60,909 nt of DNA, from NCBI GenBank assembly GCA_030530315.1, contig JAUMVG010000012.1, positions 267 through 61,175 of the forward strand, written 5' to 3'. This DNA comes from Clostridia bacterium (GTDB taxonomy: Bacteria; Bacillota; Clostridia; Christensenellales; Aristaeellaceae). The translations under genes were made by a program, and so were the position numbers. Below are positions 1 through 60,909 of the stretch, one piece after another (position 1 is the first letter of the stretch; every line of letters begins with the position of its first letter). The notes under the pieces were generated by a model, which saw only the letters and a program-made list of their open reading frames with translations, did no database searches and was not told where the DNA came from.

Positions 1-31
1 CCCAATTCTCAATTGAAAAAGAGGTACAAGC

Positions 32-3000
32 ATGTTCGCACACCTTCATCTACATACCGAATACAGCCTCCTGGACGGCGCGTGCCGGATCAAGCCGCTG
101 ATGGAGCGGCTGAAGGCCCTGGGCATGACCTCCTGCGCGGTGACCGACCACGGCGTGATGTACGGCGTGGTGGACTTCTATCGCGCGGCGAAGGAGGCGG
201 GCATCCACCCGGTGATCGGGTGCGAGGTCTACGTGTGCCCGGACATGAACAACAAGACCAGCACCACCCGGGACTACAGTCACCTGATCCTGCTGTGCGA
301 AAACCAGAAGGGCTACCAGAACCTCTCCCGCCTGGTCAGCGAGGGCTTCATCCGGGGCTACTACTACCGCCCCCGGGTGGACTACAGGCTGCTGGAGCAG
401 TACAGCGAGGGGCTCATCGCCCTGTCCGCCTGCCTGTCCGGCGACCTGCCGAAGCTGCTGCTGGATGGCCGCGAGCAGGAGGCCCGGGCCATGGCCCAGC
501 GCTACATAGACATCTTCGGGAAGGACAACTTCTTCATCGAGCTGCAGGACCACGGCCTGGCCGACCAGAAGACCGTGGCGCCCCGACTGGTGCGCCTGGC
601 CCGGGACATGGACATCCCCCTGGTGGTCACCAACGACTGCCACTACCTGACCCGGGAGGACGCCGCCGCCCAGGAGGTGCTGATGTGCATCCAGACGGGC
701 AAGACGCTGTCCGATGAGCACCGCATGCGCATGGACACCGACCAGATGTACGTGAAGTCGGAGGAGGAGATGCGGGCGCTGTTCCCGAACTTCGGCGAGG
801 CCATCGAGCGCACGGAGCAGATCGCCCGGCGCTGCCAGGTGGACTTCGACTTCTCCACCACCCATCTGCCGGCGTTCCCGCTGCCCGAGGGCGAGACGGA
901 CAGGGGCTACCTGCGCAAGCTGTGCGAGGCGGGCCTTGCCCGCAAGTACGGCCCGGACCGCAGGGACGCCCGGGAGCGCATGGAGTACGAGCTGGGCGTG
1001 ATCGAGAGCATGGGCTATGTGGATTATTTCCTGATCGTGTGGGACTTCATCCACTACGCCAAGACCCACGGCGTGGGCGTCGGCCCCGGGCGCGGCAGCG
1101 GCGCGGGCTCCATCGTGGCCTACGCGCTGGACATCACGGAGATCGACCCGCTGAAGTACGCGCTGGTGTTCGAGCGCTTCCTGAACCCGGAGCGGGTGTC
1201 CATGCCCGATATCGACTGCGACTTCGACTACGAGCGCCGCGGCCGGGTGATCGACTACGTGCGGCAGCGCTACGGCGCGGACCACGTGGCGCAGATCATC
1301 ACCTTCGGCACCATGGCCGCCCGGGCCGTCATCCGCGACGTGGGGCGGGTGATGGACATGAGCTACCAGGAGGTGGACGCCATCGCCAAGATGGTGCCCT
1401 TCGAGCTGAACATGACGCTGGAAAAGGCGCTGAAGATGAACGCTGAGCTGCGCGGCGCCTATGAGAACGACCCCAACATCCACAAGCTGATCGAGATGGC
1501 CCGCAAGCTGGAGGGCATGCCACGAAACGCCTCCACCCACGCGGCGGGCGTGCTGATCACCGCGAAGCCGGTGGTGGACTACTGCCCGCTGCAGACCAAC
1601 GACGACGTGATCACCACCCAGTTCCCCATGGGCACGGTGGAGGCCCTGGGCCTGCTGAAGATGGATTTTCTGGGGCTGCGGACCCTGAACGTGATCATGG
1701 ACACCATCGAGATGGCCCGGGACCGGCTGGGGGCGGACTTCAGGAGCGAGGACATTCCCCTGGACGAGCCGGGGGTATATGAGATGATCTCCGACGGCGA
1801 CACCACGGGCATATTCCAGCTGGAATCCTCGGGCATGACCCAGTTCCTGACGCAGATGAAGCCCTCCAATTTCGAGGACATCATCGCCGCCATATCGCTG
1901 TACCGGCCCGGGCCGATGGAGTCCATCCCCCGGTACGTGGCGGGCAAGCAGAACCCCGACAGCGTCACCTACCTGACGCCCCAGCTCAAGCCGATCCTGG
2001 ACGTGACCTACGGCTGCATGGTCTATCAGGAGCAGGTCATGCAGATCGTGCGGGACCTGGCGGGCTATTCCATGGGCCGCAGCGACCTGGTGCGCCGCGC
2101 CATGGCCAAGAAGAAGCACGACGTGATGGCCCGGGAGAAGGAGATCTTCATCCACGGCCAGGTGGAGCCGGACGGCACCGTGTCCGTGCCCGGCTGCGTG
2201 CGCAACGGCATCTCTGAGGACGTGGCCACCCGGCTGTTCGACGAGATGACCGCCTTCGCGAGCTACGCCTTCAACAAGTCCCACGCCGCCGCCTACGCGC
2301 TGGTCGCCGTGCAGACGGCGTGGCTGAAGCTGAAATACCCGGCGGAGTTCATGGCGGCGATGATGAACTCCATGTTGGGCAACACCGACAAGATCGCCTT
2401 CTACATCCAGTATTGCCGCAGGCAGGGCATCCCGGTGCTGCCCCCGGACGTGAACCGCTCCCGGGCACGCTTCACCGTGGACGCCAGCGACGGCACGCGG
2501 GGCATCCGCTTCGGCCTGGGCGCGGTGAAAAACCTGGGCCTCAAGGCCGTGGAGGCGCTGGTGGCCGAGCGGGAGGCCTCCGGGCCCTACCGGGACTTGT
2601 ACGACTTCGTGGCCCGGGTGACCGGCGGTGACATGAACAAGAAGGGCGTGGAGAGCCTGATCCGTTGCGGCGCGCTGGACAACATGCCCGGCAGCCGCAG
2701 CCAGAAGCTGCACGTGTTCGAGCGGGCCATGGACGGCATCAACCGCAGCCAGAAGAGCATGGTGACCGGCCAGATCTCGCTGTTCGGCATGACGGAGAGC
2801 GCCCTGGACGTGCCCATGCCCCCGATGCCGGACATGCCCCCCTTCGACAAGCGGCAGCTGCTGCAGATGGAGAAGGAGACCACCGGCGTGTACATCTCCG
2901 GCCATCCGCTGGACGCCTATGCCGAGCAGCTGGCGAAGCTGCCGGTGAACGCCCGGTTCCTGGAATCCCTGGCGGAGGAGGCTCCGGACGGCGGCATGTC

Positions 3001-3634
3001 CTGGGATCAGAAGACGGTGCGCATGGGCGGCATCATCGCCGAGAAGAAGATGAAGGCCGCCCGCAGCGGCAACATGATGGCCTTCGTGCAGCTGGAGGAC
3101 ATGTACGGCACCACCGAGGTGCTGGTGTTCCCAAAGGTGTACGAGCGGGTGTCCGCCCAGCTGGTGGAGGACGCGCCCGTGGTGATGACCGGCAAGCTGT
3201 CCGTGCGGGAGGAAGAGTCCCCGAAGCTGCTGCTGGACCGGGTCGCGCCGCTGTCCGACGCGGACGCGCTGGACGACCGGCCCGCGGGGCGAGGGAGCCG
3301 GGGCGGCTATGACGCGCCACCGGCCTATGACGCCTATGGCGCGCCGCCCCCGGAGGACTATGGCGGGGGATATGCCTCAAACGGTCCAGGGTGCTCGGGT
3401 GGCGCCCGCAGCGCAAGGGGCGGGCGGAAGCTGTATCTGAAGCTGACCCGCGAGACCCGGGACGAGGCGCTGCGCATACTGGCACAGACCCCCGGCCGCA
3501 TCTGCGTGATGCTGTACATGGCCGACGAGAAGAAGACCTACCAGGCCCCCCGGGAATACTGGGTGGACGAGGGCTACGACTTCGGCGCGCTGGCCAACCT
3601 GATCGGCGCGGACAGCATCGTGCTGAAGGGCTAG
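32..3634 (+). CDS. dnaE: DNA polymerase III subunit alpha
   Basis: Catalytic subunit of the replicative polymerase, DnaE type. The protein is 1200 residues, normal for the family. It opens directly with the PHP domain (HLHLHTEYSLLDG, residues 4-16). The polymerase aspartates are visible as MPDIDCDF (D393, D395) and KMDFLG (D545), and a GPGRGSGAGS motif lies between. A helix-hairpin-helix region and an OB-fold follow. Between the OB-fold and the last domain (about residues 1084-1132) lies a Gly/Tyr/Pro/Asp-rich low-complexity stretch. The ATG at 32 has an AGAGGT site just upstream; the preceding gene is outside the window. recA follows after 160 bp with its own promoter, so the two are probably separate units. 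PolC, the second Gram-positive replicative polymerase, is not in this window. Confidence 0.97.
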   Translation: MFAHLHLHTEYSLLDGACRIKPLMERLKALGMTSCAVTDHGVMYGVVDFYRAAKEAGIHPVIGCEVYVCPDMNNKTSTTRDYSHLILLCENQKGYQNLSRLVSEGFIRGYYYRPRVDYRLLEQYSEGLIALSACLSGDLPKLLLDGREQEARAMAQRYIDIFGKDNFFIELQDHGLADQKTVAPRLVRLARDMDIPLVVTNDCHYLTREDAAAQEVLMCIQTGKTLSDEHRMRMDTDQMYVKSEEEMRALFPNFGEAIERTEQIARRCQVDFDFSTTHLPAFPLPEGETDRGYLRKLCEAGLARKYGPDRRDARERMEYELGVIESMGYVDYFLIVWDFIHYAKTHGVGVGPGRGSGAGSIVAYALDITEIDPLKYALVFERFLNPERVSMPDIDCDFDYERRGRVIDYVRQRYGADHVAQIITFGTMAARAVIRDVGRVMDMSYQEVDAIAKMVPFELNMTLEKALKMNAELRGAYENDPNIHKLIEMARKLEGMPRNASTHAAGVLITAKPVVDYCPLQTNDDVITTQFPMGTVEALGLLKMDFLGLRTLNVIMDTIEMARDRLGADFRSEDIPLDEPGVYEMISDGDTTGIFQLESSGMTQFLTQMKPSNFEDIIAAISLYRPGPMESIPRYVAGKQNPDSVTYLTPQLKPILDVTYGCMVYQEQVMQIVRDLAGYSMGRSDLVRRAMAKKKHDVMAREKEIFIHGQVEPDGTVSVPGCVRNGISEDVATRLFDEMTAFASYAFNKSHAAAYALVAVQTAWLKLKYPAEFMAAMMNSMLGNTDKIAFYIQYCRRQGIPVLPPDVNRSRARFTVDASDGTRGIRFGLGAVKNLGLKAVEALVAEREASGPYRDLYDFVARVTGGDMNKKGVESLIRCGALDNMPGSRSQKLHVFERAMDGINRSQKSMVTGQISLFGMTESALDVPMPPMPDMPPFDKRQLLQMEKETTGVYISGHPLDAYAEQLAKLPVNARFLESLAEEAPDGGMSWDQKTVRMGGIIAEKKMKAARSGNMMAFVQLEDMYGTTEVLVFPKVYERVSAQLVEDAPVVMTGKLSVREEESPKLLLDRVAPLSDADALDDRPAGRGSRGGYDAPPAYDAYGAPPPEDYGGGYASNGPGCSGGARSARGGRKLYLKLTRETRDEALRILAQTPGRICVMLYMADEKKTYQAPREYWVDEGYDFGALANLIGADSIVLKG

Positions 3635-3695
3635 AGATAATTCCTACGGCCCCAAGGGCAGTCAAGTCCTGAAAATTGGCCTCGACAAGAAAAAA

Positions 3696-3709
3696 TAAAC
3701 ATATGTTCG
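3696..3709 (+). promoter_or_regulatory. LexA (DinR-type) SOS box upstream of recA
   Basis: The 14 bases TAAACATATGTTCG match the Gram-positive SOS box CGAACNNNNGTTCG at 12 of 14 positions. The right half-site is perfect and the left half lacks the outer CG. It sits about 25 bp upstream of the recA -10, where bound LexA would block the -35 region. Confidence 0.7.
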
Positions 3710-3710
3710 A

Positions 3711-3739
3711 TTTTAATTCCCCGCGGCTTGTGCTATAAT
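3711..3739 (+). promoter_or_regulatory. recA promoter
   Basis: A perfect extended -10 (TGCTATAAT, TATAAT at 3734-3739) lies 56 bp before the recA start. The -35 is poor (TTTTAA at 3711-3716, 17-bp spacing), which the extended -10 can compensate for. The SOS box ends two bases before it. Confidence 0.7.
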
Positions 3740-3794
3740 CATGCCATAGAGAGCGCGCGGGGCGCGACAGAATAATGCACTGGAGGAAATACAG

Positions 3795-4916
3795 ATGGCA
3801 GCTGAGAAAAAGGCCGAGAAGAAGCCCGCGATCCAGAAGCTCGGGGACGACCGGAAGAAGGCGCTGGAGGTGGCGCTGGGCAAGATCGAGAAGGACTTTG
3901 GCAAGGGCTCGGTGATGAAGCTGGGCAGCGCCGCGGGCAACATGCAGGTGGAGGTCATTCCCACCGGCAGCCTGCAGCTGGACTTCGCGCTGGGCGTAGG
4001 CGGCCTGCCCAAGGGCCGCATCGTGGAGATCTACGGCCCGGAATCCTCCGGTAAGACCACCGTGGCGCTGCACTGCGTGGCCCAGGCCCAGAAGGCCGGC
4101 GGCACCGCGGCGTTCATCGACGCGGAGCACGCGCTGGACCCGATCTACGCCTCCAAGCTGGGCGTGGACATCGACGAGCTGTATGTCTCCCAGCCGGACA
4201 ACGGCGAGCAGGCGCTGGACATCTGCGAGGCGCTTGTGCGCTCCGGCGCCATCGACATCGTGGTGGTGGACTCCGTGGCGGCGCTGGTGCCCAAGGCCGA
4301 GATCGAGGGCGACATGGGCGACAGCCACGTGGGCCTGCAGGCCCGGCTGATGTCCCAGGCGCTGCGCAAGCTGACGGGCGTCATCTCCAAGACCAACGCC
4401 GTGGTGATCTTCATCAACCAGCTGCGCGAAAAGGTGGGCGTGATGTACGGCAACCCCGAGACCACCACCGGCGGCAAGGCGCTGAAGTTCTACGCCTCCG
4501 TGCGCATCGACATCCGCAAGTCCGAGGCCATCAAGGAGGGCAAGGAGATCATCGGCAACCGCACGAAGATCAAGATCGTCAAGAACAAGGTGGCCCCGCC
4601 CTTCCGCACCTGCGTGGTGGACATGCTGTACGGCGAGGGCATCTCCCGGGAGGGCGAGCTGCTGGACATCGCCGTGGAGCAGGACCTGGTGCAGAAGGCC
4701 GGTTCCTTCTATTCCTACAAGGGCGAGCGCATCGGCCAGGGCCGCGACAACGCCCGCAAGTATTTCCACGACCATCCCGAAGCCTTCGATGAGGTGGAGG
4801 CGAAGATCCGCGAGAGCTTCAAGAGCGGCGGCATCGAAGCGCCCCTGGAGTCCGCGCCGGTGGACGCCGTCGACGACGAGGAGGACGACGACGAGGAGTT
4901 CGAGCTGGACGAGTGA
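3795..4916 (+). CDS. recA: Recombinase RecA
   Basis: Strand-exchange ATPase and LexA co-protease of homologous recombination and the SOS response. The protein is 373 residues. Walker [10 protein letters not shown] lies near residue 80, and the DNA-binding loop region contains [20 protein letters not shown]. The C-terminus is strongly acidic ([14 protein letters not shown]), a feature known to modulate RecA activity. The N-terminus is slightly longer than in E. coli. The start has a good GGAGG site (TGGAGGAAATACAG). It is monocistronic: an SOS box and promoter precede it and a terminator follows. No recX gene follows it here. Confidence 0.98.
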
Positions 4917-4973
4917 TCGCCCGCGCAGAGGGCGGGGAGTGGATCCCCGGTTTTCCATGAAGAGCCCAATATA

Positions 4974-5006
4974 CCCCGCCGAGCCATACAGGCGCGGCGG
5001 GGTTTT
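4974..5006 (+). terminator. Rho-independent terminator after recA
   Basis: An 8-bp perfect stem CCCCGCCG / CGGCGGGG with a 13-base loop is followed by TTTT. It lies 57 bp after the recA stop. Confidence 0.85.
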
Positions 5007-5057
5007 GCATATGCTCTGGAGACGCGCTTTGCCGGTTGCCAAATTGCGCAAATCGCG

Positions 5058-5086
5058 TTGACAAGGCCGCCCGACTCGGTTAAAAT
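5058..5086 (+). promoter_or_regulatory. Sigma-A promoter of the sugar transferase gene
   Basis: TTGACA (5058-5063), a 17-bp spacer and TAAAAT (5081-5086). The 119-bp distance to the start at 5205 leaves room for a leader in which I see no known riboswitch. Confidence 0.8.
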
Positions 5087-5204
5087 ATACATTGAATAGG
5101 AATGTACATGGTTCGACCGGCCTCGAAGCCTCTCGACAAGAATCGGGAAGCGCGTCGGAGGCCGGCGCACATGCTGTGCAAGGACCGGAAAAGGGCGTGA
5201 AGCG

Positions 5205-6650
5205 ATGAGCGCGCAGAAGCGCAGACTGGGAGCGGAAGCCAGTGGACGCCAGGGCGGGCTGCCCAGGGCGCCGCGCCGCGGCGTCAATCTGCACCATGAT
5301 TTTGGCCTGAGGCTGCTCAAGCTGGCGAACGTGGTGCTGATCACCCTGCCTTTCGCGCTGGTCTGGGTGCTCTATTACATCCACACGGTGCTGATGTTCC
5401 CCTCTGTGATCAGGGCGAGCGGCATCGTGCTGATGTTCGTGGTGCTGTATATCTTCTTTGGCCGCGCCTACGAAGCCTTCCTGGTGTCGCTCAAGCGCGT
5501 GTCGGACATGTTCTATGCCCAGGCGCTGAGCATCCTGTTTTCAGATGCCTTCATGTTCCTGGTGCTGTGGCTGATGAGCAACGCCTTCCCGAACCTGCTG
5601 CCCGCGCTGGCGGCGATGGGAACGCAGCTGGTCATCTCGGCGCTGTGGTGCCTGTGCGCCAACCGATGGTACTTCTGCAACTACAGCGGCCAGAGGACCG
5701 GCGTGGTCTACGATGTGCGCCGCGGCGTGGAGGACCTGTTCGGAAAGTACGGCCTGGACCGGAAGTTTGACGTGCGGTTCACCTGCACCGTGGAGGAGTG
5801 CCTCGAGCAGGACATGGCGATGCTCAATGAGCTGACCTCCGTGTTCCTCTGCGGCGTGCACAGCCACGAGCGCAACATCATACTGAAGTACTGCGTGGCC
5901 AACGGCATCGTGGTGTACATCATCCCCCGGGTGGGCGATGTGATCATGAGCGGCGCGAAGAAGATCCACATGTTCCACCTGCCCATCCTGCGGGTGGACC
6001 GCTACAACCCCACGCCGGAGTACATCCTCGCCAAGCGGGCGCTGGACATCCTCTTCAGCCTGGCGATGATCGCCCTGACCAGCCCGCTGCTGCTGGGCAT
6101 ATCGCTGATCGTCAAGCTGCAGGACGGCGGGCCGGTGTTCTACAGGCAGATCCGCCTGACCAAGGACGGGCGGGAGTTCAGGATGCTCAAGTTCCGCTCG
6201 ATGGTGGTCTCCGCGGAGGAGGACGGCATTCCCCGCCTCTCCAGCGGCGAGGACGACCCCCGCATCACCCCCTTCGGCCGGGTGCTGCGCGCCTGCCGGC
6301 TGGACGAGCTGCCCCAGCTGTTCAACATACTGGGCGGCAGCATGAGCGTGGTGGGCCCCAGGCCCGAGCGCCCGGAGATCGCCGCCGAGTACGAAAAGGA
6401 GATGCCGGAGTTCGCCCTGCGCCTGCAGGCCAAGGCGGGGTTGACCGGCTACGCTCAGGTCTACGGCAAGTACAACACGACGCCCTACGACAAGCTGCAG
6501 ATGGACCTGATGTACATCTCCAAGCCCGGCATCGTGGAGGACCTGAAGATCATGTTCGCCACCATCATGGTACTGTTCAGCCGCGAGAGCACCGAGGGCG
6601 TCACCCCGGGCCACACCCTCGCGGAAAACGACGACAAGCCCGCCGCATGA
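5205..6650 (+). CDS. Exopolysaccharide polyprenyl-glycosylphosphotransferase (sugar transferase)
   Basis: Initiating transferase that moves a hexose-1-phosphate from a UDP-sugar to undecaprenyl phosphate at the membrane, the first step of exopolysaccharide or capsule repeat-unit assembly. The protein is 481 residues. Several N-terminal membrane segments lie in about residues 40-165, a central CoA-binding-like domain follows, and a C-terminal bacterial sugar-transferase domain starts at about residue 277 (KRALDILFS). That domain shows the typical KFRSM, RLDELPQLFNIL and GPRPERPE motifs. The gene stands alone between its own promoter and a shared terminator, without other glycosyltransferases nearby. 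The transferred sugar cannot be deduced. Confidence 0.92.
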   Translation: MSAQKRRLGAEASGRQGGLPRAPRRGVNLHHDFGLRLLKLANVVLITLPFALVWVLYYIHTVLMFPSVIRASGIVLMFVVLYIFFGRAYEAFLVSLKRVSDMFYAQALSILFSDAFMFLVLWLMSNAFPNLLPALAAMGTQLVISALWCLCANRWYFCNYSGQRTGVVYDVRRGVEDLFGKYGLDRKFDVRFTCTVEECLEQDMAMLNELTSVFLCGVHSHERNIILKYCVANGIVVYIIPRVGDVIMSGAKKIHMFHLPILRVDRYNPTPEYILAKRALDILFSLAMIALTSPLLLGISLIVKLQDGGPVFYRQIRLTKDGREFRMLKFRSMVVSAEEDGIPRLSSGEDDPRITPFGRVLRACRLDELPQLFNILGGSMSVVGPRPERPEIAAEYEKEMPEFALRLQAKAGLTGYAQVYGKYNTTPYDKLQMDLMYISKPGIVEDLKIMFATIMVLFSRESTEGVTPGHTLAENDDKPAA

Positions 6651-6660
6651 CGGGCAAAGC

Positions 6661-6713
6661 AAACGGGCAGCCCTTTCGGAACCAAGCGTTCCGGAAGGGC
6701 TGCCCGTTTATTA
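6661..6713. terminator. Bidirectional terminator between convergent genes
   Basis: A near-perfect 22-bp inverted repeat (arms 6661-6682 and 6688-6709, one mismatch, 5-base loop) lies between the sugar transferase stop and the stop of the convergent dehydrogenase. The outer A and T runs let it work in both directions. Confidence 0.85.
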
Positions 6714-6741
6714 TGGAAGCCTTCGGGGGGCGGGACGCGGG

Positions 6742-7761
6742 TCACTCCCCGGGAAGGATCACGGTCTTGATGGCCGGGGCGTCCTGCCCGTAGAGCCGGC
6801 CCAGCTCGTTTGCGCGGGACATGGGCAGCCGGTGGGTGATGATCCGGCCGGCGTCGACGCGGCCGGTGCGGATCAGCTCGATGGAGAGGGGGAAGTTCTC
6901 CGCCGGCTCCGCCAGGGAGGTCAGCAGCTGCTTCTTTTCGAACACCATCTCGCTGACGTTCAGTGTGGCCATGGGGTTCCCGCCGAAGGTGACGCCCTGG
7001 GCCAGCACGCTGCCGCCGTAGCCCACCACGCGCATGGCGTCCTCGCACACCGCGGGCGGAGCCGCCACGATGGCGGCGTCGAAGGCGCCCGCCCGGATCA
7101 TGTCGGCAGTGTAGCCCTCGCCGTCCCCGGAGTAATAGATCTCGTCCGCGCCGAAGGCCAGGGCGGCGTCCTCGGCGGCCCGATTGCGCAGGCTGCCCCG
7201 GCGACGCGCCACCATGGCGATGCGGCCGGCGCCCATGGCCCGGGCGTAGGCGGCGCTCAGCAGGCCGATGGCGCCCATGCCGAACACCGCCAGCGATCCT
7301 AAGGGCCGGAGGTTCAGCTTTCGCACGCCCCGGATGGCGACGGCCAGCGGCTCCACCATCGAGGCCGTGACCGGGTCGATGCCCTCGAAGGGGTTCAGCA
7401 GGTTCTCGTGCACCACCATGGTGTCGGACATGCCCGGCTGTCCCTCCAGGTTGTAGCCGCTGCGGCAGAGCCGGGACTGCCCGGACTTGCAAGCGGGGCA
7501 GCTGCCGCAGGGGCTGACGTCCTCGCAGATGACGCGGTCGCCGGGCTTGACCCGGGTCACCTCCGGGCCGACCTCCTCCACCACGGCGGAGATCTCGTGG
7601 CCCATGGGCGTGAAGTCGTTCAGCTCCCGCAAAAAGTGCAGGTCCGTGCCGCACACGCCGCAGGCAGCGACCCGCAGGCGCACCTTTCGGCCGGTCACCT
7701 CCACGTCGCCGCGCTCCCGTAGCGCCACCTCAAAGCCCCTTCTTCCATACAGTCCGCGCAT
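6742..7761 (-). CDS. Zinc-dependent medium-chain alcohol/polyol dehydrogenase
   Basis: NAD(P)-dependent oxidoreductase of the MDR superfamily, closest in style to sorbitol, threonine and galactitol-1-phosphate dehydrogenases. It is 339 residues from the ATG at 7761, chosen for its GGGAGG site. Catalytic zinc ligands are in ACGVCGTD (C37) and GHE (H55, E56). The structural zinc site is the four cysteines C85, C88, C91 and C99. The Rossmann glycine motif is GMGAIGLL. It lies convergent to the sugar transferase and divergent from the RbsACB-type transporter (about 210 bp apart), so it may act on the imported sugar or polyol. The exact substrate is not readable from sequence. Confidence 0.88.
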   Translation of the reverse strand: MRGLYGRRGFEVALRERGDVEVTGRKVRLRVAACGVCGTDLHFLRELNDFTPMGHEISAVVEEVGPEVTRVKPGDRVICEDVSPCGSCPACKSGQSRLCRSGYNLEGQPGMSDTMVVHENLLNPFEGIDPVTASMVEPLAVAIRGVRKLNLRPLGSLAVFGMGAIGLLSAAYARAMGAGRIAMVARRRGSLRNRAAEDAALAFGADEIYYSGDGEGYTADMIRAGAFDAAIVAAPPAVCEDAMRVVGYGGSVLAQGVTFGGNPMATLNVSEMVFEKKQLLTSLAEPAENFPLSIELIRTGRVDAGRIITHRLPMSRANELGRLYGQDAPAIKTVILPGE

Positions 7762-7886
7762 CGCCGCCGCCTCCCGCCAATGTGTGTCTGGGGCCAGCAT
7801 AGCACAGCGCCGGGTCCCCGTCAAGGTTTCCGCCGGAATTGGCCCGGAATAAGCTGAAAACAGCGCCGAAACAGGGGCCGATCGTG

Positions 7887-7915
7887 TTGACAGATTCCCG
7901 TCATTGTGCCATAAT
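7887..7915 (+). promoter_or_regulatory. Promoter of the RbsACB-type transporter operon
   Basis: TTGACA (7887-7892), 17-bp spacer, CATAAT (7910-7915). Downstream, at 7931-7947, an inverted repeat GTTAA-7-TTAAC overlaps the expected early transcript and is a plausible repressor operator. Confidence 0.75.
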
Positions 7916-7971
7916 AAAAGTGTCAACCTCGTTAAGATGCGATTAACTGAATGTTGAAGGAGATTGGTTCC

Positions 7972-9462
7972 ATGGCACGATCACAGACGCCGCTTCTGGA
8001 AATGAAGGGCATCACCAAGCAGTTTCCGGGCGTGCTCGCGCTGGACAACGTCACCCTGACCGTCTATCCGGGTGAAGTGCTGGCGCTGGTCGGCGAAAAC
8101 GGCGCGGGAAAATCGACGCTGATGAAGATCCTCTCCGGTGTCTACAAAAAGGACGCGGGGGAGATTTTGCTGGACGGAAAGCCCGTCGAGATCAGCGGGC
8201 CGCTGCACGCGCGGCAGTTGGGCATCAGCATCATCTATCAGGAGCTGAACGTGCTCAACAACATGAATATCACCGAGAACATCTTCGTGGGCCGGGAAAA
8301 GAAGAAAAACGGGTTTGTGGACAAGAAGCGGCAGCACGAGGAGGCCCGCCTCCTGCTGTCCCGGGTGGGCCTGGAGGTGGACCCCCACACCAGGACCGGG
8401 CGGCTCTCCACCGCCCAGAAGCAGATGGTGGAGGTGGCGAAGGCGCTTTCGACCCATGCCCGGATGATCATCATGGACGAGCCGACGTCTTCGCTGACGG
8501 ACAAGGAGACGGAGATGCTGTTCGGCATTATCCGAAAGCTGCGGGCCGACGGCGTGGCCATCGTGTTCATCTCCCACCGAATGAACGAGATCTTCGAGAT
8601 TTCCGACCGCATCGCCGTGATGCGCGACGGCCAGATGATCCAGTCGATGGACGCCGCCGAGGCCACGGAACAGAAGGTCATCGCCGCCATGGTGGGCCGC
8701 GACGTGAACAACCTGTTTGTCAAGGAGCCCGCGCCCATCGGCGAGGTGGCGCTGGAGGTGAAGAACCTCTCCACCAAGCACTTTTTGAAGGATATCTCCT
8801 TCAACGTCCGCGCCGGCGAGATCGTGGGCTTCGCGGGCCTGGTGGGCGCCGGCAGGAGCGAGGTCATGCGGGCCGTGTTCGGCATCGATCCCCGGGAGAC
8901 CGGCGAGATCTTCGTCCGGGGGAGACCGACGAACATCCGCACCACCGTGGACGCCCTGCGCGCCGGGCTGGGCTTCGTGCCGGAGGACCGGAAGGAGCAG
9001 GGCCTGATATTGAAGATGAGCGTGCAGCACAACGCCTCCATCGCCGCGCTGCCCAGCGTGTCCAAGGGCGGGTTCCTGGACAAGAAGCGGGAGCGCAGGC
9101 TGGCGGGGGAGTACATCGACAAGCTGCGCGTGAAGACCCCCTCCCAGGAGCAGCGGGTCATGAACCTGTCCGGCGGCAACCAGCAGAAGGTGGTCATCGC
9201 CAAGTGGATGGCGACGCACCCCTCGGTGCTGATCCTGGATGAGCCCACCCGAGGCATCGACGTGGGCGCAAAGAAGGAGATCCACCTGCTGATGAGCGAG
9301 CTGGTGGCCCAGGGGGTCGCCATCATCATGATCTCCTCGGAGCTGCCGGAGATCCTGGGCATGTCGGACCGCATCTACGTGATGCACGACGGCAGGATCA
9401 AGGGCGAGATCGCCCGGGGCGAAGCGACCCAGGAATCCGTCATGAAGATGGCCATTTCCTGA
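7972..9462 (+). CDS. Sugar ABC transporter ATPase (RbsA/MglA type)
   Basis: ATP-hydrolysing subunit with two fused ABC domains, 496 residues, as in ribose, galactose and xylose importers. The N-terminal Walker A is GENGAGKST (residues 41-49). The C-terminal copy has the degenerate GLVGAGRSE typical of this subfamily. Both halves have signature and Walker B motifs (MDEPTSSL, LDEPTRGID). The ATG at 7972 is preferred over 7951 because AAGGAGA lies 8 bases before it. It is the first gene of an operon with the permease (18 bp gap) and the binding protein. The substrate is probably a monosaccharide or small sugar derivative. Confidence 0.93.
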   Translation: MARSQTPLLEMKGITKQFPGVLALDNVTLTVYPGEVLALVGENGAGKSTLMKILSGVYKKDAGEILLDGKPVEISGPLHARQLGISIIYQELNVLNNMNITENIFVGREKKKNGFVDKKRQHEEARLLLSRVGLEVDPHTRTGRLSTAQKQMVEVAKALSTHARMIIMDEPTSSLTDKETEMLFGIIRKLRADGVAIVFISHRMNEIFEISDRIAVMRDGQMIQSMDAAEATEQKVIAAMVGRDVNNLFVKEPAPIGEVALEVKNLSTKHFLKDISFNVRAGEIVGFAGLVGAGRSEVMRAVFGIDPRETGEIFVRGRPTNIRTTVDALRAGLGFVPEDRKEQGLILKMSVQHNASIAALPSVSKGGFLDKKRERRLAGEYIDKLRVKTPSQEQRVMNLSGGNQQKVVIAKWMATHPSVLILDEPTRGIDVGAKKEIHLLMSELVAQGVAIIMISSELPEILGMSDRIYVMHDGRIKGEIARGEATQESVMKMAIS

Positions 9463-9480
9463 TTTGGAAGGAGAAGAAAA

Positions 9481-10449
9481 ATGAGCGAAAATAAAAGAGC
9501 GGGCGGCGCGCTGAGCGTGTTCAAGGGCGCCAGCGCCTCCACGGTGACGATCTTTATCATCTTCGCGCTGTTGTGCGTGATCCTCTCCATCGCCCAGCCG
9601 GCGTTCCTGGAGCCCAACAACCTGCTGAGCACGGCCCGCGCCTTCTCGGCCTACGCCATCGCGGGCCTGGGCGTGTCCATGGTCATCATGACCGGCGGCA
9701 TCGACATCTCGGTGGGCGCCATCTACGGCCTCGCGGCGACCATCGCGGCGCTGGCCATCAAGGGCGGCGTGCCCACGGAACTGTCGCTGATCCTCGGCTT
9801 CCTCACCGGCCTGGGCTGTGGCCTGGTCAACGGGTGCCTGGTGGTCTACTGTAAGCTGCCGCCGATGATCGCCACCCTGGGCACCCAGCAGATCTTCCGC
9901 GGCATCTGCTACATCACCACCCGCGGCTATCCCATCTCCGGCCTGGGCGAGAAGTTCCTGTGGCTGGGCCAGGGCTACTTCCTGGGCGTGCCCATCGCCA
10001 TCTACGCCATGCTGGTGATCGTGGTGCTGTTTGCCATCTTCCGCAATCAGACCGTCACCGGCCGGCGCATCTTCGCCATGGGCGGCAACGCCGAGGCGAC
10101 CCGCATCTCCGGCATCAACATCAAGCGGCTCTACCTGCTGTGCTACATGCTCAGCGGCCTGACGGCGGCCTTTGCGGGCATCATGAACGCCTCCAAGCTG
10201 GGCGTCTCCCAGCCCACGGCGGGCAACGGCTTTGAGATGGACGCCATCGCCTCGGTGGTCATCGGCGGCTCCTCGCTGTCCGGCGGCGAGGGCACGGTCA
10301 TCGGCACCATCATCGGCGCGGCCATCATCGGCGTGCTGCGCAACGCGCTGGTGCTCTTGAAGGTGGACTCCTACTTCCAGACGCTGATCATCGGCTCGGT
10401 CATCATCGTGGCCGTGTCCATCGACCAGCTGCGCAAGTCGCGGTCCTGA
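9481..10449 (+). CDS. Sugar ABC transporter permease (RbsC type)
   Basis: Integral membrane subunit of the CUT2 carbohydrate importer family, 322 residues with about ten hydrophobic segments. Family-typical stretches are present, such as MTGGIDISVGA and GGSSLSGGEGT. It follows the ATPase gene by 18 bp with a strong GGAAGGAG site. Together with its neighbours it forms a complete A-C-B transporter as in rbs operons. Confidence 0.93.
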   Translation: MSENKRAGGALSVFKGASASTVTIFIIFALLCVILSIAQPAFLEPNNLLSTARAFSAYAIAGLGVSMVIMTGGIDISVGAIYGLAATIAALAIKGGVPTELSLILGFLTGLGCGLVNGCLVVYCKLPPMIATLGTQQIFRGICYITTRGYPISGLGEKFLWLGQGYFLGVPIAIYAMLVIVVLFAIFRNQTVTGRRIFAMGGNAEATRISGINIKRLYLLCYMLSGLTAAFAGIMNASKLGVSQPTAGNGFEMDAIASVVIGGSSLSGGEGTVIGTIIGAAIIGVLRNALVLLKVDSYFQTLIIGSVIIVAVSIDQLRKSRS

Positions 10450-10470
10450 CCCATTACTTGACGAATTTTA

Positions 10471-10489
10471 CCGGATGGGGTTCATCCGG
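10471..10489 (+). terminator. Small intercistronic hairpin before the binding-protein gene
   Basis: A 7-bp perfect stem CCGGATG / CATCCGG with a 5-base loop and no U tract lies in the 60-bp gap between permease and binding protein. Such hairpins often stabilise the abundant downstream binding-protein mRNA; here that role is inferred. Confidence 0.45.
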
Positions 10490-10509
10490 AATAAAAGGAG
10501 GGTATTTCC

Positions 10510-11484
10510 ATGAAGAAACTGGTTTCCCTGGTATTGGTCGCGATGCTGATCGCCACGCTGTGCGGCTCTGCGATGGCCGAGACCATCGTCATGATCGGCC
10601 AGCAGCTGGGCAACGTGGTGTTCCTGGACGCCGAGAAGGGCATGAACGACGCCGGCAATGACCTGGGCATCACCGTGGAGTGGCAGTCCCCGCTGCGTGC
10701 CGAGGCCGAGCTGCAGAACGAGATCATGCTCAACCTGATCTCCCGCGGCGACGTGGACGGCATCGCCATCTCCTGCACCACCGGCGACGCGCTGCTGGCC
10801 TCCATCAACGCCGCGCTGGACGCGGGCATCCAGGTGGTCTGCTACGACGTCGACTCCCCGAACTCCAACCGCGAGTATTACATCGGCACTGAAAACTACA
10901 AGGCCGGCTACACCAGCGGCGAGTACATGATCGACCTGTACAAGGACATCGACCTGGAGAAGGTCCGCGTGGCCGTGCTGGCCGGCATCCCCGGCGCCGA
11001 TGACATCGAGGCCCGCATCCGCGGCTTCCAGGATGCCATCGCGGGCACGAACATCGAGATCGTCTACACCTTCGCCTGCAACGACAACGTGGACGAGGCC
11101 ATCGAGGGCGTCGAGGCCTACAGCCGCGCCAACGGCGAGGAGTGCGACGCCTGGTTCATGGCCGGCGGCTGGCCCTACACCGTGGACGTGACCGCCATGC
11201 CCAACACCAACGAGTGGAAGCTGGCGGATCCCAACCACAAGATCGTCACCGTGGACATCTTCCCGGAGACCACCCCGGCCTTCTTCGAGGCGGGCGTGTT
11301 GGACGTGGCCATCGGCCAGAGCTTCTACAACATGGGCTATCAATGCGTCGAGACCCTGCACAAGCTGATCGCGGGCGAGGAGGTCGAGGCGGACTTCGAC
11401 GAGACCATCGGCGCGAAGTTCATCAACACCGGCGTGCAGATCGCCACCATCGAAGACTACAAGGAAGTGCTGGGCATCGAATAA
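10510..11484 (+). CDS. Sugar-binding protein of the RbsACB-type transporter
   Basis: Extracytoplasmic binding protein of the periplasmic-binding-protein type I fold (RbsB/xylose-binding family), 324 residues. The N-terminus is a cleavable signal peptide with an apparent signal peptidase I site (GSAMA before E). A cysteine occurs in ATLCG, but the residue before it is Leu, so it is not a standard lipobox. The gene has an AAGGAGG site and is third in the transporter operon. The ligand is a sugar or sugar derivative of unknown identity. Confidence 0.9.
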   Translation: MKKLVSLVLVAMLIATLCGSAMAETIVMIGQQLGNVVFLDAEKGMNDAGNDLGITVEWQSPLRAEAELQNEIMLNLISRGDVDGIAISCTTGDALLASINAALDAGIQVVCYDVDSPNSNREYYIGTENYKAGYTSGEYMIDLYKDIDLEKVRVAVLAGIPGADDIEARIRGFQDAIAGTNIEIVYTFACNDNVDEAIEGVEAYSRANGEECDAWFMAGGWPYTVDVTAMPNTNEWKLADPNHKIVTVDIFPETTPAFFEAGVLDVAIGQSFYNMGYQCVETLHKLIAGEEVEADFDETIGAKFINTGVQIATIEDYKEVLGIE

Positions 11485-11506
11485 TCGCCCGGCCAATGGC
11501 AGCTAA

Positions 11507-11547
11507 AATCCCCCGGGAGGAGCCATATCGGCCCCTCCCGGGGGATT
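11507..11547 (-). terminator. Terminator of the M24-fold gene (possibly bidirectional)
   Basis: A perfect 14-bp stem (11507-11520 with 11534-11547, 13-base loop) is followed on the minus strand by ATTTTAGC. It stands between the convergent binding-protein and M24-fold genes and probably stops both. Confidence 0.8.
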
Positions 11548-11562
11548 GATATTCCGCCGCGG

Positions 11563-11588
11563 TCTTCTGAGCGAAGCGAAGAATCCTC
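11563..11588 (+). repeat. Partial copy of a TTCTGAGCG...GAAGAATC dispersed repeat
   Basis: The stretch TTCTGAGCGAAGCGAAGAAT matches the repeat found in fuller form at 17843-17884 and 29901-29988. It lies just outside a gene-end terminator, as such repeats often do. Confidence 0.55.
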
Positions 11589-11607
11589 TGCGCTAATCAA
11601 TCCTGCC

Positions 11608-12960
11608 TCAGAAGTTCCGCCCCACCAGGTGCTGCACGTTGATGGGCAGGTCGTTGAGCACCTCCACATGGCGGCCGAACTTGCCCAGCGTCTTTTCCAC
11701 CAGCACATAGTCCATGTCGGGGATGATCACGTCGTACCAGTTTTTGGAATAGCCGCGCACGGCCACGTCCAGCATGGTGACGATCTGCTCGCCCAGGGGC
11801 TCCTCGGACTGGAGCGTGATCGCGCCGTAGAATTCCTGGCACTCGGTATAGCCCGCGTTGTGGGTGCCGGTGTAGGGCTTCAGCGTGGTCATGTCGATGG
11901 GCTTGCCGTAGCGGCGGCTGACTTCCTCGGAGTGGGCGGCGAAGTAATCCACCAGCGCCTGCTCCTGGAGCTTCGCGGGCAGGCCGTTCTCCGCCACGCG
12001 GATGTATTCCCTCAGGCCCACGCGGTAGGCCTCCTCCACGAAGTCGAACCAGTACTTCTGGCTCTCCGTCAGCTTTTTGGGGCTGTCCACGCAGACCACC
12101 GAGACGCGCTCGCAGGCGGTCAGGCCGTCCCTGCGAGGGCCGACGCCCAGCATGATGCAGTCGCCCTCCTGGATCTTCCGGTTCATGGCCCGGCCGACGA
12201 TGGTGCGGTTCGATTCCCCGGCGCAGACCATCACGTCGAAGCCCATCGTCTCGATACCCAGCTCGGAGGCGATGGCGTAGCCCCACTGGGCCACCTGGGT
12301 CTCGTACATGCCGGGGCGGATGACGCCGAGCATGCCCTCGATCATGACGTCCGCGGCCTTCGAGGCCTCGCGGATCATGCGCATCTCGTTGTCGCTCTTC
12401 AGGTATTTGACCTTGAACAGGATGTCCCGGGCGTCGATGATGTTCTCCTCGCCGCCGAAGTACTGGCGGAAGGCGTACAGGAACTTGATCGGGATGACCT
12501 CCGTCGGGGTGAGCAGGCCGATGTTGGTCGGCTTCCTGCCGCAGGCTTCCTCCAGCACGTCCTCAAAGCGCACGGCCTCCACAGGGTAGTCCTCGTCCGC
12601 GAGCTTGAGCATCTCCACCTTGCGGACCTCGCAGCCGGAGCGCCAGGAGAGCTGCTCCGCGCAGTAGCCGCCCTCCAGGCCCGCCAGCAGGAAGAAGCCG
12701 TTTTTGCCCACCAGGCCGGCCACCGGCTCGATGTGCACGTTGGTGTTGCCGCCGAAGTAGGGCACGTCGCCGCAGTAGTGCTCGTCCGAATAGACGAAGC
12801 CCACGTCGATGCCCTGGGCCTCCAGCCCCTCCCAGGTCTTGCGCCAGCGGGCCTGGAACTCCTCCTTGCCGATCCGGAACTCCCTGTCAAAGGAGGGCGC
12901 GCGCCGCAGCACGTCCGCTACGATGTCCGCCTCCCGCTTCCATGCGTCGATCTGAAACAT
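11608..12960 (-). CDS. M24-fold protein, creatinase-like (Xaa-Pro peptidase family)
   Basis: A 450-residue pita-bread-fold protein with the N-terminal creatinase domain and the C-terminal catalytic domain of the M24 family. In metallopeptidases of this fold the two metal aspartates lie in a D-x10-D pattern. Here the corresponding stretch reads GVGPRRDGLTACERV, which resembles the metal-free creatinase pattern (GYYTALERT) more than a peptidase. The expected GHGIG histidine region is replaced by TGTHNAGYTECQEF. It may therefore hydrolyse a C-N bond other than a peptide, but this is inference. It starts with AAGGAGG upstream. The PIG-L deacetylase gene lies 17 bp upstream in the same direction, so the two are very likely co-transcribed. 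Confidence 0.8.
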   Translation of the reverse strand: MFQIDAWKREADIVADVLRRAPSFDREFRIGKEEFQARWRKTWEGLEAQGIDVGFVYSDEHYCGDVPYFGGNTNVHIEPVAGLVGKNGFFLLAGLEGGYCAEQLSWRSGCEVRKVEMLKLADEDYPVEAVRFEDVLEEACGRKPTNIGLLTPTEVIPIKFLYAFRQYFGGEENIIDARDILFKVKYLKSDNEMRMIREASKAADVMIEGMLGVIRPGMYETQVAQWGYAIASELGIETMGFDVMVCAGESNRTIVGRAMNRKIQEGDCIMLGVGPRRDGLTACERVSVVCVDSPKKLTESQKYWFDFVEEAYRVGLREYIRVAENGLPAKLQEQALVDYFAAHSEEVSRRYGKPIDMTTLKPYTGTHNAGYTECQEFYGAITLQSEEPLGEQIVTMLDVAVRGYSKNWYDVIIPDMDYVLVEKTLGKFGRHVEVLNDLPINVQHLVGRNF

Positions 12961-12977
12961 TGTGGGTCCTCCTTATG

Positions 12978-13826
12978 TCACTTGAGTTTGGCCAGCAGGG
13001 CCTTGTAGGGCTCGAAGTCCAGCTTCGGGCGGGGGTCGAAGCGCCGGTAGACCTCGATGAAGCGGCCGTCCGGCAGCTGCCGGGCCTTGCGCTGCTCCAT
13101 CAGATCGGCGATGATCGCCTGCTGGGATTCGTATTCACGCAGCCCCTGGGCGACCTTCTGCTCCACCGACTCGCTGGCGATCAGCACGGTGTCCGCCCGC
13201 AGGCGCGGGTCGCGGCCGGCCACCAGCGCGTCCTCGGGGTCCAGCTCCGCCCAGACGGAATACTGGGCCGTGGAGCGGACGGGATAGGGTTCGGCCCAGT
13301 CCACGGAGTGGGCGTCGCCCGCCTGGGGCGCGTCGAACTGGGCCATCATGCTGGCGGCGAGGTGGTCGATGTGCTCGTGATAGTGGTTCGGCGCCAGGAT
13401 GCGGGTGATCCTGCGCTGCCGCAGCAGCGTGATCACCTCCCGGAAGTGGCCCTCGCGGGTGGGGGAGATGTTGCGGCCCACGTAGCTCAGCGCGCTGAAA
13501 TCCGGGTAGTTGAGGAAGTGGATGTTTGCCTCGGGGATGCCGAAGGCGCGGTAGACGTTCACCGTCTCCCGGTGGCGCCGCGCCACGATGGTGTCCTTTT
13601 CCTCCGGGGTGCTGTAGCCGCAGTCGCCGCTGCACACGATGATGATGTCGACCTCCGCGCCGGCGTCCAGCGCGGCCCGCATGGCGTAGCCCGCGCCGAG
13701 GATGGCGTCGTCGTCGTGGGGGCTGTAGACGCACAGGCGCTCGTCACCCGGCTGCCAGCCGGGAAAGAGCACTTCCAGCCCGCCGAAGCGCTCGCTGCGA
13801 ATGTCCAGGACTTCATATTGGTTCAC
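12978..13826 (-). CDS. PIG-L family N-deacetylase (first copy)
   Basis: LmbE/PIG-L zinc-dependent deacetylase, 282 residues from a GTG start at 13826 that has a perfect AGGAGGT site 9 bases before it. An in-frame ATG at 13862 lacks any such site. The zinc motif usually written HPDD appears as SPHDDDAILG (H37, D38-D40). The second metal motif is NHYHEHIDH. Family members remove N-acetyl or related groups from amino sugars and their conjugates (GlcNAc-PI, GlcNAc-Ins, bacillithiol precursors, diacetylchitobiose). It is co-oriented with the downstream creatinase-like gene. A second, distinct PIG-L protein lies at 19069. Confidence 0.85.
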   Translation of the reverse strand: MNQYEVLDIRSERFGGLEVLFPGWQPGDERLCVYSPHDDDAILGAGYAMRAALDAGAEVDIIIVCSGDCGYSTPEEKDTIVARRHRETVNVYRAFGIPEANIHFLNYPDFSALSYVGRNISPTREGHFREVITLLRQRRITRILAPNHYHEHIDHLAASMMAQFDAPQAGDAHSVDWAEPYPVRSTAQYSVWAELDPEDALVAGRDPRLRADTVLIASESVEQKVAQGLREYESQQAIIADLMEQRKARQLPDGRFIEVYRRFDPRPKLDFEPYKALLAKLK

Positions 13827-13956
13827 CAGGATCGCACCTCCTGTAGTTTGTTTGATAATCATATTTTAACACTCGGGCACGGATGCGTCAAGGAGAAGGA
13901 ATGGGGAATTAGGCAACAGTCAGAATGTCAGAGAAGGCAGGGAGCATTCAACGCTG

Positions 13957-13984
13957 TGAATTGAGAATTGGGAATTGAGAATTA
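13957..13984. repeat. AATTGAGAATT-type AT-rich repeat
   Basis: Direct repetition of GAATTGAGAATTGG / GAATTGAGAATTAA in an otherwise GC-rich gap. The reverse complement of the same unit (CCAATTCTCAATTG) is present at bases 2-15 of the window, so this is a dispersed repeat rather than a chance AT-rich patch. Confidence 0.6.
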
Positions 13985-14048
13985 ATTGCTGTTGATTAGT
14001 ATAAGAGCGGCAATCGGGTTTTGTAACAAGGAAAGAGGGGATGGGAGC

Positions 14049-15092
14049 ATGGCGGTGAAGGTGACGCGGCGGCCCTGGGGCAGCGCGGAAGGCGAGGTGG
14101 TCTGGCTGTTCGACCTGGAGACGGAGGGCCTGCGGGCGAGCGTCTCCAACTACGGCGGGGTGATCCAGGCGCTGAGGGTCTCGGGCAGGGGCGGAAACCT
14201 GGACACGGTGCTGGGCTACGACACCCTGGAGGAATACCGGCGCAGCGACACGTTCTTCGGGGCGATGATCGGGCCCCTGGCAGACCGGGTGGCAGGCGGC
14301 CTCTGCACGCTGGACGGCCGGACGATGCGCCTGCCCCTGAACGCCGGGCCGGACGCCAGCCACTGCGGGGACCGGGGTTTCCACTGCCGGGTGTGGAGCT
14401 GGCGGGAGGAGGCGGACGGGCTGTGCCTCTTTGCCGATCTGGACGAGGCCGCCACCGGCCTTCCGGGCGTGCTCTCCGTTCGGCTGCACTATCGGCTGCT
14501 TCCGCCGCGCACCCTGCGGCTGGAGTATGCCGCTGAGTGCACCCGGCAGACGGCGGTGAGCCTCACCAACCACAGCTACTTCACGCTGAACGGCGGGCGC
14601 GGGGACTGCCGGGACCATCTTTTGACCCTGCGGGCGGACCGCTGTGCCGAGACCGAGCGGGAGAGCGACCCGATCTGCACGGGGCGGACGTTCCCCGTGG
14701 CGGGCACGCCGCTGGACTTCCGCGAGGCGGCGCGGATCGGCGACGCTGTCGATCGGAATGACTTCCCGGAGATCGCCCGGGCGGGCGGCGTCGACCACTA
14801 CTTCCCCGTGGCGGGCACGGGCTTGCGTGAGTTTGCGCGGCTGCGCTGCCCGGAGAGCGGCCTGTCGCTGCTCTGCCGGTCGGACGCGCCGGGCCTGCTG
14901 GTGTACACGGCCAATGGCCTGGAGGCGGAGCGGGGCAAGGACGGCGCGACCTACGGCCGGAACTGGGGCGTGTGCCTCGAGACCGAGCGCTTCCCCAACG
15001 GGGTCAACCTGCCCGAATGGCGCGGGGGCGTGCTGCTCGAGCCCGGCGAGCGCTTTACCTCCGCCACGGAGTTTGAATTCCGCTGGGAATAA
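14049..15092 (+). CDS. Aldose 1-epimerase family protein (galactose mutarotase-like)
   Basis: A 347-residue beta-sandwich mutarotase that interconverts alpha and beta anomers of an aldose. Family landmarks are the N-terminal VSNYGGVIQ, the NHSYFTLNG stretch with the catalytic histidine region, and the C-terminal segment with the acidic residue (CLETERFPN). The ATG at 14049 is chosen because GAGGGG lies just before it. It stands alone with AT-rich repeat sequence upstream. Its presence among sugar genes fits a role in preparing an imported sugar for the isomerase downstream. Confidence 0.88.
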   Translation: MAVKVTRRPWGSAEGEVVWLFDLETEGLRASVSNYGGVIQALRVSGRGGNLDTVLGYDTLEEYRRSDTFFGAMIGPLADRVAGGLCTLDGRTMRLPLNAGPDASHCGDRGFHCRVWSWREEADGLCLFADLDEAATGLPGVLSVRLHYRLLPPRTLRLEYAAECTRQTAVSLTNHSYFTLNGGRGDCRDHLLTLRADRCAETERESDPICTGRTFPVAGTPLDFREAARIGDAVDRNDFPEIARAGGVDHYFPVAGTGLREFARLRCPESGLSLLCRSDAPGLLVYTANGLEAERGKDGATYGRNWGVCLETERFPNGVNLPEWRGGVLLEPGERFTSATEFEFRWE

Positions 15093-15126
15093 TCATGCGG
15101 CAGGGTCAATTGTGGGGGAATGGCTA

Positions 15127-15155
15127 TTGCGGAATTGTGGCAAAACAGCTATAAT
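15127..15155 (+). promoter_or_regulatory. Promoter of the isomerase-amidohydrolase pair
   Basis: TTGCGG (15127-15132), 17-bp spacer, perfect TATAAT (15150-15155), about 70 bp before the isomerase-like start. Confidence 0.75.
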
Positions 15156-15227
15156 ATTAACGAATCGTAAGATGGAACGGTCGGCTTTCCGGCCGATGTG
15201 AAACAGAGGACAGGAGGAAAAACAGCA

Positions 15228-16607
15228 ATGAAGACGAGAGCGGGATTTGTCGTATTCGGAACCCACAAGGACGGCCTCTTGGACCCCATGGGCACGCCCT
15301 TCATCGATGAGGCCATCATCCAGGCCTCCCGGGAGGCGCTGGCGGCGCGGGACATCGAGCTGGTGGAGTGGCCCATCGTGCTGGCCAACAAAGCCGAGGC
15401 AAAGGAAGCCCTGACCGCCATGAAGAAGGATGACAGCATCGACGCGCTGATACTGTTTGCGGGCACCTGGATCTGGTCCGGGCTGATGATCGCCGCCGTG
15501 CGGGACTTCGCCACCAGCGGCAAGCCCATCATCCTGTGGACCCACTCGGGCTCCCAGGGCTGGCGCCCCGTGGGCGGCTTTGTCATGCACGGCACCATGC
15601 TGGAGGTGGGCATTCCCCACAAGTTCATCTATGCCGCCGCTGACGAGGCGGAGTATGTGGACCAGATCGCCTTCTACTGCCGGGCGGGCAAGCTGCGCAG
15701 GCAGCTGAACATGTCCACCATCGGCGTGTTCGGCGGGCGCGGCATGGGCCAGGCCTGCGGTGTGGCGGACCCCTCCCAGTGGATGCGCGTGTTCGGCGTG
15801 GACATCGATTCCCGGGACACCACGGAGCTGCTGGAGGCCGCCCGAGCCGTGACCGATGAGGAGATCGACGCGGTCATGCCGAAGATCGTCAAGCTGTTCG
15901 GCAAGGCCCCGGAGATGGACGACACCGCCCGCCGCTCCATCGCGCTGTACGTCGCGCTGAAAAAGGTCGTGGCGAAGAACGGCTTTGACTTCTACACCAT
16001 CCAGTCCTTCCCGGGCCTGGGCGACGACTACGGCGCGACCTGCTTTGCCCAGAGCATGATGCTGGACGACGGCGTGCCCACCTCCACGCTGTCGGACTTC
16101 AACACGGCCATGACGGTTTACCTGCTGACGAACCTGAGCGAGCGCCGGGTCTACTACGGCGATCTGCAGCACTTCGACCGCAAGACCCGCGAGGCGAAGA
16201 TCATCGGCGACGGTGCCGTGCCGCCCTCGCTGGCCGATCCCCGGGACCCCGCCGATTTCGCCGGCCACGGCATCCCCACGGAGGGCGCGGCGGGCGGCCT
16301 GTCGGTGAAGCTGACCTGCGTGCCCGGCAAGTGCGTGCTGGCCCGCCTGGGCCGAGTCGAGGGCCAGTTTGTGATGACCATCGCCGAGGGCGAGGTCTAC
16401 GTGCCGGACAACCTGGCCGAGCGCAAGCTGGAGTGCGGCATCCCCTTCTGGCCCCACGCCTTCATTCGCCTGAACGACGATGTGGACGTGGACACGTTGA
16501 TCGAGGGCTACATGAACGAGTACGGCGTGCTGGGCTACGGCGAGCACCTGGCGGGCGAGCTGGAGGCCTTCTGCGACATCATGGGCATTGAATTCATCAA
16601 GGCATAG
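15228..16607 (+). CDS. L-fucose/L-arabinose isomerase family protein
   Basis: A 459-residue protein with the N-terminal Rossmann-like domains and the C-terminal region of the fucose/arabinose isomerase fold. It is shorter than classical L-fucose isomerase (about 590 residues) and belongs to the uncharacterised short branch. Recognisable stretches include WTHSGSQGW and IGVFGGRGMGQ. The start at 15228 has a CAGGAGG site. A sugar-isomerase role (aldose to ketose) is likely but the substrate is unknown. It is followed after 2-11 bp by an amidohydrolase, so the two enzymes should act in one pathway. Confidence 0.8.
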   Translation: MKTRAGFVVFGTHKDGLLDPMGTPFIDEAIIQASREALAARDIELVEWPIVLANKAEAKEALTAMKKDDSIDALILFAGTWIWSGLMIAAVRDFATSGKPIILWTHSGSQGWRPVGGFVMHGTMLEVGIPHKFIYAAADEAEYVDQIAFYCRAGKLRRQLNMSTIGVFGGRGMGQACGVADPSQWMRVFGVDIDSRDTTELLEAARAVTDEEIDAVMPKIVKLFGKAPEMDDTARRSIALYVALKKVVAKNGFDFYTIQSFPGLGDDYGATCFAQSMMLDDGVPTSTLSDFNTAMTVYLLTNLSERRVYYGDLQHFDRKTREAKIIGDGAVPPSLADPRDPADFAGHGIPTEGAAGGLSVKLTCVPGKCVLARLGRVEGQFVMTIAEGEVYVPDNLAERKLECGIPFWPHAFIRLNDDVDVDTLIEGYMNEYGVLGYGEHLAGELEAFCDIMGIEFIKA

Positions 16608-16618
16608 GGGTGGCGGCG

Positions 16619-17671
16619 ATGGCGATGAGGAGAGTATACGCGGACGAGTTCCACCCCCGCAGCGAGCTGGCGCTGCCCCGGCACCCGGAGGCGATGCCGC
16701 CCTTCCCGGTGATCGACATGCACGCCCATTTCGGGCCGCTGCTGTTGGGCGAGCGCTATGAGGAGGAGTACGACACCCGGCGCTGCTGCGAGGTGCTGCG
16801 GGAGATGGGCCTGGAGCGGATCTTCTGCCTGGAGCTGGTGTGGGACGGCGAGTACGACCGCCTCTGCCGCAAGCTGGAAGCCTCCGACGGCATGATCGTG
16901 CCCGTCGGCTCGGTGGACGTGTTCAAGGCACTGGAGCCGGATTTCGAGGACCACGTGTACCGCGTGCTCCGAGACCTGAAGGCGAAGGGCAGCCCCGCGG
17001 TGAAGCTGTGGAAGAACATGACCCTGATGGGCCAGGAGCGCTTCGGCCGCAACCTGGCGCTGGACGACCCCCACTTTGAGCCGCTGTGGCAGGCCTGCGG
17101 CGAGCTCGGGCTGCCCATCATCATCCACGTGGCGGACCCGCCCTGCTTCTTCAAGCCCATCGACACGGACAACGAGCACTACGTGTGCCTGTCCAGGCAC
17201 CCCGAGTGGTCCTTCTACCGGCCGGGGCTGTTCTCCTTCGAGGAGCACATGCGCATGCAGGAGGCCGTGATCCGGACCCATCCGAAGACCACCTTCGTGG
17301 TGGCCCACGTGGGCTCCTACGCGGAGAACCTGCCCCAGGTGAGCAAGTGGCTGGAGCAGTACCCCAACCTGTACGTGGACGTGGCTGCCCGGCTGGACCA
17401 GCTGGGCCGGCAGCCCTACACGGCCCGGGCGTTCATCGAGCGCTGGCAGGACCGGGTGATGTTCGGCACAGATTACGAGGGCTGGTTTTCGCCGGAGCGC
17501 ACCCGGGAGTTCTACCACACCCACTACCGCTTCTTCCAGACCTGGGACGAGTACTTCGACCATCCCTTCCCGGATTTCCTGGGCCAGTGGAAGATCTGCG
17601 GCCTGGGGCTGGAGCGCGGCGTGCTCAAAAAGCTCTATCGGGACAACGCCATCCGGGTTTTCGGACTGTAA
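16619..17671 (+). CDS. Amidohydrolase family protein (amidohydrolase 2 type)
   Basis: A TIM-barrel metal-dependent hydrolase or decarboxylase of about 350 residues. The first metal motif is VIDMHAHFG. Later strands show IIIHVADP (His), VVAHVGS (His) and FGTDYEG (Asp), which is the full ligand set. The family covers uronate isomerase-like, lactonase and decarboxylase activities. Start is ATG 16619; an in-frame GTG at 16610 is possible. It is translationally close to the isomerase-like gene upstream and ends at a strong terminator. A sugar-lactone hydrolase role would fit the context but is inference. Confidence 0.82.
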   Translation: MAMRRVYADEFHPRSELALPRHPEAMPPFPVIDMHAHFGPLLLGERYEEEYDTRRCCEVLREMGLERIFCLELVWDGEYDRLCRKLEASDGMIVPVGSVDVFKALEPDFEDHVYRVLRDLKAKGSPAVKLWKNMTLMGQERFGRNLALDDPHFEPLWQACGELGLPIIIHVADPPCFFKPIDTDNEHYVCLSRHPEWSFYRPGLFSFEEHMRMQEAVIRTHPKTTFVVAHVGSYAENLPQVSKWLEQYPNLYVDVAARLDQLGRQPYTARAFIERWQDRVMFGTDYEGWFSPERTREFYHTHYRFFQTWDEYFDHPFPDFLGQWKICGLGLERGVLKKLYRDNAIRVFGL

Positions 17672-17687
17672 GGGTTTTCATAAGGCG

Positions 17688-17720
17688 GCGGCGCGCACTC
17701 AGGCGAGTGCGCGCCGCTTT
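17688..17720 (+). terminator. Rho-independent terminator
   Basis: A perfect 13-bp GC stem (17688-17700 with 17705-17717) with AGGC loop and TTT tail ends the isomerase-amidohydrolase transcript. Confidence 0.85.
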
Positions 17721-17842
17721 GCCATGGTTCAGGCGCGTGATTCATCCGGCTTCCATATCGAGGACCGACGCGGGGCGAGGATGCTTTGTTTCGTGCCTGC
17801 GCGAACGCTCCACCCGGAATGACGCCGGGAGGATGACCGCCG

Positions 17843-17884
17843 GTCATTCTGAGCGGAGGCGGAGCCGGAGTCGAAGAATCTCTT
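17843..17884 (+). repeat. GTCATTCTGAGCGG dispersed repeat
   Basis: The unit begins GTCATTCTGAGCGGAGG and ends GTCGAAGAATCTCTT. It is a close relative of the copies at 29901-29988 and 11563-11588. A reversed GAATGAC at 17818-17824 precedes it, so the unit can fold as a hairpin. Confidence 0.7.
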
Positions 17885-17904
17885 ATGCCTGTTTGTGAAC
17901 GACC

Positions 17905-18744
17905 TCAGATCAACCTCTGGGCATGCAGCCAGTCCCAGGATTCCCGGACCAGCCGGTTGGCGTATGCCAGGTCCTCCGCATGCTTCTCCCGCAGGCTGAA
18001 CGCCTCGGTGAACTCGATCTCGATGGAGAAGGGCCCCTCGAAGCCGTCGTCCTGCATGGTTTGCATCAGCTCCGACAGGGGCAGTTCGCCGCCACCGAGG
18101 GCCGGGAAGTTCCAGACGCCCTTCCCGCCGACCTTGTCCTTGAGGTGGCAGCAGTTCATCTTCTTCAGGCAGGCGCGCAGGTCGGCACGGGGATCGACGC
18201 CGCTCCAGAACACCGCGTTGGCCGCGTCATAGCAGACGCCGATCCTGGGGCTGTCCACGGCGTTCACCAGGCGACAGGCGGCTTCGCCGGTGCCGTAGTG
18301 CGCGCCGTGCACCTCGATGCCCAGCCGCAGGTCGCAGGCCTCCAGGTCCGGCAGCAGCGCCCTGAGGTTGGCGACCAGCATATCCTCGGTGCCGCCGGGG
18401 CCGGGCGTGAAGTCGGATTCGCCGGTGGTGGAGATGATCCAGCCGCAGCCCAGCTCCCGGGCCAGACGCATGTTGGCGCGGAAGGCGTCCAGCCGATGGG
18501 GGTCGCTCAGGTCACAGTGGCCGCTCATGGCGATGATCTCAAGGCCCAGCGCCTTTGCCTTTTGCCGGACGCGGTCGATCTGTTCCCCGGGCCAATCGGG
18601 CAGGATGTGCTCGGTCCATCCGCGCAGCGCGGCGATCTCCACATACCTGAAGCCGGCCGCGGCAATGCCCTCCAGCGCTTCGTCGGTGCTGAACCCATGG
18701 TAGGTGTTTGTATTGATGGCAAACGCGTTCTTCGTGGGAATCAC
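17905..18744 (-). CDS. Sugar phosphate isomerase/epimerase (xylose-isomerase-like TIM barrel)
   Basis: A 279-residue AP-endonuclease-2 type barrel. The four metal ligands of this family are visible in GIEVHG (Glu), CYDAANA (Asp), CHLKDK (His) and SIEIEF (Glu). Members isomerise or epimerise sugars, inositols or keto-sugars. The best start is the GTG at 18744, which has AAAGGA unusually close to it; no internal ATG suits better. It is divergent from the second PIG-L gene across a 324-bp gap that holds a promoter for each. Confidence 0.85.
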   Translation of the reverse strand: MIPTKNAFAINTNTYHGFSTDEALEGIAAAGFRYVEIAALRGWTEHILPDWPGEQIDRVRQKAKALGLEIIAMSGHCDLSDPHRLDAFRANMRLARELGCGWIISTTGESDFTPGPGGTEDMLVANLRALLPDLEACDLRLGIEVHGAHYGTGEAACRLVNAVDSPRIGVCYDAANAVFWSGVDPRADLRACLKKMNCCHLKDKVGGKGVWNFPALGGGELPLSELMQTMQDDGFEGPFSIEIEFTEAFSLREKHAEDLAYANRLVRESWDWLHAQRLI

Positions 18745-18827
18745 GTCCTTTCATTCAGGCCATGGAGCAGGCCGGTTTCTGAAATCCCCCGGCCCGGGAC
18801 CCGTGCGCGGGCGGCCCTTGCATGAAT

Positions 18828-18856
18828 AGTTTATCACAGGCCGGCCATTGTGCCAA
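18828..18856 (-). promoter_or_regulatory. Promoter of the TIM-barrel isomerase gene
   Basis: On the minus strand TTGGCA (18851-18856), 17-bp spacer, TAAACT (18828-18833). Together with the plus promoter at 18906 it makes the 18745-19068 gap a divergent control region. No other feature is evident in it. Confidence 0.6.
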
Positions 18857-18905
18857 CCTTTATTTGTTTCACCGATAAAAATGGCGCGAAAAGCGCGCCG
18901 ACAGG

Positions 18906-18934
18906 TTGACTTTTTGCCTCTACATTTGTAAAAT
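18906..18934 (+). promoter_or_regulatory. Promoter of the PIG-L/NagB-like operon
   Basis: TTGACT (18906-18911), 17-bp spacer, TAAAAT (18929-18934), followed by a 130-bp leader without a recognised riboswitch. Confidence 0.75.
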
Positions 18935-19068
18935 ATTTTTAGACAAAATCAAATTAACCTTTCGGCTCGGTTTTGGCGACGGCCATTTTCGGCGCGCCAA
19001 GGACGGGCTGAACGCCGCGGCGAGGGACCCGCCCCGCAATTCGCGGAGACGATCAAGGAGGAGAGGAC

Positions 19069-19776
19069 ATGAATATCCTGGCAATCGGCTGCCATCCGGA
19101 CGACCTGGAAATCGGCTGCTACGGCACGCTGGCGAAGTACGTCAAGCAGGGCCACGACGTTGCGGTGTGCCACGTGGCCAACGGAAACCTGGGGCACGTG
19201 GTCATCATGCCGGACGAGCTGCGCAAGATCCGCTTCGAGGAGGCGGAGCGCGCCTCGAAGGTGATCGGCGCGACCCACTATTCCATCGACATCGACGACC
19301 TGTACGTCACGCCGGAGAACGACGAGCTGATCCGCCGCCTGGCCGCCGTGGTGCGGGAGGTGCAGCCGGACGTGGTCATCACCCACTACGAGCGGGACTA
19401 CATGAACGACCACATGAACACCTATTACGCGGCCTTCCGCGCCACCTTCGGCGCCAGCTGCGGCCACTTCGACCTGTCGGCCACGACGCCCGCGGCGAAC
19501 GTCTGCCCGATGTACCACATGGACACCCTCACCGGCGCGGACTTCCTGCCCACCGAATACGTGGACATCACCGACACCATCGAGTTGAAGATGGAGGCGC
19601 TGAACTGCCATGAATCCCAGCTGAAGTGGATGATGGAGCACGATAACATCGACTTCGCGGACATGGTGCGGACCTGCTCCAAGGTGCGCGGTTACCAGTG
19701 CGGCGTGAAGTACGCCGAGGGCTTCCGGCTGAGCCGGAATTACCTGCGCATGGTGCCCCGCCGCCTGCTGCCCTGA
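19069..19776 (+). CDS. PIG-L family N-deacetylase (second copy)
   Basis: A 235-residue LmbE-type deacetylase with the canonical GCHPDDLEIG motif (H9, D11, D12) right at the N-terminus. The second metal motif is HYERDYMNDH. It is more canonical and shorter than the copy at 12978, so the two are unlikely to be recent duplicates. AAGGAGG precedes the ATG. The NagB-like gene follows 67 bp later in the same direction, an arrangement that pairs a likely N-deacetylase with a likely amino-sugar isomerase. Confidence 0.88.
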   Translation: MNILAIGCHPDDLEIGCYGTLAKYVKQGHDVAVCHVANGNLGHVVIMPDELRKIRFEEAERASKVIGATHYSIDIDDLYVTPENDELIRRLAAVVREVQPDVVITHYERDYMNDHMNTYYAAFRATFGASCGHFDLSATTPAANVCPMYHMDTLTGADFLPTEYVDITDTIELKMEALNCHESQLKWMMEHDNIDFADMVRTCSKVRGYQCGVKYAEGFRLSRNYLRMVPRRLLP

Positions 19777-19843
19777 CGACGAAAGCAGGATCCGAAATTC
19801 ACACATGCTCATTATGAACAGCCATAACAAGGAGGAATGCCAC

Positions 19844-20794
19844 ATGGATATGACCAACACCCTGAAGGGCTCCTATTTCAGCGAGATCCTGCCCGCGGGC
19901 TGGGACATTGAAAAGATCAAGGCCTGCGTGTCCAATCCGCCGGAGTCCGTGCTGGACCGCCAGCCCTTCTGGAACGACGGCTTTGCCCCGGTGAAGTGCA
20001 CCAACCTGGAGGAGTTCGGCGTCTACATGGGCCACGAGATCGCGATGCAGATCCGCATCGCCCGGGACGAGGGCCGCAAGCTGATCCTGATCCTGCCCGT
20101 CGGCCCGATGGGCATGTACAAGTGGGCGGTCTACTTCCTGAAGGAGTGGAACGTGGACTGCAAGCACGTCTACGGCTTCAACATGGACGAGTGGGCCGAC
20201 GCCGAGGGCAACACCCTGCCCGCCAGCGATCCCGCGGCCTTCCAGAACGCCATGACCGAGGCCTTCTACGGCCCCCTGGGCGAGCTGAGCGTGCCCGAGG
20301 ACCAGCGCAACTTCGCCACCCGCGAGAACCTGCCCACCTATCCGGAGAAGATCGCGAAGCTGAAGGCCGAGGGCGCGAAGCAGGTGCTGGTGTACGGCAT
20401 CGGCCGCATGTGCCACATCGCGTTCTGGGAGCCCCATTTCGCCGGCGATTACGCCACCGTGGAGGAGTGGAAGGCGGCGCCCTACCGCATTGGCGCGCGG
20501 CTGCATCCCTTCACCATCGAGCAGAACGCCATTACGTCCTTCCGCTCCAGCTGGCCGCTGATCCCGTGCTATGCCAACACCATCGGCCCGGCCATCATCT
20601 TCAGCTCCGACTACGCCATCGGCGGCGCGGACGGCGTGCTGTCCCGCGGCATGCAGTGGCAGGGCATGAGCTTCTGGATGACCCTGCGCCACGGCCCCGT
20701 GAAGGAGATCACCTCCAGCTGGATTCCCACGATGCCCGGCAAGCTGTTCTTCATGGAAGAGCTGGCCGGCCCGCTCTGCGCGGATACCAACTGA
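19844..20794 (+). CDS. NagB-like glucosamine-6-phosphate isomerase/deaminase family protein
   Basis: A 316-residue member of the NagB/RpiA/phosphogluconolactonase superfamily. In E. coli NagB the active-site loop GVGNDGHIAFNEP carries D141, H143 and E148. Here the aligned loop is GIGRMCHIAFWEP (residues 185-197), so H191 and E196 are kept but D141 is Met189. The other catalytic aspartate (NMDE, D115) is retained. The sugar-phosphate loop also differs (LPVGPMG instead of LPTGSTP). It may therefore isomerise or deaminate a non-phosphorylated or otherwise modified amino sugar. The start at 19844 has AAGGAGG 8 bases before it. A terminator follows. Confidence 0.82.
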   Translation: MDMTNTLKGSYFSEILPAGWDIEKIKACVSNPPESVLDRQPFWNDGFAPVKCTNLEEFGVYMGHEIAMQIRIARDEGRKLILILPVGPMGMYKWAVYFLKEWNVDCKHVYGFNMDEWADAEGNTLPASDPAAFQNAMTEAFYGPLGELSVPEDQRNFATRENLPTYPEKIAKLKAEGAKQVLVYGIGRMCHIAFWEPHFAGDYATVEEWKAAPYRIGARLHPFTIEQNAITSFRSSWPLIPCYANTIGPAIIFSSDYAIGGADGVLSRGMQWQGMSFWMTLRHGPVKEITSSWIPTMPGKLFFMEELAGPLCADTN

Positions 20795-20823
20795 TCCTAT
20801 CGAACCGAAGGCTGCCCTCAATG

Positions 20824-20862
20824 AAACGGCCGCCCGGCGGATGAAGCCGGGCGGCCGTTTTG
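20824..20862. terminator. Terminator between convergent genes
   Basis: A perfect 15-bp stem (20824-20838 with 20846-20860) with a 7-base loop and T tail on the plus strand. It separates the NagB-like gene from the convergent MFS gene. Confidence 0.85.
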
Positions 20863-20917
20863 CGCATGCCTGGGTCGGCATTGAAACGCGTTCGCGGGAT
20901 CGCGTTTTTCCCTGTCG

Positions 20918-22057
20918 TCAACGCACCCTTTGGCGCTTCGGCAGCGCCGCGCACAGCGCGGCCCCGGCCAGGGCGACGCCGCCCAGCAGCGCGAAGGCCG
21001 ACACCAGGCTGAAGCGCCGGGCGACCAGCCCGATCAGCGCCGGGAACAGTATGCCGCCCGCGCCGCAGCCCGCGCTCATCAGGCCGGAGGCCGTGCCGGC
21101 GTGCTCCGGGAAGCGGGCATTGGCCTCCGCCACCAGCGTGGACCAGATGGGGCCGTAGGCAAAGCCCGTCGCGAAGCAGAGGGCCAGGGCCAGCGCCAGG
21201 GGGGCGGGGAGGATCAGCGCGGCAAACAGCGCCGCGATCAGCCCGAAGCCGGCGATCAGCACGGGCTTAGCCGGGTATCGGATGGAGGAAAACACGAACC
21301 GGGACAGCATCATGCCCAGCCAGTAGAGGGACACGCAGGAGACCGGGGTCTTTGCGAAGCGTCCCGAGATCAGGCTCTCGATGAAGTAGCCGAATCCGGT
21401 CTCCAGCCCCACGTACAGCAGTATGCCCGCGAACAGGCACAGGAAGGCCCCGGAGGTCAGCAGTCTGCGCGCGCCGCCGCGCTCCCGGGCCGCGGCGGGC
21501 AGGGGCGCGGGGAACCGGCAGAGGAGCAGTATGGGCAGCATGACGGCGTAGCCGCCCGCGCACAGATAGAACGCCGCGCGCCAGCGGATGCCGAAGGCGT
21601 TGATCAGGGCGGGGGAGAGCACCGCGCCCAGGCAGAGTATCGCCTGGGACAGGTTGATGCCCCGGGTCTCCCAGTCCGGCCCGAGGTCGGACATCACGGC
21701 GCAGCAGCCGCTCTCGCACACGCTGTAGCCCGAGCCCACCAGTATGGCGCCGATGGCATAGGCGAGGGGCGTCCGGGCGCTGCCGCAGAGCAGGAGCCCG
21801 ACGCCGAACAGAGCGCAGAACGCCGAGATGACGGGCTTTCGCCCGACGCGGTCCGCCAGGGCGCCCATCCACACGGGCACGAAGGCGGCGGGCAGGAATT
21901 GCAGGGACACCAGCGCGCCCATGCCCGCGATGTCCAGCCCCAGGTCCCCGGCGACCGCCTCGATGACCGTCTGGGACGCGCCGAGGAAGCAGCCGTAGGC
22001 AAACATCAGCCCACAGCAGGCGGCCACCAGCCGCAGTCGGTCCGATCTGTTTTGCAT
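20918..22057 (-). CDS. MFS transporter
   Basis: Twelve-segment major facilitator of 379 residues. The MFS signature between helices 2 and 3 is visible as GALADRVGRKPV, and a long hydrophobic pattern repeats in both halves. Start at ATG 22057 with GGAGA before it. The closest annotated relatives would be nutrient or sialate-like symporters and drug exporters; the substrate is not deducible. It is transcribed from its own promoter and divergent from the two-gene ABC exporter. Confidence 0.85.
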   Translation of the reverse strand: MQNRSDRLRLVAACCGLMFAYGCFLGASQTVIEAVAGDLGLDIAGMGALVSLQFLPAAFVPVWMGALADRVGRKPVISAFCALFGVGLLLCGSARTPLAYAIGAILVGSGYSVCESGCCAVMSDLGPDWETRGINLSQAILCLGAVLSPALINAFGIRWRAAFYLCAGGYAVMLPILLLCRFPAPLPAAARERGGARRLLTSGAFLCLFAGILLYVGLETGFGYFIESLISGRFAKTPVSCVSLYWLGMMLSRFVFSSIRYPAKPVLIAGFGLIAALFAALILPAPLALALALCFATGFAYGPIWSTLVAEANARFPEHAGTASGLMSAGCGAGGILFPALIGLVARRFSLVSAFALLGGVALAGAALCAALPKRQRVR

Positions 22058-22132
22058 GCGTCCATCTCCAAAGCGAAGGGCGGCCCGTGGGCGCGTCGGC
22101 CCGGGCCCCGTTCGACTAATTTTTTCACTCAA

Positions 22133-22161
22133 AGTGTACACGAAGCCTCCGGGGATGTCAA
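22133..22161 (-). promoter_or_regulatory. Promoter of the MFS gene
   Basis: Minus-strand TTGACA (22156-22161), 17-bp spacer, TACACT (22133-22138), about 75 bp before the start codon. Confidence 0.75.
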
Positions 22162-22288
22162 GGGAGGAACGACATACCGGGATGCTGTAACCCTTTGAGC
22201 CATAGCGGCGTCTATACAGGAGAAGGACAGATCGTGGCCTCGACAGAATGGATAGACCTTGGCACGACGGAGACGGGAGCGAGGAAGC

Positions 22289-23152
22289 ATGGCGAAGCTT
22301 GAGTTGAGCGGCATCACCGTGGCATATGAAAAGTTCACATTGTCAAATGTCTCGTTCTCGTGCGACGAGGGTGAAATAGTTGCCCTCGTCGGCAAGAACG
22401 GCGCGGGAAAGACGACGACGATCGATTCCATCATGGGCCTGACGAGACGCCTGTCGGGGAGCGTTCGCTATGACGGGCAATTGGTGACAGGGGCGAACGA
22501 GCATCGGTTCAAGCAGAAGATCGGCTATGTCGGCGCGTCGCAGGAGTTCTATCCCGGCATTCGCGTCGGCGCCTTCCTTCGGGTCGTCTCCGGGTTTTAC
22601 CCGCAGTGGGACGCGTCCAGGATGGCGCGGTATTTATCCGATTTCAACATCGACCCAAGCAAAAGGCTGTCTCAGCTCTCGAGCGGGATGAAGGTCAAGC
22701 TGTCATTGGCCATCGCGCTTTCCCATTCCGCGGAGATTTTTCTCCTGGATGAGCCCACGTCGGGACTGGACCCCATCGTTCGGGAGCAGGTGCTTGAAAT
22801 ACTGGAGCGCCTGGCCAGGGAGAGGAACGCCTGCATTCTGTTCTCATCCCATATCACGCAGGACGTGGAGAGGATAGCGACGCGCGTTCTCTTTCTGGTC
22901 AACGGGAGCATCGTGCTGGATACAGACGTGAAAAGGCTGGGTGAGCGCTTTGTCAAACTGCGCCTGGATGGTCCGGCTGTGTGCCCGGACCGAGGCAGGC
23001 GAAAAGGCGTTATCCTCAACGACAGGTTCGTGATTATGAAAACATCCGACGCGTTGCCCGAGGACCTCGACAAGCTCGAAAGAGCGCCATTGGGTGTTGA
23101 AGAGGCGCTGATATTCCTGGAGGGAGGCGTCGATGATGCTCCAACTGATTAG
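22289..23152 (+). CDS. ABC transporter ATPase (ABC-2 exporter type)
   Basis: A 287-residue ATPase of the CcmA/YtrB/BcrA group. Walker A is GKNGAGKTTT, the signature motif is LSSGMKVKLS and Walker B is FLLDEPTSGLDP, followed by the switch histidine (SSHITQ). The start at 22289 has GAGGAA before it. The downstream permease gene overlaps by 20 bp, so the pair is a unit. Such pairs often come with a GntR regulator (ytrA type), which is absent here. Base composition is a little less GC-rich than the neighbours. Confidence 0.9.
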   Translation: MAKLELSGITVAYEKFTLSNVSFSCDEGEIVALVGKNGAGKTTTIDSIMGLTRRLSGSVRYDGQLVTGANEHRFKQKIGYVGASQEFYPGIRVGAFLRVVSGFYPQWDASRMARYLSDFNIDPSKRLSQLSSGMKVKLSLAIALSHSAEIFLLDEPTSGLDPIVREQVLEILERLARERNACILFSSHITQDVERIATRVLFLVNGSIVLDTDVKRLGERFVKLRLDGPAVCPDRGRRKGVILNDRFVIMKTSDALPEDLDKLERAPLGVEEALIFLEGGVDDAPTD

Positions 23153-23777
23153 GAAGGACATCGCGTTCAACCGGAAATGGGCACTGCTGCTGGTTTTGGT
23201 CGCCATCCTGATGCCCCCTGTGTTCTATATCGATCGTCAGGAATCGCGGTTGATACTCTGGGTGTATATCATTGGAGGCGTATTGGCCAATTCGCACTTT
23301 GTCTCCCGGTCGTGCTATTTGGACGATAACGCGCAGACGCGAGGGTTTCTGGCTTCGCTGCCCGTCCGAAAGGCGCAGCTGGTCCTTTCAAAGTACCTTC
23401 TGGGACTGCTGTGCATGGTTGTATCAATCGGTCTGACCTCGCTGTCAGCTGTAGCGCTGGGGCTTTATCCCGGCCTTCGGGGAGCGCTGATTGCGTCCGT
23501 CTACTTACTGTTGTACTACGCGATCTTTCTGGGTGTGTTTTTCCGCTTCGACTACGGCAGCGCGGAAAAGGCGAACGCCGCCTTGCAGATGCTGGCCATC
23601 CTGTCCGCCTTTGTGATCGACAGGAGCGGGGGAGGCCTCGACGGGTTGGCGGTTGCCCCGGCCGCCCTGCCCGCCGCGGCAGCGGCAGGCCTGATGATCT
23701 ATGCCGCTTCCGCGGCCCTGTCCATTCGCGCCGCTTCCCGCTTTTGCCGGCGGGGGCGGGGTGACGCGAAAGCGTAG
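23133..23777 (+). CDS. ABC-2 type exporter permease
   Basis: A 214-residue integral membrane protein with about six hydrophobic segments, beginning MLQLIRKDI as in ABC2_membrane_5-type permeases. It overlaps the ATPase gene by 20 bp. The small size and context suggest an exporter of a peptide, antibiotic or lipid; the cargo is unknown. The last 20 residues are Arg/Gly-rich and cytoplasmic. Confidence 0.82.
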   Translation: MMLQLIRKDIAFNRKWALLLVLVAILMPPVFYIDRQESRLILWVYIIGGVLANSHFVSRSCYLDDNAQTRGFLASLPVRKAQLVLSKYLLGLLCMVVSIGLTSLSAVALGLYPGLRGALIASVYLLLYYAIFLGVFFRFDYGSAEKANAALQMLAILSAFVIDRSGGGLDGLAVAPAALPAAAAAGLMIYAASAALSIRAASRFCRRGRGDAKA

Positions 23778-23853
23778 GGGCGGTCTCAGAACGCGCTTTA
23801 GGTCGCTTTGGGCGGGACCGCCGATTGGATTTGGCCCCGTCAAATGTCGGGTA

Positions 23854-23883
23854 TTGACAGCAGATGCCTTGATTCAATATACT
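23854..23883 (+). promoter_or_regulatory. Promoter of the LRR protein gene
   Basis: TTGACA (23854-23859), 18-bp spacer, TATACT (23878-23883), 100 bp before the start. Confidence 0.75.
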
Positions 23884-23982
23884 GTTAAAGGAAGAAGCTG
23901 CCTTGAAATGGGCCTGAAATAGAATTAACGCAAAGATGTATCGGGGCCCGGTGCGCTCGGCAATGAAGGGGAGGAAATGACC

Positions 23983-25242
23983 GTGAAGCGCTTTCTTTTG
24001 CTCACGCTGACACTGGCGATGCTGGCGAGCCTGGCATTTTCCGCGCAGGCAAAAACCGAAAAGATGGAGATGCCGGACGGCGGCGGGACCTTCTACTTCG
24101 AGGAACAGGAGGACGGCAGTCTCCGAATTCTGCAATGGGCTGGCAAGGCTGAGAGCGTGGAAGTCCCGGAAACCATTGGAAACCGTCCGGTGACGGCCAT
24201 TGCCAGCCGGGCCTTTATGTATCGCGACATGAAGGAGGTCTATATTCCCGATAGCGTAACGCAGATTGGGAAGATAGCCTTCTGCGAATGCGACGCGCTG
24301 GAGCGCATACGACTGCCGGACGGCATGACTTCCATCCCGGATATGCTGTTCCATGGCTGCACAAGCCTGCTGGAGGTCAACATTCCCCCGAGCGTCACTG
24401 AGATCGGAGAGATGGCTTTCAGCGGATGCAGTCAACTGTCAAGCCTCGAACTGCCCGAGGGCTTGACCGCCATCGGCGACAGAGCCTTCTTTTCCTGCAT
24501 TGCGTTGAGCGACCTCCGGCTGCCTGCGGGGCTGCAGCGCATCGGCAAGGACTGCTTTTTCCGCTGTGAGAGCCTGACGTCCATCGATCTGCCGGAAGGG
24601 CTTGTTGAATTGGGGTGGGGTGCCTTCGCGTCATGCTCGGGCATTCATGAAATCGCGCTGCCGGAGAGCCTGCAGACGGTGGGACACAACCCATTTGCCA
24701 TGATGTCGCTGGAGTCCTTCGACGTCTCTCCCGACCACGCCTACCTGCTGTACGAGGACGGCGTGCTCTACTCCCGCGCTGATCACCGGCTGATCGGCTG
24801 CGTTCAGCCCAACCTGTTGCCGGCACACTACGAGGTGTTGGAGGGCACAGAGATCATCGATGAGTATGGTTTCTTGCTCTGCCGGAACCTTGAGTCGATC
24901 GCAATGCCGGACAGCGTGAGCCAGATCAAGGCGCTGGCCTTTTCCGGTTGTGACCGGCTGTCGCACATTCGCTGGTCCGCCGGCTTGAAGAGCATGCAGT
25001 CATTTGTGTTCATGAGATGCGACGCGCTGACAGAGATCGTGTTGCCCGAAGGCTTTGAGCACCTTTCCGGATACACGATCTGTGAATGCGAAAACCTGGA
25101 GCGGGTTGTAATCCCGGCCAGCGTCACGGAGATGAGCGAGGTTTCCATATACGGCTGTCCCAGGGCCCAGCTGGTTGTGGCGCGCGGCTCTGTGGCCGAG
25201 CGGGTCCTCCGGGATGCGCATATTCCCTATACCTGCTCCTGA
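23983..25242 (+). CDS. Secreted leucine-rich-repeat protein (BspA type)
   Basis: A 419-residue exported protein. The signal peptide is MKRFLLLTLTLAMLASLAFS with cleavage likely after AQA. The mature protein is almost entirely LRR_5/BspA repeats of about 23 residues with the pattern IPxSVTxIGxxAFxGCxxLxxI; at least eleven units can be counted. No sortase motif, dockerin or other anchor is visible at the C-terminus (PYTCS end). GTG 23983 is preferred to ATG 23977 because GGAGG lies 8 bases before it. BspA-type proteins are surface or secreted adhesins in gut bacteria; a binding role is inferred. It is monocistronic. Confidence 0.85.
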   Translation: MKRFLLLTLTLAMLASLAFSAQAKTEKMEMPDGGGTFYFEEQEDGSLRILQWAGKAESVEVPETIGNRPVTAIASRAFMYRDMKEVYIPDSVTQIGKIAFCECDALERIRLPDGMTSIPDMLFHGCTSLLEVNIPPSVTEIGEMAFSGCSQLSSLELPEGLTAIGDRAFFSCIALSDLRLPAGLQRIGKDCFFRCESLTSIDLPEGLVELGWGAFASCSGIHEIALPESLQTVGHNPFAMMSLESFDVSPDHAYLLYEDGVLYSRADHRLIGCVQPNLLPAHYEVLEGTEIIDEYGFLLCRNLESIAMPDSVSQIKALAFSGCDRLSHIRWSAGLKSMQSFVFMRCDALTEIVLPEGFEHLSGYTICECENLERVVIPASVTEMSEVSIYGCPRAQLVVARGSVAERVLRDAHIPYTCS

Positions 25243-25359
25243 GTCCGCGCCCCCTCCGTCCATAACAGCGGCGTTTGGCTGGGGCGCCGCCCAGACAGGA
25301 TATCAGACGCTGCCGCCGCCATTGGCGACGGTTGCACAGCGCCAATCATGTACAATTCA

Positions 25360-25399
25360 AAAAAATGAAACTGTGAGATCTTTACAGACCTCACAGTTT
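25360..25399 (-). terminator. Terminator of the tRNA operon
   Basis: A perfect 10-bp stem AAACTGTGAG / CTCACAGTTT with 12-base loop, followed on the minus strand by CATTTTTTT. It lies directly after the tRNA-Met gene. Confidence 0.9.
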
Positions 25400-25401
25400 T
25401 G

Positions 25402-25478
25402 TGGTACCGGCGATCGGATTCGAACCAATGACACTCCGGGTATGAACCGGATTCTCTAGCCAACTGAGATACGCCGGC
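25402..25478 (-). tRNA. tRNA-Met (CAT), elongator type
   Basis: A 77-nt cloverleaf with encoded CCA. The acceptor stem GCCGGCG pairs with CGCCGGT. The anticodon arm is TCCGG-TTCATAC-CCGGA, giving anticodon CAT. The T arm has GGTTCGAATCC. The three G-C pairs of initiator tRNA are absent, so this is the elongator. A tRNA-Ile with lysidine-modified CAT cannot be fully excluded by sequence alone. Confidence 0.9.
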
Positions 25479-25510
25479 ATATAAGCCAACCATATCGCTA
25501 TGGTTGGCGT

Positions 25511-25587
<77 letters not shown>

Positions 25588-25615
25588 ACACCGCGTCTCG
25601 TTCGACGCAAGAGTT

Positions 25616-25644
25616 ATTGTAGCACAAGACGGGGAGGTTGTCAA
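25616..25644 (-). promoter_or_regulatory. Consensus promoter of the tRNA operon
   Basis: Minus-strand TTGACA (25639-25644), exactly 17 bp, TACAAT (25616-25621), 28 bp upstream of the tRNA-fMet 5' end. Near-consensus as expected for stable RNA. Confidence 0.88.
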
Positions 25645-25760
25645 GGCTTTTTTTAAATTTCTTTCGTCAGCTGAATTTATCGGGCGGCCAGGGGAAAGTG
25701 GGGGCTTTACAAAAGGCCGGGTTTATGGTATTATAGCCATGATAATTGAACAGGGAAGTT

Positions 25761-25944
25761 CGCAGGTGCCCGGCATTGCCGGGACAATAGGGAACGGGGT
25801 GAAACTCCCCGACAGGACCGCTGCTGTGAAGCGGAGCGCCGCGCAGATGCGTCATTGGCTGGCGCCGCGTCCGGGATTCGGACGGGGCCGGGGCCGAGAA
25901 GACCGCGCGGAGGCGATGATGCTGAGTCAGAAGACCTGCCTGCG
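25761..25944 (+). ncRNA. Cobalamin riboswitch (B12 element), apparently orphan
   Basis: The conserved landmarks of the AdoCbl/cobalamin riboswitch occur in order: AATAGGGAA, GGTGAAACTCC, the CGCTGCTGTGAAGCGGAGC helix and the B12 box GAGTCAGAAGACCTGCC (25924-25940). The closing helix P1 is CGCAGG (25761-25766) with CCTGCG (25939-25944). It is followed 93 nt later by an intrinsic terminator. Such switches normally repress cobalamin uptake, biosynthesis or B12-independent isozymes in cis. Here the next gene on the same strand starts 1.3 kb away (27268), and the gene in between (yfcE) runs the other way. It is either a remnant, a trans-acting/antisense RNA or the control of an unrecognised small gene. 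Confidence 0.88.
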
Positions 25945-26036
25945 GATCAAGTATCGTTTTCTTCGGCCTTAAGAAAGATATGTTCCAGAGCGAAGCGCGT
26001 GCGGTGCGGGGCATCGCTGCGTGTTGCTACGATTAC

Positions 26037-26075
26037 GCGGGATATATCGGCTTGGGTCGGCATATCCCGCTTTTT
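26037..26075 (+). terminator. Terminator downstream of the cobalamin riboswitch
   Basis: A 9-bp stem GCGGGATAT / ATATCCCGC with a 16-base loop and TTTTTG tail. It is the likely expression platform of the switch. Confidence 0.85.
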
Positions 26076-26393
26076 GTATTGGGTATGCCTGGAAAGCGTT
26101 CCGGTTTCCAGACCAGCGGGTTCCGCAGGAACTCGTTGAGCATCCCTGAATGTCAGCGCCGGCGCTCGAGAGGGCTTCCGGCGATCGATCCGGCTTTGGC
26201 CGGAGCACCCGCGGCGGCGACTGGTACCCGGCGCATGCGGGCGATGTGGTTCCCGGCACCCGATGGGGAGTGCCGTCCCCGGAGGCCGCCGCTTCCCCCT
26301 GAGCGCGGCTGCGGCGCCGGGAACCCGGGTTTTGTGTCAGGCAGACAAGAGGAGCTGCTTCCTTTCGGGAGCAACTCCTCGTTTTGTTTGCCT
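26076..26393. other. Non-coding gap with strong predicted RNA structure
   Basis: This 318-bp stretch has no convincing gene. It contains several GC-rich pairings on the plus strand: CCGGC-TTTG-GCCGG near 26190, and GTTCCCGGC (about 26250) with GCCGGGAAC (about 26320) enclosing smaller hairpins. It ends with the plus-strand terminator at 26352. A transcript that reads through the riboswitch terminator would cover it. I recognise no known RNA family. Confidence 0.5.
26352..26387 (+). terminator. Hairpin terminator facing the yfcE gene end
   Basis: Imperfect stem GAGGAGCTGC / GCAACTCCTC with a TTCCTTTCGGGA loop, followed by GTTTTGTTTG on the plus strand. It implies plus-strand transcription through the 26.1-26.35 kb gap, convergent with yfcE. 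Confidence 0.7.
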
Positions 26394-26951
26394 TCATTCC
26401 TGCGGCCACAGCCGCTGGCGGTCGAAGACCTCTCCGCTTGCCAGGTCCACCCAGGTCATCAGGCCGTCTTCGATCAGGGCATAGCTGTGGGGGCTGTTGG
26501 CCTTGGGGATGGACACCGAGCCGGGGTTGGCGTAGGTGAAGCCCTCGTGGCGGCGCAGGCCGGGGACGTGGGTGTGGCCGCAGAGCAGCACGTCGCCGGG
26601 GAGCAGCGGCGGGGGATTGTCCTCGCCGAACAGGTGGCCGTGGGTGGCGTAGATCACGTGCCCGTCCATCAGCAGGGCGCTGTAATCCGCCATCACCGGG
26701 AAGGACAGCACCATCTGGTCCACCTCGGCCTCGCAGTTGCCCCGCACGCACAGCAGGTGCGGCGCGACGGCGTTCAGCTGGGCGATGACCTGCTTGGGAG
26801 CGTAGGCGTCGGGCAGGTCGTTGCGCGGGCCGTGGTAGAGCAGGTCGCCCAGCAGGACCAGCCGGTGGGAACCCTCCCGCCGCCAGGCCTGGAGCATGCG
26901 CTCGCACCAGCCGGCGGAGCCGTGTATATCCGACGCGATCATCCATTTCAT
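26394..26951 (-). CDS. yfcE: Metallophosphodiesterase, YfcE family
   Basis: A calcineurin-like phosphoesterase of 185 residues, the family length. Metal-binding motifs are visible in order: SDIHGS, LLGDLLYHG, RGNCE, THGHLFG and CGHTHVP, which bind two metal ions. E. coli YfcE hydrolyses phosphodiesters in vitro; the physiological substrate is uncertain. The start has GGAGGAA before it. It is monocistronic with its own promoter. Confidence 0.93.
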   Translation of the reverse strand: MKWMIASDIHGSAGWCERMLQAWRREGSHRLVLLGDLLYHGPRNDLPDAYAPKQVIAQLNAVAPHLLCVRGNCEAEVDQMVLSFPVMADYSALLMDGHVIYATHGHLFGEDNPPPLLPGDVLLCGHTHVPGLRRHEGFTYANPGSVSIPKANSPHSYALIEDGLMTWVDLASGEVFDRQRLWPQE

Positions 26952-27267
26952 GTCTCGTGTTCCTCCGAAATCAAGATAGCGGTTCCGTGGACATCATAGC
27001 ATGTTTTGGAGCCTGGCGCAAGCGGCGTAGGACCGATGCGGTATTGGATACCGTGTAACGGGAACTGAGGATGGAGCGTGGTGGCGTTTGGTACGACGTT
27101 ACTATTAAATTAATGTTATATTATGCGCTGATCTGGGCGTTTTTTTGAATTTCGGAGGCCGCCGCGCTGGAGAAATTAGCATTGCTGTGATAACATAAAT
27201 TGATTTATTGTATACGGGGAAGCGCCCGACGAGGGCCGCCCCGACTGTCTGAGGGAGGGAATCCATC
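26952..27267. other. Divergent control region, AT-rich patch
   Basis: A 316-bp gap between divergent yfcE and the acyltransferase-like gene. The yfcE promoter lies at its left end. The part from 27100 to 27225 is markedly AT-rich (for example ACTATTAAATTAATGTTATA), unlike the rest of the window, and includes a T7 run at 27153. A plus-strand promoter for the gene at 27268 should lie here but no clear -35/-10 pair stands out. Confidence 0.5.
26993..27021 (-). promoter_or_regulatory. yfcE promoter
   Basis: Minus-strand TTGCGC (27016-27021), 17-bp spacer, TATGAT (26993-26998) with an extended TG (TGCTATGAT). Confidence 0.7.
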
Positions 27268-28146
27268 ATGGCCAAGCAGAAGAAGCGCTGGGGAGACCGC
27301 TTCGACGCGACGCTGATACGCGATATTGACCCGCTGCACTGGTTTATGCCCTATCTGTACCCTAACCGGGCGGATAACGAGGCCTTTGTCCGCGAGGAGT
27401 TCGACCTGACCAATCTGGAGGCGTTCCTGGCGAAGAAGAACGAGGGGCTGGACCACGCCCACCGCTATACCATCTTCCACGCCGTGTGCGCGGCGGTGGT
27501 GAAGGCCGTCACGCTGCGGCCCCAGATGAACCGCTTCATCAAGGGCTGCCGCATCTACCAGAGGGACGAGCTGAGCCTAGGCTTCGTGGTGAAGAAGCAG
27601 TTCAAGGACAACGCCGACGAGGGACTGGCCTTCATCAAGTTCCCGCCTGAGACCACCATCGACAGCCTGCACGAGCGCATCATGCAGGAGATCTTTGAGT
27701 GCCGCCGGGGCGACGCCATGGACAACTCCACCAAGGGCATGGAGATGTTCACGCACCTGCCGCGCTGGCTGATGCGGATCGTGATCCACATCCTGCACCG
27801 GCTGGACTTCTACGGCAAGGTGCCCTACGACCTGATCAAGGCCGACCCCAACTATGCCTCGGTGTTCCTGACCAACCTGGGCTCCATCAAGCTGAACGCC
27901 GGCTACCATCACCTGAGCAACTGGGGCACCACCTCGGTGTTCGTGATCATCGGCGAAAAGGCCGTGCGCCCTGTGTTCAAGCCCGATGGCAGCTATGAGA
28001 TGCACACGATGCTGGACGTGGGCATCACGCTGGATGAGCGCATCGCCGACGGCTATTACTACGCCAAGACCGTCCGCCTGATCAAGAAGCTGATCGAGCA
28101 GCCCGAGCTGCTGGACCGCCCTGCCAACGAGGAGGTAGACTATTAG
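27268..28146 (+). CDS. E2-type acyltransferase domain protein without lipoyl domain
   Basis: A 292-residue stand-alone catalytic domain of the 2-oxo acid dehydrogenase E2/chloramphenicol acetyltransferase fold. There is no lipoyl or subunit-binding domain. In active members the catalytic histidine lies in DHRxxDG or HHxxxDG. Here the aligned motif is LDERIADG (residues 255-262), so the histidine is replaced by Glu257. It therefore cannot use the standard mechanism. The acyl-CoA ligase starts 1 bp after its stop codon, so the two are tightly co-translated and probably functionally linked in fatty-acyl transfer or regulation. GAGGGAGGG precedes the ATG. Confidence 0.82.
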   Translation: MAKQKKRWGDRFDATLIRDIDPLHWFMPYLYPNRADNEAFVREEFDLTNLEAFLAKKNEGLDHAHRYTIFHAVCAAVVKAVTLRPQMNRFIKGCRIYQRDELSLGFVVKKQFKDNADEGLAFIKFPPETTIDSLHERIMQEIFECRRGDAMDNSTKGMEMFTHLPRWLMRIVIHILHRLDFYGKVPYDLIKADPNYASVFLTNLGSIKLNAGYHHLSNWGTTSVFVIIGEKAVRPVFKPDGSYEMHTMLDVGITLDERIADGYYYAKTVRLIKKLIEQPELLDRPANEEVDY

Positions 28147-28147
28147 T

Positions 28148-29872
28148 ATGAGCACTGTCAAGACGCCGTGGGAGCCCTGGATGGGCGAGGTCCCCATGCA
28201 CCTGGACTACTTCCAGGGCACGATGGCGGAGGCCGTGGAGCGCATTGGCCAGAAATACGGCAAGTACGACGCCTATGAGTTCATGGGCAGCCACGTGAGC
28301 TACGAAAAGCTGGTGGCGCAGATCCATGAGTGCGCCGCTGCGCTGCGGGCCATCGGCATCAGGGAAGGCGACAAGGTGACCATCTGCATGCCCAACGCGC
28401 CGCAGACCGTGGTGATGTTCTACGCGGTGAACATGGTGGGCGCCATCGCCAACATGGTGCACCCGCTGTCCGCCGAGGGCGAGATCGAGTTCTACCTGAA
28501 CGACTCCGAGTCCGTGGCGGCGCTGACGCTGGACCAGTTCTACGGCAAGTTTGCCAATATCCGCAAGAACACCCCCTGCCTGAAGCACCTGATCATCGCC
28601 ACTGTGAAGGACGCGCTGAAGCCCATCATGAAGCTGGGCTACGCGCTGACCCAGGGTCGCAAGATCCCCAAGGTGCCCAAGGACGCGGACGTGATCCTGT
28701 GGAAGGACTTCATCGCGGGCGGCAAGAAGTTCGCCGGAGATCCCCGGGTGGCCCGGGAGGCCAACGCCCCGGCGGTCATCCTCTACAGCGGCGGCACGAC
28801 CGGCATCACCAAGGGCATCCTGCTGTCCAACCTGAACTTCAACGCCCTGGCGGCGCAGATCATCGCCACCAACCCCATCTGGAACCTGGGCGACAAGATG
28901 CTGGCCATCATGCCCATGTTCCACGGCTTCGGCCTGGGCGTGTCCATCCACTCCATGCTGGCCAACGGCGGCTGCTGCATCCTGGTGCCGCGGTTCACGC
29001 CCCAGACCTACGCAGAGCTGCTGCGCAAGCACAAGCCCAACTTCATCGCGGGCGTGCCCACGCTGTACGAGGCGCTGCTGCGCATCCCCAACCTGGACGA
29101 CCTGGACCTGTCCTGCCTGAAGGGCGTGTTCTCCGGCGGCGATTCCCTGCCGCCCGAGCTGAAGAAGCGCTTTGACAAGTTCCTGAAGGACCACGGCGCG
29201 AAGATCGAGGTCCGCGAGGGCTACGGCACCACCGAGTGCGTCACAGCCTCCTGCCTGACCCCGCTGACCAAGGCCAAGGAGGGCTCCATCGGCATCCCCT
29301 TCCCGGACACCTACTACAAGATCGTGAAGGTGGGCACCGAGGAGGAGGTCCCCTACGGCGAGGAGGGCGAGATCTGCCTGGCCGGCCCCACCGTGATGCT
29401 GGAGTACGTCAAGCACCCCCAGGAGACCGCCCAGACCCGCCGCGTCCACGCCGACGGCATGACCTGGATCCACACCGGCGACCTGGGCGTGATGGACGAG
29501 GAGGGCTACATCTACTTCCGCCAGCGCATCAAGCGCATGATCGTCACCAGCGGCTACAACGTGTATCCCTCCCAGATCGAGAACATCCTCGACGCCCACG
29601 AGGCGGTGCACATGAGCTGCGTCATCGGCGTAAAGGACCCCTACAAGATGCAGAAGGTCAAGGCGTTCGTGGTGCTCAAGCCCGGCTTCGAGCCCTCCGA
29701 CACCACCCGCGACATGCTGATGGACTACTGCCGCAAGCGCATCGCCAAGTACGCCATGCCCTATGACATCGAGTTCCGCGAGGACCTCCCCAAGACCCTG
29801 GTGGGCAAGGTGGCCTACCGCGTGCTGGAGGAGGAGATGGAGAAGGGCGCCGCCAGGCCGGTGACGGCGTGA
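28148..29872 (+). CDS. AMP-binding acyl-CoA/ACP ligase (FadD-like)
   Basis: A 574-residue ANL-superfamily enzyme that activates a carboxylic acid as acyl-AMP and transfers it to CoA or a carrier. The P-loop is YSGGTTGITKG (about residues 213-223). YGTTE and TGDLG follow, then the hinge and the C-terminal lysine region (RQRIKRMIVTSGYNVYPSQIE). Length and motifs fit medium/long-chain fatty acid ligases. It forms a two-gene unit with the upstream E2-like protein. Confidence 0.9.
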   Translation: MSTVKTPWEPWMGEVPMHLDYFQGTMAEAVERIGQKYGKYDAYEFMGSHVSYEKLVAQIHECAAALRAIGIREGDKVTICMPNAPQTVVMFYAVNMVGAIANMVHPLSAEGEIEFYLNDSESVAALTLDQFYGKFANIRKNTPCLKHLIIATVKDALKPIMKLGYALTQGRKIPKVPKDADVILWKDFIAGGKKFAGDPRVAREANAPAVILYSGGTTGITKGILLSNLNFNALAAQIIATNPIWNLGDKMLAIMPMFHGFGLGVSIHSMLANGGCCILVPRFTPQTYAELLRKHKPNFIAGVPTLYEALLRIPNLDDLDLSCLKGVFSGGDSLPPELKKRFDKFLKDHGAKIEVREGYGTTECVTASCLTPLTKAKEGSIGIPFPDTYYKIVKVGTEEEVPYGEEGEICLAGPTVMLEYVKHPQETAQTRRVHADGMTWIHTGDLGVMDEEGYIYFRQRIKRMIVTSGYNVYPSQIENILDAHEAVHMSCVIGVKDPYKMQKVKAFVVLKPGFEPSDTTRDMLMDYCRKRIAKYAMPYDIEFREDLPKTLVGKVAYRVLEEEMEKGAARPVTA

Positions 29873-29899
29873 GCATGCGCTTGTCCTGAATCGTAAAAA

Positions 29900-29988
29900 A
29901 GATTCTTCGACTTCGGCTGCGCCTCCGCTCAGAATGACGTAGTCGGTCGGTCATCTTGAGCGGAGCGAAGCGGAGTCGAAAGATCTTT
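29900..29988. repeat. Large inverted pair of the GTCATTCTGAGCG repeat
   Basis: Two copies of the dispersed repeat lie head to head: a reversed copy at 29901-29938 (GATTCTTCGAC ... CAGAATGAC) and a forward copy at 29950-29988 (GTCATCTTGAGCGG ... GTCGAAAGATCTTT). The arms pair over about 39 bp with a few mismatches. It may act as the terminator of the ligase transcript. Confidence 0.75.
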
Positions 29989-30070
29989 GTGCTATGCTAT
30001 TGATTGAAAGTGGTATAGGAACGACATACAGAAGTGCGGGGCTGCCTCAAACGAGGCGGCTCCGCGGCGT

Positions 30071-30310
30071 TTAATCAAAATCCAGTAACTTGCAGGGCGG
30101 AATTTCCAGCGCCTTGCTGATCCTGAATAGCGTGTCCAATGAAATGGCCTTGTTGATGTTTACGGCCTCGATCTGGCCGATGAAGGATGTGTCTACACCG
30201 AGCCTTTCGGCGAGCTGTTCCTGTGTGTAGCCCTTCAGCTTGCGGTAATAGGCGACCTTCAGCCCGATCATCTTGTAGTATTCCCTGAATTCCTCGCGCG
30301 TAGAAATCAC
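30071..30310 (-). CDS. XRE-family transcriptional regulator (minus strand)
   Basis: A small helix-turn-helix protein (79 residues from GTG 30310) with the Cro/C1 pattern LKGYTQEQLAERLGVDTSFI and a short tail (PPCKLLDFD). The start is uncertain. A perfect anti-Shine-Dalgarno match AGGAGGTGAT (30306-30315) lies in the reading frame, but no ATG follows at normal spacing. GTG 30310, ACG 30301, ATG 30271 (weak AGGG site) and ATG 30370 (no site) are the options. It faces away from a second XRE gene across an AT-rich gap; the two may cross-regulate. Confidence 0.8.
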   Translation of the reverse strand: MISTREEFREYYKMIGLKVAYYRKLKGYTQEQLAERLGVDTSFIGQIEAVNINKAISLDTLFRISKALEIPPCKLLDFD

Positions 30311-30352
30311 CTCCTCCGTGGCTTTATTATAAAGGCTTGCGGAGGAGATTTT

Positions 30353-30401
30353 TATATGATATACAACCAATAATTATTACCGTATAAATAATATATGATA
30401 T
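30353..30401. promoter_or_regulatory. AT-rich divergent control region with 10-bp direct repeats
   Basis: TATATGATAT occurs twice in the same orientation (30353-30362 and 30392-30401), 39 bp centre to centre, in the AT-rich gap between the two divergent XRE genes. Candidate operators for one or both regulators. Confidence 0.5.
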
Positions 30402-30434
30402 TTCGAATGTGAAGCAATGGAGGATAGGCGCTCC

Positions 30435-30731
30435 ATGGAGATCAACTACATTGAGATGGGTCGGCGCGTTCGCCGGAAGAGGCGCGAATTGGGACTCACG
30501 CAGGAGCAGCTGGCGGAGCAGGTGGGTCTTTCCACTTCCTTTATCGGGTTTATTGAGCGTGGGGAGAAGGCACCGTCGCTGGACACGATGGCAAAGCTGG
30601 CCGATGTTCTGGACATGACGCTGGATTATCTGGTGTGCGGTGTCGGGCTGCGGTGTGAACGGGCGGACTGCCCTCTGTTCGGCGGCATCCGAGGCGTGTT
30701 GGAGGAATACGGTTTGACCGCGAAAGAATAA
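30435..30731 (+). CDS. XRE-family transcriptional regulator (plus strand)
   Basis: A 98-residue helix-turn-helix protein. The HTH is RELGLTQEQLAEQVGLSTSF, and the C-terminal part has a conserved CERADCPLF segment with two cysteines, seen in a subgroup of clostridial XRE proteins. The ATG at 30435 has GGAGG 11 bases before it; ATG 30417 has none. It is divergent from the other XRE gene and ends at a terminator. Confidence 0.85.
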   Translation: MEINYIEMGRRVRRKRRELGLTQEQLAEQVGLSTSFIGFIERGEKAPSLDTMAKLADVLDMTLDYLVCGVGLRCERADCPLFGGIRGVLEEYGLTAKE

Positions 30732-30762
30732 CCCCCGCGACCGTGTGCGAGGGTTATTTTTG
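30728..30762 (+). terminator. Terminator of the plus-strand XRE gene
   Basis: Stem ATAACCC..GC / GC..GGGTTAT followed by TTTTTG, overlapping the stop codon of the regulator and lying before the convergent symporter end. Confidence 0.75.
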
Positions 30763-30776
30763 CTGTCTCTATCCAA

Positions 30777-32468
30777 TCAATCCTCTATGTCCGTCCGCGC
30801 CTCCTGCTCGGCCTGGATGTCCGGGAAGGCGGAGTACAGGGGCGCCTCGTTGGAGCCGTGGAAGGTGCGGTTGATGTAGTTCTTCGTGATCTTCGCCACC
30901 ACGCCGGACAGGGCGATGACGCCGATCAGGTTGGGGATCATCATCATGCCGTTGAAGGTATCGGCCAGGTCCCAGGCCAGGTTGTCGCCCATCACCGCGC
31001 CGCCGAACACCAGCAGCACGAACAGGATGCGGTAGGGGATGGTGCGCTTCTCGCCCAGCAGGTATTCGGCAGCCTTGGTGCCGTAGTGGCTCCAGCCCAG
31101 CACCGTGGAGAAGGCGAACAGCATGATGGAGATGGCGATGAATGCCGAGCCAATCCAGCCGAAGCGGATGGAGAACACGGTGGAGACCAAGTTGGCCTTG
31201 GTCATGGCCACGCCGCCGTACTCCGCGACGGTTTCGCCGGTGGTCAGGTCCACAAGGCCCGAGGACAGCACCGAGAAGGCGGTCAGCGTGCAGACCACGA
31301 TGGTGTCCGCGAACACCTCGAAGATGCCCCACATGCCCTGCTTGACGGGCTCGCGGACGTTGGAGTTGGAGTGGACCATGACCGAGGAGCCGAGGCCGGC
31401 CTCGTTGGAGAACACGCCGCGCTTCATGCCCTGCTCGATGGCCAGCTTGATGCCGTAGCCGACGATGCCGCCGCCCGCGGCCTTCGCGGCGAAGGCGCCC
31501 TTGAAGATGGCGCTGAACACCGCGCCGATCTGGGCGATGTTGGTGAAGAAGATGACGATGGAGCCCACCATGTACAGGATCACCATGAAGGGCACGATCT
31601 TCTCCGTGACGGCGGCGATGCGCTTCAGGCCGCCCACCACCACCAGGCCCACCATGATCATCACGAACACGCCCGTCACCCAGGTGGGTACGCCAAAGGC
31701 GGTCTGCATGTTGCCGGAGATGGAGTTGACCTGGGTCATGTTGCCGATGCCGAAGGACGCCAGCAGGCAGAACAGGCTGAACAGCCAGGCCAGCACCTTG
31801 CCGACCTGCTTGCAGCCCTTGTAGCCGCCCAGGCCGTCCCGCAGGTAGTACATCGCGCCGCCGGACCACTCGCCGTGGCTGTTCTTGCGGCGGTAGAAGA
31901 TGCCCAGCACGTTTTCGGAGTAGTTGGTCATCATGCCGAAGAAGGCGATGACCCACATCCAGAACACCGCGCCGGGGCCGCCGACCATGATCGCGCCGGC
32001 CACGCCCACGATGTTGCCGGTGCCCACCGTGGCCGCCAGGGCCGTGCACAGGCTTTGGAACTGGGAAATGCTCTTGTCCTGGGTGTGGCCGGTGACGTGC
32101 TTGTCGTGGAACACCGCGCCGATGGTCTTGCCCATCCAGTGCTTGATGTGGGACAGCTGGAACACCTTGGTCAGGGCGGTCATCAGCACGCCCACGAAGG
32201 CCAGCAGGATCAGCGCCGGGACGCCCCAGACCACGCCGTTGACGGCATTGTTGACCTTCGCCACGCCGCCCAGGAAGCCGCCGGAGGCCTCCTCGACCTC
32301 CTCGATGGCCTCTTCGACGGTCTCGTCCACGGCCTCGGCGGCCTCGACCACGGCCTCCACGGCGGTCTCTTCGGCGGGCGCGGCGTCCTCCGCCAGTGCG
32401 GCCGGGGCCAGCGCCATCAGGCTCAGCAGCAGTATCAGCGCCAGCAGCAGGCCGGTCAGTTTTTTCAT
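30777..32468 (-). CDS. Sodium:alanine symporter family protein (AGCS) with N-terminal signal peptide
   Basis: A 563-residue amino-acid:cation symporter of the DAGA/AGCS family. Family motifs are visible such as ATVGTGNIVGVAGAI, GGPGAVFWMW, FSNEAGLGSS and YGTKAAEYL. It imports alanine or glycine with Na+. The unusual part is the front: a cleavable signal peptide (residues 1-26, ending APAALA) is followed by about 36 residues of a Glu/Ala/Val-rich acidic helix before the first symporter helix. ATG 32468 is chosen for the AAGGGGGA site. A consensus promoter and a palindromic site precede it. Confidence 0.9.
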   Translation of the reverse strand: MKKLTGLLLALILLLSLMALAPAALAEDAAPAEETAVEAVVEAAEAVDETVEEAIEEVEEASGGFLGGVAKVNNAVNGVVWGVPALILLAFVGVLMTALTKVFQLSHIKHWMGKTIGAVFHDKHVTGHTQDKSISQFQSLCTALAATVGTGNIVGVAGAIMVGGPGAVFWMWVIAFFGMMTNYSENVLGIFYRRKNSHGEWSGGAMYYLRDGLGGYKGCKQVGKVLAWLFSLFCLLASFGIGNMTQVNSISGNMQTAFGVPTWVTGVFVMIMVGLVVVGGLKRIAAVTEKIVPFMVILYMVGSIVIFFTNIAQIGAVFSAIFKGAFAAKAAGGGIVGYGIKLAIEQGMKRGVFSNEAGLGSSVMVHSNSNVREPVKQGMWGIFEVFADTIVVCTLTAFSVLSSGLVDLTTGETVAEYGGVAMTKANLVSTVFSIRFGWIGSAFIAISIMLFAFSTVLGWSHYGTKAAEYLLGEKRTIPYRILFVLLVFGGAVMGDNLAWDLADTFNGMMMIPNLIGVIALSGVVAKITKNYINRTFHGSNEAPLYSAFPDIQAEQEARTDIED

Positions 32469-32516
32469 GGTGAATCCCCCTTTGAATCGGTTCCGCCCGG
32501 GATGCCGGGCATCCAA

Positions 32517-32544
32517 TTTGATATTATGCTAACGCAATATCAAA
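32517..32544 (-). promoter_or_regulatory. Palindromic operator candidate of the symporter gene
   Basis: Perfect 9-bp inverted repeat TTTGATATT / AATATCAAA with a 10-base spacer, placed roughly +10 to +37 relative to the expected transcript start. Repressor operator or leader hairpin. Confidence 0.55.
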
Positions 32545-32560
32545 ATGAATTATGTGAACC

Positions 32561-32589
32561 ATTATAATTGCATTTTTATGCACTGTCAA
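32561..32589 (-). promoter_or_regulatory. Perfect consensus promoter of the symporter gene
   Basis: Minus-strand TTGACA (32584-32589), exactly 17 bp, TATAAT (32561-32566): all twelve consensus bases present, which predicts high basal expression and therefore probably repression. Confidence 0.88.
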
Positions 32590-32592
32590 TGA

Positions 32593-32617
32593 AAAATCGC
32601 GCTGAAAGCGCGATTTT
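32593..32617. terminator. Bidirectional hairpin after rlmH
   Basis: Perfect 11-bp stem AAAATCGCGCT / AGCGCGATTTT with a 3-base loop. On the minus strand it ends the rlmH transcript just before the symporter promoter. Confidence 0.8.
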
Positions 32618-32652
32618 AACAACATAATAATGCAAATACGGGGGAGAACCGA

Positions 32653-33129
32653 TCACTTGTGGTATTTCTCGCCGGTGCGGATGCGCTCGGCGCGGTACAG
32701 CTGCTCCAGCAGGATGACCCGCATCAGGCCGTGGGGGAAGGTGAGGTTGGAGAAGGAGAGCCTCGCGTCGGCCCGGGCCAACACCGCCTCGGACAGGCCG
32801 TTGCTGCCGCCGATGACGAATACGTTGCGGCGGCCGTCGCCGGACCAGGCGGTCAGCTTCTTCGACAGCGCCACGGAATCCGGGGCCTCGGCCTTGATGC
32901 ACAGGCAGATCACCCGGTCGTTGGGGCGGATGTGCTTCAGCAATGCGGCACCCTCCCGGTCGATGATCTGCCGGAGCAGGGCCTCGCTGGCCTTCTCAGG
33001 CTCGCGCTCGTCGTCCACGGCGACGATCTCGTACTTGCCGTAACGGGACAGCCGCTTCAGGTATTCGGCGCAGCCGTCCTGCTGCCACTTTTCCTTCAGC
33101 TTGCCCACGCAGAGTATGGTTCCGTTCAT
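32653..33129 (-). CDS. rlmH: 23S rRNA (pseudouridine-1915-N3)-methyltransferase
   Basis: SPOUT methyltransferase that methylates pseudouridine 1915 in helix 69 of 23S rRNA using S-adenosylmethionine. The protein is 158 residues, the normal length. The SAM knot is visible as VFVIGGSNGL, and the C-terminal signature is LTFPHGLMRVILLEQLYRA. The ATG has GAGGT before it. It lies 49 bp after the CPBP gene and may be transcribed with it. Confidence 0.96.
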   Translation of the reverse strand: MNGTILCVGKLKEKWQQDGCAEYLKRLSRYGKYEIVAVDDEREPEKASEALLRQIIDREGAALLKHIRPNDRVICLCIKAEAPDSVALSKKLTAWSGDGRRNVFVIGGSNGLSEAVLARADARLSFSNLTFPHGLMRVILLEQLYRAERIRTGEKYHK

Positions 33130-33178
33130 GGTTCAACCTCGTTTTCGGGGAATGGGTCGCGGTGGGATGGGGATGCGC

Positions 33179-34099
33179 CTAAACCGCCAGCACGATGACC
33201 GTCGAGGCGGCCATCGTAAGCAGCGCGACCGCCAGCATGACCTTCTCCCGGCGCTCCAGCGGACGCCGGACGCGGGGGATGGGCACGATGCCCCGGGTCC
33301 TCGCCCGCAGGCGCAGCGACATCAGCAGCATGGCCGACATGGCGGCAAAGGCGGCGGCGTCCAGGAGCAGGGTGAACATCATCGATCCGGTGACGGCGAC
33401 GTCTTCGGCGCTCTGTCCGGACAGCAGCCAGGGGATCACCAGACAGGCGGCGTTGTAGATGGTGTGGTATACAATGCCCGCGTAGACGGAGTCCAGCGCC
33501 CAGGTGACGTAGCCCGATACCGCGCCCACCAGCAGATAGGCGGGCAGGCCGTACAGGTTGCTGTGGAGCAAGGCGAACAGGGCGGCGGAGACGCCTACGG
33601 CGAAAGCCGTGCCCCGGCTCTCCCAGGCGGAGAGCACGAAGCCCCGGAACAGCAGCTCCTCGCACACGGCGGGCAGCGCCGCCAGGGTGAGGATGGCCAG
33701 GGCGACCTCCTGGCTGGTGTCGGGCAGGGGCGCCATGGCGGGGCTGTGCAGTCCCAGGGCGTTCAGCGCAGCCTCCCAGATCGCCGCCAGGGCGCTGGCC
33801 AGGTAAACGCTGTTCAGCGCCAGCGCGGCCAGCAGCAGCGTCGGGAACACCGGCAGAGGGTTCAGCCGCATGCCGTCGCCCAGCCCCGGATGCCGGCGGG
33901 CGTAGAGGGCGATGGGCAACAGCACAAAGGGGAGGTAGTAGATCAGGTTGACCGCCGTCAGCGCGCTGTCCTCGGGCAGCAGGGACGCCGCCAGCGAGGA
34001 CGCCCACAGGCCGATGGCCGCCAGCAGCACGAGGCCGCACGCGGCGAACACCGACGGGCGCTTTGTATTGACGATGCGGTTGTAGATTGGATCTTGCAT
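33179..34099 (-). CDS. CPBP family intramembrane glutamic endopeptidase
   Basis: A 306-residue membrane protease of the CAAX/Abi (CPBP) family with about eight hydrophobic segments. The catalytic motifs are EELLFRG (E147, E148, R152), FALLH (H179) and YHTIYN (H212, N216). In bacteria the family is linked to bacteriocin immunity and membrane-protein processing; the role here is unknown. The ribosome site is weak and the upstream region holds repeats. Confidence 0.88.
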   Translation of the reverse strand: MQDPIYNRIVNTKRPSVFAACGLVLLAAIGLWASSLAASLLPEDSALTAVNLIYYLPFVLLPIALYARRHPGLGDGMRLNPLPVFPTLLLAALALNSVYLASALAAIWEAALNALGLHSPAMAPLPDTSQEVALAILTLAALPAVCEELLFRGFVLSAWESRGTAFAVGVSAALFALLHSNLYGLPAYLLVGAVSGYVTWALDSVYAGIVYHTIYNAACLVIPWLLSGQSAEDVAVTGSMMFTLLLDAAAFAAMSAMLLMSLRLRARTRGIVPIPRVRRPLERREKVMLAVALLTMAASTVIVLAV

Positions 34100-34439
34100 G
34101 GCTTTGATTTAGGGATTAGGGAATAGGGATTAGGAATTAGAAATAGCTGGATGGCGGGCAGATTTCGATTGGCAGGCCACTGATCTGCCGGGGGGATCGG
34201 GGGCGGCAGCGCCCCGATGAAGGATCGTCTGCGGCGGCGTGTACGCCGCGGGCGGGGCTGTTTTTGCGCAGAGGGGCCTGCCCCCCCGGAGCGAAAACAG
34301 CTTCATTGCAGGTTTTGCGGCCGGCGTTTTCCGCCTGATGCTTCATGATAATCTATTCTGCCATCAGGCGGAAAACACAAGCAAAACCTGTCAAAGGGGT
34401 GGCAGTGGCGGGGGAAGCAGGTCCCCCGCCACAAATTGT
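34100..34439. repeat. Repeat-rich gap with a long composite inverted repeat
   Basis: A 340-bp stretch without a gene. It begins with an AGGGATTAGGGAATAGGG tandem-like repeat (34110-34142). Several GC hairpins follow, for example GCGGCGT/ACGCCGC near 34235. Then comes a composite inverted repeat (about 34308-34400) whose arms are AGGTTTTGC plus TTTTCCGCCTGATG and their complements. Last is an 11-bp stem GTGGCGGGGGA / TCCCCCGCCAC (about 34405-34432) just after the ychF stop. The last hairpin may terminate ychF. Confidence 0.65.
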
Positions 34440-35537
34440 TTATACGTTGAATCGGAACAGCGTCACGTCGCCGTCCTTCATGACGTATTCCTTGCCCTCG
34501 CTGCGCACCAGGCCCTTCTCCTTGCAGGCGTTCATGCTGCCCTCGCGGATCAGGTCGTCGTAGGCCACGATCTCGGCGCGGATGAAGCCGCGCTCGAAGT
34601 CGGTGTGGATCTTGCCGGCGGCCTGGGGCGCCTTGGTACCGTTGGTGATGGTCCAGGCGCGGACCTCCTTGGGACCGGCGGTCAGGAAGCTGATCAGGCC
34701 CAGCAGCTTGTAGCCCAGCACCACCAGGCGGTCCAGGCCGGAGGTGCCGATGCCCATGTCCTCCAGGAACATGGCCTTCTCGTCGGGCTCCATCTGGCTG
34801 ATCTCCTCCTCGGCGGACGCGCAGATGACCAGCACCTCCGCGCCCTCCTCCGCGGCGATTTTGCGCACGGGCTCGACCAGCGGCAGGGACGCCTCGTCCT
34901 TGCCCAGGTCCTCCTCGCCGATGTTGGCGGCGTAGATGACCTTCTTGCTGGTCAGCAGGAACCAGTCGCGGACCACGGCCTGCTGGTCCTTGTCCAGCGG
35001 CGCGGTGCGGGCGGGCTTGCCATCGTTCAGGTGGTCCAGCAGGATCTTGCCCGCCTCGGCCTCCACGGCGTACTTCTTCTCGCCCTTCTTGAGCATGGCC
35101 GCGGCCCGCTCGGCGCGCTTGGTGACGGTCTCGATGTCCGCCAGGATCAGCTCGGTATTGATGACGTCGATGTCCCGGGCGGGGTCGACGCTGCCGTCCA
35201 CGTGGATCACGTTGTCGTCCTCAAAGCAGCGCACCACGTGCACGATGGCGTCCACCTCGCGGATGTGGCTGAGGAACTTGTTGCCCAGGCCCTCGCCCCG
35301 GCTCGCGCCCTTCACCAGGCCCGCGATGTCCACGAACTCCAGCGTGGCGGGGGTGTACTTCTCCGGGTGGTACATTTCGGCCAGCACGTCCAGGCGATGG
35401 TCCGGCACCGCCACGACGCCGGTGTTCGGCTCGATGGTGCAGAAAGGATAGTTGGCCGCCTGCGCGCCCGCGCAGGTGATCGCGTTGAACAGCGTGCTCT
35501 TGCCCACGTTCGGCAGGCCCACGACGCCAAGCTTCAT
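34440..35537 (-). CDS. ychF: Redox-regulated ribosome-associated ATPase YchF (EngD)
   Basis: An Obg-family P-loop protein that binds ATP rather than GTP, associates with ribosomes and affects translation and oxidative stress response. The protein is 365 residues, the family length. G1 is GLPNVGKST near the N-terminus, G3 is [10 protein letters not shown], and the C-terminus has the TGS-like domain ending in RFNV. AAGGAGAT precedes the ATG. It is monocistronic with an extended -10 promoter. Confidence 0.96.
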
Positions 35538-35660
35538 ATTATATCACATCTCCTTAGTCCCCGGGACGGCTCGCGCCTCGGCGGTTTGTGGATCCGGTGT
35601 CCCTGAAAAAAGCGCCGCCCTGCGACGCGCCGGGACATACGGACTCCAAGCGATATTGGT

Positions 35661-35689
35661 ATTATAGCAGAAGCGGGTTTCTTTCACAA
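35661..35689 (-). promoter_or_regulatory. ychF promoter
   Basis: Minus-strand TTGTGA (35684-35689), 17-bp spacer, TATAAT (35661-35666) with extended TG. The leader before the start is about 115 nt. The remainder of the 391-bp gap (35538-35928) shows only a GC palindrome near 35715 and the plus promoter. Confidence 0.75.
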
Positions 35690-35848
35690 TAGCGGAAGTG
35701 TAATCTGATGGCGAATTTATCGCGGGCGGAGCCGCCCGCGCCTGATCGCGCGGGGGAGAGCGCGGCCCTCCAGCGGAGCTTTTATATTGGATGGATTGTT
35801 AACCCCGGCGGGTGGCTTTGTACAGATATGCTTAATTTTCGCGGCATA

Positions 35849-35877
35849 TTGACAAACATTGAGTATTCTGCTATCAT
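35849..35877 (+). promoter_or_regulatory. Promoter of the second sugar ABC operon
   Basis: TTGACA (35849-35854), 17-bp spacer, TATCAT (35872-35877), 51 bp before the binding-protein start. Confidence 0.8.
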
Positions 35878-35928
35878 GATGTTATGGGTTTTCATGTGGA
35901 AACCAAACCATAAGAAGGAGAGAAAACC

Positions 35929-37188
35929 ATGAAGAAAATCGCACTGATCCTTGCACTGGTCATGATCGCCAGCCTGTGCATGTCCGCCATGGCGGAGGAG
36001 AACATCCTCGTGACCTGGTGGGGCAACCAGACCCGCAATGAGCGCACCCACGCCGCGCTGGAGCTGTACGCCTCCCAGCACGAGGGCGTGAGCTTCACCG
36101 AGGTTCCCAACTCCTGGGACGACTACTGGAAGAAGGTTGCCGCGGACATCCAGGGCGACAGCATCGACGTGATGCAGATGGACTATCAGTATCTGAACCA
36201 GTATTCCGAGAACGGCCTGCTGCTGGACCTGACCCCCTATGTGGAGTCCGGCGCGCTGAAGATCGACGATGTCAACGAGGGCATCGTGGGTTCCGGCAAG
36301 GTGGGCGACGGCCTGTACGCCGTCTGCATCGGCGTGAACGCCCCCGCCCTGCTGTACAACAAGACCATGCTGGATGAGAACGGCATCGAAGTCAAGGACA
36401 ACATGACCTTGGACGAGTTCCTGGCCCTGAGCCGCGAGATCTACGAGAAGACCGGCTACAAGACCAACATCGGCTACGGCACCGACATGGTGTTCGGCTA
36501 CATCCTGCGCGGCTATGACATCGACCTGTTCAAGGACGGCAAGCTGAACATCACCGCCGAGGACGCCGAGAAGTTCTTCTCCCTGTACGAGACCGGCATC
36601 ACCGAGGGCTGGCTGGTGACCAGCGACGTGTTCGCTGAGACCTCCGTCGGCACCGTCGAGCAGGATCCCATGATCTACGGCAGCGATCCCGAGAACATGA
36701 GCTGGTGCGCGTTCTTCTGGTCCAACCAGGTGACCGCCATGCAGAATGCCGCGCCCGAGGGCATGGAAGTGGGCATCACCACCTGGCCGTCCGCCGACCC
36801 GGTGAAGTCCAACTACCTGAAGCCCAGCCAGTTCTTCTCCGTGGCCGCCAAGACCCAGCACGCCGACACCGCCGTGGACATCGTGAACTTCTGGACCAAC
36901 TCCGTGGAAGCCAACGAGATCCTGCTGGGCGAGCGCGGCATCCCCGCCTCCGCCGCCACCGCTGCCGGCATCGCCGACAAGCTGGATGAGGTGAACCAGA
37001 AGGTCGTCGCCTACATCAACGACGTCGTGTCCCCGAACTGCTCCGCCGTTCCGGCCGCTGATCCCGCCGGCGCCAGCGAGTTCTACAACCTGGTCGACGA
37101 GCTGCAGGAGGAGCTGTGCTACGGCATGACCACTGCTGCCGACGCCGCTGCCAGGCTGATTGACGAGTGCCCCGCCAACCTGAAGTAA
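35929..37188 (+). CDS. Extracellular sugar-binding protein (family 1, CUT1 type)
   Basis: A 419-residue solute-binding protein of the MalE/UgpB type that feeds a CUT1 permease. The signal peptide ends MSAMA before E. As in the other binding protein, a cysteine is present (SLCMS) but preceded by Leu, so no standard lipobox exists. The mature part starts ILVTWWGNQTRNERTHAAL, typical of family 1. AAGGAGA precedes the ATG. A hairpin separates it from the permease genes, which usually gives excess binding protein. Confidence 0.92.
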   Translation: MKKIALILALVMIASLCMSAMAEENILVTWWGNQTRNERTHAALELYASQHEGVSFTEVPNSWDDYWKKVAADIQGDSIDVMQMDYQYLNQYSENGLLLDLTPYVESGALKIDDVNEGIVGSGKVGDGLYAVCIGVNAPALLYNKTMLDENGIEVKDNMTLDEFLALSREIYEKTGYKTNIGYGTDMVFGYILRGYDIDLFKDGKLNITAEDAEKFFSLYETGITEGWLVTSDVFAETSVGTVEQDPMIYGSDPENMSWCAFFWSNQVTAMQNAAPEGMEVGITTWPSADPVKSNYLKPSQFFSVAAKTQHADTAVDIVNFWTNSVEANEILLGERGIPASAATAAGIADKLDEVNQKVVAYINDVVSPNCSAVPAADPAGASEFYNLVDELQEELCYGMTTAADAAARLIDECPANLK

Positions 37189-37271
37189 TACTGCCCGGCA
37201 ATTCGGAAACGGACCTCGCGGGCGGATGATCCGCTCGGCCCGCTCTGAAGCGCACAGTAACGCTTCGCAGC

Positions 37272-37313
37272 AAGGAAGCGAAGTCTCCCCAGACTTCGCT
37301 CCTTGTATTTATA
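37272..37313 (+). terminator. Leaky terminator/attenuator between binding protein and permeases
   Basis: A 13-bp stem with one bulged A (37272-37285 with 37292-37304) and a TATTTAT tail lies in the 188-bp gap. The permease genes lack a clear promoter of their own, so readthrough is expected. Confidence 0.7.
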
Positions 37314-37376
37314 CCTATTGACACGCCGCTGTAAACGGGGCGGCGTTGCCGGATTTGACGAAAGGAGGGGGAGCGA

Positions 37377-38297
37377 ATGGCACAGACCGGCGTCGTCAAG
37401 CCGAAGAGGACGCTTGCCGAGAAGCTGAACGAGGAGCACATCGCGGGCATGATCTGCACCGCGCCGTTCACGATCGGCTTCTTGCTGTTCATGATCGTCC
37501 CCATGCTGATTTCAGCGTACTACGCATTCTGCGATTTCGACATCCTGTCGCCCGCGGTATGGACGGGCCTTGCGAACTTCAAGACGATGTTCAGCGAGGC
37601 GAAGTTCTGGAAGTCCCTGGGCGTGACGTTCTATTTTGCCTTTGTGTCGGTGCCGCTGCGCCTGGTCTTCGCGCTGATCGTCGCGCTGATCCTGCTCAGG
37701 ACCACCAAGATCACGGCGCTGTATCGCGCGGTCTACTACCTGCCCTCCATCATCGGCGGGTCCGTGGCCGTGGCCATCCTGTGGAAGCGCATGTTCGGCA
37801 ACGACGGCACCGTGAACGTGCTGCTGCGGATGCTGGGCTTCGAGGGCAAGATCAAGTGGTTCGGCCAGCCGGGCACGGCCATGTGGACGCTGATCATACT
37901 GGCGGTGTGGCAGTTCGGCTCCTCGATGCTGATCTTCCTGTCCGCGCTGAAGCAGATCCCGGCCTCGCTGTACGAGGCGGGCGAGATCGACGGCGCGAAC
38001 AAGGTGCAGCAGTTCTTCAGGATCACGCTGCCGCTGCTGACGCCGACCATCTTCTTCAACCTGGTCATGCAGATGATCAACGGCTTCCTGGCGTTTACAC
38101 AATGCTACATCATTACCCAGGGCAAACCGATGAACTCCACGCTGTTCTACACCGTGTACATGTACCAGCAGTCCTTTGAGTTCTACAAGGCGGGCTATGG
38201 CGCGGCGCTGGCGTGGGTGATGCTGGTGGTCATCGCCATGTTCACGGGCCTGCTGTTTGCCACCAAGCGCTTCTGGGTCTACGAGGATAAGAGGTGA
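37377..38297 (+). CDS. Sugar ABC transporter permease (MalF type)
   Basis: A 306-residue CUT1 permease with six membrane segments. The cytoplasmic EAA loop is visible as LYEAGEIDGANKVQQFFRITLPLL. A GGAGGGGG site precedes the ATG. The second permease overlaps or follows within a few bases. No ATP-binding subunit of the MsmK/UgpC type is encoded nearby; CUT1 importers in Firmicutes commonly share one ATPase encoded elsewhere. Confidence 0.92.
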   Translation: MAQTGVVKPKRTLAEKLNEEHIAGMICTAPFTIGFLLFMIVPMLISAYYAFCDFDILSPAVWTGLANFKTMFSEAKFWKSLGVTFYFAFVSVPLRLVFALIVALILLRTTKITALYRAVYYLPSIIGGSVAVAILWKRMFGNDGTVNVLLRMLGFEGKIKWFGQPGTAMWTLIILAVWQFGSSMLIFLSALKQIPASLYEAGEIDGANKVQQFFRITLPLLTPTIFFNLVMQMINGFLAFTQCYIITQGKPMNSTLFYTVYMYQQSFEFYKAGYGAALAWVMLVVIAMFTGLLFATKRFWVYEDKR

Positions 38298-38302
38298 CGG
38301 GC

Positions 38303-39154
38303 ATGAAGAGCACGAACAAATCCATTCTCGGAAGGACGGTTTACCACGTCCTGGTGTTCGGCTTCGGCATCGTGATGGTCTATCCGCTGCTGTGGATGAT
38401 CCTCAGCTCGTTCAAGCCCACGAACACCATATTCACCACCGCGTCCCAGCTGATCCCCAGCACCTGGACGCTGGAGAATTACGCCAACGGCTGGAAGGGC
38501 TTCGCCAGCGTCAAGTTCGGCAGGTTCTTCCTGAACTCGCTGCTGATCTCCGTGCTGGCCACCCTGGGCACCGTGGCGTCCTCCTCCATCGTGGCCTACG
38601 GCTTCGCCCGCCTGAAGTTCAAGGGCCGGGGCCTGCTGTTCTCCGCCATGCTGGTGACGATGATGCTGCCCGCGCAGGTGCTGATGATCCCCCAGTACAT
38701 CTGGTACAAGAAGCTGGGCTGGGTCGGCAGCTACGCCGCGCTGATCGTGCCCTACTGGTTCGCCATCCAGGGCTTCTTCGTCTACCTGATGACCAACTTC
38801 ATCAACGGCATCCCCAAGGATCTGGACGAGGCCGCGAAGATCGACGGCTGCTCCACCTACGGCATCTTCTACTGGGTGATCCTGCCGCTGATCGTGCCCG
38901 CGCTGATCACCGGCGGCATCTTCTCCTTCATCTGGCGCTGGGACGACTTCCTGTCCGCCCTTTTGTACGTCAGCAAGACGGAGATGTACCCGGTCAGCCT
39001 GGCGCTGAAGCTGTTCAGCGATCCGTCCTCCTCCTCGGACTACGGCGCGATGTTCGCCATGTCCACCCTGTCCATACTGCCTGTGGTGATCATCTTCATC
39101 ACGCTGCAGAAGTACCTGGTGGAGGGCATCGCCACCACCGGCCTGAAGGGGTAA
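38303..39154 (+). CDS. Sugar ABC transporter permease (MalG type)
   Basis: A 283-residue CUT1 permease, partner of the preceding gene. The EAA loop reads LDEAAKIDGCSTYGIFYWVI and the C-terminus ends GIATTGLKG, as is typical of MalG/LacG proteins. ATG 38303 is preferred (AAGAGGT 7 bases before); a GTG at 38294 overlaps the upstream stop. A strong terminator follows. Confidence 0.92.
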   Translation: MKSTNKSILGRTVYHVLVFGFGIVMVYPLLWMILSSFKPTNTIFTTASQLIPSTWTLENYANGWKGFASVKFGRFFLNSLLISVLATLGTVASSSIVAYGFARLKFKGRGLLFSAMLVTMMLPAQVLMIPQYIWYKKLGWVGSYAALIVPYWFAIQGFFVYLMTNFINGIPKDLDEAAKIDGCSTYGIFYWVILPLIVPALITGGIFSFIWRWDDFLSALLYVSKTEMYPVSLALKLFSDPSSSSDYGAMFAMSTLSILPVVIIFITLQKYLVEGIATTGLKG

Positions 39155-39199
39155 CCGGGGCATCGCCCCGGACCCCGGCTGCTGCCGCGTGGTTTTCAA

Positions 39200-39247
39200 C
39201 CCGGCCCTCACCCCTACAGATTCAAGGGGTGAGGGCCGGGCGTTTCA
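39200..39247 (+). terminator. Strong terminator of the sugar ABC operon
   Basis: A perfect 16-bp stem (39200-39215 with 39225-39240), 9-base loop, followed by CGTTTCATTTC. Confidence 0.88.
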
Positions 39248-39273
39248 TTTCTGTTTGGACGGCCGTCGACAAA

Positions 39274-39310
39274 CATCCGCCGGCCCCGTAGATCATGGGT
39301 CCGGCGGATG
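39274..39310 (-). terminator. Probable terminator of the AraC-type gene
   Basis: A 14-bp inverted repeat with one mismatch (39274-39287 with 39297-39310), followed on the minus strand by TTTGTC. It lies 42 bp after the regulator stop. Confidence 0.6.
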
Positions 39311-39351
39311 CGTATGTCAACCAATAAACGCGGCCAGCCTTGGTTCCCGTT

Positions 39352-40371
39352 TCAGGGGTTCGAGCGCTCGGAAAACAGTCCGGTGGACGGTATAAGCGCT
39401 TCGCCAGACGCCCTTTGGGCGTTGCAGAGGGAACGGGCCGGCAGGCCCCTGGAACGCTGGCGCCCAGCGGATGAGAGGTCGTTCTCCGCAGGAACGCCAT
39501 ATTTGGCGTCCGTTCCCTGTGTCGCGCTATTCCCGGTTTTCACCAGCGGAACCCAGATATAACTGAGGGTATCCTCCGGTCGCTCGGCGGGCGCGTCATA
39601 GACCTCGAGGTTATAGTTCCCTGCCAGCGCGTAGCCCCGGAGGGCGGGCAGCCATTCGGTCCAGATGCGGGTATTGGTGCTTTGCAGTGCCTCGGGCAGC
39701 GCGCCCTTACACCTGAACTCGGCCCAAAGGCCGCCGGGGATGGCGAGGGTCCCGCAGCCCTCGGGTACGTCTTCCCAGGGCTGGTAGAGGTCGGCGATCC
39801 AGTAGTCGAAGTCCTTGCCGTCCATGTCGTGGCATACGCCGAAGACGCCCATCGGGGGAACGTGCGGCTCGGCCTGTGCCCACTCCGCCCAGAACCTGGG
39901 GATCTCCCGATAGCTGGTGTCCGAATTGAACCTGCGCCTTATGCCCATGACGGTGAACGGCGCCTTCTCCGTGATGCGATAATCGAGCATACTTCCACCC
40001 TCCAGTGTGACCTTGATGCGCAGAGGGGCCATGGCCTTCAGCGCCGCGCCGCCCTCCCGGGCCCGGGAGGGGGTCACGCCGTGAAAGCGCTGGAATGCGC
40101 GGGAGAAGCTGTCAGGGGAATCGTAGCCGTATTCCAGCGCCACATCGATCACACTCGCGTTCCCGGTGGACAGCACCTGGGCCGCCAGCGTCATGCGCCG
40201 GGCGCGGAGATACTCCGCCACCGTCATGCCGCACAGCGCGCCGAAGATGCGCTGGTAGTAGAACGGCGACAGTCCTGCCCGGGCGGCGATGTCCCGGATG
40301 TCCGGGTTTTCCGTCAGGTGCGCCTCGATGTAGTCGATGGACCGCTGCATGCCCTCGATCCATCCCTGCAT
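39352..40371 (-). CDS. AraC-family regulator with GyrI-like ligand-binding domain and extended tail
   Basis: A 339-residue regulator. The N-terminal 105 residues hold two AraC helix-turn-helix motifs (IRDIAARAGLSPFYYQRIF and VALEYGYDSPDSFSRAF). Residues about 128-281 form the GyrI-like/effector-binding domain (Rob, BmrR and SbmC relatives) and end in the usual SYIWVPL strand. About 58 more residues follow (from SATQGTD to the stop) that look like translated non-coding DNA, rich in Arg, Ser and Ala. The natural stop codon has probably been lost. It has a GGGGAGG site. It is convergent with the sugar ABC operon, and whether it regulates that operon is unknown. Confidence 0.87.
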   Translation of the reverse strand: MQGWIEGMQRSIDYIEAHLTENPDIRDIAARAGLSPFYYQRIFGALCGMTVAEYLRARRMTLAAQVLSTGNASVIDVALEYGYDSPDSFSRAFQRFHGVTPSRAREGGAALKAMAPLRIKVTLEGGSMLDYRITEKAPFTVMGIRRRFNSDTSYREIPRFWAEWAQAEPHVPPMGVFGVCHDMDGKDFDYWIADLYQPWEDVPEGCGTLAIPGGLWAEFRCKGALPEALQSTNTRIWTEWLPALRGYALAGNYNLEVYDAPAERPEDTLSYIWVPLVKTGNSATQGTDAKYGVPAENDLSSAGRQRSRGLPARSLCNAQRASGEALIPSTGLFSERSNP

Positions 40372-40452
40372 GCTCCCGCCTCCCCTCGCTGTGACGCCAT
40401 TATACCATGGCCGGGCCGCTCCGTCCCGACTTTGCGTGTCCGCATATGCATG

Positions 40453-40477
40453 AAAATGCCCCGGCTTGCGTCGGGGC
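40453..40477 (-). terminator. Terminator of the GH4 gene
   Basis: On the minus strand GCCCCG / CGGGGC hairpin followed by ATTTTC, 9 bp after the GH4 stop codon. Confidence 0.75.
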
Positions 40478-40485
40478 GGCTTGGA

Positions 40486-41883
40486 TCATTTGAACCATTC
40501 CTTGGGCAGGTATTCGCGCTGGTTTTCCAGCATGTCGTCGAACAGCTTCTGGCCGTCCTTCACGGTGACGGAGGCCATCTGCGGGTCGTTCATGAAGGTG
40601 GTGAAGCCCAGCTTCCGGTCGCAGGTCAGCGCGGCGGTCAGGGTGTTCTCCTGGTTGTAGATGTGCCGCGCCACCAGGGGCAGTATGTTGGCAGGAATAT
40701 TCCCGGCGAACACGGGCTCGATGCGGTTCATGCCGAACAGGGCGTTGGTCTCCACCACGCTGCCCAGGGGCAGGTTGGGGATCTGGCCCCGGTTGGGGAT
40801 GTTGACGTTGGACACCAGGTCGCCCAGGCCGATGACGGCCTTCAGCAGCAGGTGGCCTTCCTCGCCGGAGGGCTTCAAAACCAGCTCCTCCGCGCCGGAA
40901 ATCAGATCGTCGGAGCGCTTCATGCGGTCGCCCAGGTCCTTCACGCGCCAGTCCACGGTGGTCAGCTGATACTTCCATTCATGCACGGTCTCGGGGTCCC
41001 GGGTGTACCAGGGCGCGGTGAACTCGGCCAGGTGGCGGTCGCCGGCGGCGGCGATGGCGCCGTAGCGGCGGAACAGGTCGAACTTGACCCGCTGGGCGCA
41101 CTTGAAGTGGTTGTTCATCCAGTTGTCGTCGCCGCCCTCGTCGAAGCCGGTCTCGAAGTACTTGTCGGCGAACTTGGCGTACAGCGGCATCAGGTCGATG
41201 TCCTTGTAGCTGGCCCGGGTCAGCCAGGTAAAGTGGTTGATGCCGGTGACGGTGGTGTACAGGTCCTGACGGGTGACGCCGGGGATGCCGCACTCCTTGT
41301 CCAGCATGGCGCACAGCAGCTTCTGGGTGCCGAACACCTCGTGGCAGCAGCCGAAGGCCTTGACCTGGGGGAAAACGTGGTACAGCGTGCGCACGCACAG
41401 GCTCATCGGGTTGGTGTAGTTGATGATCCAGGCGTCGGGAGCATACGCCTTGATGGCCTCGCCGATCTCCACGTACATGGGGATGGTGCGCATGGCCCGC
41501 ATGAAACCGCCTGCGCCCACGGTGTCGCCCACGGGCTGGTAGACGCCCACGCGCTCGGGCAGGTGCACGTCGGAGCGCATCTCCTCAAAGGTGCCGGGAA
41601 GGATCGAAATGACGATGAAGTCCGCGCCGGTCAGGGCGTCCTGCAGGCTGTCACTGACCTCGTAATGCCAGCGGCTCGCGGCGTCCGGATGGGCGCTGAT
41701 CTTGTTGCCGATGATCTCGTTGCGCTGGGCGGCGGAGCGGTCGATGTCGTACAGCTTCACCGTGCCGCACATGTCCGGGTCCATCGCCAGGTCCATCATG
41801 AAGCCCCAGGCCCAGCCACGGGAGCCGCCGCCGATATAGGCCACGTTCAGTTCCTGCGCGCGTTTTTTGAGTTCGTTGCTCAA
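40486..41883 (-). CDS. GH4 family NAD-dependent glycosidase, possible alpha-galacturonidase
   Basis: A 465-residue glycoside hydrolase of family 4, which cleaves glycosides through NAD-dependent oxidation at C3 with a divalent metal. The N-terminal NAD motif is AYIGGGSRG. The metal-binding cysteine lies in CCHEVFG (C180-H181-E182-V183) and the second histidine in INHFTW. The CHE signature separates it from phospho-glycosidases, and CHEV resembles the LplD-type alpha-galacturonidases, so a uronide or alpha-glucoside substrate is likely. Start is the TTG at 41883, which alone has an AGGAGGT site at correct spacing; no ATG in frame fits. The second sugar ABC operon upstream may supply its substrate. 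Confidence 0.85.
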   Translation of the reverse strand: MSNELKKRAQELNVAYIGGGSRGWAWGFMMDLAMDPDMCGTVKLYDIDRSAAQRNEIIGNKISAHPDAASRWHYEVSDSLQDALTGADFIVISILPGTFEEMRSDVHLPERVGVYQPVGDTVGAGGFMRAMRTIPMYVEIGEAIKAYAPDAWIINYTNPMSLCVRTLYHVFPQVKAFGCCHEVFGTQKLLCAMLDKECGIPGVTRQDLYTTVTGINHFTWLTRASYKDIDLMPLYAKFADKYFETGFDEGGDDNWMNNHFKCAQRVKFDLFRRYGAIAAAGDRHLAEFTAPWYTRDPETVHEWKYQLTTVDWRVKDLGDRMKRSDDLISGAEELVLKPSGEEGHLLLKAVIGLGDLVSNVNIPNRGQIPNLPLGSVVETNALFGMNRIEPVFAGNIPANILPLVARHIYNQENTLTAALTCDRKLGFTTFMNDPQMASVTVKDGQKLFDDMLENQREYLPKEWFK

Positions 41884-41923
41884 TTTTGAAACCTCCTCAT
41901 CCATTGCGTCAAATGATGAGAAT

Positions 41924-41952
41924 ATTTTATCACAGCCGAATTCTTTTCGCAA
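41924..41952 (-). promoter_or_regulatory. GH4 gene promoter
   Basis: Minus-strand TTGCGA (41947-41952), 17-bp spacer, TAAAAT (41924-41929), about 40 bp before the TTG start. Confidence 0.7.
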
Positions 41953-42107
41953 CAGAAATGCGGGTGAAATCGGGCTTCTGTGTGATTTAATTGCGTGCGA
42001 CTGTCCATGGGCGGCTGGGTGTGATATAATGATTAGGAAAACCAAGGGTTTTCCGGGTCTGCGGGCAAGGGAGCGATAGCGGTCACGCAGCACGCCGACA
42101 ATCGTGG

Positions 42108-42113
42108 TATAAT
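42108..42113 (+). promoter_or_regulatory. -10 box upstream of the coiled-coil protein gene
   Basis: TATAAT in the context GTGGTATAATGATATTGG. A near-identical context (GTGATATAATGATTAGG, TATAAT at 42025-42030) lies 83 bp upstream. Neither has a good -35. A GGAAAACC/GGTTTTCC hairpin lies between them. Confidence 0.45.
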
Positions 42114-42203
42114 GATATTGGAAAAACAGGCAAAGGCGCGGGCGAGCCGGCGGGATCGGCCCGTCTGTTCCCGGCGCGGCCGGGTGACGAAAGGGTGGCG
42201 GAT

Positions 42204-42794
42204 GTGATCTACTGGATTCTGGGACTGGCGATATTGGCGGGGGCAGCGGCCTGGCTGGGCTGGCGTTGCGTTTCGCTGCGCCGGGCGCTGGAGAAGGCGG
42301 AGGCCCGCTGCCGCGACCTGCAAAAGGAGCGGGCCCAACGCCAGAACCTGCAGCACGCCCTGGAGCGCCGGGGAGCGGAGGTCCGCCGCCTGCGCGCCAA
42401 GGTGGCGGAGTATGAGAGCGAGTTCCAGGAGATGGAGAACCGCGCCAACGATCTGAACATGTCGCTGTTCCAGGAAAGCGGCCTGCGCATTCTGGCCCAG
42501 AAGGAGGAAGGCGCGAACCGCCTGAAGCTGGAGCAGTTGGAGGCGCAGCTGAGCAACGCCCACCAGCACCTGAAGGCCCAGCAGGAGCAGGCCCAGGCGC
42601 AGCTGAAGGAGCGGGACGAGCAGGCCCGGGAGGCGGAGGCGAAGCTCCGCGAGGAGATCGCGGCCCGGGACAAGGAGATCGCCCGGCTCCAGACCGCCAA
42701 CGCCCGGCGTATCGCCCGCAGGGCCCAGCAGGACAACGGCGGACTGGACCAGGTGACGCTGGACGACGTGATGGGCAGGCCGACCGCGTCCTGA
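42204..42794 (+). CDS. Membrane-anchored coiled-coil protein
   Basis: A 196-residue protein of unknown function. It has one N-terminal membrane helix (about residues 2-22, IYWILGLAILAGAAAWLGW) and then about 150 residues of nearly uninterrupted charged heptads (rich in Glu, Arg, Gln, Ala), with a short acidic tail (TLDDVMGRP). GTG 42204 is chosen for the AAAGGG site. The plan resembles RmuC-, EzrA- or DivIVA-like scaffold proteins but no homology is claimed. It stands alone, upstream of the hairpin array. Confidence 0.75.
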   Translation: MIYWILGLAILAGAAAWLGWRCVSLRRALEKAEARCRDLQKERAQRQNLQHALERRGAEVRRLRAKVAEYESEFQEMENRANDLNMSLFQESGLRILAQKEEGANRLKLEQLEAQLSNAHQHLKAQQEQAQAQLKERDEQAREAEAKLREEIAARDKEIARLQTANARRIARRAQQDNGGLDQVTLDDVMGRPTAS

Positions 42795-42883
42795 ACGGAC
42801 GCTGGCGGTGACGATCGCGCGAATCTGTGATTTTGGCAGGCTTGAATCGAGCGGCGTTGCCGCCGTGTACTATGCGTTTACAT

Positions 42884-43243
42884 TTTCAAACAAATGATGC
42901 GCCTTTAACCGGGCGCATCATTTCAAACCGTTGACAAAGCCTGCAAACGCAAGAATCTCTGCCGACAGAAAAGAACAGGCAGAGATTCTTGCTTGCTGTG
43001 TTGGTTGCGCCTGCAAAATGCGGTCACTTACGACCGGGTAAGCTCCCTTTTTTGCAGGCTTGCCGCCTTGCCTTGCGAGGTGGAAATCCTAAAGGATTTC
43101 CAGTTTTCAGCTACACTGAAAACCGAAAGAACAAATATAGCATATTTGTTCTTTCGCCGAGGCTTTCTCAACGGCCTCCAGTCTGTTGACTTTGTCAACA
43201 TCCTGAAATGATGCGCCTTTAACCGGGCGCATCATTTGTTTGG
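42884..43243. repeat. Structured dispersed element, copy 1 (hairpin array)
   Basis: A 360-bp array of hairpins flanked by a 32-bp palindromic direct repeat (42891-42923 and 43206-43237, AAATGATGCGCC / GGCGCATCATTT). The core (42928-43174) shares its order of helices with copy 2. P1 is CCGTTGACAAAGCC with GGCTTTCTCAACGG. P2 is a 15-bp stem at 42949-42992. P3 is GCCTGCAAAA with TTTTGCAGGC, enclosing GGTCACTTAC and GGGTAAGCTCCCT. Extra hairpins sit between P3 and the P1 3' arm (TGGAAATCC stem, TTTTCAG stem, 15-bp CGAAAGAACAAATAT stem). No gene is present in the 42795-43329 gap. Confidence 0.85.
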
Positions 43244-43329
43244 ATTCATTTTGATACGGAGATAGGGGCGTCGCGGCGCTCAGACGGAACAAGGCCAAGC
43301 TGACATCGGTGCCGCGGCTGACGGCGAGG

Positions 43330-43794
43330 TCAGCTTTCCCGCTTCCTCAGGTAGTAATACGTATAATCCCACCTGGAATGATCGTCGCTGGAAAAGCTGG
43401 AGCCGGTTTTGTAGATGAGGGGGAGATTCCTGTACCCGTCGACCGGATCGCTGGTCAGCGTGACCCGCGGTCCCTTTTCGATATGCGACGACTTGTTGAA
43501 TTCGGAATAGCTGGATTCGCCCGTCACGCCCGCGAAGCGCGCGCCGTCCTCAGAAACCACGATTCGCTGGTCTGAGACAGGCATGGTTTCCTCTCTCAAA
43601 TTATCCTCGTCGTTTCCATAGCCGTAGTCGTTGCCCCAGCTTTCTACGGTCAGGATCTCATAGCCGTCTGCCTCCGCGCGGATTCGCGCGAAGGCTTCTT
43701 CGCCATATTCCCGCTGCGTGATGAAGCGCTTGCACGCTCCGGATGAGGCCAGGCAATCCGGCGTTCCTTCCGGGCACAGGGTCCACAGTTTCAT
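43330..43794 (-). CDS. Protein of unknown function (154 residues)
   Basis: Not recognised. A soluble 154-residue protein without signal peptide or membrane helix. It has three cysteines near the N-terminus (LCPEGTPDC, then GAC), an acidic glycine/tyrosine-rich middle (WGNDYGYGNDEDN) and a Tyr-rich end (YTYYYLRKRES). AGGTGA precedes the ATG. Codon use is less GC-biased than neighbours. The GH13 gene starts its stop only 14 bp away in the same direction, upstream, so the two may be co-transcribed; the structured element lies on its other side. Confidence 0.65.
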   Translation of the reverse strand: MKLWTLCPEGTPDCLASSGACKRFITQREYGEEAFARIRAEADGYEILTVESWGNDYGYGNDEDNLREETMPVSDQRIVVSEDGARFAGVTGESSYSEFNKSSHIEKGPRVTLTSDPVDGYRNLPLIYKTGSSFSSDDHSRWDYTYYYLRKRES

Positions 43795-43808
43795 ATCTTG
43801 TCACCTGC

Positions 43809-45704
43809 TCATTTCCCGGTCCAGCGGGTTTTCTTCGCCTGGGTGCGCATTTCCGCCGTCGGCTCCAGCCAGACAGCGGACTCCGGCGGGATTTCCCACA
43901 CCCGATCGCCGTACTCGATGCGCCGCTGTTCGCCGCAGCGGTTGACGGCCAGCGTCAGGTACTGGTTGGCCGCCGGGGCGCCGAATACGTCCACGCCGCC
44001 GGTGATGCAGCGCTCCACCAGCACGACGTCGGAGCCGACGGCGCTGAGGTGCAGGTCTCCGGTGCGCAGGGCGGAGGAGCGCATGCGGGTGAGCATGATC
44101 TCCCGGAAGGTCTCCACGAGGCCCTCGTCCTCGTGTCCCCAGGGGTAGGTGGCCCGGTTGTAGGGGTCGGCCATGCCCGTCAGGCCGGCCTCGTCGCCGT
44201 AGTAGAGGCAGGGCATGCCGGGAAGGGCGCAGATCAGCGTCCAGGCAGCGATCAGGCGCTGCCGGCCGCGGGCGTAGTCCTCGGGGCTCATCATGAAGGG
44301 GTGGCGATAGACCCGGTCTGGAGCCATGTCGCCGATGTTCGCCAGCACGCTGATGGCCCGGGGCGTGTCGTGGCTGCCCAGCAGGTTCATCTCGGAGTAG
44401 AGGAAGGGCAGGGGCATGTTCTCCCGCAGGCTCTCCAGGTGCCGCACGAAGGAGGGCGCGTCGCACCGGCAGCAGAGGAACTCCACGATGGCGTCCCGCA
44501 GGGGGTAGTTCATGCAGCTGTCCAGGGTGTCGCCCAGGCAGTAGCAGCGCATCTCGCCGTAGGCCACCTTGTTGGTGGGGTCCTCCCAGACCTCGCCGAT
44601 CAGGGCGGAATCCGGCCGCTCCCGGCGGATGCGGGCGCGCAGCTTACGAATGAAGGCCATGGGCAGCTCGTCGGCCACGTCCAGCCGCCAGCCGGACGCG
44701 CCGGCGCGGATCCAGTGGGCGGTCACGCTGTCGTCGTCCTCGATGATGAAGCGCTGGTAGCTCTCGGTCTCCTCGTGCACGTTGGGCAGGGTCTTGAAGT
44801 TCCACCAGCACTCGTAGTCGTCGGGCCAGCGGCGGAAGCGGTACCACTCCCGGTAGGGAGACTCGGGGTCGTTGTAGGCGCCGCCGGGGCCGTAATTGCC
44901 GTCCCGGTTGAAGTACAGGCTGTCCGAGCCGGTGTGGGAGAACACGCCGTCCAGGATCACGCGCATGCCCCGCGCCCGGGCCGCCGTGCAGAGGGCACGG
45001 AAGTCCGCCTCGGTGCCGAAGCTGGGGTCGATCTGCATGTAGTCGCCGGTGTTGTACTTGTGGTTGCTGCGGGCCTTGAAGATGGGGTTGAAGTACAGCA
45101 CGGTGACGCCCAGGCTCTGGATGTAGTCCAGCTTCTCCATGATGCCCCGCAGGTTGCCGCCGAAGTAGTCGTTGTTGCAGTTGTCGCCGTACTTGTCGTC
45201 GTTGATGATCAGGGCGGGGTCGTCGTCCCAGCGCAGGTGATAATAGGAGGCCGGGGGCAGCTTGCGCACGTCCTTCTTGCCCGCGCAGTGGTAGCGGTCC
45301 ACCATGATTTGCAGCATCATGCCGTTGCGCATCCACTCCGGGGTCTGGTAGGCGGGGTCGTACACGGTGACCTGGTAGCCGCCCGGGGCGCTTTCCGACA
45401 GGGCGCCGATCCCGCCCAGTCCGTCGGCGGCGTTGCCCCAGAACCAAGTCTTGCCGCCTCTGTCCACGGCCATGAAATAGTACCACAGCAAGCCGGGCTC
45501 CGAGGGGAGAGTGACCTCGCACTCATACATGCCGTCGTGGGTGGGACGCATGGGCAGTATGCTCTCCGCCTCCTGCCACCACAGGCGCAGGCATATCCTG
45601 TGCAGGCCCTCCGCCCGCACCCGCAGGCGCAGCTGCCGTCCGCAGGGTGCGGCGCCCTGGGGCGTGCGATAGGCGGGGTCGCGGGAATCGTGGAAGAAAT
45701 TCAT
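43809..45704 (-). CDS. Alpha-amylase family GH13 protein (neopullulanase/cyclomaltodextrinase-like)
   Basis: A 631-residue alpha-glucan hydrolase. An N-terminal beta-sandwich (about residues 1-125) precedes the TIM barrel, as in neopullulanase and cyclomaltodextrinase. Conserved regions are RVILDGVFSHTG, GWRLDVADE (nucleophile D342), LIGEVWED (acid/base E371) and LGSHDTPR (D446). There is no signal peptide, so it acts in the cytoplasm on imported or stored maltodextrins. ATG 45704 has TAGGAGT before it. It lies downstream of glgP in the same direction, with element copy 2 in the gap. Confidence 0.9.
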   Translation of the reverse strand: MNFFHDSRDPAYRTPQGAAPCGRQLRLRVRAEGLHRICLRLWWQEAESILPMRPTHDGMYECEVTLPSEPGLLWYYFMAVDRGGKTWFWGNAADGLGGIGALSESAPGGYQVTVYDPAYQTPEWMRNGMMLQIMVDRYHCAGKKDVRKLPPASYYHLRWDDDPALIINDDKYGDNCNNDYFGGNLRGIMEKLDYIQSLGVTVLYFNPIFKARSNHKYNTGDYMQIDPSFGTEADFRALCTAARARGMRVILDGVFSHTGSDSLYFNRDGNYGPGGAYNDPESPYREWYRFRRWPDDYECWWNFKTLPNVHEETESYQRFIIEDDDSVTAHWIRAGASGWRLDVADELPMAFIRKLRARIRRERPDSALIGEVWEDPTNKVAYGEMRCYCLGDTLDSCMNYPLRDAIVEFLCCRCDAPSFVRHLESLRENMPLPFLYSEMNLLGSHDTPRAISVLANIGDMAPDRVYRHPFMMSPEDYARGRQRLIAAWTLICALPGMPCLYYGDEAGLTGMADPYNRATYPWGHEDEGLVETFREIMLTRMRSSALRTGDLHLSAVGSDVVLVERCITGGVDVFGAPAANQYLTLAVNRCGEQRRIEYGDRVWEIPPESAVWLEPTAEMRTQAKKTRWTGK

Positions 45705-45742
45705 GGAATCACTCCTACTGCGTGGGATGCCACAAAATGAAG

Positions 45743-45942
45743 GAATTTGGAATGGGGTGTGCCATTCCAAATTCCCCAGACCGCTGACAAAGCCCGCAAA
45801 CACAAGAATCTCTGCGAACAAAAAGACGGGCAGAGATTCTTGCTTGCTGTGTTGGCTTCAATTGCAAATATCGGTCACTTACATTTGGGTAAGTTCCCTC
45901 ATTTGCAATTTTGCCGCCTTGCCTTGCAAGCTTTTTCAGCGG
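45743..45942. repeat. Structured dispersed element, copy 2
   Basis: The core (45781-45942) repeats copy 1. P1 is CCGCTGACAAAGC with GCTTTTTCAGCGG. P2 is CAAGAATCTCTGC (45803-45815) with GCAGAGATTCTTG (45830-45842). P3 is AATTGCAAAT (45860-45869) with ATTTGCAATT (45901-45910), enclosing GGTCACTTAC (45873-45882) and GGGTAAGTTCCCT (45887-45899). A separate 13-bp hairpin (GGAATTTGGAATG stem, 45743-45776) stands where copy 1 has its ATGATGCGCC hairpin. It lies between glgP and the GH13 gene. Confidence 0.85.
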
Positions 45943-45961
45943 CCTTCAATTCTGCCAAAGC

Positions 45962-48409
45962 TTACAGCTTCAGGGGCTTCAGGTGCCAGATCAGCCGGTT
46001 GTACTCCTCGATGGTGCGGTCGGAGGTGAACAGGCTGGAGCAGGCGGTATTCATGATGGACTTGTGCAGCCACAGCTTGCGGTCGTCGTAGTCGCGCAGC
46101 AGGTCCTTCTGGGTGTTCACGTAGGGCGCCAGGTCCTTCAGCACGAAGTAGGGGTCGGCCATTCCGCCGCCGTCGCCGAACAGCAGGGAGTGGTAGATCT
46201 CCTGGAACATGCGGGGGTTCTCCGGGCACAGGGTGCCGTCGATCAGCTGCTCCATCACGCGGCGGATCTTCGGGTTGGTCTCGTAGATCTCGTGGGCGCG
46301 ATAGGTGGCGTAGCCGCGGTCCACCTCCTCGGCGGTGAGGCCGAAGATGTAGATATTTTCCGGGCCGACCTGCTGGTAGATCTCGCAGTTGGCGCCGTCC
46401 ATGGTGCCCAGGGTCACCGCGCCGTTCATCATGAACTTCATGTTGCCGGTGCCGCTGGCTTCCTTGCCGGCGGTGGAGATCTGCTGGCTGATCTCGGTGG
46501 CGGGCATCAGCAGCTCCGCCTGGGAGACGCAGTAGTTCTCCAGGAACACCACGTTGATCAGCTTGGAGGCGCGGGGATGCTTGCGCACCAGGTCGCCCAC
46601 GGCGTTGATCAGCTTGATGGTCAGCTTCGCGCGCTGATAGCCCGGCGCGGCCTTGGCGCCGAAGATGAAGGTGTGGGCGTGGAACTCCTGCTCGGGGTGC
46701 TCCACGATCTCGTTGTAGAGCACCATGATGCCCAGGGCGTTCATCAGCTGGCGCTTGTACTCGTGCAGGCGCTTGGCCTGGGCGTCGAAGATGCTCTCGG
46801 GGTTCATCTCGATGCCCTGATAGCGGTAGACGTGGTCCGCCAGGCGCAGCTTGTTGTGGTACTTGATGTCATTGAAGCGCTGCTGGAAGGCGGGGTCGTC
46901 CGCGAAGGCCTTCAGGTCGGCGATGCGGGGCATGTCCTTGCGCCAGCCGTCGCCGATGGCTTCGTCGATCAGGCTGGACAGCTCCGGGTTGCACTGCATC
47001 AGCCAGCGGCGATGGGTGATGCCGTTGGTGACGTTGACGAACTTGCGGGGCTCCAGCATGTAGAAGTCGTGGAAGGTCTGCTTCTTGAGGATCTCGGTGT
47101 GGATGGCGGACACGCCGTTGACGGAGTGGGCGTAGGCCACGCACAGGTTGGCCATGTGCACCTGGTTGTAGGCGAGGATGGCCATGTGCCCGATGCGCTC
47201 CCACTGGCCGGGGAAGGAATCCCACAGCTTGGCGCACAGGCGGGTGTTCATCTCCTGCAGGATCATGTAAATGCGGGGCAGCTGCTCCTTGAACAGGCTC
47301 TCCGGCCACTTCTCCAGCGCCTCCACCAGCACGGTGTGGTTGGTGTAGGCGAAGGTGCGGCGGGCGATGCTCTCCGCGGTGTCCCAGCCCAGGCCGTAAT
47401 CGTCCATCAGGATGCGCATCAGCTCGGGGATGGCCACGGCGGGATGGGTGTCGTTGATGTGGATGGCCACCTTGTCCGGGAAGATGGACCAGTGATAGCC
47501 GTAGGTATCGATGAACTCCTTCACCGCGAACTGGATGGAGGCGGAGGAGAAGAAGTACTGCTGCTTCAGGCGCAGCTCCTTGCCCTGGTAGCTGTCGTCG
47601 TTGGGGTAGAGGATCTTGGAGATGACCTCCGCCAACTCGCGCTCCTCCATGGCCTGCACGTACTGGCCGCGGTTGAAGTGCATCATGTCGATCTGCTGGG
47701 TGGCCTTCGCGCTCCAGGTGCGCAGGAAGTTGACCTTGGTGCTGTCGTAGCCCACCACGGGGATGTCGTAGGGCACGGCCTGCACGGTCTTGTAGTCCAG
47801 GTGGCGGAAGAACGTGTGCCCGTTCTCCTCGTAGGACTCGATGCGGCCGCCGAAGTGGATCTCCATGGTGTCCTGGGGATGGGGGATCTCCCAGATGTTG
47901 CCCTGGGCCAGCCAGTTGTCCGGCACCTCGACCTGATAGCCGTCCACCAGCTTCTGGCGGAACAGGCCGAACTCATAGCGAATGGTGCAGCCCATAGCGG
48001 GCAGCTTCAGAGTGGTCAGGGAGTCCAGGAAGCAGGCGGCCAGGCGGCCCAGACCGCCGTTGCCCAGGCCGGGCTCCGGCTCCTGCTCGAACACGATGGA
48101 GCGGTCGATATTCAGCTCGTCCAGAGCCTGCATATAGTTTTTCTCGTTGACCAGGTTGACCATGTTGTTGTGCAGGGTGCGGCCCACCAGGAACTCGGCG
48201 CTGAGATAATACACTTTTTTGGCCTGCTGTTCCTTGCGCGCGTCGCGGGAATAGCTCCTGCGCTGCATGATCTCATCGCGCACCACCAGGGCCAGGGCCT
48301 GATAGAGCTGTTCCGGCGTGGCGTCGCTCACGTCGCAGGCAAACTGGGTGTGCAGCTTATTGAGAATACTGTCTTTGATTTGCGCAACGGTCATCCGTTC
48401 AAATTCCAC
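45962..48409 (-). CDS. glgP: Glycogen/starch/alpha-glucan phosphorylase
   Basis: Pyridoxal-phosphate enzyme that releases glucose-1-phosphate from the non-reducing end of alpha-1,4-glucans. It has 815 residues from GTG 48409, which has a GGAGGT site 6 bases before it. The PLP lysine is in EASGTGNMKFMMNGAVTLG (K658). Other conserved stretches are GNGGLGRLAACF and the NDTHPA nucleotide-site motif. The neighbours supply the rest of the pathway: GH13 for debranching or trimming, and the phosphohexomutase at 50581 for glucose-1-P to glucose-6-P. Confidence 0.96.
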   Translation of the reverse strand: MEFERMTVAQIKDSILNKLHTQFACDVSDATPEQLYQALALVVRDEIMQRRSYSRDARKEQQAKKVYYLSAEFLVGRTLHNNMVNLVNEKNYMQALDELNIDRSIVFEQEPEPGLGNGGLGRLAACFLDSLTTLKLPAMGCTIRYEFGLFRQKLVDGYQVEVPDNWLAQGNIWEIPHPQDTMEIHFGGRIESYEENGHTFFRHLDYKTVQAVPYDIPVVGYDSTKVNFLRTWSAKATQQIDMMHFNRGQYVQAMEERELAEVISKILYPNDDSYQGKELRLKQQYFFSSASIQFAVKEFIDTYGYHWSIFPDKVAIHINDTHPAVAIPELMRILMDDYGLGWDTAESIARRTFAYTNHTVLVEALEKWPESLFKEQLPRIYMILQEMNTRLCAKLWDSFPGQWERIGHMAILAYNQVHMANLCVAYAHSVNGVSAIHTEILKKQTFHDFYMLEPRKFVNVTNGITHRRWLMQCNPELSSLIDEAIGDGWRKDMPRIADLKAFADDPAFQQRFNDIKYHNKLRLADHVYRYQGIEMNPESIFDAQAKRLHEYKRQLMNALGIMVLYNEIVEHPEQEFHAHTFIFGAKAAPGYQRAKLTIKLINAVGDLVRKHPRASKLINVVFLENYCVSQAELLMPATEISQQISTAGKEASGTGNMKFMMNGAVTLGTMDGANCEIYQQVGPENIYIFGLTAEEVDRGYATYRAHEIYETNPKIRRVMEQLIDGTLCPENPRMFQEIYHSLLFGDGGGMADPYFVLKDLAPYVNTQKDLLRDYDDRKLWLHKSIMNTACSSLFTSDRTIEEYNRLIWHLKPLKL

Positions 48410-48455
48410 AAAAACACCTCCGCGAATCATCGGCGAATATTAGAGCCTACGCGCT

Positions 48456-48484
48456 ACTATAACACATCGGCGGAGATTGCGCAA
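48456..48484 (-). promoter_or_regulatory. glgP promoter
   Basis: Minus-strand TTGCGC (48479-48484), 17-bp spacer, TATAGT (48456-48461), 47 bp before the GTG start. The rest of the 328-bp divergent gap to 48738 is AT-rich near 48490-48600 and shows no clear plus-strand promoter; TAGAAT at 48683 is a weak candidate. Confidence 0.7.
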
Positions 48485-48737
48485 CGGAAAGCATGTTGAT
48501 TTTTTGGGCGTTTACGGGCATGTTTGGCCTTTTTTTGCCGCGGTATGGACAGTTTGCCGATTGTTTGGCGTTTAGTCGCTTAATAAAGGTTAATTTGTTG
48601 TGTTCAAGGGGTTTGACGTGGCTTGAGGCAAACTTTAACGGAAGCGTGCAAGTGGGAAAGTGGAAGCCCGGCGGGTTCTGTGATAGAATAGGCGGCATAA
48701 AGGCGAGCGGCGCTTCCGCTCGATGGGAGTGGGTTTC

Positions 48738-50084
48738 ATGAGCAAGGCTTCGTGCCGGATGACCGAGGGCAGCATCCCCGGCCACCTGATCCGCTATTCG
48801 ATCCCCGCGATACTAGGCGATCTGTTCCAGGTGACCTACAACACCGTGGATTCGGTGATCGTCGGCAAGTACGCCGGTGCGGCAGCCCTGGCGGCGGTGG
48901 GCATCGCGAGCCCGCTGATGAGCGTGGCGATGTTCCTGATCATCGGCATGAGCATCGGGGCCTCGGTGCTGCTCAGCGAATTCTACGGCGCGGGGGACAT
49001 GCGCTCGCTGCGGCGGCAGTTTTCCACCACGCTGGTCATGGGCTTTGTCACCAGCGCGGCGATCGCGCTGTCGATGTTCGCGCTGACGACGCCGCTGCTG
49101 CGGCTGTGCCGCACGCCGGAGGAGATCCTGGCGGACACCGCGGGATACCTGCGCATCGTGGCCCTGGGCATGGTCGTCACCTCGCTGTACAACATGCTGG
49201 CGGCGGCATCGAAGGCCATAGGCGACACGCTGACGCCGCTGATCTGCATGGTGGCGGGTTCCCTGGTGAACGTGGGCCTGGACTACTGGTTCGTGGCCGG
49301 GCTGGGCCGCGGCGTGAACGGGGCGGCCTTTGCCACGGTGATCTCCCAGGGCGTGGCGGCGTTGCTGTGCGCGGCGCTGCTGTACCGCAACGAAAGGCTG
49401 CTGTTCGTCGGAGAGGGCGGCTTTTGCGTGGACCGGTCGCTGCTGAAGCGCACGCTGCGCTTCAGCCTGCCCACCGCGCTGCAGCAGGCGGGCGTGTACG
49501 TGGGCAAGCTGCTGGTGCAGTCCGCGGTGAACCCGCTGGGCGTCAACGCCATCGCCGCGTTCAACGCCGTGAACCGCATCGACGACTACGCGCTGATCCC
49601 CGAGCGGGACATCGCCAACGGCGAGACCGCGCTGGTGGCCCAGAACCACGGCGCGAAGCGGGCCGACCGCATGCGGGAGGGCCTGCGCGCCACCGCGCTG
49701 CTGGAGGTGGGCTACGGGCTGGTGGTGTCGCTGTGCGTGTTCGCGTTCGCGGAAAAGCTGATGGGCCTGTTCGTGGCGCCCGAGGAGACCGAGGTGATCC
49801 GGCTGGGCACCCGCTACCTGCGCCTGATGGGCTTCTTCTACTTCATGCCCGGCATCACCAACGGCCTGCAGGGCTATATGCGGGCCATCGGCAGGATGAA
49901 CCTGACCATGATCGTGACCTATTCCCAGATGTTCACCCGCACCGTGGTCACCTTCCTGCTGATCGGCAGCATGGGGCTGGACGCCGTGCCCCTGGCCTGC
50001 GCCGCGGGCTGGGTGATGATGACGGTCTGGGAGGTCGCCCTGATGGCGCGCTGGAGCCGCGACGGGCGGCTGTACAGGCTGTGA
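48738..50084 (+). CDS. MATE family efflux transporter
   Basis: A 448-residue multidrug and toxin extrusion family protein with about twelve membrane segments in two related halves (NTVDSVIVGKYAG in the first, typical of the DinF/NorM-like branch). It exports cationic drugs or metabolites by Na+ or H+ antiport. ATG 48738 has GGGAGTGGG before it. It is divergent from glgP and has no evident link to the sugar genes. Confidence 0.92.
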   Translation: MSKASCRMTEGSIPGHLIRYSIPAILGDLFQVTYNTVDSVIVGKYAGAAALAAVGIASPLMSVAMFLIIGMSIGASVLLSEFYGAGDMRSLRRQFSTTLVMGFVTSAAIALSMFALTTPLLRLCRTPEEILADTAGYLRIVALGMVVTSLYNMLAAASKAIGDTLTPLICMVAGSLVNVGLDYWFVAGLGRGVNGAAFATVISQGVAALLCAALLYRNERLLFVGEGGFCVDRSLLKRTLRFSLPTALQQAGVYVGKLLVQSAVNPLGVNAIAAFNAVNRIDDYALIPERDIANGETALVAQNHGAKRADRMREGLRATALLEVGYGLVVSLCVFAFAEKLMGLFVAPEETEVIRLGTRYLRLMGFFYFMPGITNGLQGYMRAIGRMNLTMIVTYSQMFTRTVVTFLLIGSMGLDAVPLACAAGWVMMTVWEVALMARWSRDGRLYRL

Positions 50085-50184
50085 GGCAGGCGGCTGTCGG
50101 CAAGGCCCTCCGGAACCCACTGCTCCTTGAAGCGATGCGCTTTCCAATTCTTCCCGGAGGTTCAAGAATTGTGGGCCTTACCCC

Positions 50185-50213
50185 TTGCATTTGCCGCGCG
50201 TTTGTTGTACACT
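50185..50213 (+). promoter_or_regulatory. Promoter of the DUF1858 gene
   Basis: TTGCAT (50185-50190), 17-bp spacer, TACACT (50208-50213), 52 bp before the start. Confidence 0.7.
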
Positions 50214-50265
50214 GATATTGGAAGTTTTCCAAACGAGACCTGAATTCATTGGAGGTATTTTCAAC

Positions 50266-50475
50266 ATGGCAACGATCACCAAGCAGATGAGCATTGGCGA
50301 GGTGCTGGACATCGACCGCACCACCGCGCCGATCATGATGGAATACGGCATGCATTGCATGGGCTGCCCCTTCTCGATGATGGAGAGCCTGGAGATGGGC
50401 TGCGCCGCTCACGGCACCGACGCTGACGAGCTGGTGGACCGGCTGAACAAGTACCTGGCCGAGAAGGAAAAATAA
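50266..50475 (+). CDS. DUF1858 domain protein
   Basis: A 69-residue all-helical protein of the DUF1858/ScdA-N family. The conserved features are the N-terminal SIGEVLDID and the HCMGCPF segment with C31 and C34. The family is often found fused or adjacent to redox and Fe-S repair proteins (ScdA/RIC) and is thought to act in redox or cluster handling; its precise function is unknown. GGAGGT precedes the ATG. The phosphohexomutase gene follows after 105 bp. Confidence 0.9.
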   Translation: MATITKQMSIGEVLDIDRTTAPIMMEYGMHCMGCPFSMMESLEMGCAAHGTDADELVDRLNKYLAEKEK

Positions 50476-50580
50476 TCGGATCTGGAGCGCAGGTCCCGGA
50501 TTCGAGCCGGGGCCTGCGCCCCTGCTTTTATCGCCTTGCCATTGATCCAAATTTCAATTACCGAACAGGAGGAATGCCCC

Positions 50581-52305
50581 ATGGAACCGATCAAGCTGTA
50601 CGAACAATGGCTGCATGACTTCGCCGACGACGCGGAGACCGTGCAGGACCTGCTCGCCATCAAGGACGACCCCAAGGAGATTGAGGATCGCTTCTACCGC
50701 GACCTGGAATTCGGCACCGCCGGCATGCGCGGCGTGCTGGGCGCGGGCACGAACCGTCTGAACAAGTACAATGTGCGCCGGGTCTCCCGGGCGCTCGCCA
50801 AATACATACTGACCACTCCGGACGGCGCCGAGCGCGGCGTGGCCATCGCCTATGACTCCCGCCGCAAGAGCACCGAGTTCGCCAAGGAGGCCGCGCTGGT
50901 GCTGTGCGCCGCGGGCGTGAAGGTGTTCCTGTACGAGTCCCTGCGCCCCGTGCCGGTGCTCTCCTTCACCGTGCGCCACCTGAAGTGCATCGCGGGCATC
51001 GTGATCACCGCCAGCCACAACCCCGCCCAGTACAACGGCTACAAGGTCTACTGGACCGACGGCGCCCAGATGCCGCCGGATTCCGTCAAGGGTATCACCG
51101 ACCGCCTGCCGGAGACCACCTTCGCCGAGTCCCTGCCCATGGACGAGCAGGCGGCGCTGGACAAGGGCCTGCTGACCTACATCGGCAAGGACGTGGACGA
51201 CGCCTACATCGCCGCGGTGAAGAAGCTGTCCGTCAACCCCGAGCTGGCCAGGGAGATGGGCGAGACGCTGAAGATCGTCTACACCCCCCTGCACGGCTCC
51301 GGCAACATTCCGGTGCGCCGCATCTTCGACGAGATCGGCATGAAGCACGTGTACGTGGTCAAGGAGCAGGAGCTGCCCGACGGCGAGTTCCCCACCGTGA
51401 AGGTGCCGAACCCCGAGGATCCCGCCGCCTTCACCCTGGCGCTGGCCATGCAGAAGGAGCTGGGCGCTGACCTGTGCGTGGGCACCGACCCCGACTGCGA
51501 CCGCGTGGGCATCGCCTGCATGACCGACAATGGCCTGCGGCTGCTCAACGGCAACCAGATCGGCTGCATCCTGCTGCACTACATCCTCTCTCAGAAGAAG
51601 GAGCGGGGCGAGCTGCCCGCCAACGCCGCCGCCGTGACCACCATCGTGTCCACCGAGATGGCCCGCGCCATCGCCGAGGACTACGGCGTGAAGCTCATCA
51701 AGGTGCTGACCGGCTTCAAGTACATCGCCGAGCAGATCCACCTGTTCGAGACCACCGGCTGCAACACCTTCATGTTCGGCTTCGAGGAGAGCTACGGCTT
51801 CCTGTCCGGCACCGACGTGCGCGACAAGGACGGCGTCAACGCCTGCATGCTGATCGCCGAGGCCGCCAGCTGGTACAAGAAGATGTACAACAAGACCCTG
51901 GCCGACGCCATCGACATGCTGTATGAGAAGTACGGCTACTATGGCGACAAGGTGACCAGCTTCGTGCTGCCCGGCAAGGATGGCCTGGAGAAGATGCAGC
52001 ACACCATGGCCGCCCTGCGCGAGAATCCGCCCAAGGACTTCGCCGGCGAGAAGGTTGTGGCCGTGCGCGACTACCAGACCTCCGTGCGCACCACCGTGGA
52101 CGGCGAGACCGAGACCCTCACCCTGCCCAAGAGCAACGTGCTCTACTTCGAGCTGGAGAACAAGGCGTGGATCTGCGTGCGTCCCTCCGGCACCGAGCCG
52201 AAGATCAAGCTGTACGTCAACGCCGTCTCGGGCAGCGACGCCGAGACCAAGAAGCTGCTGAACGCGTACTCCGACGCCGCCGTGAAGCTGCTGGAGAGCC
52301 TGTAA
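50581..52305 (+). CDS. pgcA: Phospho-sugar mutase (phosphoglucomutase/phosphomannomutase)
   Basis: An alpha-D-phosphohexomutase of 574 residues, the length of the Gram-positive PgcA type. The phosphoserine loop is ITASHNP (S145). The metal loop is GTDPDCDRVG (D303, D305, D307), the sugar loop GFEESYG and the phosphate loop RPSGTEPK. It interconverts glucose-1-P and glucose-6-P (also mannose phosphates), linking glycogen breakdown and cell-wall or exopolysaccharide precursor supply. CAGGAGG precedes the ATG at 50581. Confidence 0.93.
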   Translation: MEPIKLYEQWLHDFADDAETVQDLLAIKDDPKEIEDRFYRDLEFGTAGMRGVLGAGTNRLNKYNVRRVSRALAKYILTTPDGAERGVAIAYDSRRKSTEFAKEAALVLCAAGVKVFLYESLRPVPVLSFTVRHLKCIAGIVITASHNPAQYNGYKVYWTDGAQMPPDSVKGITDRLPETTFAESLPMDEQAALDKGLLTYIGKDVDDAYIAAVKKLSVNPELAREMGETLKIVYTPLHGSGNIPVRRIFDEIGMKHVYVVKEQELPDGEFPTVKVPNPEDPAAFTLALAMQKELGADLCVGTDPDCDRVGIACMTDNGLRLLNGNQIGCILLHYILSQKKERGELPANAAAVTTIVSTEMARAIAEDYGVKLIKVLTGFKYIAEQIHLFETTGCNTFMFGFEESYGFLSGTDVRDKDGVNACMLIAEAASWYKKMYNKTLADAIDMLYEKYGYYGDKVTSFVLPGKDGLEKMQHTMAALRENPPKDFAGEKVVAVRDYQTSVRTTVDGETETLTLPKSNVLYFELENKAWICVRPSGTEPKIKLYVNAVSGSDAETKKLLNAYSDAAVKLLESL

Positions 52306-52329
52306 GGCAAAAGAAGTTTATCCATCATG

Positions 52330-52355
52330 CGGGGAAGGCAAACGCCTTCCCCGTT
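52330..52355 (+). terminator. Terminator of the phosphohexomutase gene
   Basis: Perfect 9-bp stem GGGGAAGGC / GCCTTCCCC with a 4-base loop and GTTTC tail. Confidence 0.8.
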
Positions 52356-52451
52356 TCATATCTGTTCGCTCCGTCCCATGGCGGGGCGGTTTTGACTCTT
52401 TATTAATATATCAACTTCTGTGCGCAAAGGTGTCGTATCCCGCTGAGTCCA

Positions 52452-52503
52452 TAAAAACGGCGGCATGCCTTCCGGATATCGCTCTCGGAAAGCATGCCGC
52501 CTA
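52452..52503 (-). terminator. Terminator of the M16 peptidase gene
   Basis: Stem GGCGGCATGC / GCATGCCGCC (52459-52468 with 52492-52501) extended by TTCCG/CGGAA after one mismatch. On the minus strand GTTTTTATGG follows. Confidence 0.85.
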
Positions 52504-52532
52504 AGCTTCAATGCTTATTGTTGACTTTTGTT

Positions 52533-55500
52533 TTATCCCTCCATGCTGTTCAGGAATACCATCAGCATCTCGGCCAGCTCGCCGCGGGTCACGGCGTCGG
52601 GCTGGGCCGTCTCGGTCATGGGCTCCACGGCATCGCCGACCAGCGCGGACAGCATCGCCCAGGCGTCATCGGGGGTGATGGGGGCTTCCAGGTCGATGTC
52701 GGGGGCGACCAGGCCGTAGTCCGCCAGCACCTCCAGGGCCTCCTGGGGATCCTTGCCGCCGCCCGCCAGCACGTAGACAGCGGTCAGCAGGTCGCCGTTC
52801 GTGGCCGGCTGGTCCACGCCGAAGGCGGCTTCTTCCGCCGGGTCCATCAGGCCCTCCTCGAAGGCGAAGCGCACCGCCTCGTACAGCGGGTGCTCCTCGG
52901 TGACGTCGTCAAACGCCACCTGGGTGGCATCCACCGCGCCGAAGGGGTTCAGAATGGTGTCGAACAGGTCCGCGTTGGCATTGATCGCCGCCGCGCTGCC
53001 CGCGGTCATCCGCGCGCCGTTGTCAGACAGCTTCGCGTACATGTCGGCGCTCTCGCGCACCGCCTCGGGCGTCAGCTGCTTCAACTGGCGCATCCAGGTC
53101 AGCTTCTCGTCCAGGGGACGGCCCTCCAGGGTGTCCAGCGCCGCATTGGCCGCGCCGGTGAGCTCACCCTCGGGCATGGCGTAGTAGGAATAGGCGCTGA
53201 GGATGTAGCCGTCCAGGGTCGCCTGGTCCAGCTCCACCTCCGCCACCATTTCGGGCAGCTCGTCCAGCACCGCGAAGGTTTCGGCGATGTTGGGGTCGCG
53301 GTAAGCGTACACGTATACGCCGCCGTCCTCGATGGCGCCGTGCTGGGGCGTGTACACGCCATACTGGTCGCGCAGCAGCGGGATCAGGAAGGTGTCGTCC
53401 ACCAGGCTGGCCAGGGCATCCAGGCTCGCGTCGTAGCCCTCCATGCCCAGCGCGGCGTAGTCCGCCAACAGCAGGTTGTACTGCACGCCGCTGTCGATGA
53501 TCAGCGCCTCGGCATCGGCCGGCACGGGCAGGTCGTAGTCCATATTCTCGATCTCCCGGGCGTCCAGCGTGGCCAGGAAGCCGTCCGCCAGCTCCCGGTT
53601 CAGGGCGATGCTGGCCTCGTTGCCGGCGTACACCGTCACCGCGTTGGTGCGGTTGTTGAAGTAGGCCTTGATGCCCTCCAGCTTCGCCACCGCCGCGTCG
53701 GGGTCCTCCTGGAGCAGCTGCTCCGCCTCCGCCAGGAAGTCGTAGTAGGCCAGGTCGGAGACGTAGCCGGTGTAGAGGTAGCGGCCGCTGGTGGGGGCCA
53801 TGGCCCGGCGCAGCAGCACGCTGGCCGGGTTGGCGGTGATGCTGCTCTTCATGCTCGCCTTCTGCGACTGCACCTGCTCCAGCAGCTTCCCGGGATCGTC
53901 CACCTTCGTGTCGTACAGCAGCTCATGCATCAGGTCGTAGCCCTCGTCCAGGTCCTCGTCCAGGGCGATCCAGCGCATGCGCAGGTAGGGATGATAGCCC
54001 CGCGCCTCGTCCGCCTCGGGCACGGAGACGTAGATGCTGCCGTCGTACAGGTAGCGGCTGGACAGGGTCGCCAGCTCCGCCTTGGTGTGCGCCGTAGTAT
54101 CCAGCTCGCCGATGAGGCTGGTGTACAGCTTGAACCACAGGATGTCCTCCTGGGGCAGGCCGCCGGCATCCAGCAGCACGCTGGCCTGGCCGATGCCCTC
54201 GACGCCCGCCACGGCGTCGATGTGGCGCACGCCCATATCGTCGGTCTCGTCCGTCACGTCGTACTGCTTCAGCTCCTCGGGCAGGGATTCCACCGTCACG
54301 GCCTGCAGCTGGGCCACCAGGTCCGCGGCGTCTTCCTTGCCGGAGTCGTCGGCGGTGGCCTCCACGATCGCGGCGATCTCCTCGTCGCTCATGCCGGCCT
54401 TGATCTCCGCCAGTCGCTCGGCCAGCGCCGCGTCCTTGGCCTCCTTGGCGCCGGGCTCGGGATAGGTGGCCACCAGGGCGGTGGTCTGGCTGCCGATCAG
54501 CCAGTCGGAGACCGCCTGCTTGTACAGGCCCTGCTGGTTCCACTCGTCCATCAGGAACAGGGCGTCCTCATAGTCCAGGAAGTTCCAGGGGTCGCCGGTG
54601 GCGGCGTAGGAGCTGACCAGGCTGTCGATGACGCTGTCCACGGGGTCGCTGTTCTCGCGGACCAGCAGCGCGGAGATCTTCAGGGAGGCCATCACGCCAT
54701 CCACCTGCTCCTGGCTGAAGCCGTTCTCGGCCACGTCGGCCAGGGCCGCGTCCACGGTCTGCTTGAACAGGTCCGCGTCCTCGGGATTGACATTGGAGGC
54801 CACGAACACGATGGCGTCCTCCGGGCCGTCCTCCTCGATGTAGGCCGCGAAGCTGCCGTAGGGCAGCGCCTCCTGCAGGCTCTGCTGGAAGTTGGACGCG
54901 CCGTCGACCAGCAGGTCGGTCAGCGTGTTCAGCACCAGCTCGGTCTGGGTGTCCTGGTTCAGGCCCGGGCAGACAAAGCCGTAGTAGATGCTGGAGGTGT
55001 GCTCGGTGCCGGCACCCTGCTCCACCGGGAAGGCGACGGTCTGGACCACGGGCTCGGTGATGGGCGCATAGCCGTCGTCGCTGCGGGTGAACTCTTTGCG
55101 CTCATATTCGCAGAAGTAGCCGTCCAGCAGCTCCAGGAAGGCGGCGTAGTCCTCGAACTGGCCGTACAGGTAGGCGGCGCAGTTGGAGGGATGGTAGTAC
55201 AGGTCGTGGTAGTTCTTCAGCATCTCCCAGGTCATGTCCGGGATGAAGTCCGGGTCGCCGCCGGATTCGTTGACCACCAGGGAGCCGGGGAACATGGCCC
55301 GCAGCGCGTTGGTGTAGGCCAGGCGGGGTAGCGACCACGCGCCCAGCATTTCGGAGTACACGGTGCCCTCGATGGTCAGCTCATCCTCCGGGCTCTCCAG
55401 ACGGTAGCGCCAGCCCTCGGTGCGGTAGATACGCTCGTCCTCCATGATCATCGGGTGCAGGCAGCTGTCCGTGTAGTAGTCCGCCAGCTTCAGCAGCTGC

Positions 55501-55967
55501 GCCTCCGAAAGGCTCGCGATCGGATAGGTGGTGTAGCGCTTGGAGGTCATGGCGTTCATGTAGGTGTTGTAGGTCTGGAACGACAGGTTGAAGAACAGCG
55601 CCGAGGAGGGGTACTTCTCGGAGCCGGCCGTGGTGGCGTGCTCGAACACGTGGGGCAGGCCGGTGTCGTCGATGGCGTCCGTGAAGAACGTCAGGTCGAA
55701 GGCGCGGTTCGTGTCGTCGTTGGCGATGTAGTACAGCTCCGCGCCGGTCTTCTGGTGCTCGAAGCGCACGATCGTCGCGTCCAGCAGCGGGAAATCCCGC
55801 AGCTCGACGACCTCAAAGCCGTTCACCACGTCGCCCAATCCGGGCAGCGCGGCTTCCTCGGCCAGCGCCGGGGCCGGCTCGTCGATGGCGGCCTCTGCCA
55901 GCGCCGCCGGCACGAGCCCCAGCAGCATGGCCAGCGCCAGCAGCAGCGCAAGCGTTCTCTTGTTCAT
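52533..55967 (-). CDS. Secreted insulinase-family (M16C, PreP-like) metalloprotease with C-terminal SLH-like domain
   Basis: A 1144-residue zinc peptidase of the PreP/falcilysin type. A signal peptide (residues 1-24, ending AALA) directs export. The inverted zinc motif is PHVFEH (H106, E109, H110). Four M16-like domains follow up to about residue 985. The last 150 residues form an added module with two repeats resembling S-layer homology domains (VAFDDV..HPLYEAVRFAFEEGLM and ITPDDAWAML). This could anchor the enzyme to the cell wall. It degrades unstructured peptides in known relatives. ATG 55967 has GGAGGT before it; the gene is monocistronic. Confidence 0.9.
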   Translation of the reverse strand: MNKRTLALLLALAMLLGLVPAALAEAAIDEPAPALAEEAALPGLGDVVNGFEVVELRDFPLLDATIVRFEHQKTGAELYYIANDDTNRAFDLTFFTDAIDDTGLPHVFEHATTAGSEKYPSSALFFNLSFQTYNTYMNAMTSKRYTTYPIASLSEAQLLKLADYYTDSCLHPMIMEDERIYRTEGWRYRLESPEDELTIEGTVYSEMLGAWSLPRLAYTNALRAMFPGSLVVNESGGDPDFIPDMTWEMLKNYHDLYYHPSNCAAYLYGQFEDYAAFLELLDGYFCEYERKEFTRSDDGYAPITEPVVQTVAFPVEQGAGTEHTSSIYYGFVCPGLNQDTQTELVLNTLTDLLVDGASNFQQSLQEALPYGSFAAYIEEDGPEDAIVFVASNVNPEDADLFKQTVDAALADVAENGFSQEQVDGVMASLKISALLVRENSDPVDSVIDSLVSSYAATGDPWNFLDYEDALFLMDEWNQQGLYKQAVSDWLIGSQTTALVATYPEPGAKEAKDAALAERLAEIKAGMSDEEIAAIVEATADDSGKEDAADLVAQLQAVTVESLPEELKQYDVTDETDDMGVRHIDAVAGVEGIGQASVLLDAGGLPQEDILWFKLYTSLIGELDTTAHTKAELATLSSRYLYDGSIYVSVPEADEARGYHPYLRMRWIALDEDLDEGYDLMHELLYDTKVDDPGKLLEQVQSQKASMKSSITANPASVLLRRAMAPTSGRYLYTGYVSDLAYYDFLAEAEQLLQEDPDAAVAKLEGIKAYFNNRTNAVTVYAGNEASIALNRELADGFLATLDAREIENMDYDLPVPADAEALIIDSGVQYNLLLADYAALGMEGYDASLDALASLVDDTFLIPLLRDQYGVYTPQHGAIEDGGVYVYAYRDPNIAETFAVLDELPEMVAEVELDQATLDGYILSAYSYYAMPEGELTGAANAALDTLEGRPLDEKLTWMRQLKQLTPEAVRESADMYAKLSDNGARMTAGSAAAINANADLFDTILNPFGAVDATQVAFDDVTEEHPLYEAVRFAFEEGLMDPAEEAAFGVDQPATNGDLLTAVYVLAGGGKDPQEALEVLADYGLVAPDIDLEAPITPDDAWAMLSALVGDAVEPMTETAQPDAVTRGELAEMLMVFLNSMEG

Positions 55968-56024
55968 AGTCGGTACCTCCTGTCTTTCCGCGCGCCCTTG
56001 GCCGCGCGGCATCGGAATGGCACC

Positions 56025-56053
56025 ATTATACCACGGTATTTGGGAAATGTACA
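56025..56053 (-). promoter_or_regulatory. Promoter of the M16 peptidase gene
   Basis: Minus-strand TGTACA (56048-56053), 17-bp spacer, TATAAT (56025-56030), about 58 bp before the start. Confidence 0.65.
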
Positions 56054-56231
56054 TAATAATCAACGCGGACTTTGCGGCCGCGGCGCGCGTCCCTTGCGGT
56101 ATGCGCGGTCGATATCGCATTCGGCAGGCTGGCTTTTCCCTCGCGCGGGCCGCGCGGTCGGGGAAAAGCGATAAAACCATAAAGCCGCCGCAAATTCAAA
56201 GTTAGACCTTTCTATTTTACAGGGCATGTGG

Positions 56232-56237
56232 TATAAT
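56232..56237 (+). promoter_or_regulatory. -10 box of the fumarate-reductase-like operon
   Basis: TATAAT 30 bp before the first gene, preceded by GTGG; the -35 (TTTCTA near 56209) is poor, so an activator may be needed. Confidence 0.5.
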
Positions 56238-56266
56238 AGCCTCAACTAACGAGGGAGGGGCGTCCC

Positions 56267-56776
56267 ATGAAAAGATTCCTTCGCGGCCTTGGGCTGCTGG
56301 CGGCGCTGGCGGTGCTGCTGCTGGCGCCCTATCAGGCCTTTATCGGGCCGGTGACCAACCTGCTTCCCCGGGGGGACGGCGCGGACGCGGTGTCCGGCGC
56401 CAGCGTGATCCTGGACGCGCCCTCCGGCAGCTTCGTGGTGCTGCTGAACGGCGAACGCCACGCCCGCTGGGACACCGCCGGGGACTGGGCGGACTTCTTC
56501 CGGGGGGAGAGCCTGGTGATCATGGACGACGCCGAGTGCCTGGTGGCCGAGGGCGACGCGGGCGGCTTTGAGATGGCAGACAGCTACCGCTCCCGCCTGC
56601 CGGAGAACCAGATGAAGATCCGGCGGGAGGACGGCCTGATGATGCTCTCCCGGGCCCAGGTGGGCGGCTTTGACGTGATCGTCATGAGCAGGGAGTTCGC
56701 CGACGCCTATTCGGCCCAAACGGCCTACGGGGTCGGCGGCGTGGAGGTCATCGAGATCGGAGGTGACGGCGCGTGA
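56267..56776 (+). CDS. Unknown membrane-anchored protein, first gene of the fumarate-reductase-like operon
   Basis: Not recognised. A 169-residue protein with an N-terminal hydrophobic helix (about residues 5-27) that is an uncleaved anchor or signal peptide; there is no lipobox cysteine. The rest is a soluble, probably extracytoplasmic alpha/beta domain without cysteine pairs or heme-type histidine motifs. A short DAVSGAS segment (about residues 39-45) resembles the flavinylation motif of FMN-binding domains, but the surrounding domain does not fit. Its stop codon overlaps the GTG start of the cytochrome-like gene (GTGA), so it is translationally coupled and is probably an accessory subunit. 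Confidence 0.75.
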   Translation: MKRFLRGLGLLAALAVLLLAPYQAFIGPVTNLLPRGDGADAVSGASVILDAPSGSFVVLLNGERHARWDTAGDWADFFRGESLVIMDDAECLVAEGDAGGFEMADSYRSRLPENQMKIRREDGLMMLSRAQVGGFDVIVMSREFADAYSAQTAYGVGGVEVIEIGGDGA

Positions 56777-57309
56777 GGCGATTCAACACGATCCTGTCCA
56801 TGGCCATACTGGCGCTGTTCCTGCTCCACGGCATCCTGGGGGCCTACCAGCTGTTCGGCCTGGGCACGGCCACGCTGCGCGGGCTGGCCCACATGCTGCT
56901 GACGCTGGTGGCGGTGCACGCGGTGCTGGGCGTCAAGCTGACTTGGGACGCCCTGCGCGTCTGGCGGCGCACCGGCGCGGGCTACTTCCGGCAGAACGCG
57001 CTGTTCTGGGCGCGGCGCATCAGCGGCGCGGCCATCATGGTGCTGATGGCCTTTCACGTCACGGCGTTCAGCTATACCGTGGAGGGGGCCTTCCGCCTGA
57101 AGTGGTTCGACGGCTTCCGGCTGGCGACCCAGCTGCTGCTGGCGGCGTCGCTGGCGGTGCACGTGATCGCCAATGTCAAGCCCATGCTGATCGCCTTCGG
57201 CATCCGACGGCTGAAGCCCCGGGCGGAGGACGTGCTGTTTCTGCTGTCCGCGCTGCTGCTGGTGATGGCGCTGGGTTTTGTGATCTACTATCTGCGGTGG
57301 AACGGGTGA
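56773..57309 (+). CDS. Cytochrome b-like membrane subunit of the fumarate reductase/succinate dehydrogenase-like complex
   Basis: A 178-residue protein with about five membrane segments and histidines placed within them (H19, H40, H49, H95, H130), as expected for a heme b and quinone-binding anchor of the SdhC/FrdC type. The GTG start overlaps the previous stop codon, with GGAGGTGA upstream. It is followed 5 bp later by the flavoprotein gene. Sequence similarity to named cytochrome families is low by eye, so the assignment rests on topology and context. Confidence 0.78.
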   Translation: MRRFNTILSMAILALFLLHGILGAYQLFGLGTATLRGLAHMLLTLVAVHAVLGVKLTWDALRVWRRTGAGYFRQNALFWARRISGAAIMVLMAFHVTAFSYTVEGAFRLKWFDGFRLATQLLLAASLAVHVIANVKPMLIAFGIRRLKPRAEDVLFLLSALLLVMALGFVIYYLRWNG

Positions 57310-57314
57310 GGCGC

Positions 57315-58907
57315 ATGAACAACGAACGCATCAATATCGTCGGCGCGGGGCTGGGTGGCCTGGCGGCGGCGATCCGGCTGGCGGAGGCCGGCAGGCCCTG
57401 CCGCCTGATCTCGCTGCAGCCCTCCGAGCGGGCTCAGTCCGTGCTGGCCGAGGGCGGCATCAACGCGGCCCTGGACCTGATGGGCGAGGGGGACACCCCC
57501 GAGGAGCACTGCGCGGACACGCTGAAGGGCGGCGTCTACCTGGCCGACCCCAATGCTGTGGCGGGCCTGACCCGGGGCGCGCCGGACATCGTCCGCTGGC
57601 TTGCCGGGCTGGGCGTGCCCTTCCAGATGGAGAACGGCGGCATGATCCAGCGCAGCTTCGGCGGCCAGAAGAAGCGGCGCACCGCCTATGCCCGCAGCAG
57701 CACCGGCAAGGCGCTGATGACGGCGCTGATCGACGCGGCCCGCAGGCACGAGGCCGCCGGGCTGATCGAGCGCTGGCCCCACCATGCCTTCGCGGGGCTG
57801 ACGGTGCAGGGCGGTGCGTGCGTCGGCCTTCGGGTGCGGGACGCCTGGACCGGCGAGGGCTTTGCGCTGCCCGGGCGGGTGATCCTGTGCAGCGGCGGCC
57901 TGAACGGCTTCTTCCCGGAGCGGACCACCGGCACGGTGGCCAACGCCGGGGATGTGACCGCGGCCGTGTTCGCCCAGGGCGTGCGGCTGGCGAACCTGGA
58001 GTTCATACAGTATCATCCCACCACCATCGGCATCTCCGGCAAGCGCTGCCTGATCAGCGAGGCGGCCCGGGGCGAGGGTGGCAGGCTGTGCGTGTGGCGC
58101 GGGGACGAGCTGTGGTACTTCATGGAGGAGCTCTACCCGGAGCTGGGCAACCTGATGCCCCGGGACGTGGTCTCCCGGGAGATGACGCGGGTGGTCCGCC
58201 GGGAGGACTGCGGGGGACAGGTGTACCTGGACATGCGGGCGCTGCCGGAGGAGATCTGGGCGCGGCGGCTGTCCGACCTGCGGGAGGAGTGCCGGCACTA
58301 CCTGGCCATCGACCCGGCGAAGGAGCTGATCCCCGTGGAGCCGGGCATCCACTTCTTCATGGGCGGCATCGACGTGGACGCCAATCACCGCGCGAGCCTG
58401 CCCGGGCTGTGGGCGGCGGGGGAGTGCGCCTGCCAGTACCACGGCGCGAACCGGCTGGGGGCGAACTCCATGCTGGGGGCGATCTACGGCGGGCAGCGGG
58501 CGGCGGACGACCTGATGGCCCAGCCGGAGCTTGACGTCGGAGAGCCCGTCTCCCTGGGCGCGCTGCCGCCGATGGAATCCGCCGGCGACGACGCCTTCGC
58601 TCTGGAGCTGCGGGACGCGCTGCTCGGGGGCCTGGGCATGCTGCGGGACGCGGCGCGGATCGAGGCCGCCCTGGCCGCGGTGGACGCGCTGGCCGCCCGG
58701 GCGGACACCGAGCGCTGCCGGAACCGGCTGGCGCTGGGCCGGGCGATGCTGTTGGCGGCGCTGTCCCGGCGGGAGAGCCGGGGGGCGCATACCCGGACGG
58801 ACTTCCCCGAGAGGGACGAGCGCTTCAGGCAGACCACGGTGATCTCCCGGCGGGGAGACGCGATTGCTATTGAGTACCGGGCGATACCGGAGGGGGTGGA
58901 GGCGTGA
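57315..58907 (+). CDS. Fumarate reductase/succinate dehydrogenase-like flavoprotein
   Basis: A 530-residue flavoprotein of the SdhA/FrdA/NadB family. The FAD-binding start is INIVGAGLGGLAAA. Substrate-site elements are YHPTTIG, EAARGEGG, PRDVVSRE and the C-terminal GANRLGANSML and SRGAHTRTDFP. In FrdA/SdhA a histidine in RSHTVAAEGG binds FAD covalently. Here the aligned segment is RAQSVLAEGG with Gln41, so FAD must be bound non-covalently, as in NadB. With the cytochrome-like and Fe-S subunits around it, the complex should pass electrons between quinone and a dicarboxylate. Confidence 0.9.
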   Translation: MNNERINIVGAGLGGLAAAIRLAEAGRPCRLISLQPSERAQSVLAEGGINAALDLMGEGDTPEEHCADTLKGGVYLADPNAVAGLTRGAPDIVRWLAGLGVPFQMENGGMIQRSFGGQKKRRTAYARSSTGKALMTALIDAARRHEAAGLIERWPHHAFAGLTVQGGACVGLRVRDAWTGEGFALPGRVILCSGGLNGFFPERTTGTVANAGDVTAAVFAQGVRLANLEFIQYHPTTIGISGKRCLISEAARGEGGRLCVWRGDELWYFMEELYPELGNLMPRDVVSREMTRVVRREDCGGQVYLDMRALPEEIWARRLSDLREECRHYLAIDPAKELIPVEPGIHFFMGGIDVDANHRASLPGLWAAGECACQYHGANRLGANSMLGAIYGGQRAADDLMAQPELDVGEPVSLGALPPMESAGDDAFALELRDALLGGLGMLRDAARIEAALAAVDALAARADTERCRNRLALGRAMLLAALSRRESRGAHTRTDFPERDERFRQTTVISRRGDAIAIEYRAIPEGVEA

Positions 58908-59617
58908 AGGCGCGCTTTGAGATACTGAGGCACGCGCGCGGCGCGGCGGAATCGCGCTGGCAGCGGGTGGAAATCGAGCTGTCCGATGAAAACGCCACCG
59001 TGGCCACGGCGCTGGCGGCGATCAACGCCCGCCCCGGCCTGAAGGACGCGGAGGGAGAGCCCGTGGGGCATATCGCCTGGGATTGCAGCTGCCTCCAGAA
59101 GAAGTGCGGCGCCTGCGCCATGCGGATCGACGGCCTTCCGCGGCTGGCCTGCGACACGCGGCTCTCGGAGCTGGGCCCGGGTCCGGTGCGGCTGGAGCCG
59201 CTGAAGAAGTTCCCGGTGGTGGAGGACCTGGTGGTGGACCGCACCGCCATGTTCGACAACCTGCGCCAGCTGCACAGCTGGCTGGACCGGGAGGTCCGGC
59301 TGCGGGAGGACCAGGTGGACGTGGCCTACGAGGCCTCCCGGTGCCTGCAGTGCGGCTGCTGCCTGGAGGTCTGCCCCAACTTCATGCCCGGAGAGCGCTT
59401 CGCGGGCACGGCGGCGCTGCTGCCCCTGTCCCGGCTGATCGAGGAGCTGGCCCCGTCGAAGAAGGAGGAGGTCTACCGGCTTTACACCCGTCGGGTGTAC
59501 GAGGGCTGCGGGAAGTCCCTGGCCTGCCGGAACATCTGCCCCGCGGGCATCGACGTGGAGAAGCTGCTGGTCAACTCCAACGCCATCGCGGTGTGGAAGC
59601 GGATGGGAAGGCGTTGA
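58904..59617 (+). CDS. Fumarate reductase/succinate dehydrogenase-like iron-sulfur subunit
   Basis: A 237-residue SdhB/FrdB-type protein. The plant-type [2Fe-2S] cysteines are C63, C68, C71 and C83 (CLQKKCGAC). The C-terminal ferredoxin-like domain has CLQCGCCLEVC (C147, C150, C153, C157) plus C202, C208 and C212, enough for a [4Fe-4S] and a [3Fe-4S]/[4Fe-4S] centre. The GTG start overlaps the flavoprotein stop (GTGA). It is the last gene of the operon; a terminator follows. Confidence 0.93.
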   Translation: MKARFEILRHARGAAESRWQRVEIELSDENATVATALAAINARPGLKDAEGEPVGHIAWDCSCLQKKCGACAMRIDGLPRLACDTRLSELGPGPVRLEPLKKFPVVEDLVVDRTAMFDNLRQLHSWLDREVRLREDQVDVAYEASRCLQCGCCLEVCPNFMPGERFAGTAALLPLSRLIEELAPSKKEEVYRLYTRRVYEGCGKSLACRNICPAGIDVEKLLVNSNAIAVWKRMGRR

Positions 59618-59665
59618 CGCGCGCCACAGGAAGCCGAGAAAACCGAAGCCAAATCAAGATTATCT

Positions 59666-59696
59666 GCGCCCGGCACTTTCCCGCCGGGCGCTTTTC
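59666..59696 (+). terminator. Terminator of the fumarate-reductase-like operon
   Basis: Perfect 9-bp stem GCGCCCGGC / GCCGGGCGC with 8-base loop and TTTTC tail. Confidence 0.88.
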
Positions 59697-59699
59697 TGC

Positions 59700-59705
59700 T
59701 ATAAT
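59700..59705 (+). promoter_or_regulatory. Extended -10 promoter of the LCP gene
   Basis: TGCTATAAT (TATAAT 59700-59705) directly behind the preceding terminator; no good -35, which an extended -10 tolerates. Confidence 0.6.
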
Positions 59706-59778
59706 GGGGGAAAGGGACGCTTGGATTCGGTTGATTCCCAGTGCGATTACCAAAGACGGACGGCGCGAGGCGGAGAGC

Positions 59779-60780
59779 ATGTCTTACGAAGAGCCTTACA
59801 GGAACAGGCGCAGGCGGCGCGGGAAGCCCCGGCGCAGGCGCAGCTTTGGCGGCTGGCTGGCCGAGGGCCTGCTGAGGCTGCTGGCGCTGGCCGTGGCGGT
59901 GCTGCTGCTGGGCGCGGGGGCGCTGTACGCGCTGCCGGTGTCGTTCTTCGCGGTGGAGCCGGAGGGCGTCGAGCTCTCCCTGACCGACGGGCTGCCGACG
60001 GACCGCGCCCACATCCTGCTGTTGGGGCTGGACATGGCCCGGGAGAACAGCCAGCGCAGCGATACCGTGATCATCGCCAGCATCGGATACGGCAAGCTCC
60101 AGCTCACCAGCGTCATGCGGGATACCCTGGTGCAGATCCCCGGCTATGGCAGCGAAAAGCTGAACGCCGCCTATGCCCACGGCGGCGCGCAGCTGGTGAT
60201 GCGGACGCTGAACGAAAACCTGAAGCTGAACATCCTGCACTACGTCGCGGTGGACTTTACCGCCCTGGTGAACGTGGTGGACGCCCTCGGCGGCGTGGAG
60301 CTGGACATCACCGAGAGGGAAATGGAGCGCATCAACCGGAATATGGACGCGGCCCGGGCGAAGTTCGAGTCGATGGGCTATTCCGCCGCGCCGCTGACCC
60401 AGAGCGGCGAGAACACCCACCTGAACGGCGTGCAGGCGCTGTACTATGCCCGCATCCGCAAGCTGGACAGCGATTTCAGGCGCACGGACCGCCAGCGCAG
60501 GCTGCTGCGGGCAATGCAGGCGAAGATTCGCGCCAACCTGTGGAACCCGCTGATGCTCTATCGGCTGGGGAGGGCTGCCCTGGGCTCCGTGCGGACCAAC
60601 ATGTCCGTGGCGCAGCTGCTGTCCCTGGGGGCGAAGGCGCTGGCGGACCCGGAGCCCGGCACGATGCAGATTCCCGTGGACGGCACCTACACCGACGACG
60701 GCTCCCGGCTGAACGTGGACGACTGGCGGAGCAACATCGAGCAGTTCCGGCGGGCGGCCTACGGACGCACGGTATTCTGA
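59779..60780 (+). CDS. LytR-CpsA-Psr (LCP) family cell-wall ligase
   Basis: A 333-residue membrane-anchored phosphotransferase that attaches teichoic acids or polysaccharides from undecaprenyl pyrophosphate to peptidoglycan. A basic cytoplasmic tail (RNRRRRRGKPRRRRS) is followed by one membrane helix (about residues 33-55) and the extracellular LCP domain. The domain shows LLLGLD, the Arg/Asp cluster (RSDTVII, SVMRDTLV), and YARIRKLDSDFRRTDRQR. Start ATG 59779 with GGAGAG before it. It may act with the sugar transferase at 5205 in surface-polysaccharide assembly, though they are far apart. Confidence 0.92.
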   Translation: MSYEEPYRNRRRRRGKPRRRRSFGGWLAEGLLRLLALAVAVLLLGAGALYALPVSFFAVEPEGVELSLTDGLPTDRAHILLLGLDMARENSQRSDTVIIASIGYGKLQLTSVMRDTLVQIPGYGSEKLNAAYAHGGAQLVMRTLNENLKLNILHYVAVDFTALVNVVDALGGVELDITEREMERINRNMDAARAKFESMGYSAAPLTQSGENTHLNGVQALYYARIRKLDSDFRRTDRQRRLLRAMQAKIRANLWNPLMLYRLGRAALGSVRTNMSVAQLLSLGAKALADPEPGTMQIPVDGTYTDDGSRLNVDDWRSNIEQFRRAAYGRTVF

Positions 60781-60806
60781 ATGTGAAATCAGAGCCCTGG
60801 GTGCTC

Positions 60807-60839
60807 CGGCGCCCCGCGCCAAACAGGCGCGGGGCGCCG
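60807..60839. terminator. GC-rich hairpin after the LCP gene
   Basis: Perfect 14-bp stem (60807-60820 with 60826-60839) and 5-base loop, without a T run. A TTGACA at 60886-60891 near the window end looks like the -35 of the next gene. Confidence 0.65.
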
Positions 60840-60909
60840 ACCTCTAAGGGCTGCTTTTTGGGTTCATCACGGAAAGTTGTGGGATTGACAGAAACGAGGT
60901 AGACAAAAG

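Follow-up and report, generated by a model that had tools for sequence, protein, structure and literature searches.

Whether a folded repeat acts as an RNA or moves as DNA is the question raised by two gaps between open reading frames in the window, the 60,909-nucleotide stretch of a Clostridia bacterium contig analyzed here. The original prediction placed a three-helix core in both gaps. Direct reading of the sequence finds the stems, inner motifs and linkers there, and copies 1 and 2 are linked as one element by two repeat families, D1 (80% over 111 nt) and D9 (85% over 48 nt). The core is thus present twice, but the element itself is wider, and at copy 1 a direct repeat of 32 bp marks its borders. 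Both repeats belong to a mobile element of gut Clostridia that is MITE-like, non-coding and about 200 bases long. We describe its target duplication as a whole stem-loop because hairpins form the direct repeats at its borders and because the sister genome G023 has an element-free site corresponding to copy 2.

Anatomy and copies of the element

The features of the two copies, by coordinates and strand, are as follows.

42892..42923, no strand: target duplication, left copy; terminator-like hairpin AAATGATGCGCC..GGCGCATCATTT; 32/32 direct repeat with 43206-43237 (D18); DNA fold -13.2 kcal/mol, z -5.6
42924..43205, plus: element copy 1, 282 bp; left end CAAACCGTTGACAAAG, right end GTCAACATCCTG
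42928..42941, plus: P1 left arm, within the left terminal inverted repeat (read from the sequence; pairs counted in the genus alignment)
42949..42992, plus: P2 hairpin (helices 1 and 2 of the wide alignment, 94.8% and 91.0% of cells paired)
43009..43059, plus: P3 hairpin, apex GGTCACTTAC..GGGTAAGCTCCCT (helices 4-6 of the wide alignment, 90.2-98.2% of cells paired)
43066..43076, plus: conserved linker CCTTGCCTTGC (alignments)
about 43077..43160, plus: three-hairpin cassette, only in a subset of copies (own genome 5, G023 2 seen, variants in G005)
43161..43174, plus: P1 right arm (read from the sequence)
43179..43205, plus: right-end palindrome CAGTCTGTTGACTTTGTCAACATCCTG (DNA fold -5.5 kcal/mol; 2/200 shuffles as good)
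43206..43237, no strand: target duplication, right copy (terminator-like hairpin); 32-bp direct repeat with 42892-42923
45742..45775, minus: terminator-like hairpin, left foot of copy 2, right copy none seen; counterpart at the element-free site in G023
45777..45945, plus: element copy 2, without the right-end palindrome (host-genome match, G023 comparison)

As in MITEs, the full unit of about 199 bp is non-coding and carries terminal inverted repeats. The left end reads CAGACCGCTGACAAAG and the complement of the right end CAGGATGTTGACAAAG. At the right end, a palindrome of 27 bp terminates in CATCCTG, and its outer half is the inverted repeat of the left end; the stem described as P1 is largely this terminal inverted repeat. 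Between the ends lie P2, conserved linkers and P3, whose apex reads GGTYAYTTAC..GTAARCNCCC. Copy 1, flanked by two convergent ORFs, is wider than the reported core and bears the additional three-hairpin cassette, 83 bp long. The final 25-30 bases, and with them the right-end palindrome, are lost from copy 2. The inner motifs, taken as invariant from these two copies, are present in both but vary over 67 copies in a pairing-consistent manner (CTTAC/GTAAG, TTTAC/GTAAA).

The host genome yields 37 matches at about 32 places to a 252-base query from copy 1; five of the 37 are the inverted self-match of the cassette hairpin, and 30 were returned as loci. The element occurs in 14 of 60 genomes, its own included: 13 of the 28 in the genus and one from another genus of the family. 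Excluding the host, 13 of 59 relatives have a match. The right-end sequence, with up to three mismatches, is found in 11 of the 28 genus genomes, and the reversed control in none. With the host counted, a covariance model built from these copies finds matches in 60 of 297 genomes and 34 of 125 genera of the order. Of 291 genomes drawn from across the class, 11 match the model. Two of these are in the order, to which 13 of the drawn genomes belong, leaving 9 of about 278 in other orders. Copy numbers per genome in the genus, order and class searches are to be read as "at least", the best 13 candidates per genome being scored in the first and the best 8 in the other two.

Among 59 distant elements, 11 have a direct repeat at their ends scoring 12 or more, compared with 0 of 59 in shifted controls. 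They belong to families f1, f17, f27, f31, f42, f49 and f61, and they too duplicate a hairpin; the remaining 48 show no such repeat, and many are without the CAGA..CTG ends. The element begins at a tRNA 3' end in three genomes (families f24, f29 and f32). Some families contain tandem relatives of the core, with three units of 141 bp in L296 (G107) and further examples in L279 (G075) and L278 (G046). In L271-L274 and L276 (genus g79, family f3), mostly the P3 part alone is recognized, and the enclosing outer stems differ strongly between copies.

Rfam searches gave no match at the window copies by gathering score, and in E-value mode nothing beyond chance at these copies or at the cores of nine distant loci. 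Membership in an Rfam family was therefore rejected, which agrees with the initial impression of an unrecognized family. The only gathering-score matches in the window are a Cobalamin riboswitch (plus) and two tRNA genes (minus), at 25747-25957 and 25405-25587. The open-access literature searched contains no description of the element, nor of a recognizably identical terminator-duplicating MITE or IS. Carriage by viruses was also rejected, with neither an exact match of the right-end sequence nor a relative of the transposase found in viral contigs.

Insertion at duplicated terminator-like hairpins

Direct repeats of 17-40 bp (median 26) bound 50 of the 67 full copies and fit the target duplication expected of a MITE. 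Under the cut used, the other 17 show no direct repeat. Among the 67, L071 and L072 represent the same insertion in two genomes. Each repeat is a palindrome specific to its locus and usually resembles an intrinsic terminator; copy 1, for example, lies between two identical 32-bp hairpins (32/32). A stem of at least 7 bp is present in 47 of the 50 repeats, all but one of which (46) have it extending to 2-3 bases from either end. Random stretches of the window contain such a stem in 454 of 20,000 cases; in 128 of the 20,000 it extends to both ends. When all fetched loci were scanned for palindromic direct repeats, 41 of the 44 found bound the element (40) or the IS described below (1) by their ends, a proportion enriched by the fact that the loci were mostly fetched for holding the element. 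In G023, the flanks of copy 2 and a matching hairpin are present without the element, although loss of the element could also produce this arrangement. Together with the dispersed copies and defined ends, the hairpin duplications and the element-free site bear out the suggestion of a transposition-competent hairpin element.

Relative to the T-tract of the hairpin, the 50 repeat-bounded copies are oriented 13 one way and 13 the other, with 24 unclear. Four right-truncated copies (L189, L174, L024 and L079) still have the hairpin repeat, which in L079 and L024 is longer than the hairpin. Internal breaks on the right side fall within 14 positions at the P3 apex in 9 of 20 cases, with both the bin and the set picked after seeing the data. 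Rows excluded from the 20 by eye are copies with the cassette, copies that have both ends but an internal deletion (L121, L095, L105, L144), the nested insertion L113, contig-end cuts (L062, L183), the reverse row of L007, L179 (alignment drift) and copies lacking only about the last 30 positions. L024, for which the alignment drifts to 129 and the break is at 107, was counted outside the hotspot.

Other repeats occur in the vicinity of some copies. L100 has a 28-bp palindromic direct repeat around 994 bp adjoining an element copy. In L113, L140 and L085, another dispersed repeat, whose end is CTAGAGTCTGTTTCTAAAT.. or similar, is nested in or beside the copies. A sequence like GTTTCCGTGATGAAC, perhaps another mobile repeat, recurs at the broken edge of or near copies in L026, L028, L067 and L116.

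Covariation and strand of the folded core

The compensatory changes first noted in P1 and P3 are real and extend beyond the two window copies, as seen in pair counts, mutual information and the wide alignment. After background correction, 8 of the top 11 among 18,932 column pairs ranked by mutual information fall in the predicted plus or minus structures (7 in plus), a ranking that is partly circular because these structures were predicted from the same alignment, and for which slid-partner and alignment-free tests serve as checks. In the wide alignment (A3; 54 loci, 61 rows), which was fitted to the covariance model and is biased towards it, 624 cells changed on both sides, compared with 181 after shuffling and 105-151 with slid partners. 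Four of these rows show, on the other strand, copies that the alignment contains anyway; they were removed for pair-type counts and kept for helix and slid-partner counts. In the alignment-free test of P3, stems average 7.0 when the flanks are a copy's own and 2.9 when they are swapped (47 places at 38 loci, a few of the places being false motif matches). This covariation supports the earlier claim of selection on structure. The related full copy L007, outside the window, folds better than chance, with z = -9.9 on the plus and -12.3 on the minus strand.

The strand assignment fares differently. Across P2 and P3, the wide alignment has 51 G-T and 39 A-C cells, which is near balance, and departures from pairing in P1 of the genus alignment are mostly A-C on the plus strand, corresponding to G-U on the minus. 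RNAalifold favors the minus strand in both the genus alignment (-58 versus -41) and the wide alignment (-24 versus -21). The proposal that a G-U wobble marks the plus strand as the RNA strand is not supported by these pair types and scores or by the even T-tract orientation. Unpaired positions are conserved at 90% or more in the wide alignment, and no sigma-70-like site is seen within 42700-46100.

The candidate mobilizer and competing explanations

An IS1182-family gene with a split frame lies inside an IS in G000:C48, in the window's own genome. It scores 232 bits to NF033551 alone (cut-off 270) and 274.9 with its neighbor. The left end of this IS abuts a hairpin and reads CAAACCGTTGACAAAGG; a left end common to the element and IS1182 copies is found in G000, G023 and G024, with full frames in the G023 and G024 relatives. 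The IS1182 left end CAGACCGTTGACAAAG also adjoins a hairpin in L191, L192 and others. A contig scan for the IS returned 15 loci, with hosts named as uncultured Clostridia, Candidatus Pullichristensenella and Candidatus Excrementavichristensenella. Both sides are visible in five IS copies: four have different hairpins on the left and right (L191, L192, L217, L222), and one, L215, is an IS of 1531 bp with a full 31-bp hairpin duplication. The remaining loci of the scan are cut. In L225 (Candidatus Pullichristensenella), IS and element sit on the two feet of one hairpin.

Within the genus, IS1182 matches occur in 7 of 13 element carriers and 6 of 15 non-carriers, so IS1182 does not track the element. 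The IS type with the matched end has been found only in the three genomes G000, G023 and G024 and was not seen at ten further IS1182 loci, some of them cut by contig ends. Outside the genus, NF033551 finds no IS1182 gene in any of 29 carriers searched (0/20 and 0/9), to which the L225 record, holding both IS and element, is an exception; PF05598 finds none in 15 carriers, three of them in the genus. A general role for IS1182 as mobilizer outside the genus is accordingly not supported. The element is too short for an IS1182 transposase gene and is not itself a member of that family, and IS1202, an earlier candidate partner for which the literature search gave no match, was dropped once the IS1182 gene was found. 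Among plasmids, 367 records have IS1182-like matches, all below 60% identity. The genus also contains a second IS1182 subgroup with different flanks (L193-L196, L204), beside which the element ends were not seen.

The IS1182 family offers one of the nearest parallels. Wan et al. (2017, PMC5678879) describe IS1272, a member of the family, as replacing a stem-loop, report no target duplication for the new insertions, and draw joining of this type as a reaction that could also duplicate the stem-loop. The element resembles IS1182-family members including IS1272 in its structure-directed insertion at inverted repeats of unrelated sequence (PMC5678879), and an IS1182 element in the bacterial family of the window in its left terminal sequence. 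Unlike IS1272, it has no gene, and its stem-loop is duplicated; replacement of the IS1272 type was rejected, since the target stem-loop stays in place and 50 of the 67 full copies have it twice. The element thus shows many times over the outcome drawn in that paper (PMC5678879). With bacterial MITEs it shares short length, absence of coding sequence, terminal inverted repeats, dispersal and target duplications; in contrast to them, only its end visibly resembles the candidate parent IS, and its interior is conserved as a multi-helix structure over many families. REP/BIME sequences with RAYT, and bcr1, a structured short repeat of Bacillus cereus, are likewise dispersed, hairpin-rich and extragenic, but the element differs in targeting, and duplicating, a terminator-like palindrome. 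Group IIC introns also insert beside terminators; they are much larger and are not known to duplicate the hairpin, and Rfam finds no intron match in the window.

The explanation that we consider probable is a MITE-like non-coding element with a hairpin-recognizing DDE enzyme that duplicates the target, with IS1182 as donor in the window's own family, and with the fold kept for mobility. An integrase-like (DDE) enzyme would recognize the target stem-loop by its structure and join the element at the two feet, and gap repair would therefore duplicate the whole hairpin. Such a reaction is the most likely one, with an IS1182-family IS as the likely donor only in the bacterial family of the window because the counts speak against IS1182 elsewhere. 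The folded core would be conserved because a particular arrangement of hairpins has to form, presumably as DNA (cruciform or single strand) during mobility rather than as stable RNA; the near-balanced G-T and A-C pairs in P2 and P3 and the lack of a visible orientation bias make the DNA reading more likely. Right-truncated copies with a hairpin repeat are not predicted by a two-ended DDE reaction. We can only speculate that an enzyme attacking the element's own P3 hairpin gives rise to both the apex breaks and these copies. A broader version, which we put forward tentatively, is a Clostridia-wide mobile class, independent of IS1182, in which an enzyme recognizes the folded core, inserts it at 3' ends of transcription units (terminators and tRNA genes) and duplicates the hairpin.

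It is rather unlikely that a mobile element merely carries a conserved structured RNA, with selection acting on the RNA, for example within the 3' UTR of a terminated gene or as a protein-bound guide or scaffold. Strong covariation over many families would fit such an RNA, conserved unpaired bases are also expected of one, and insertion beside terminators and tRNA 3' ends places the element in transcripts; the better fold of the minus strand points the same way. However, P2 and P3 show no clear excess of G-U over A-C, both orientations to terminators are equally common, and neither a sigma-70-like site near the copies nor an Rfam relative was found. We consider it improbable that a SINE-like retroelement is responsible, in which reverse transcriptase would copy an RNA after priming at a terminator or tRNA target and leave duplications of variable length and incomplete copies. 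The inverted repeats at the two termini, duplications that mostly end at the palindrome feet and copies cut on the left instead argue against it, even though duplication length varies, right-side breaks keep the left end and cluster at the P3 apex (in the post hoc bin), the four truncated copies retain a repeat (longer than the hairpin in two), the targets are RNA ends and the searched carriers outside the genus have no IS1182 gene. Spread of static, terminator-associated hairpins by recombination, without an element-specific enzyme, might account for the many decayed remnants and for tandem copies in other families; it is very improbable in view of the defined ends, the locus-specific hairpin duplications, the element-free site and near-identical copies at different loci.

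Where, as in L009, the T-tract remains with the right copy of the hairpin, the transcript of the gene upstream would cross the element before ending. Since a hairpin and its T-tract stay downstream, the upstream gene may still be terminated after the insertion, and low cost to the host would then account for the spread of the element. Dozens of natural insertions with a complete stem-loop duplication are thereby available, where PMC5678879 drew such duplication only as a possible pathway. Conservation of the core over many families, together with the absence of an IS1182 gene from most distant carriers searched, points to a mobility system that is new to description.
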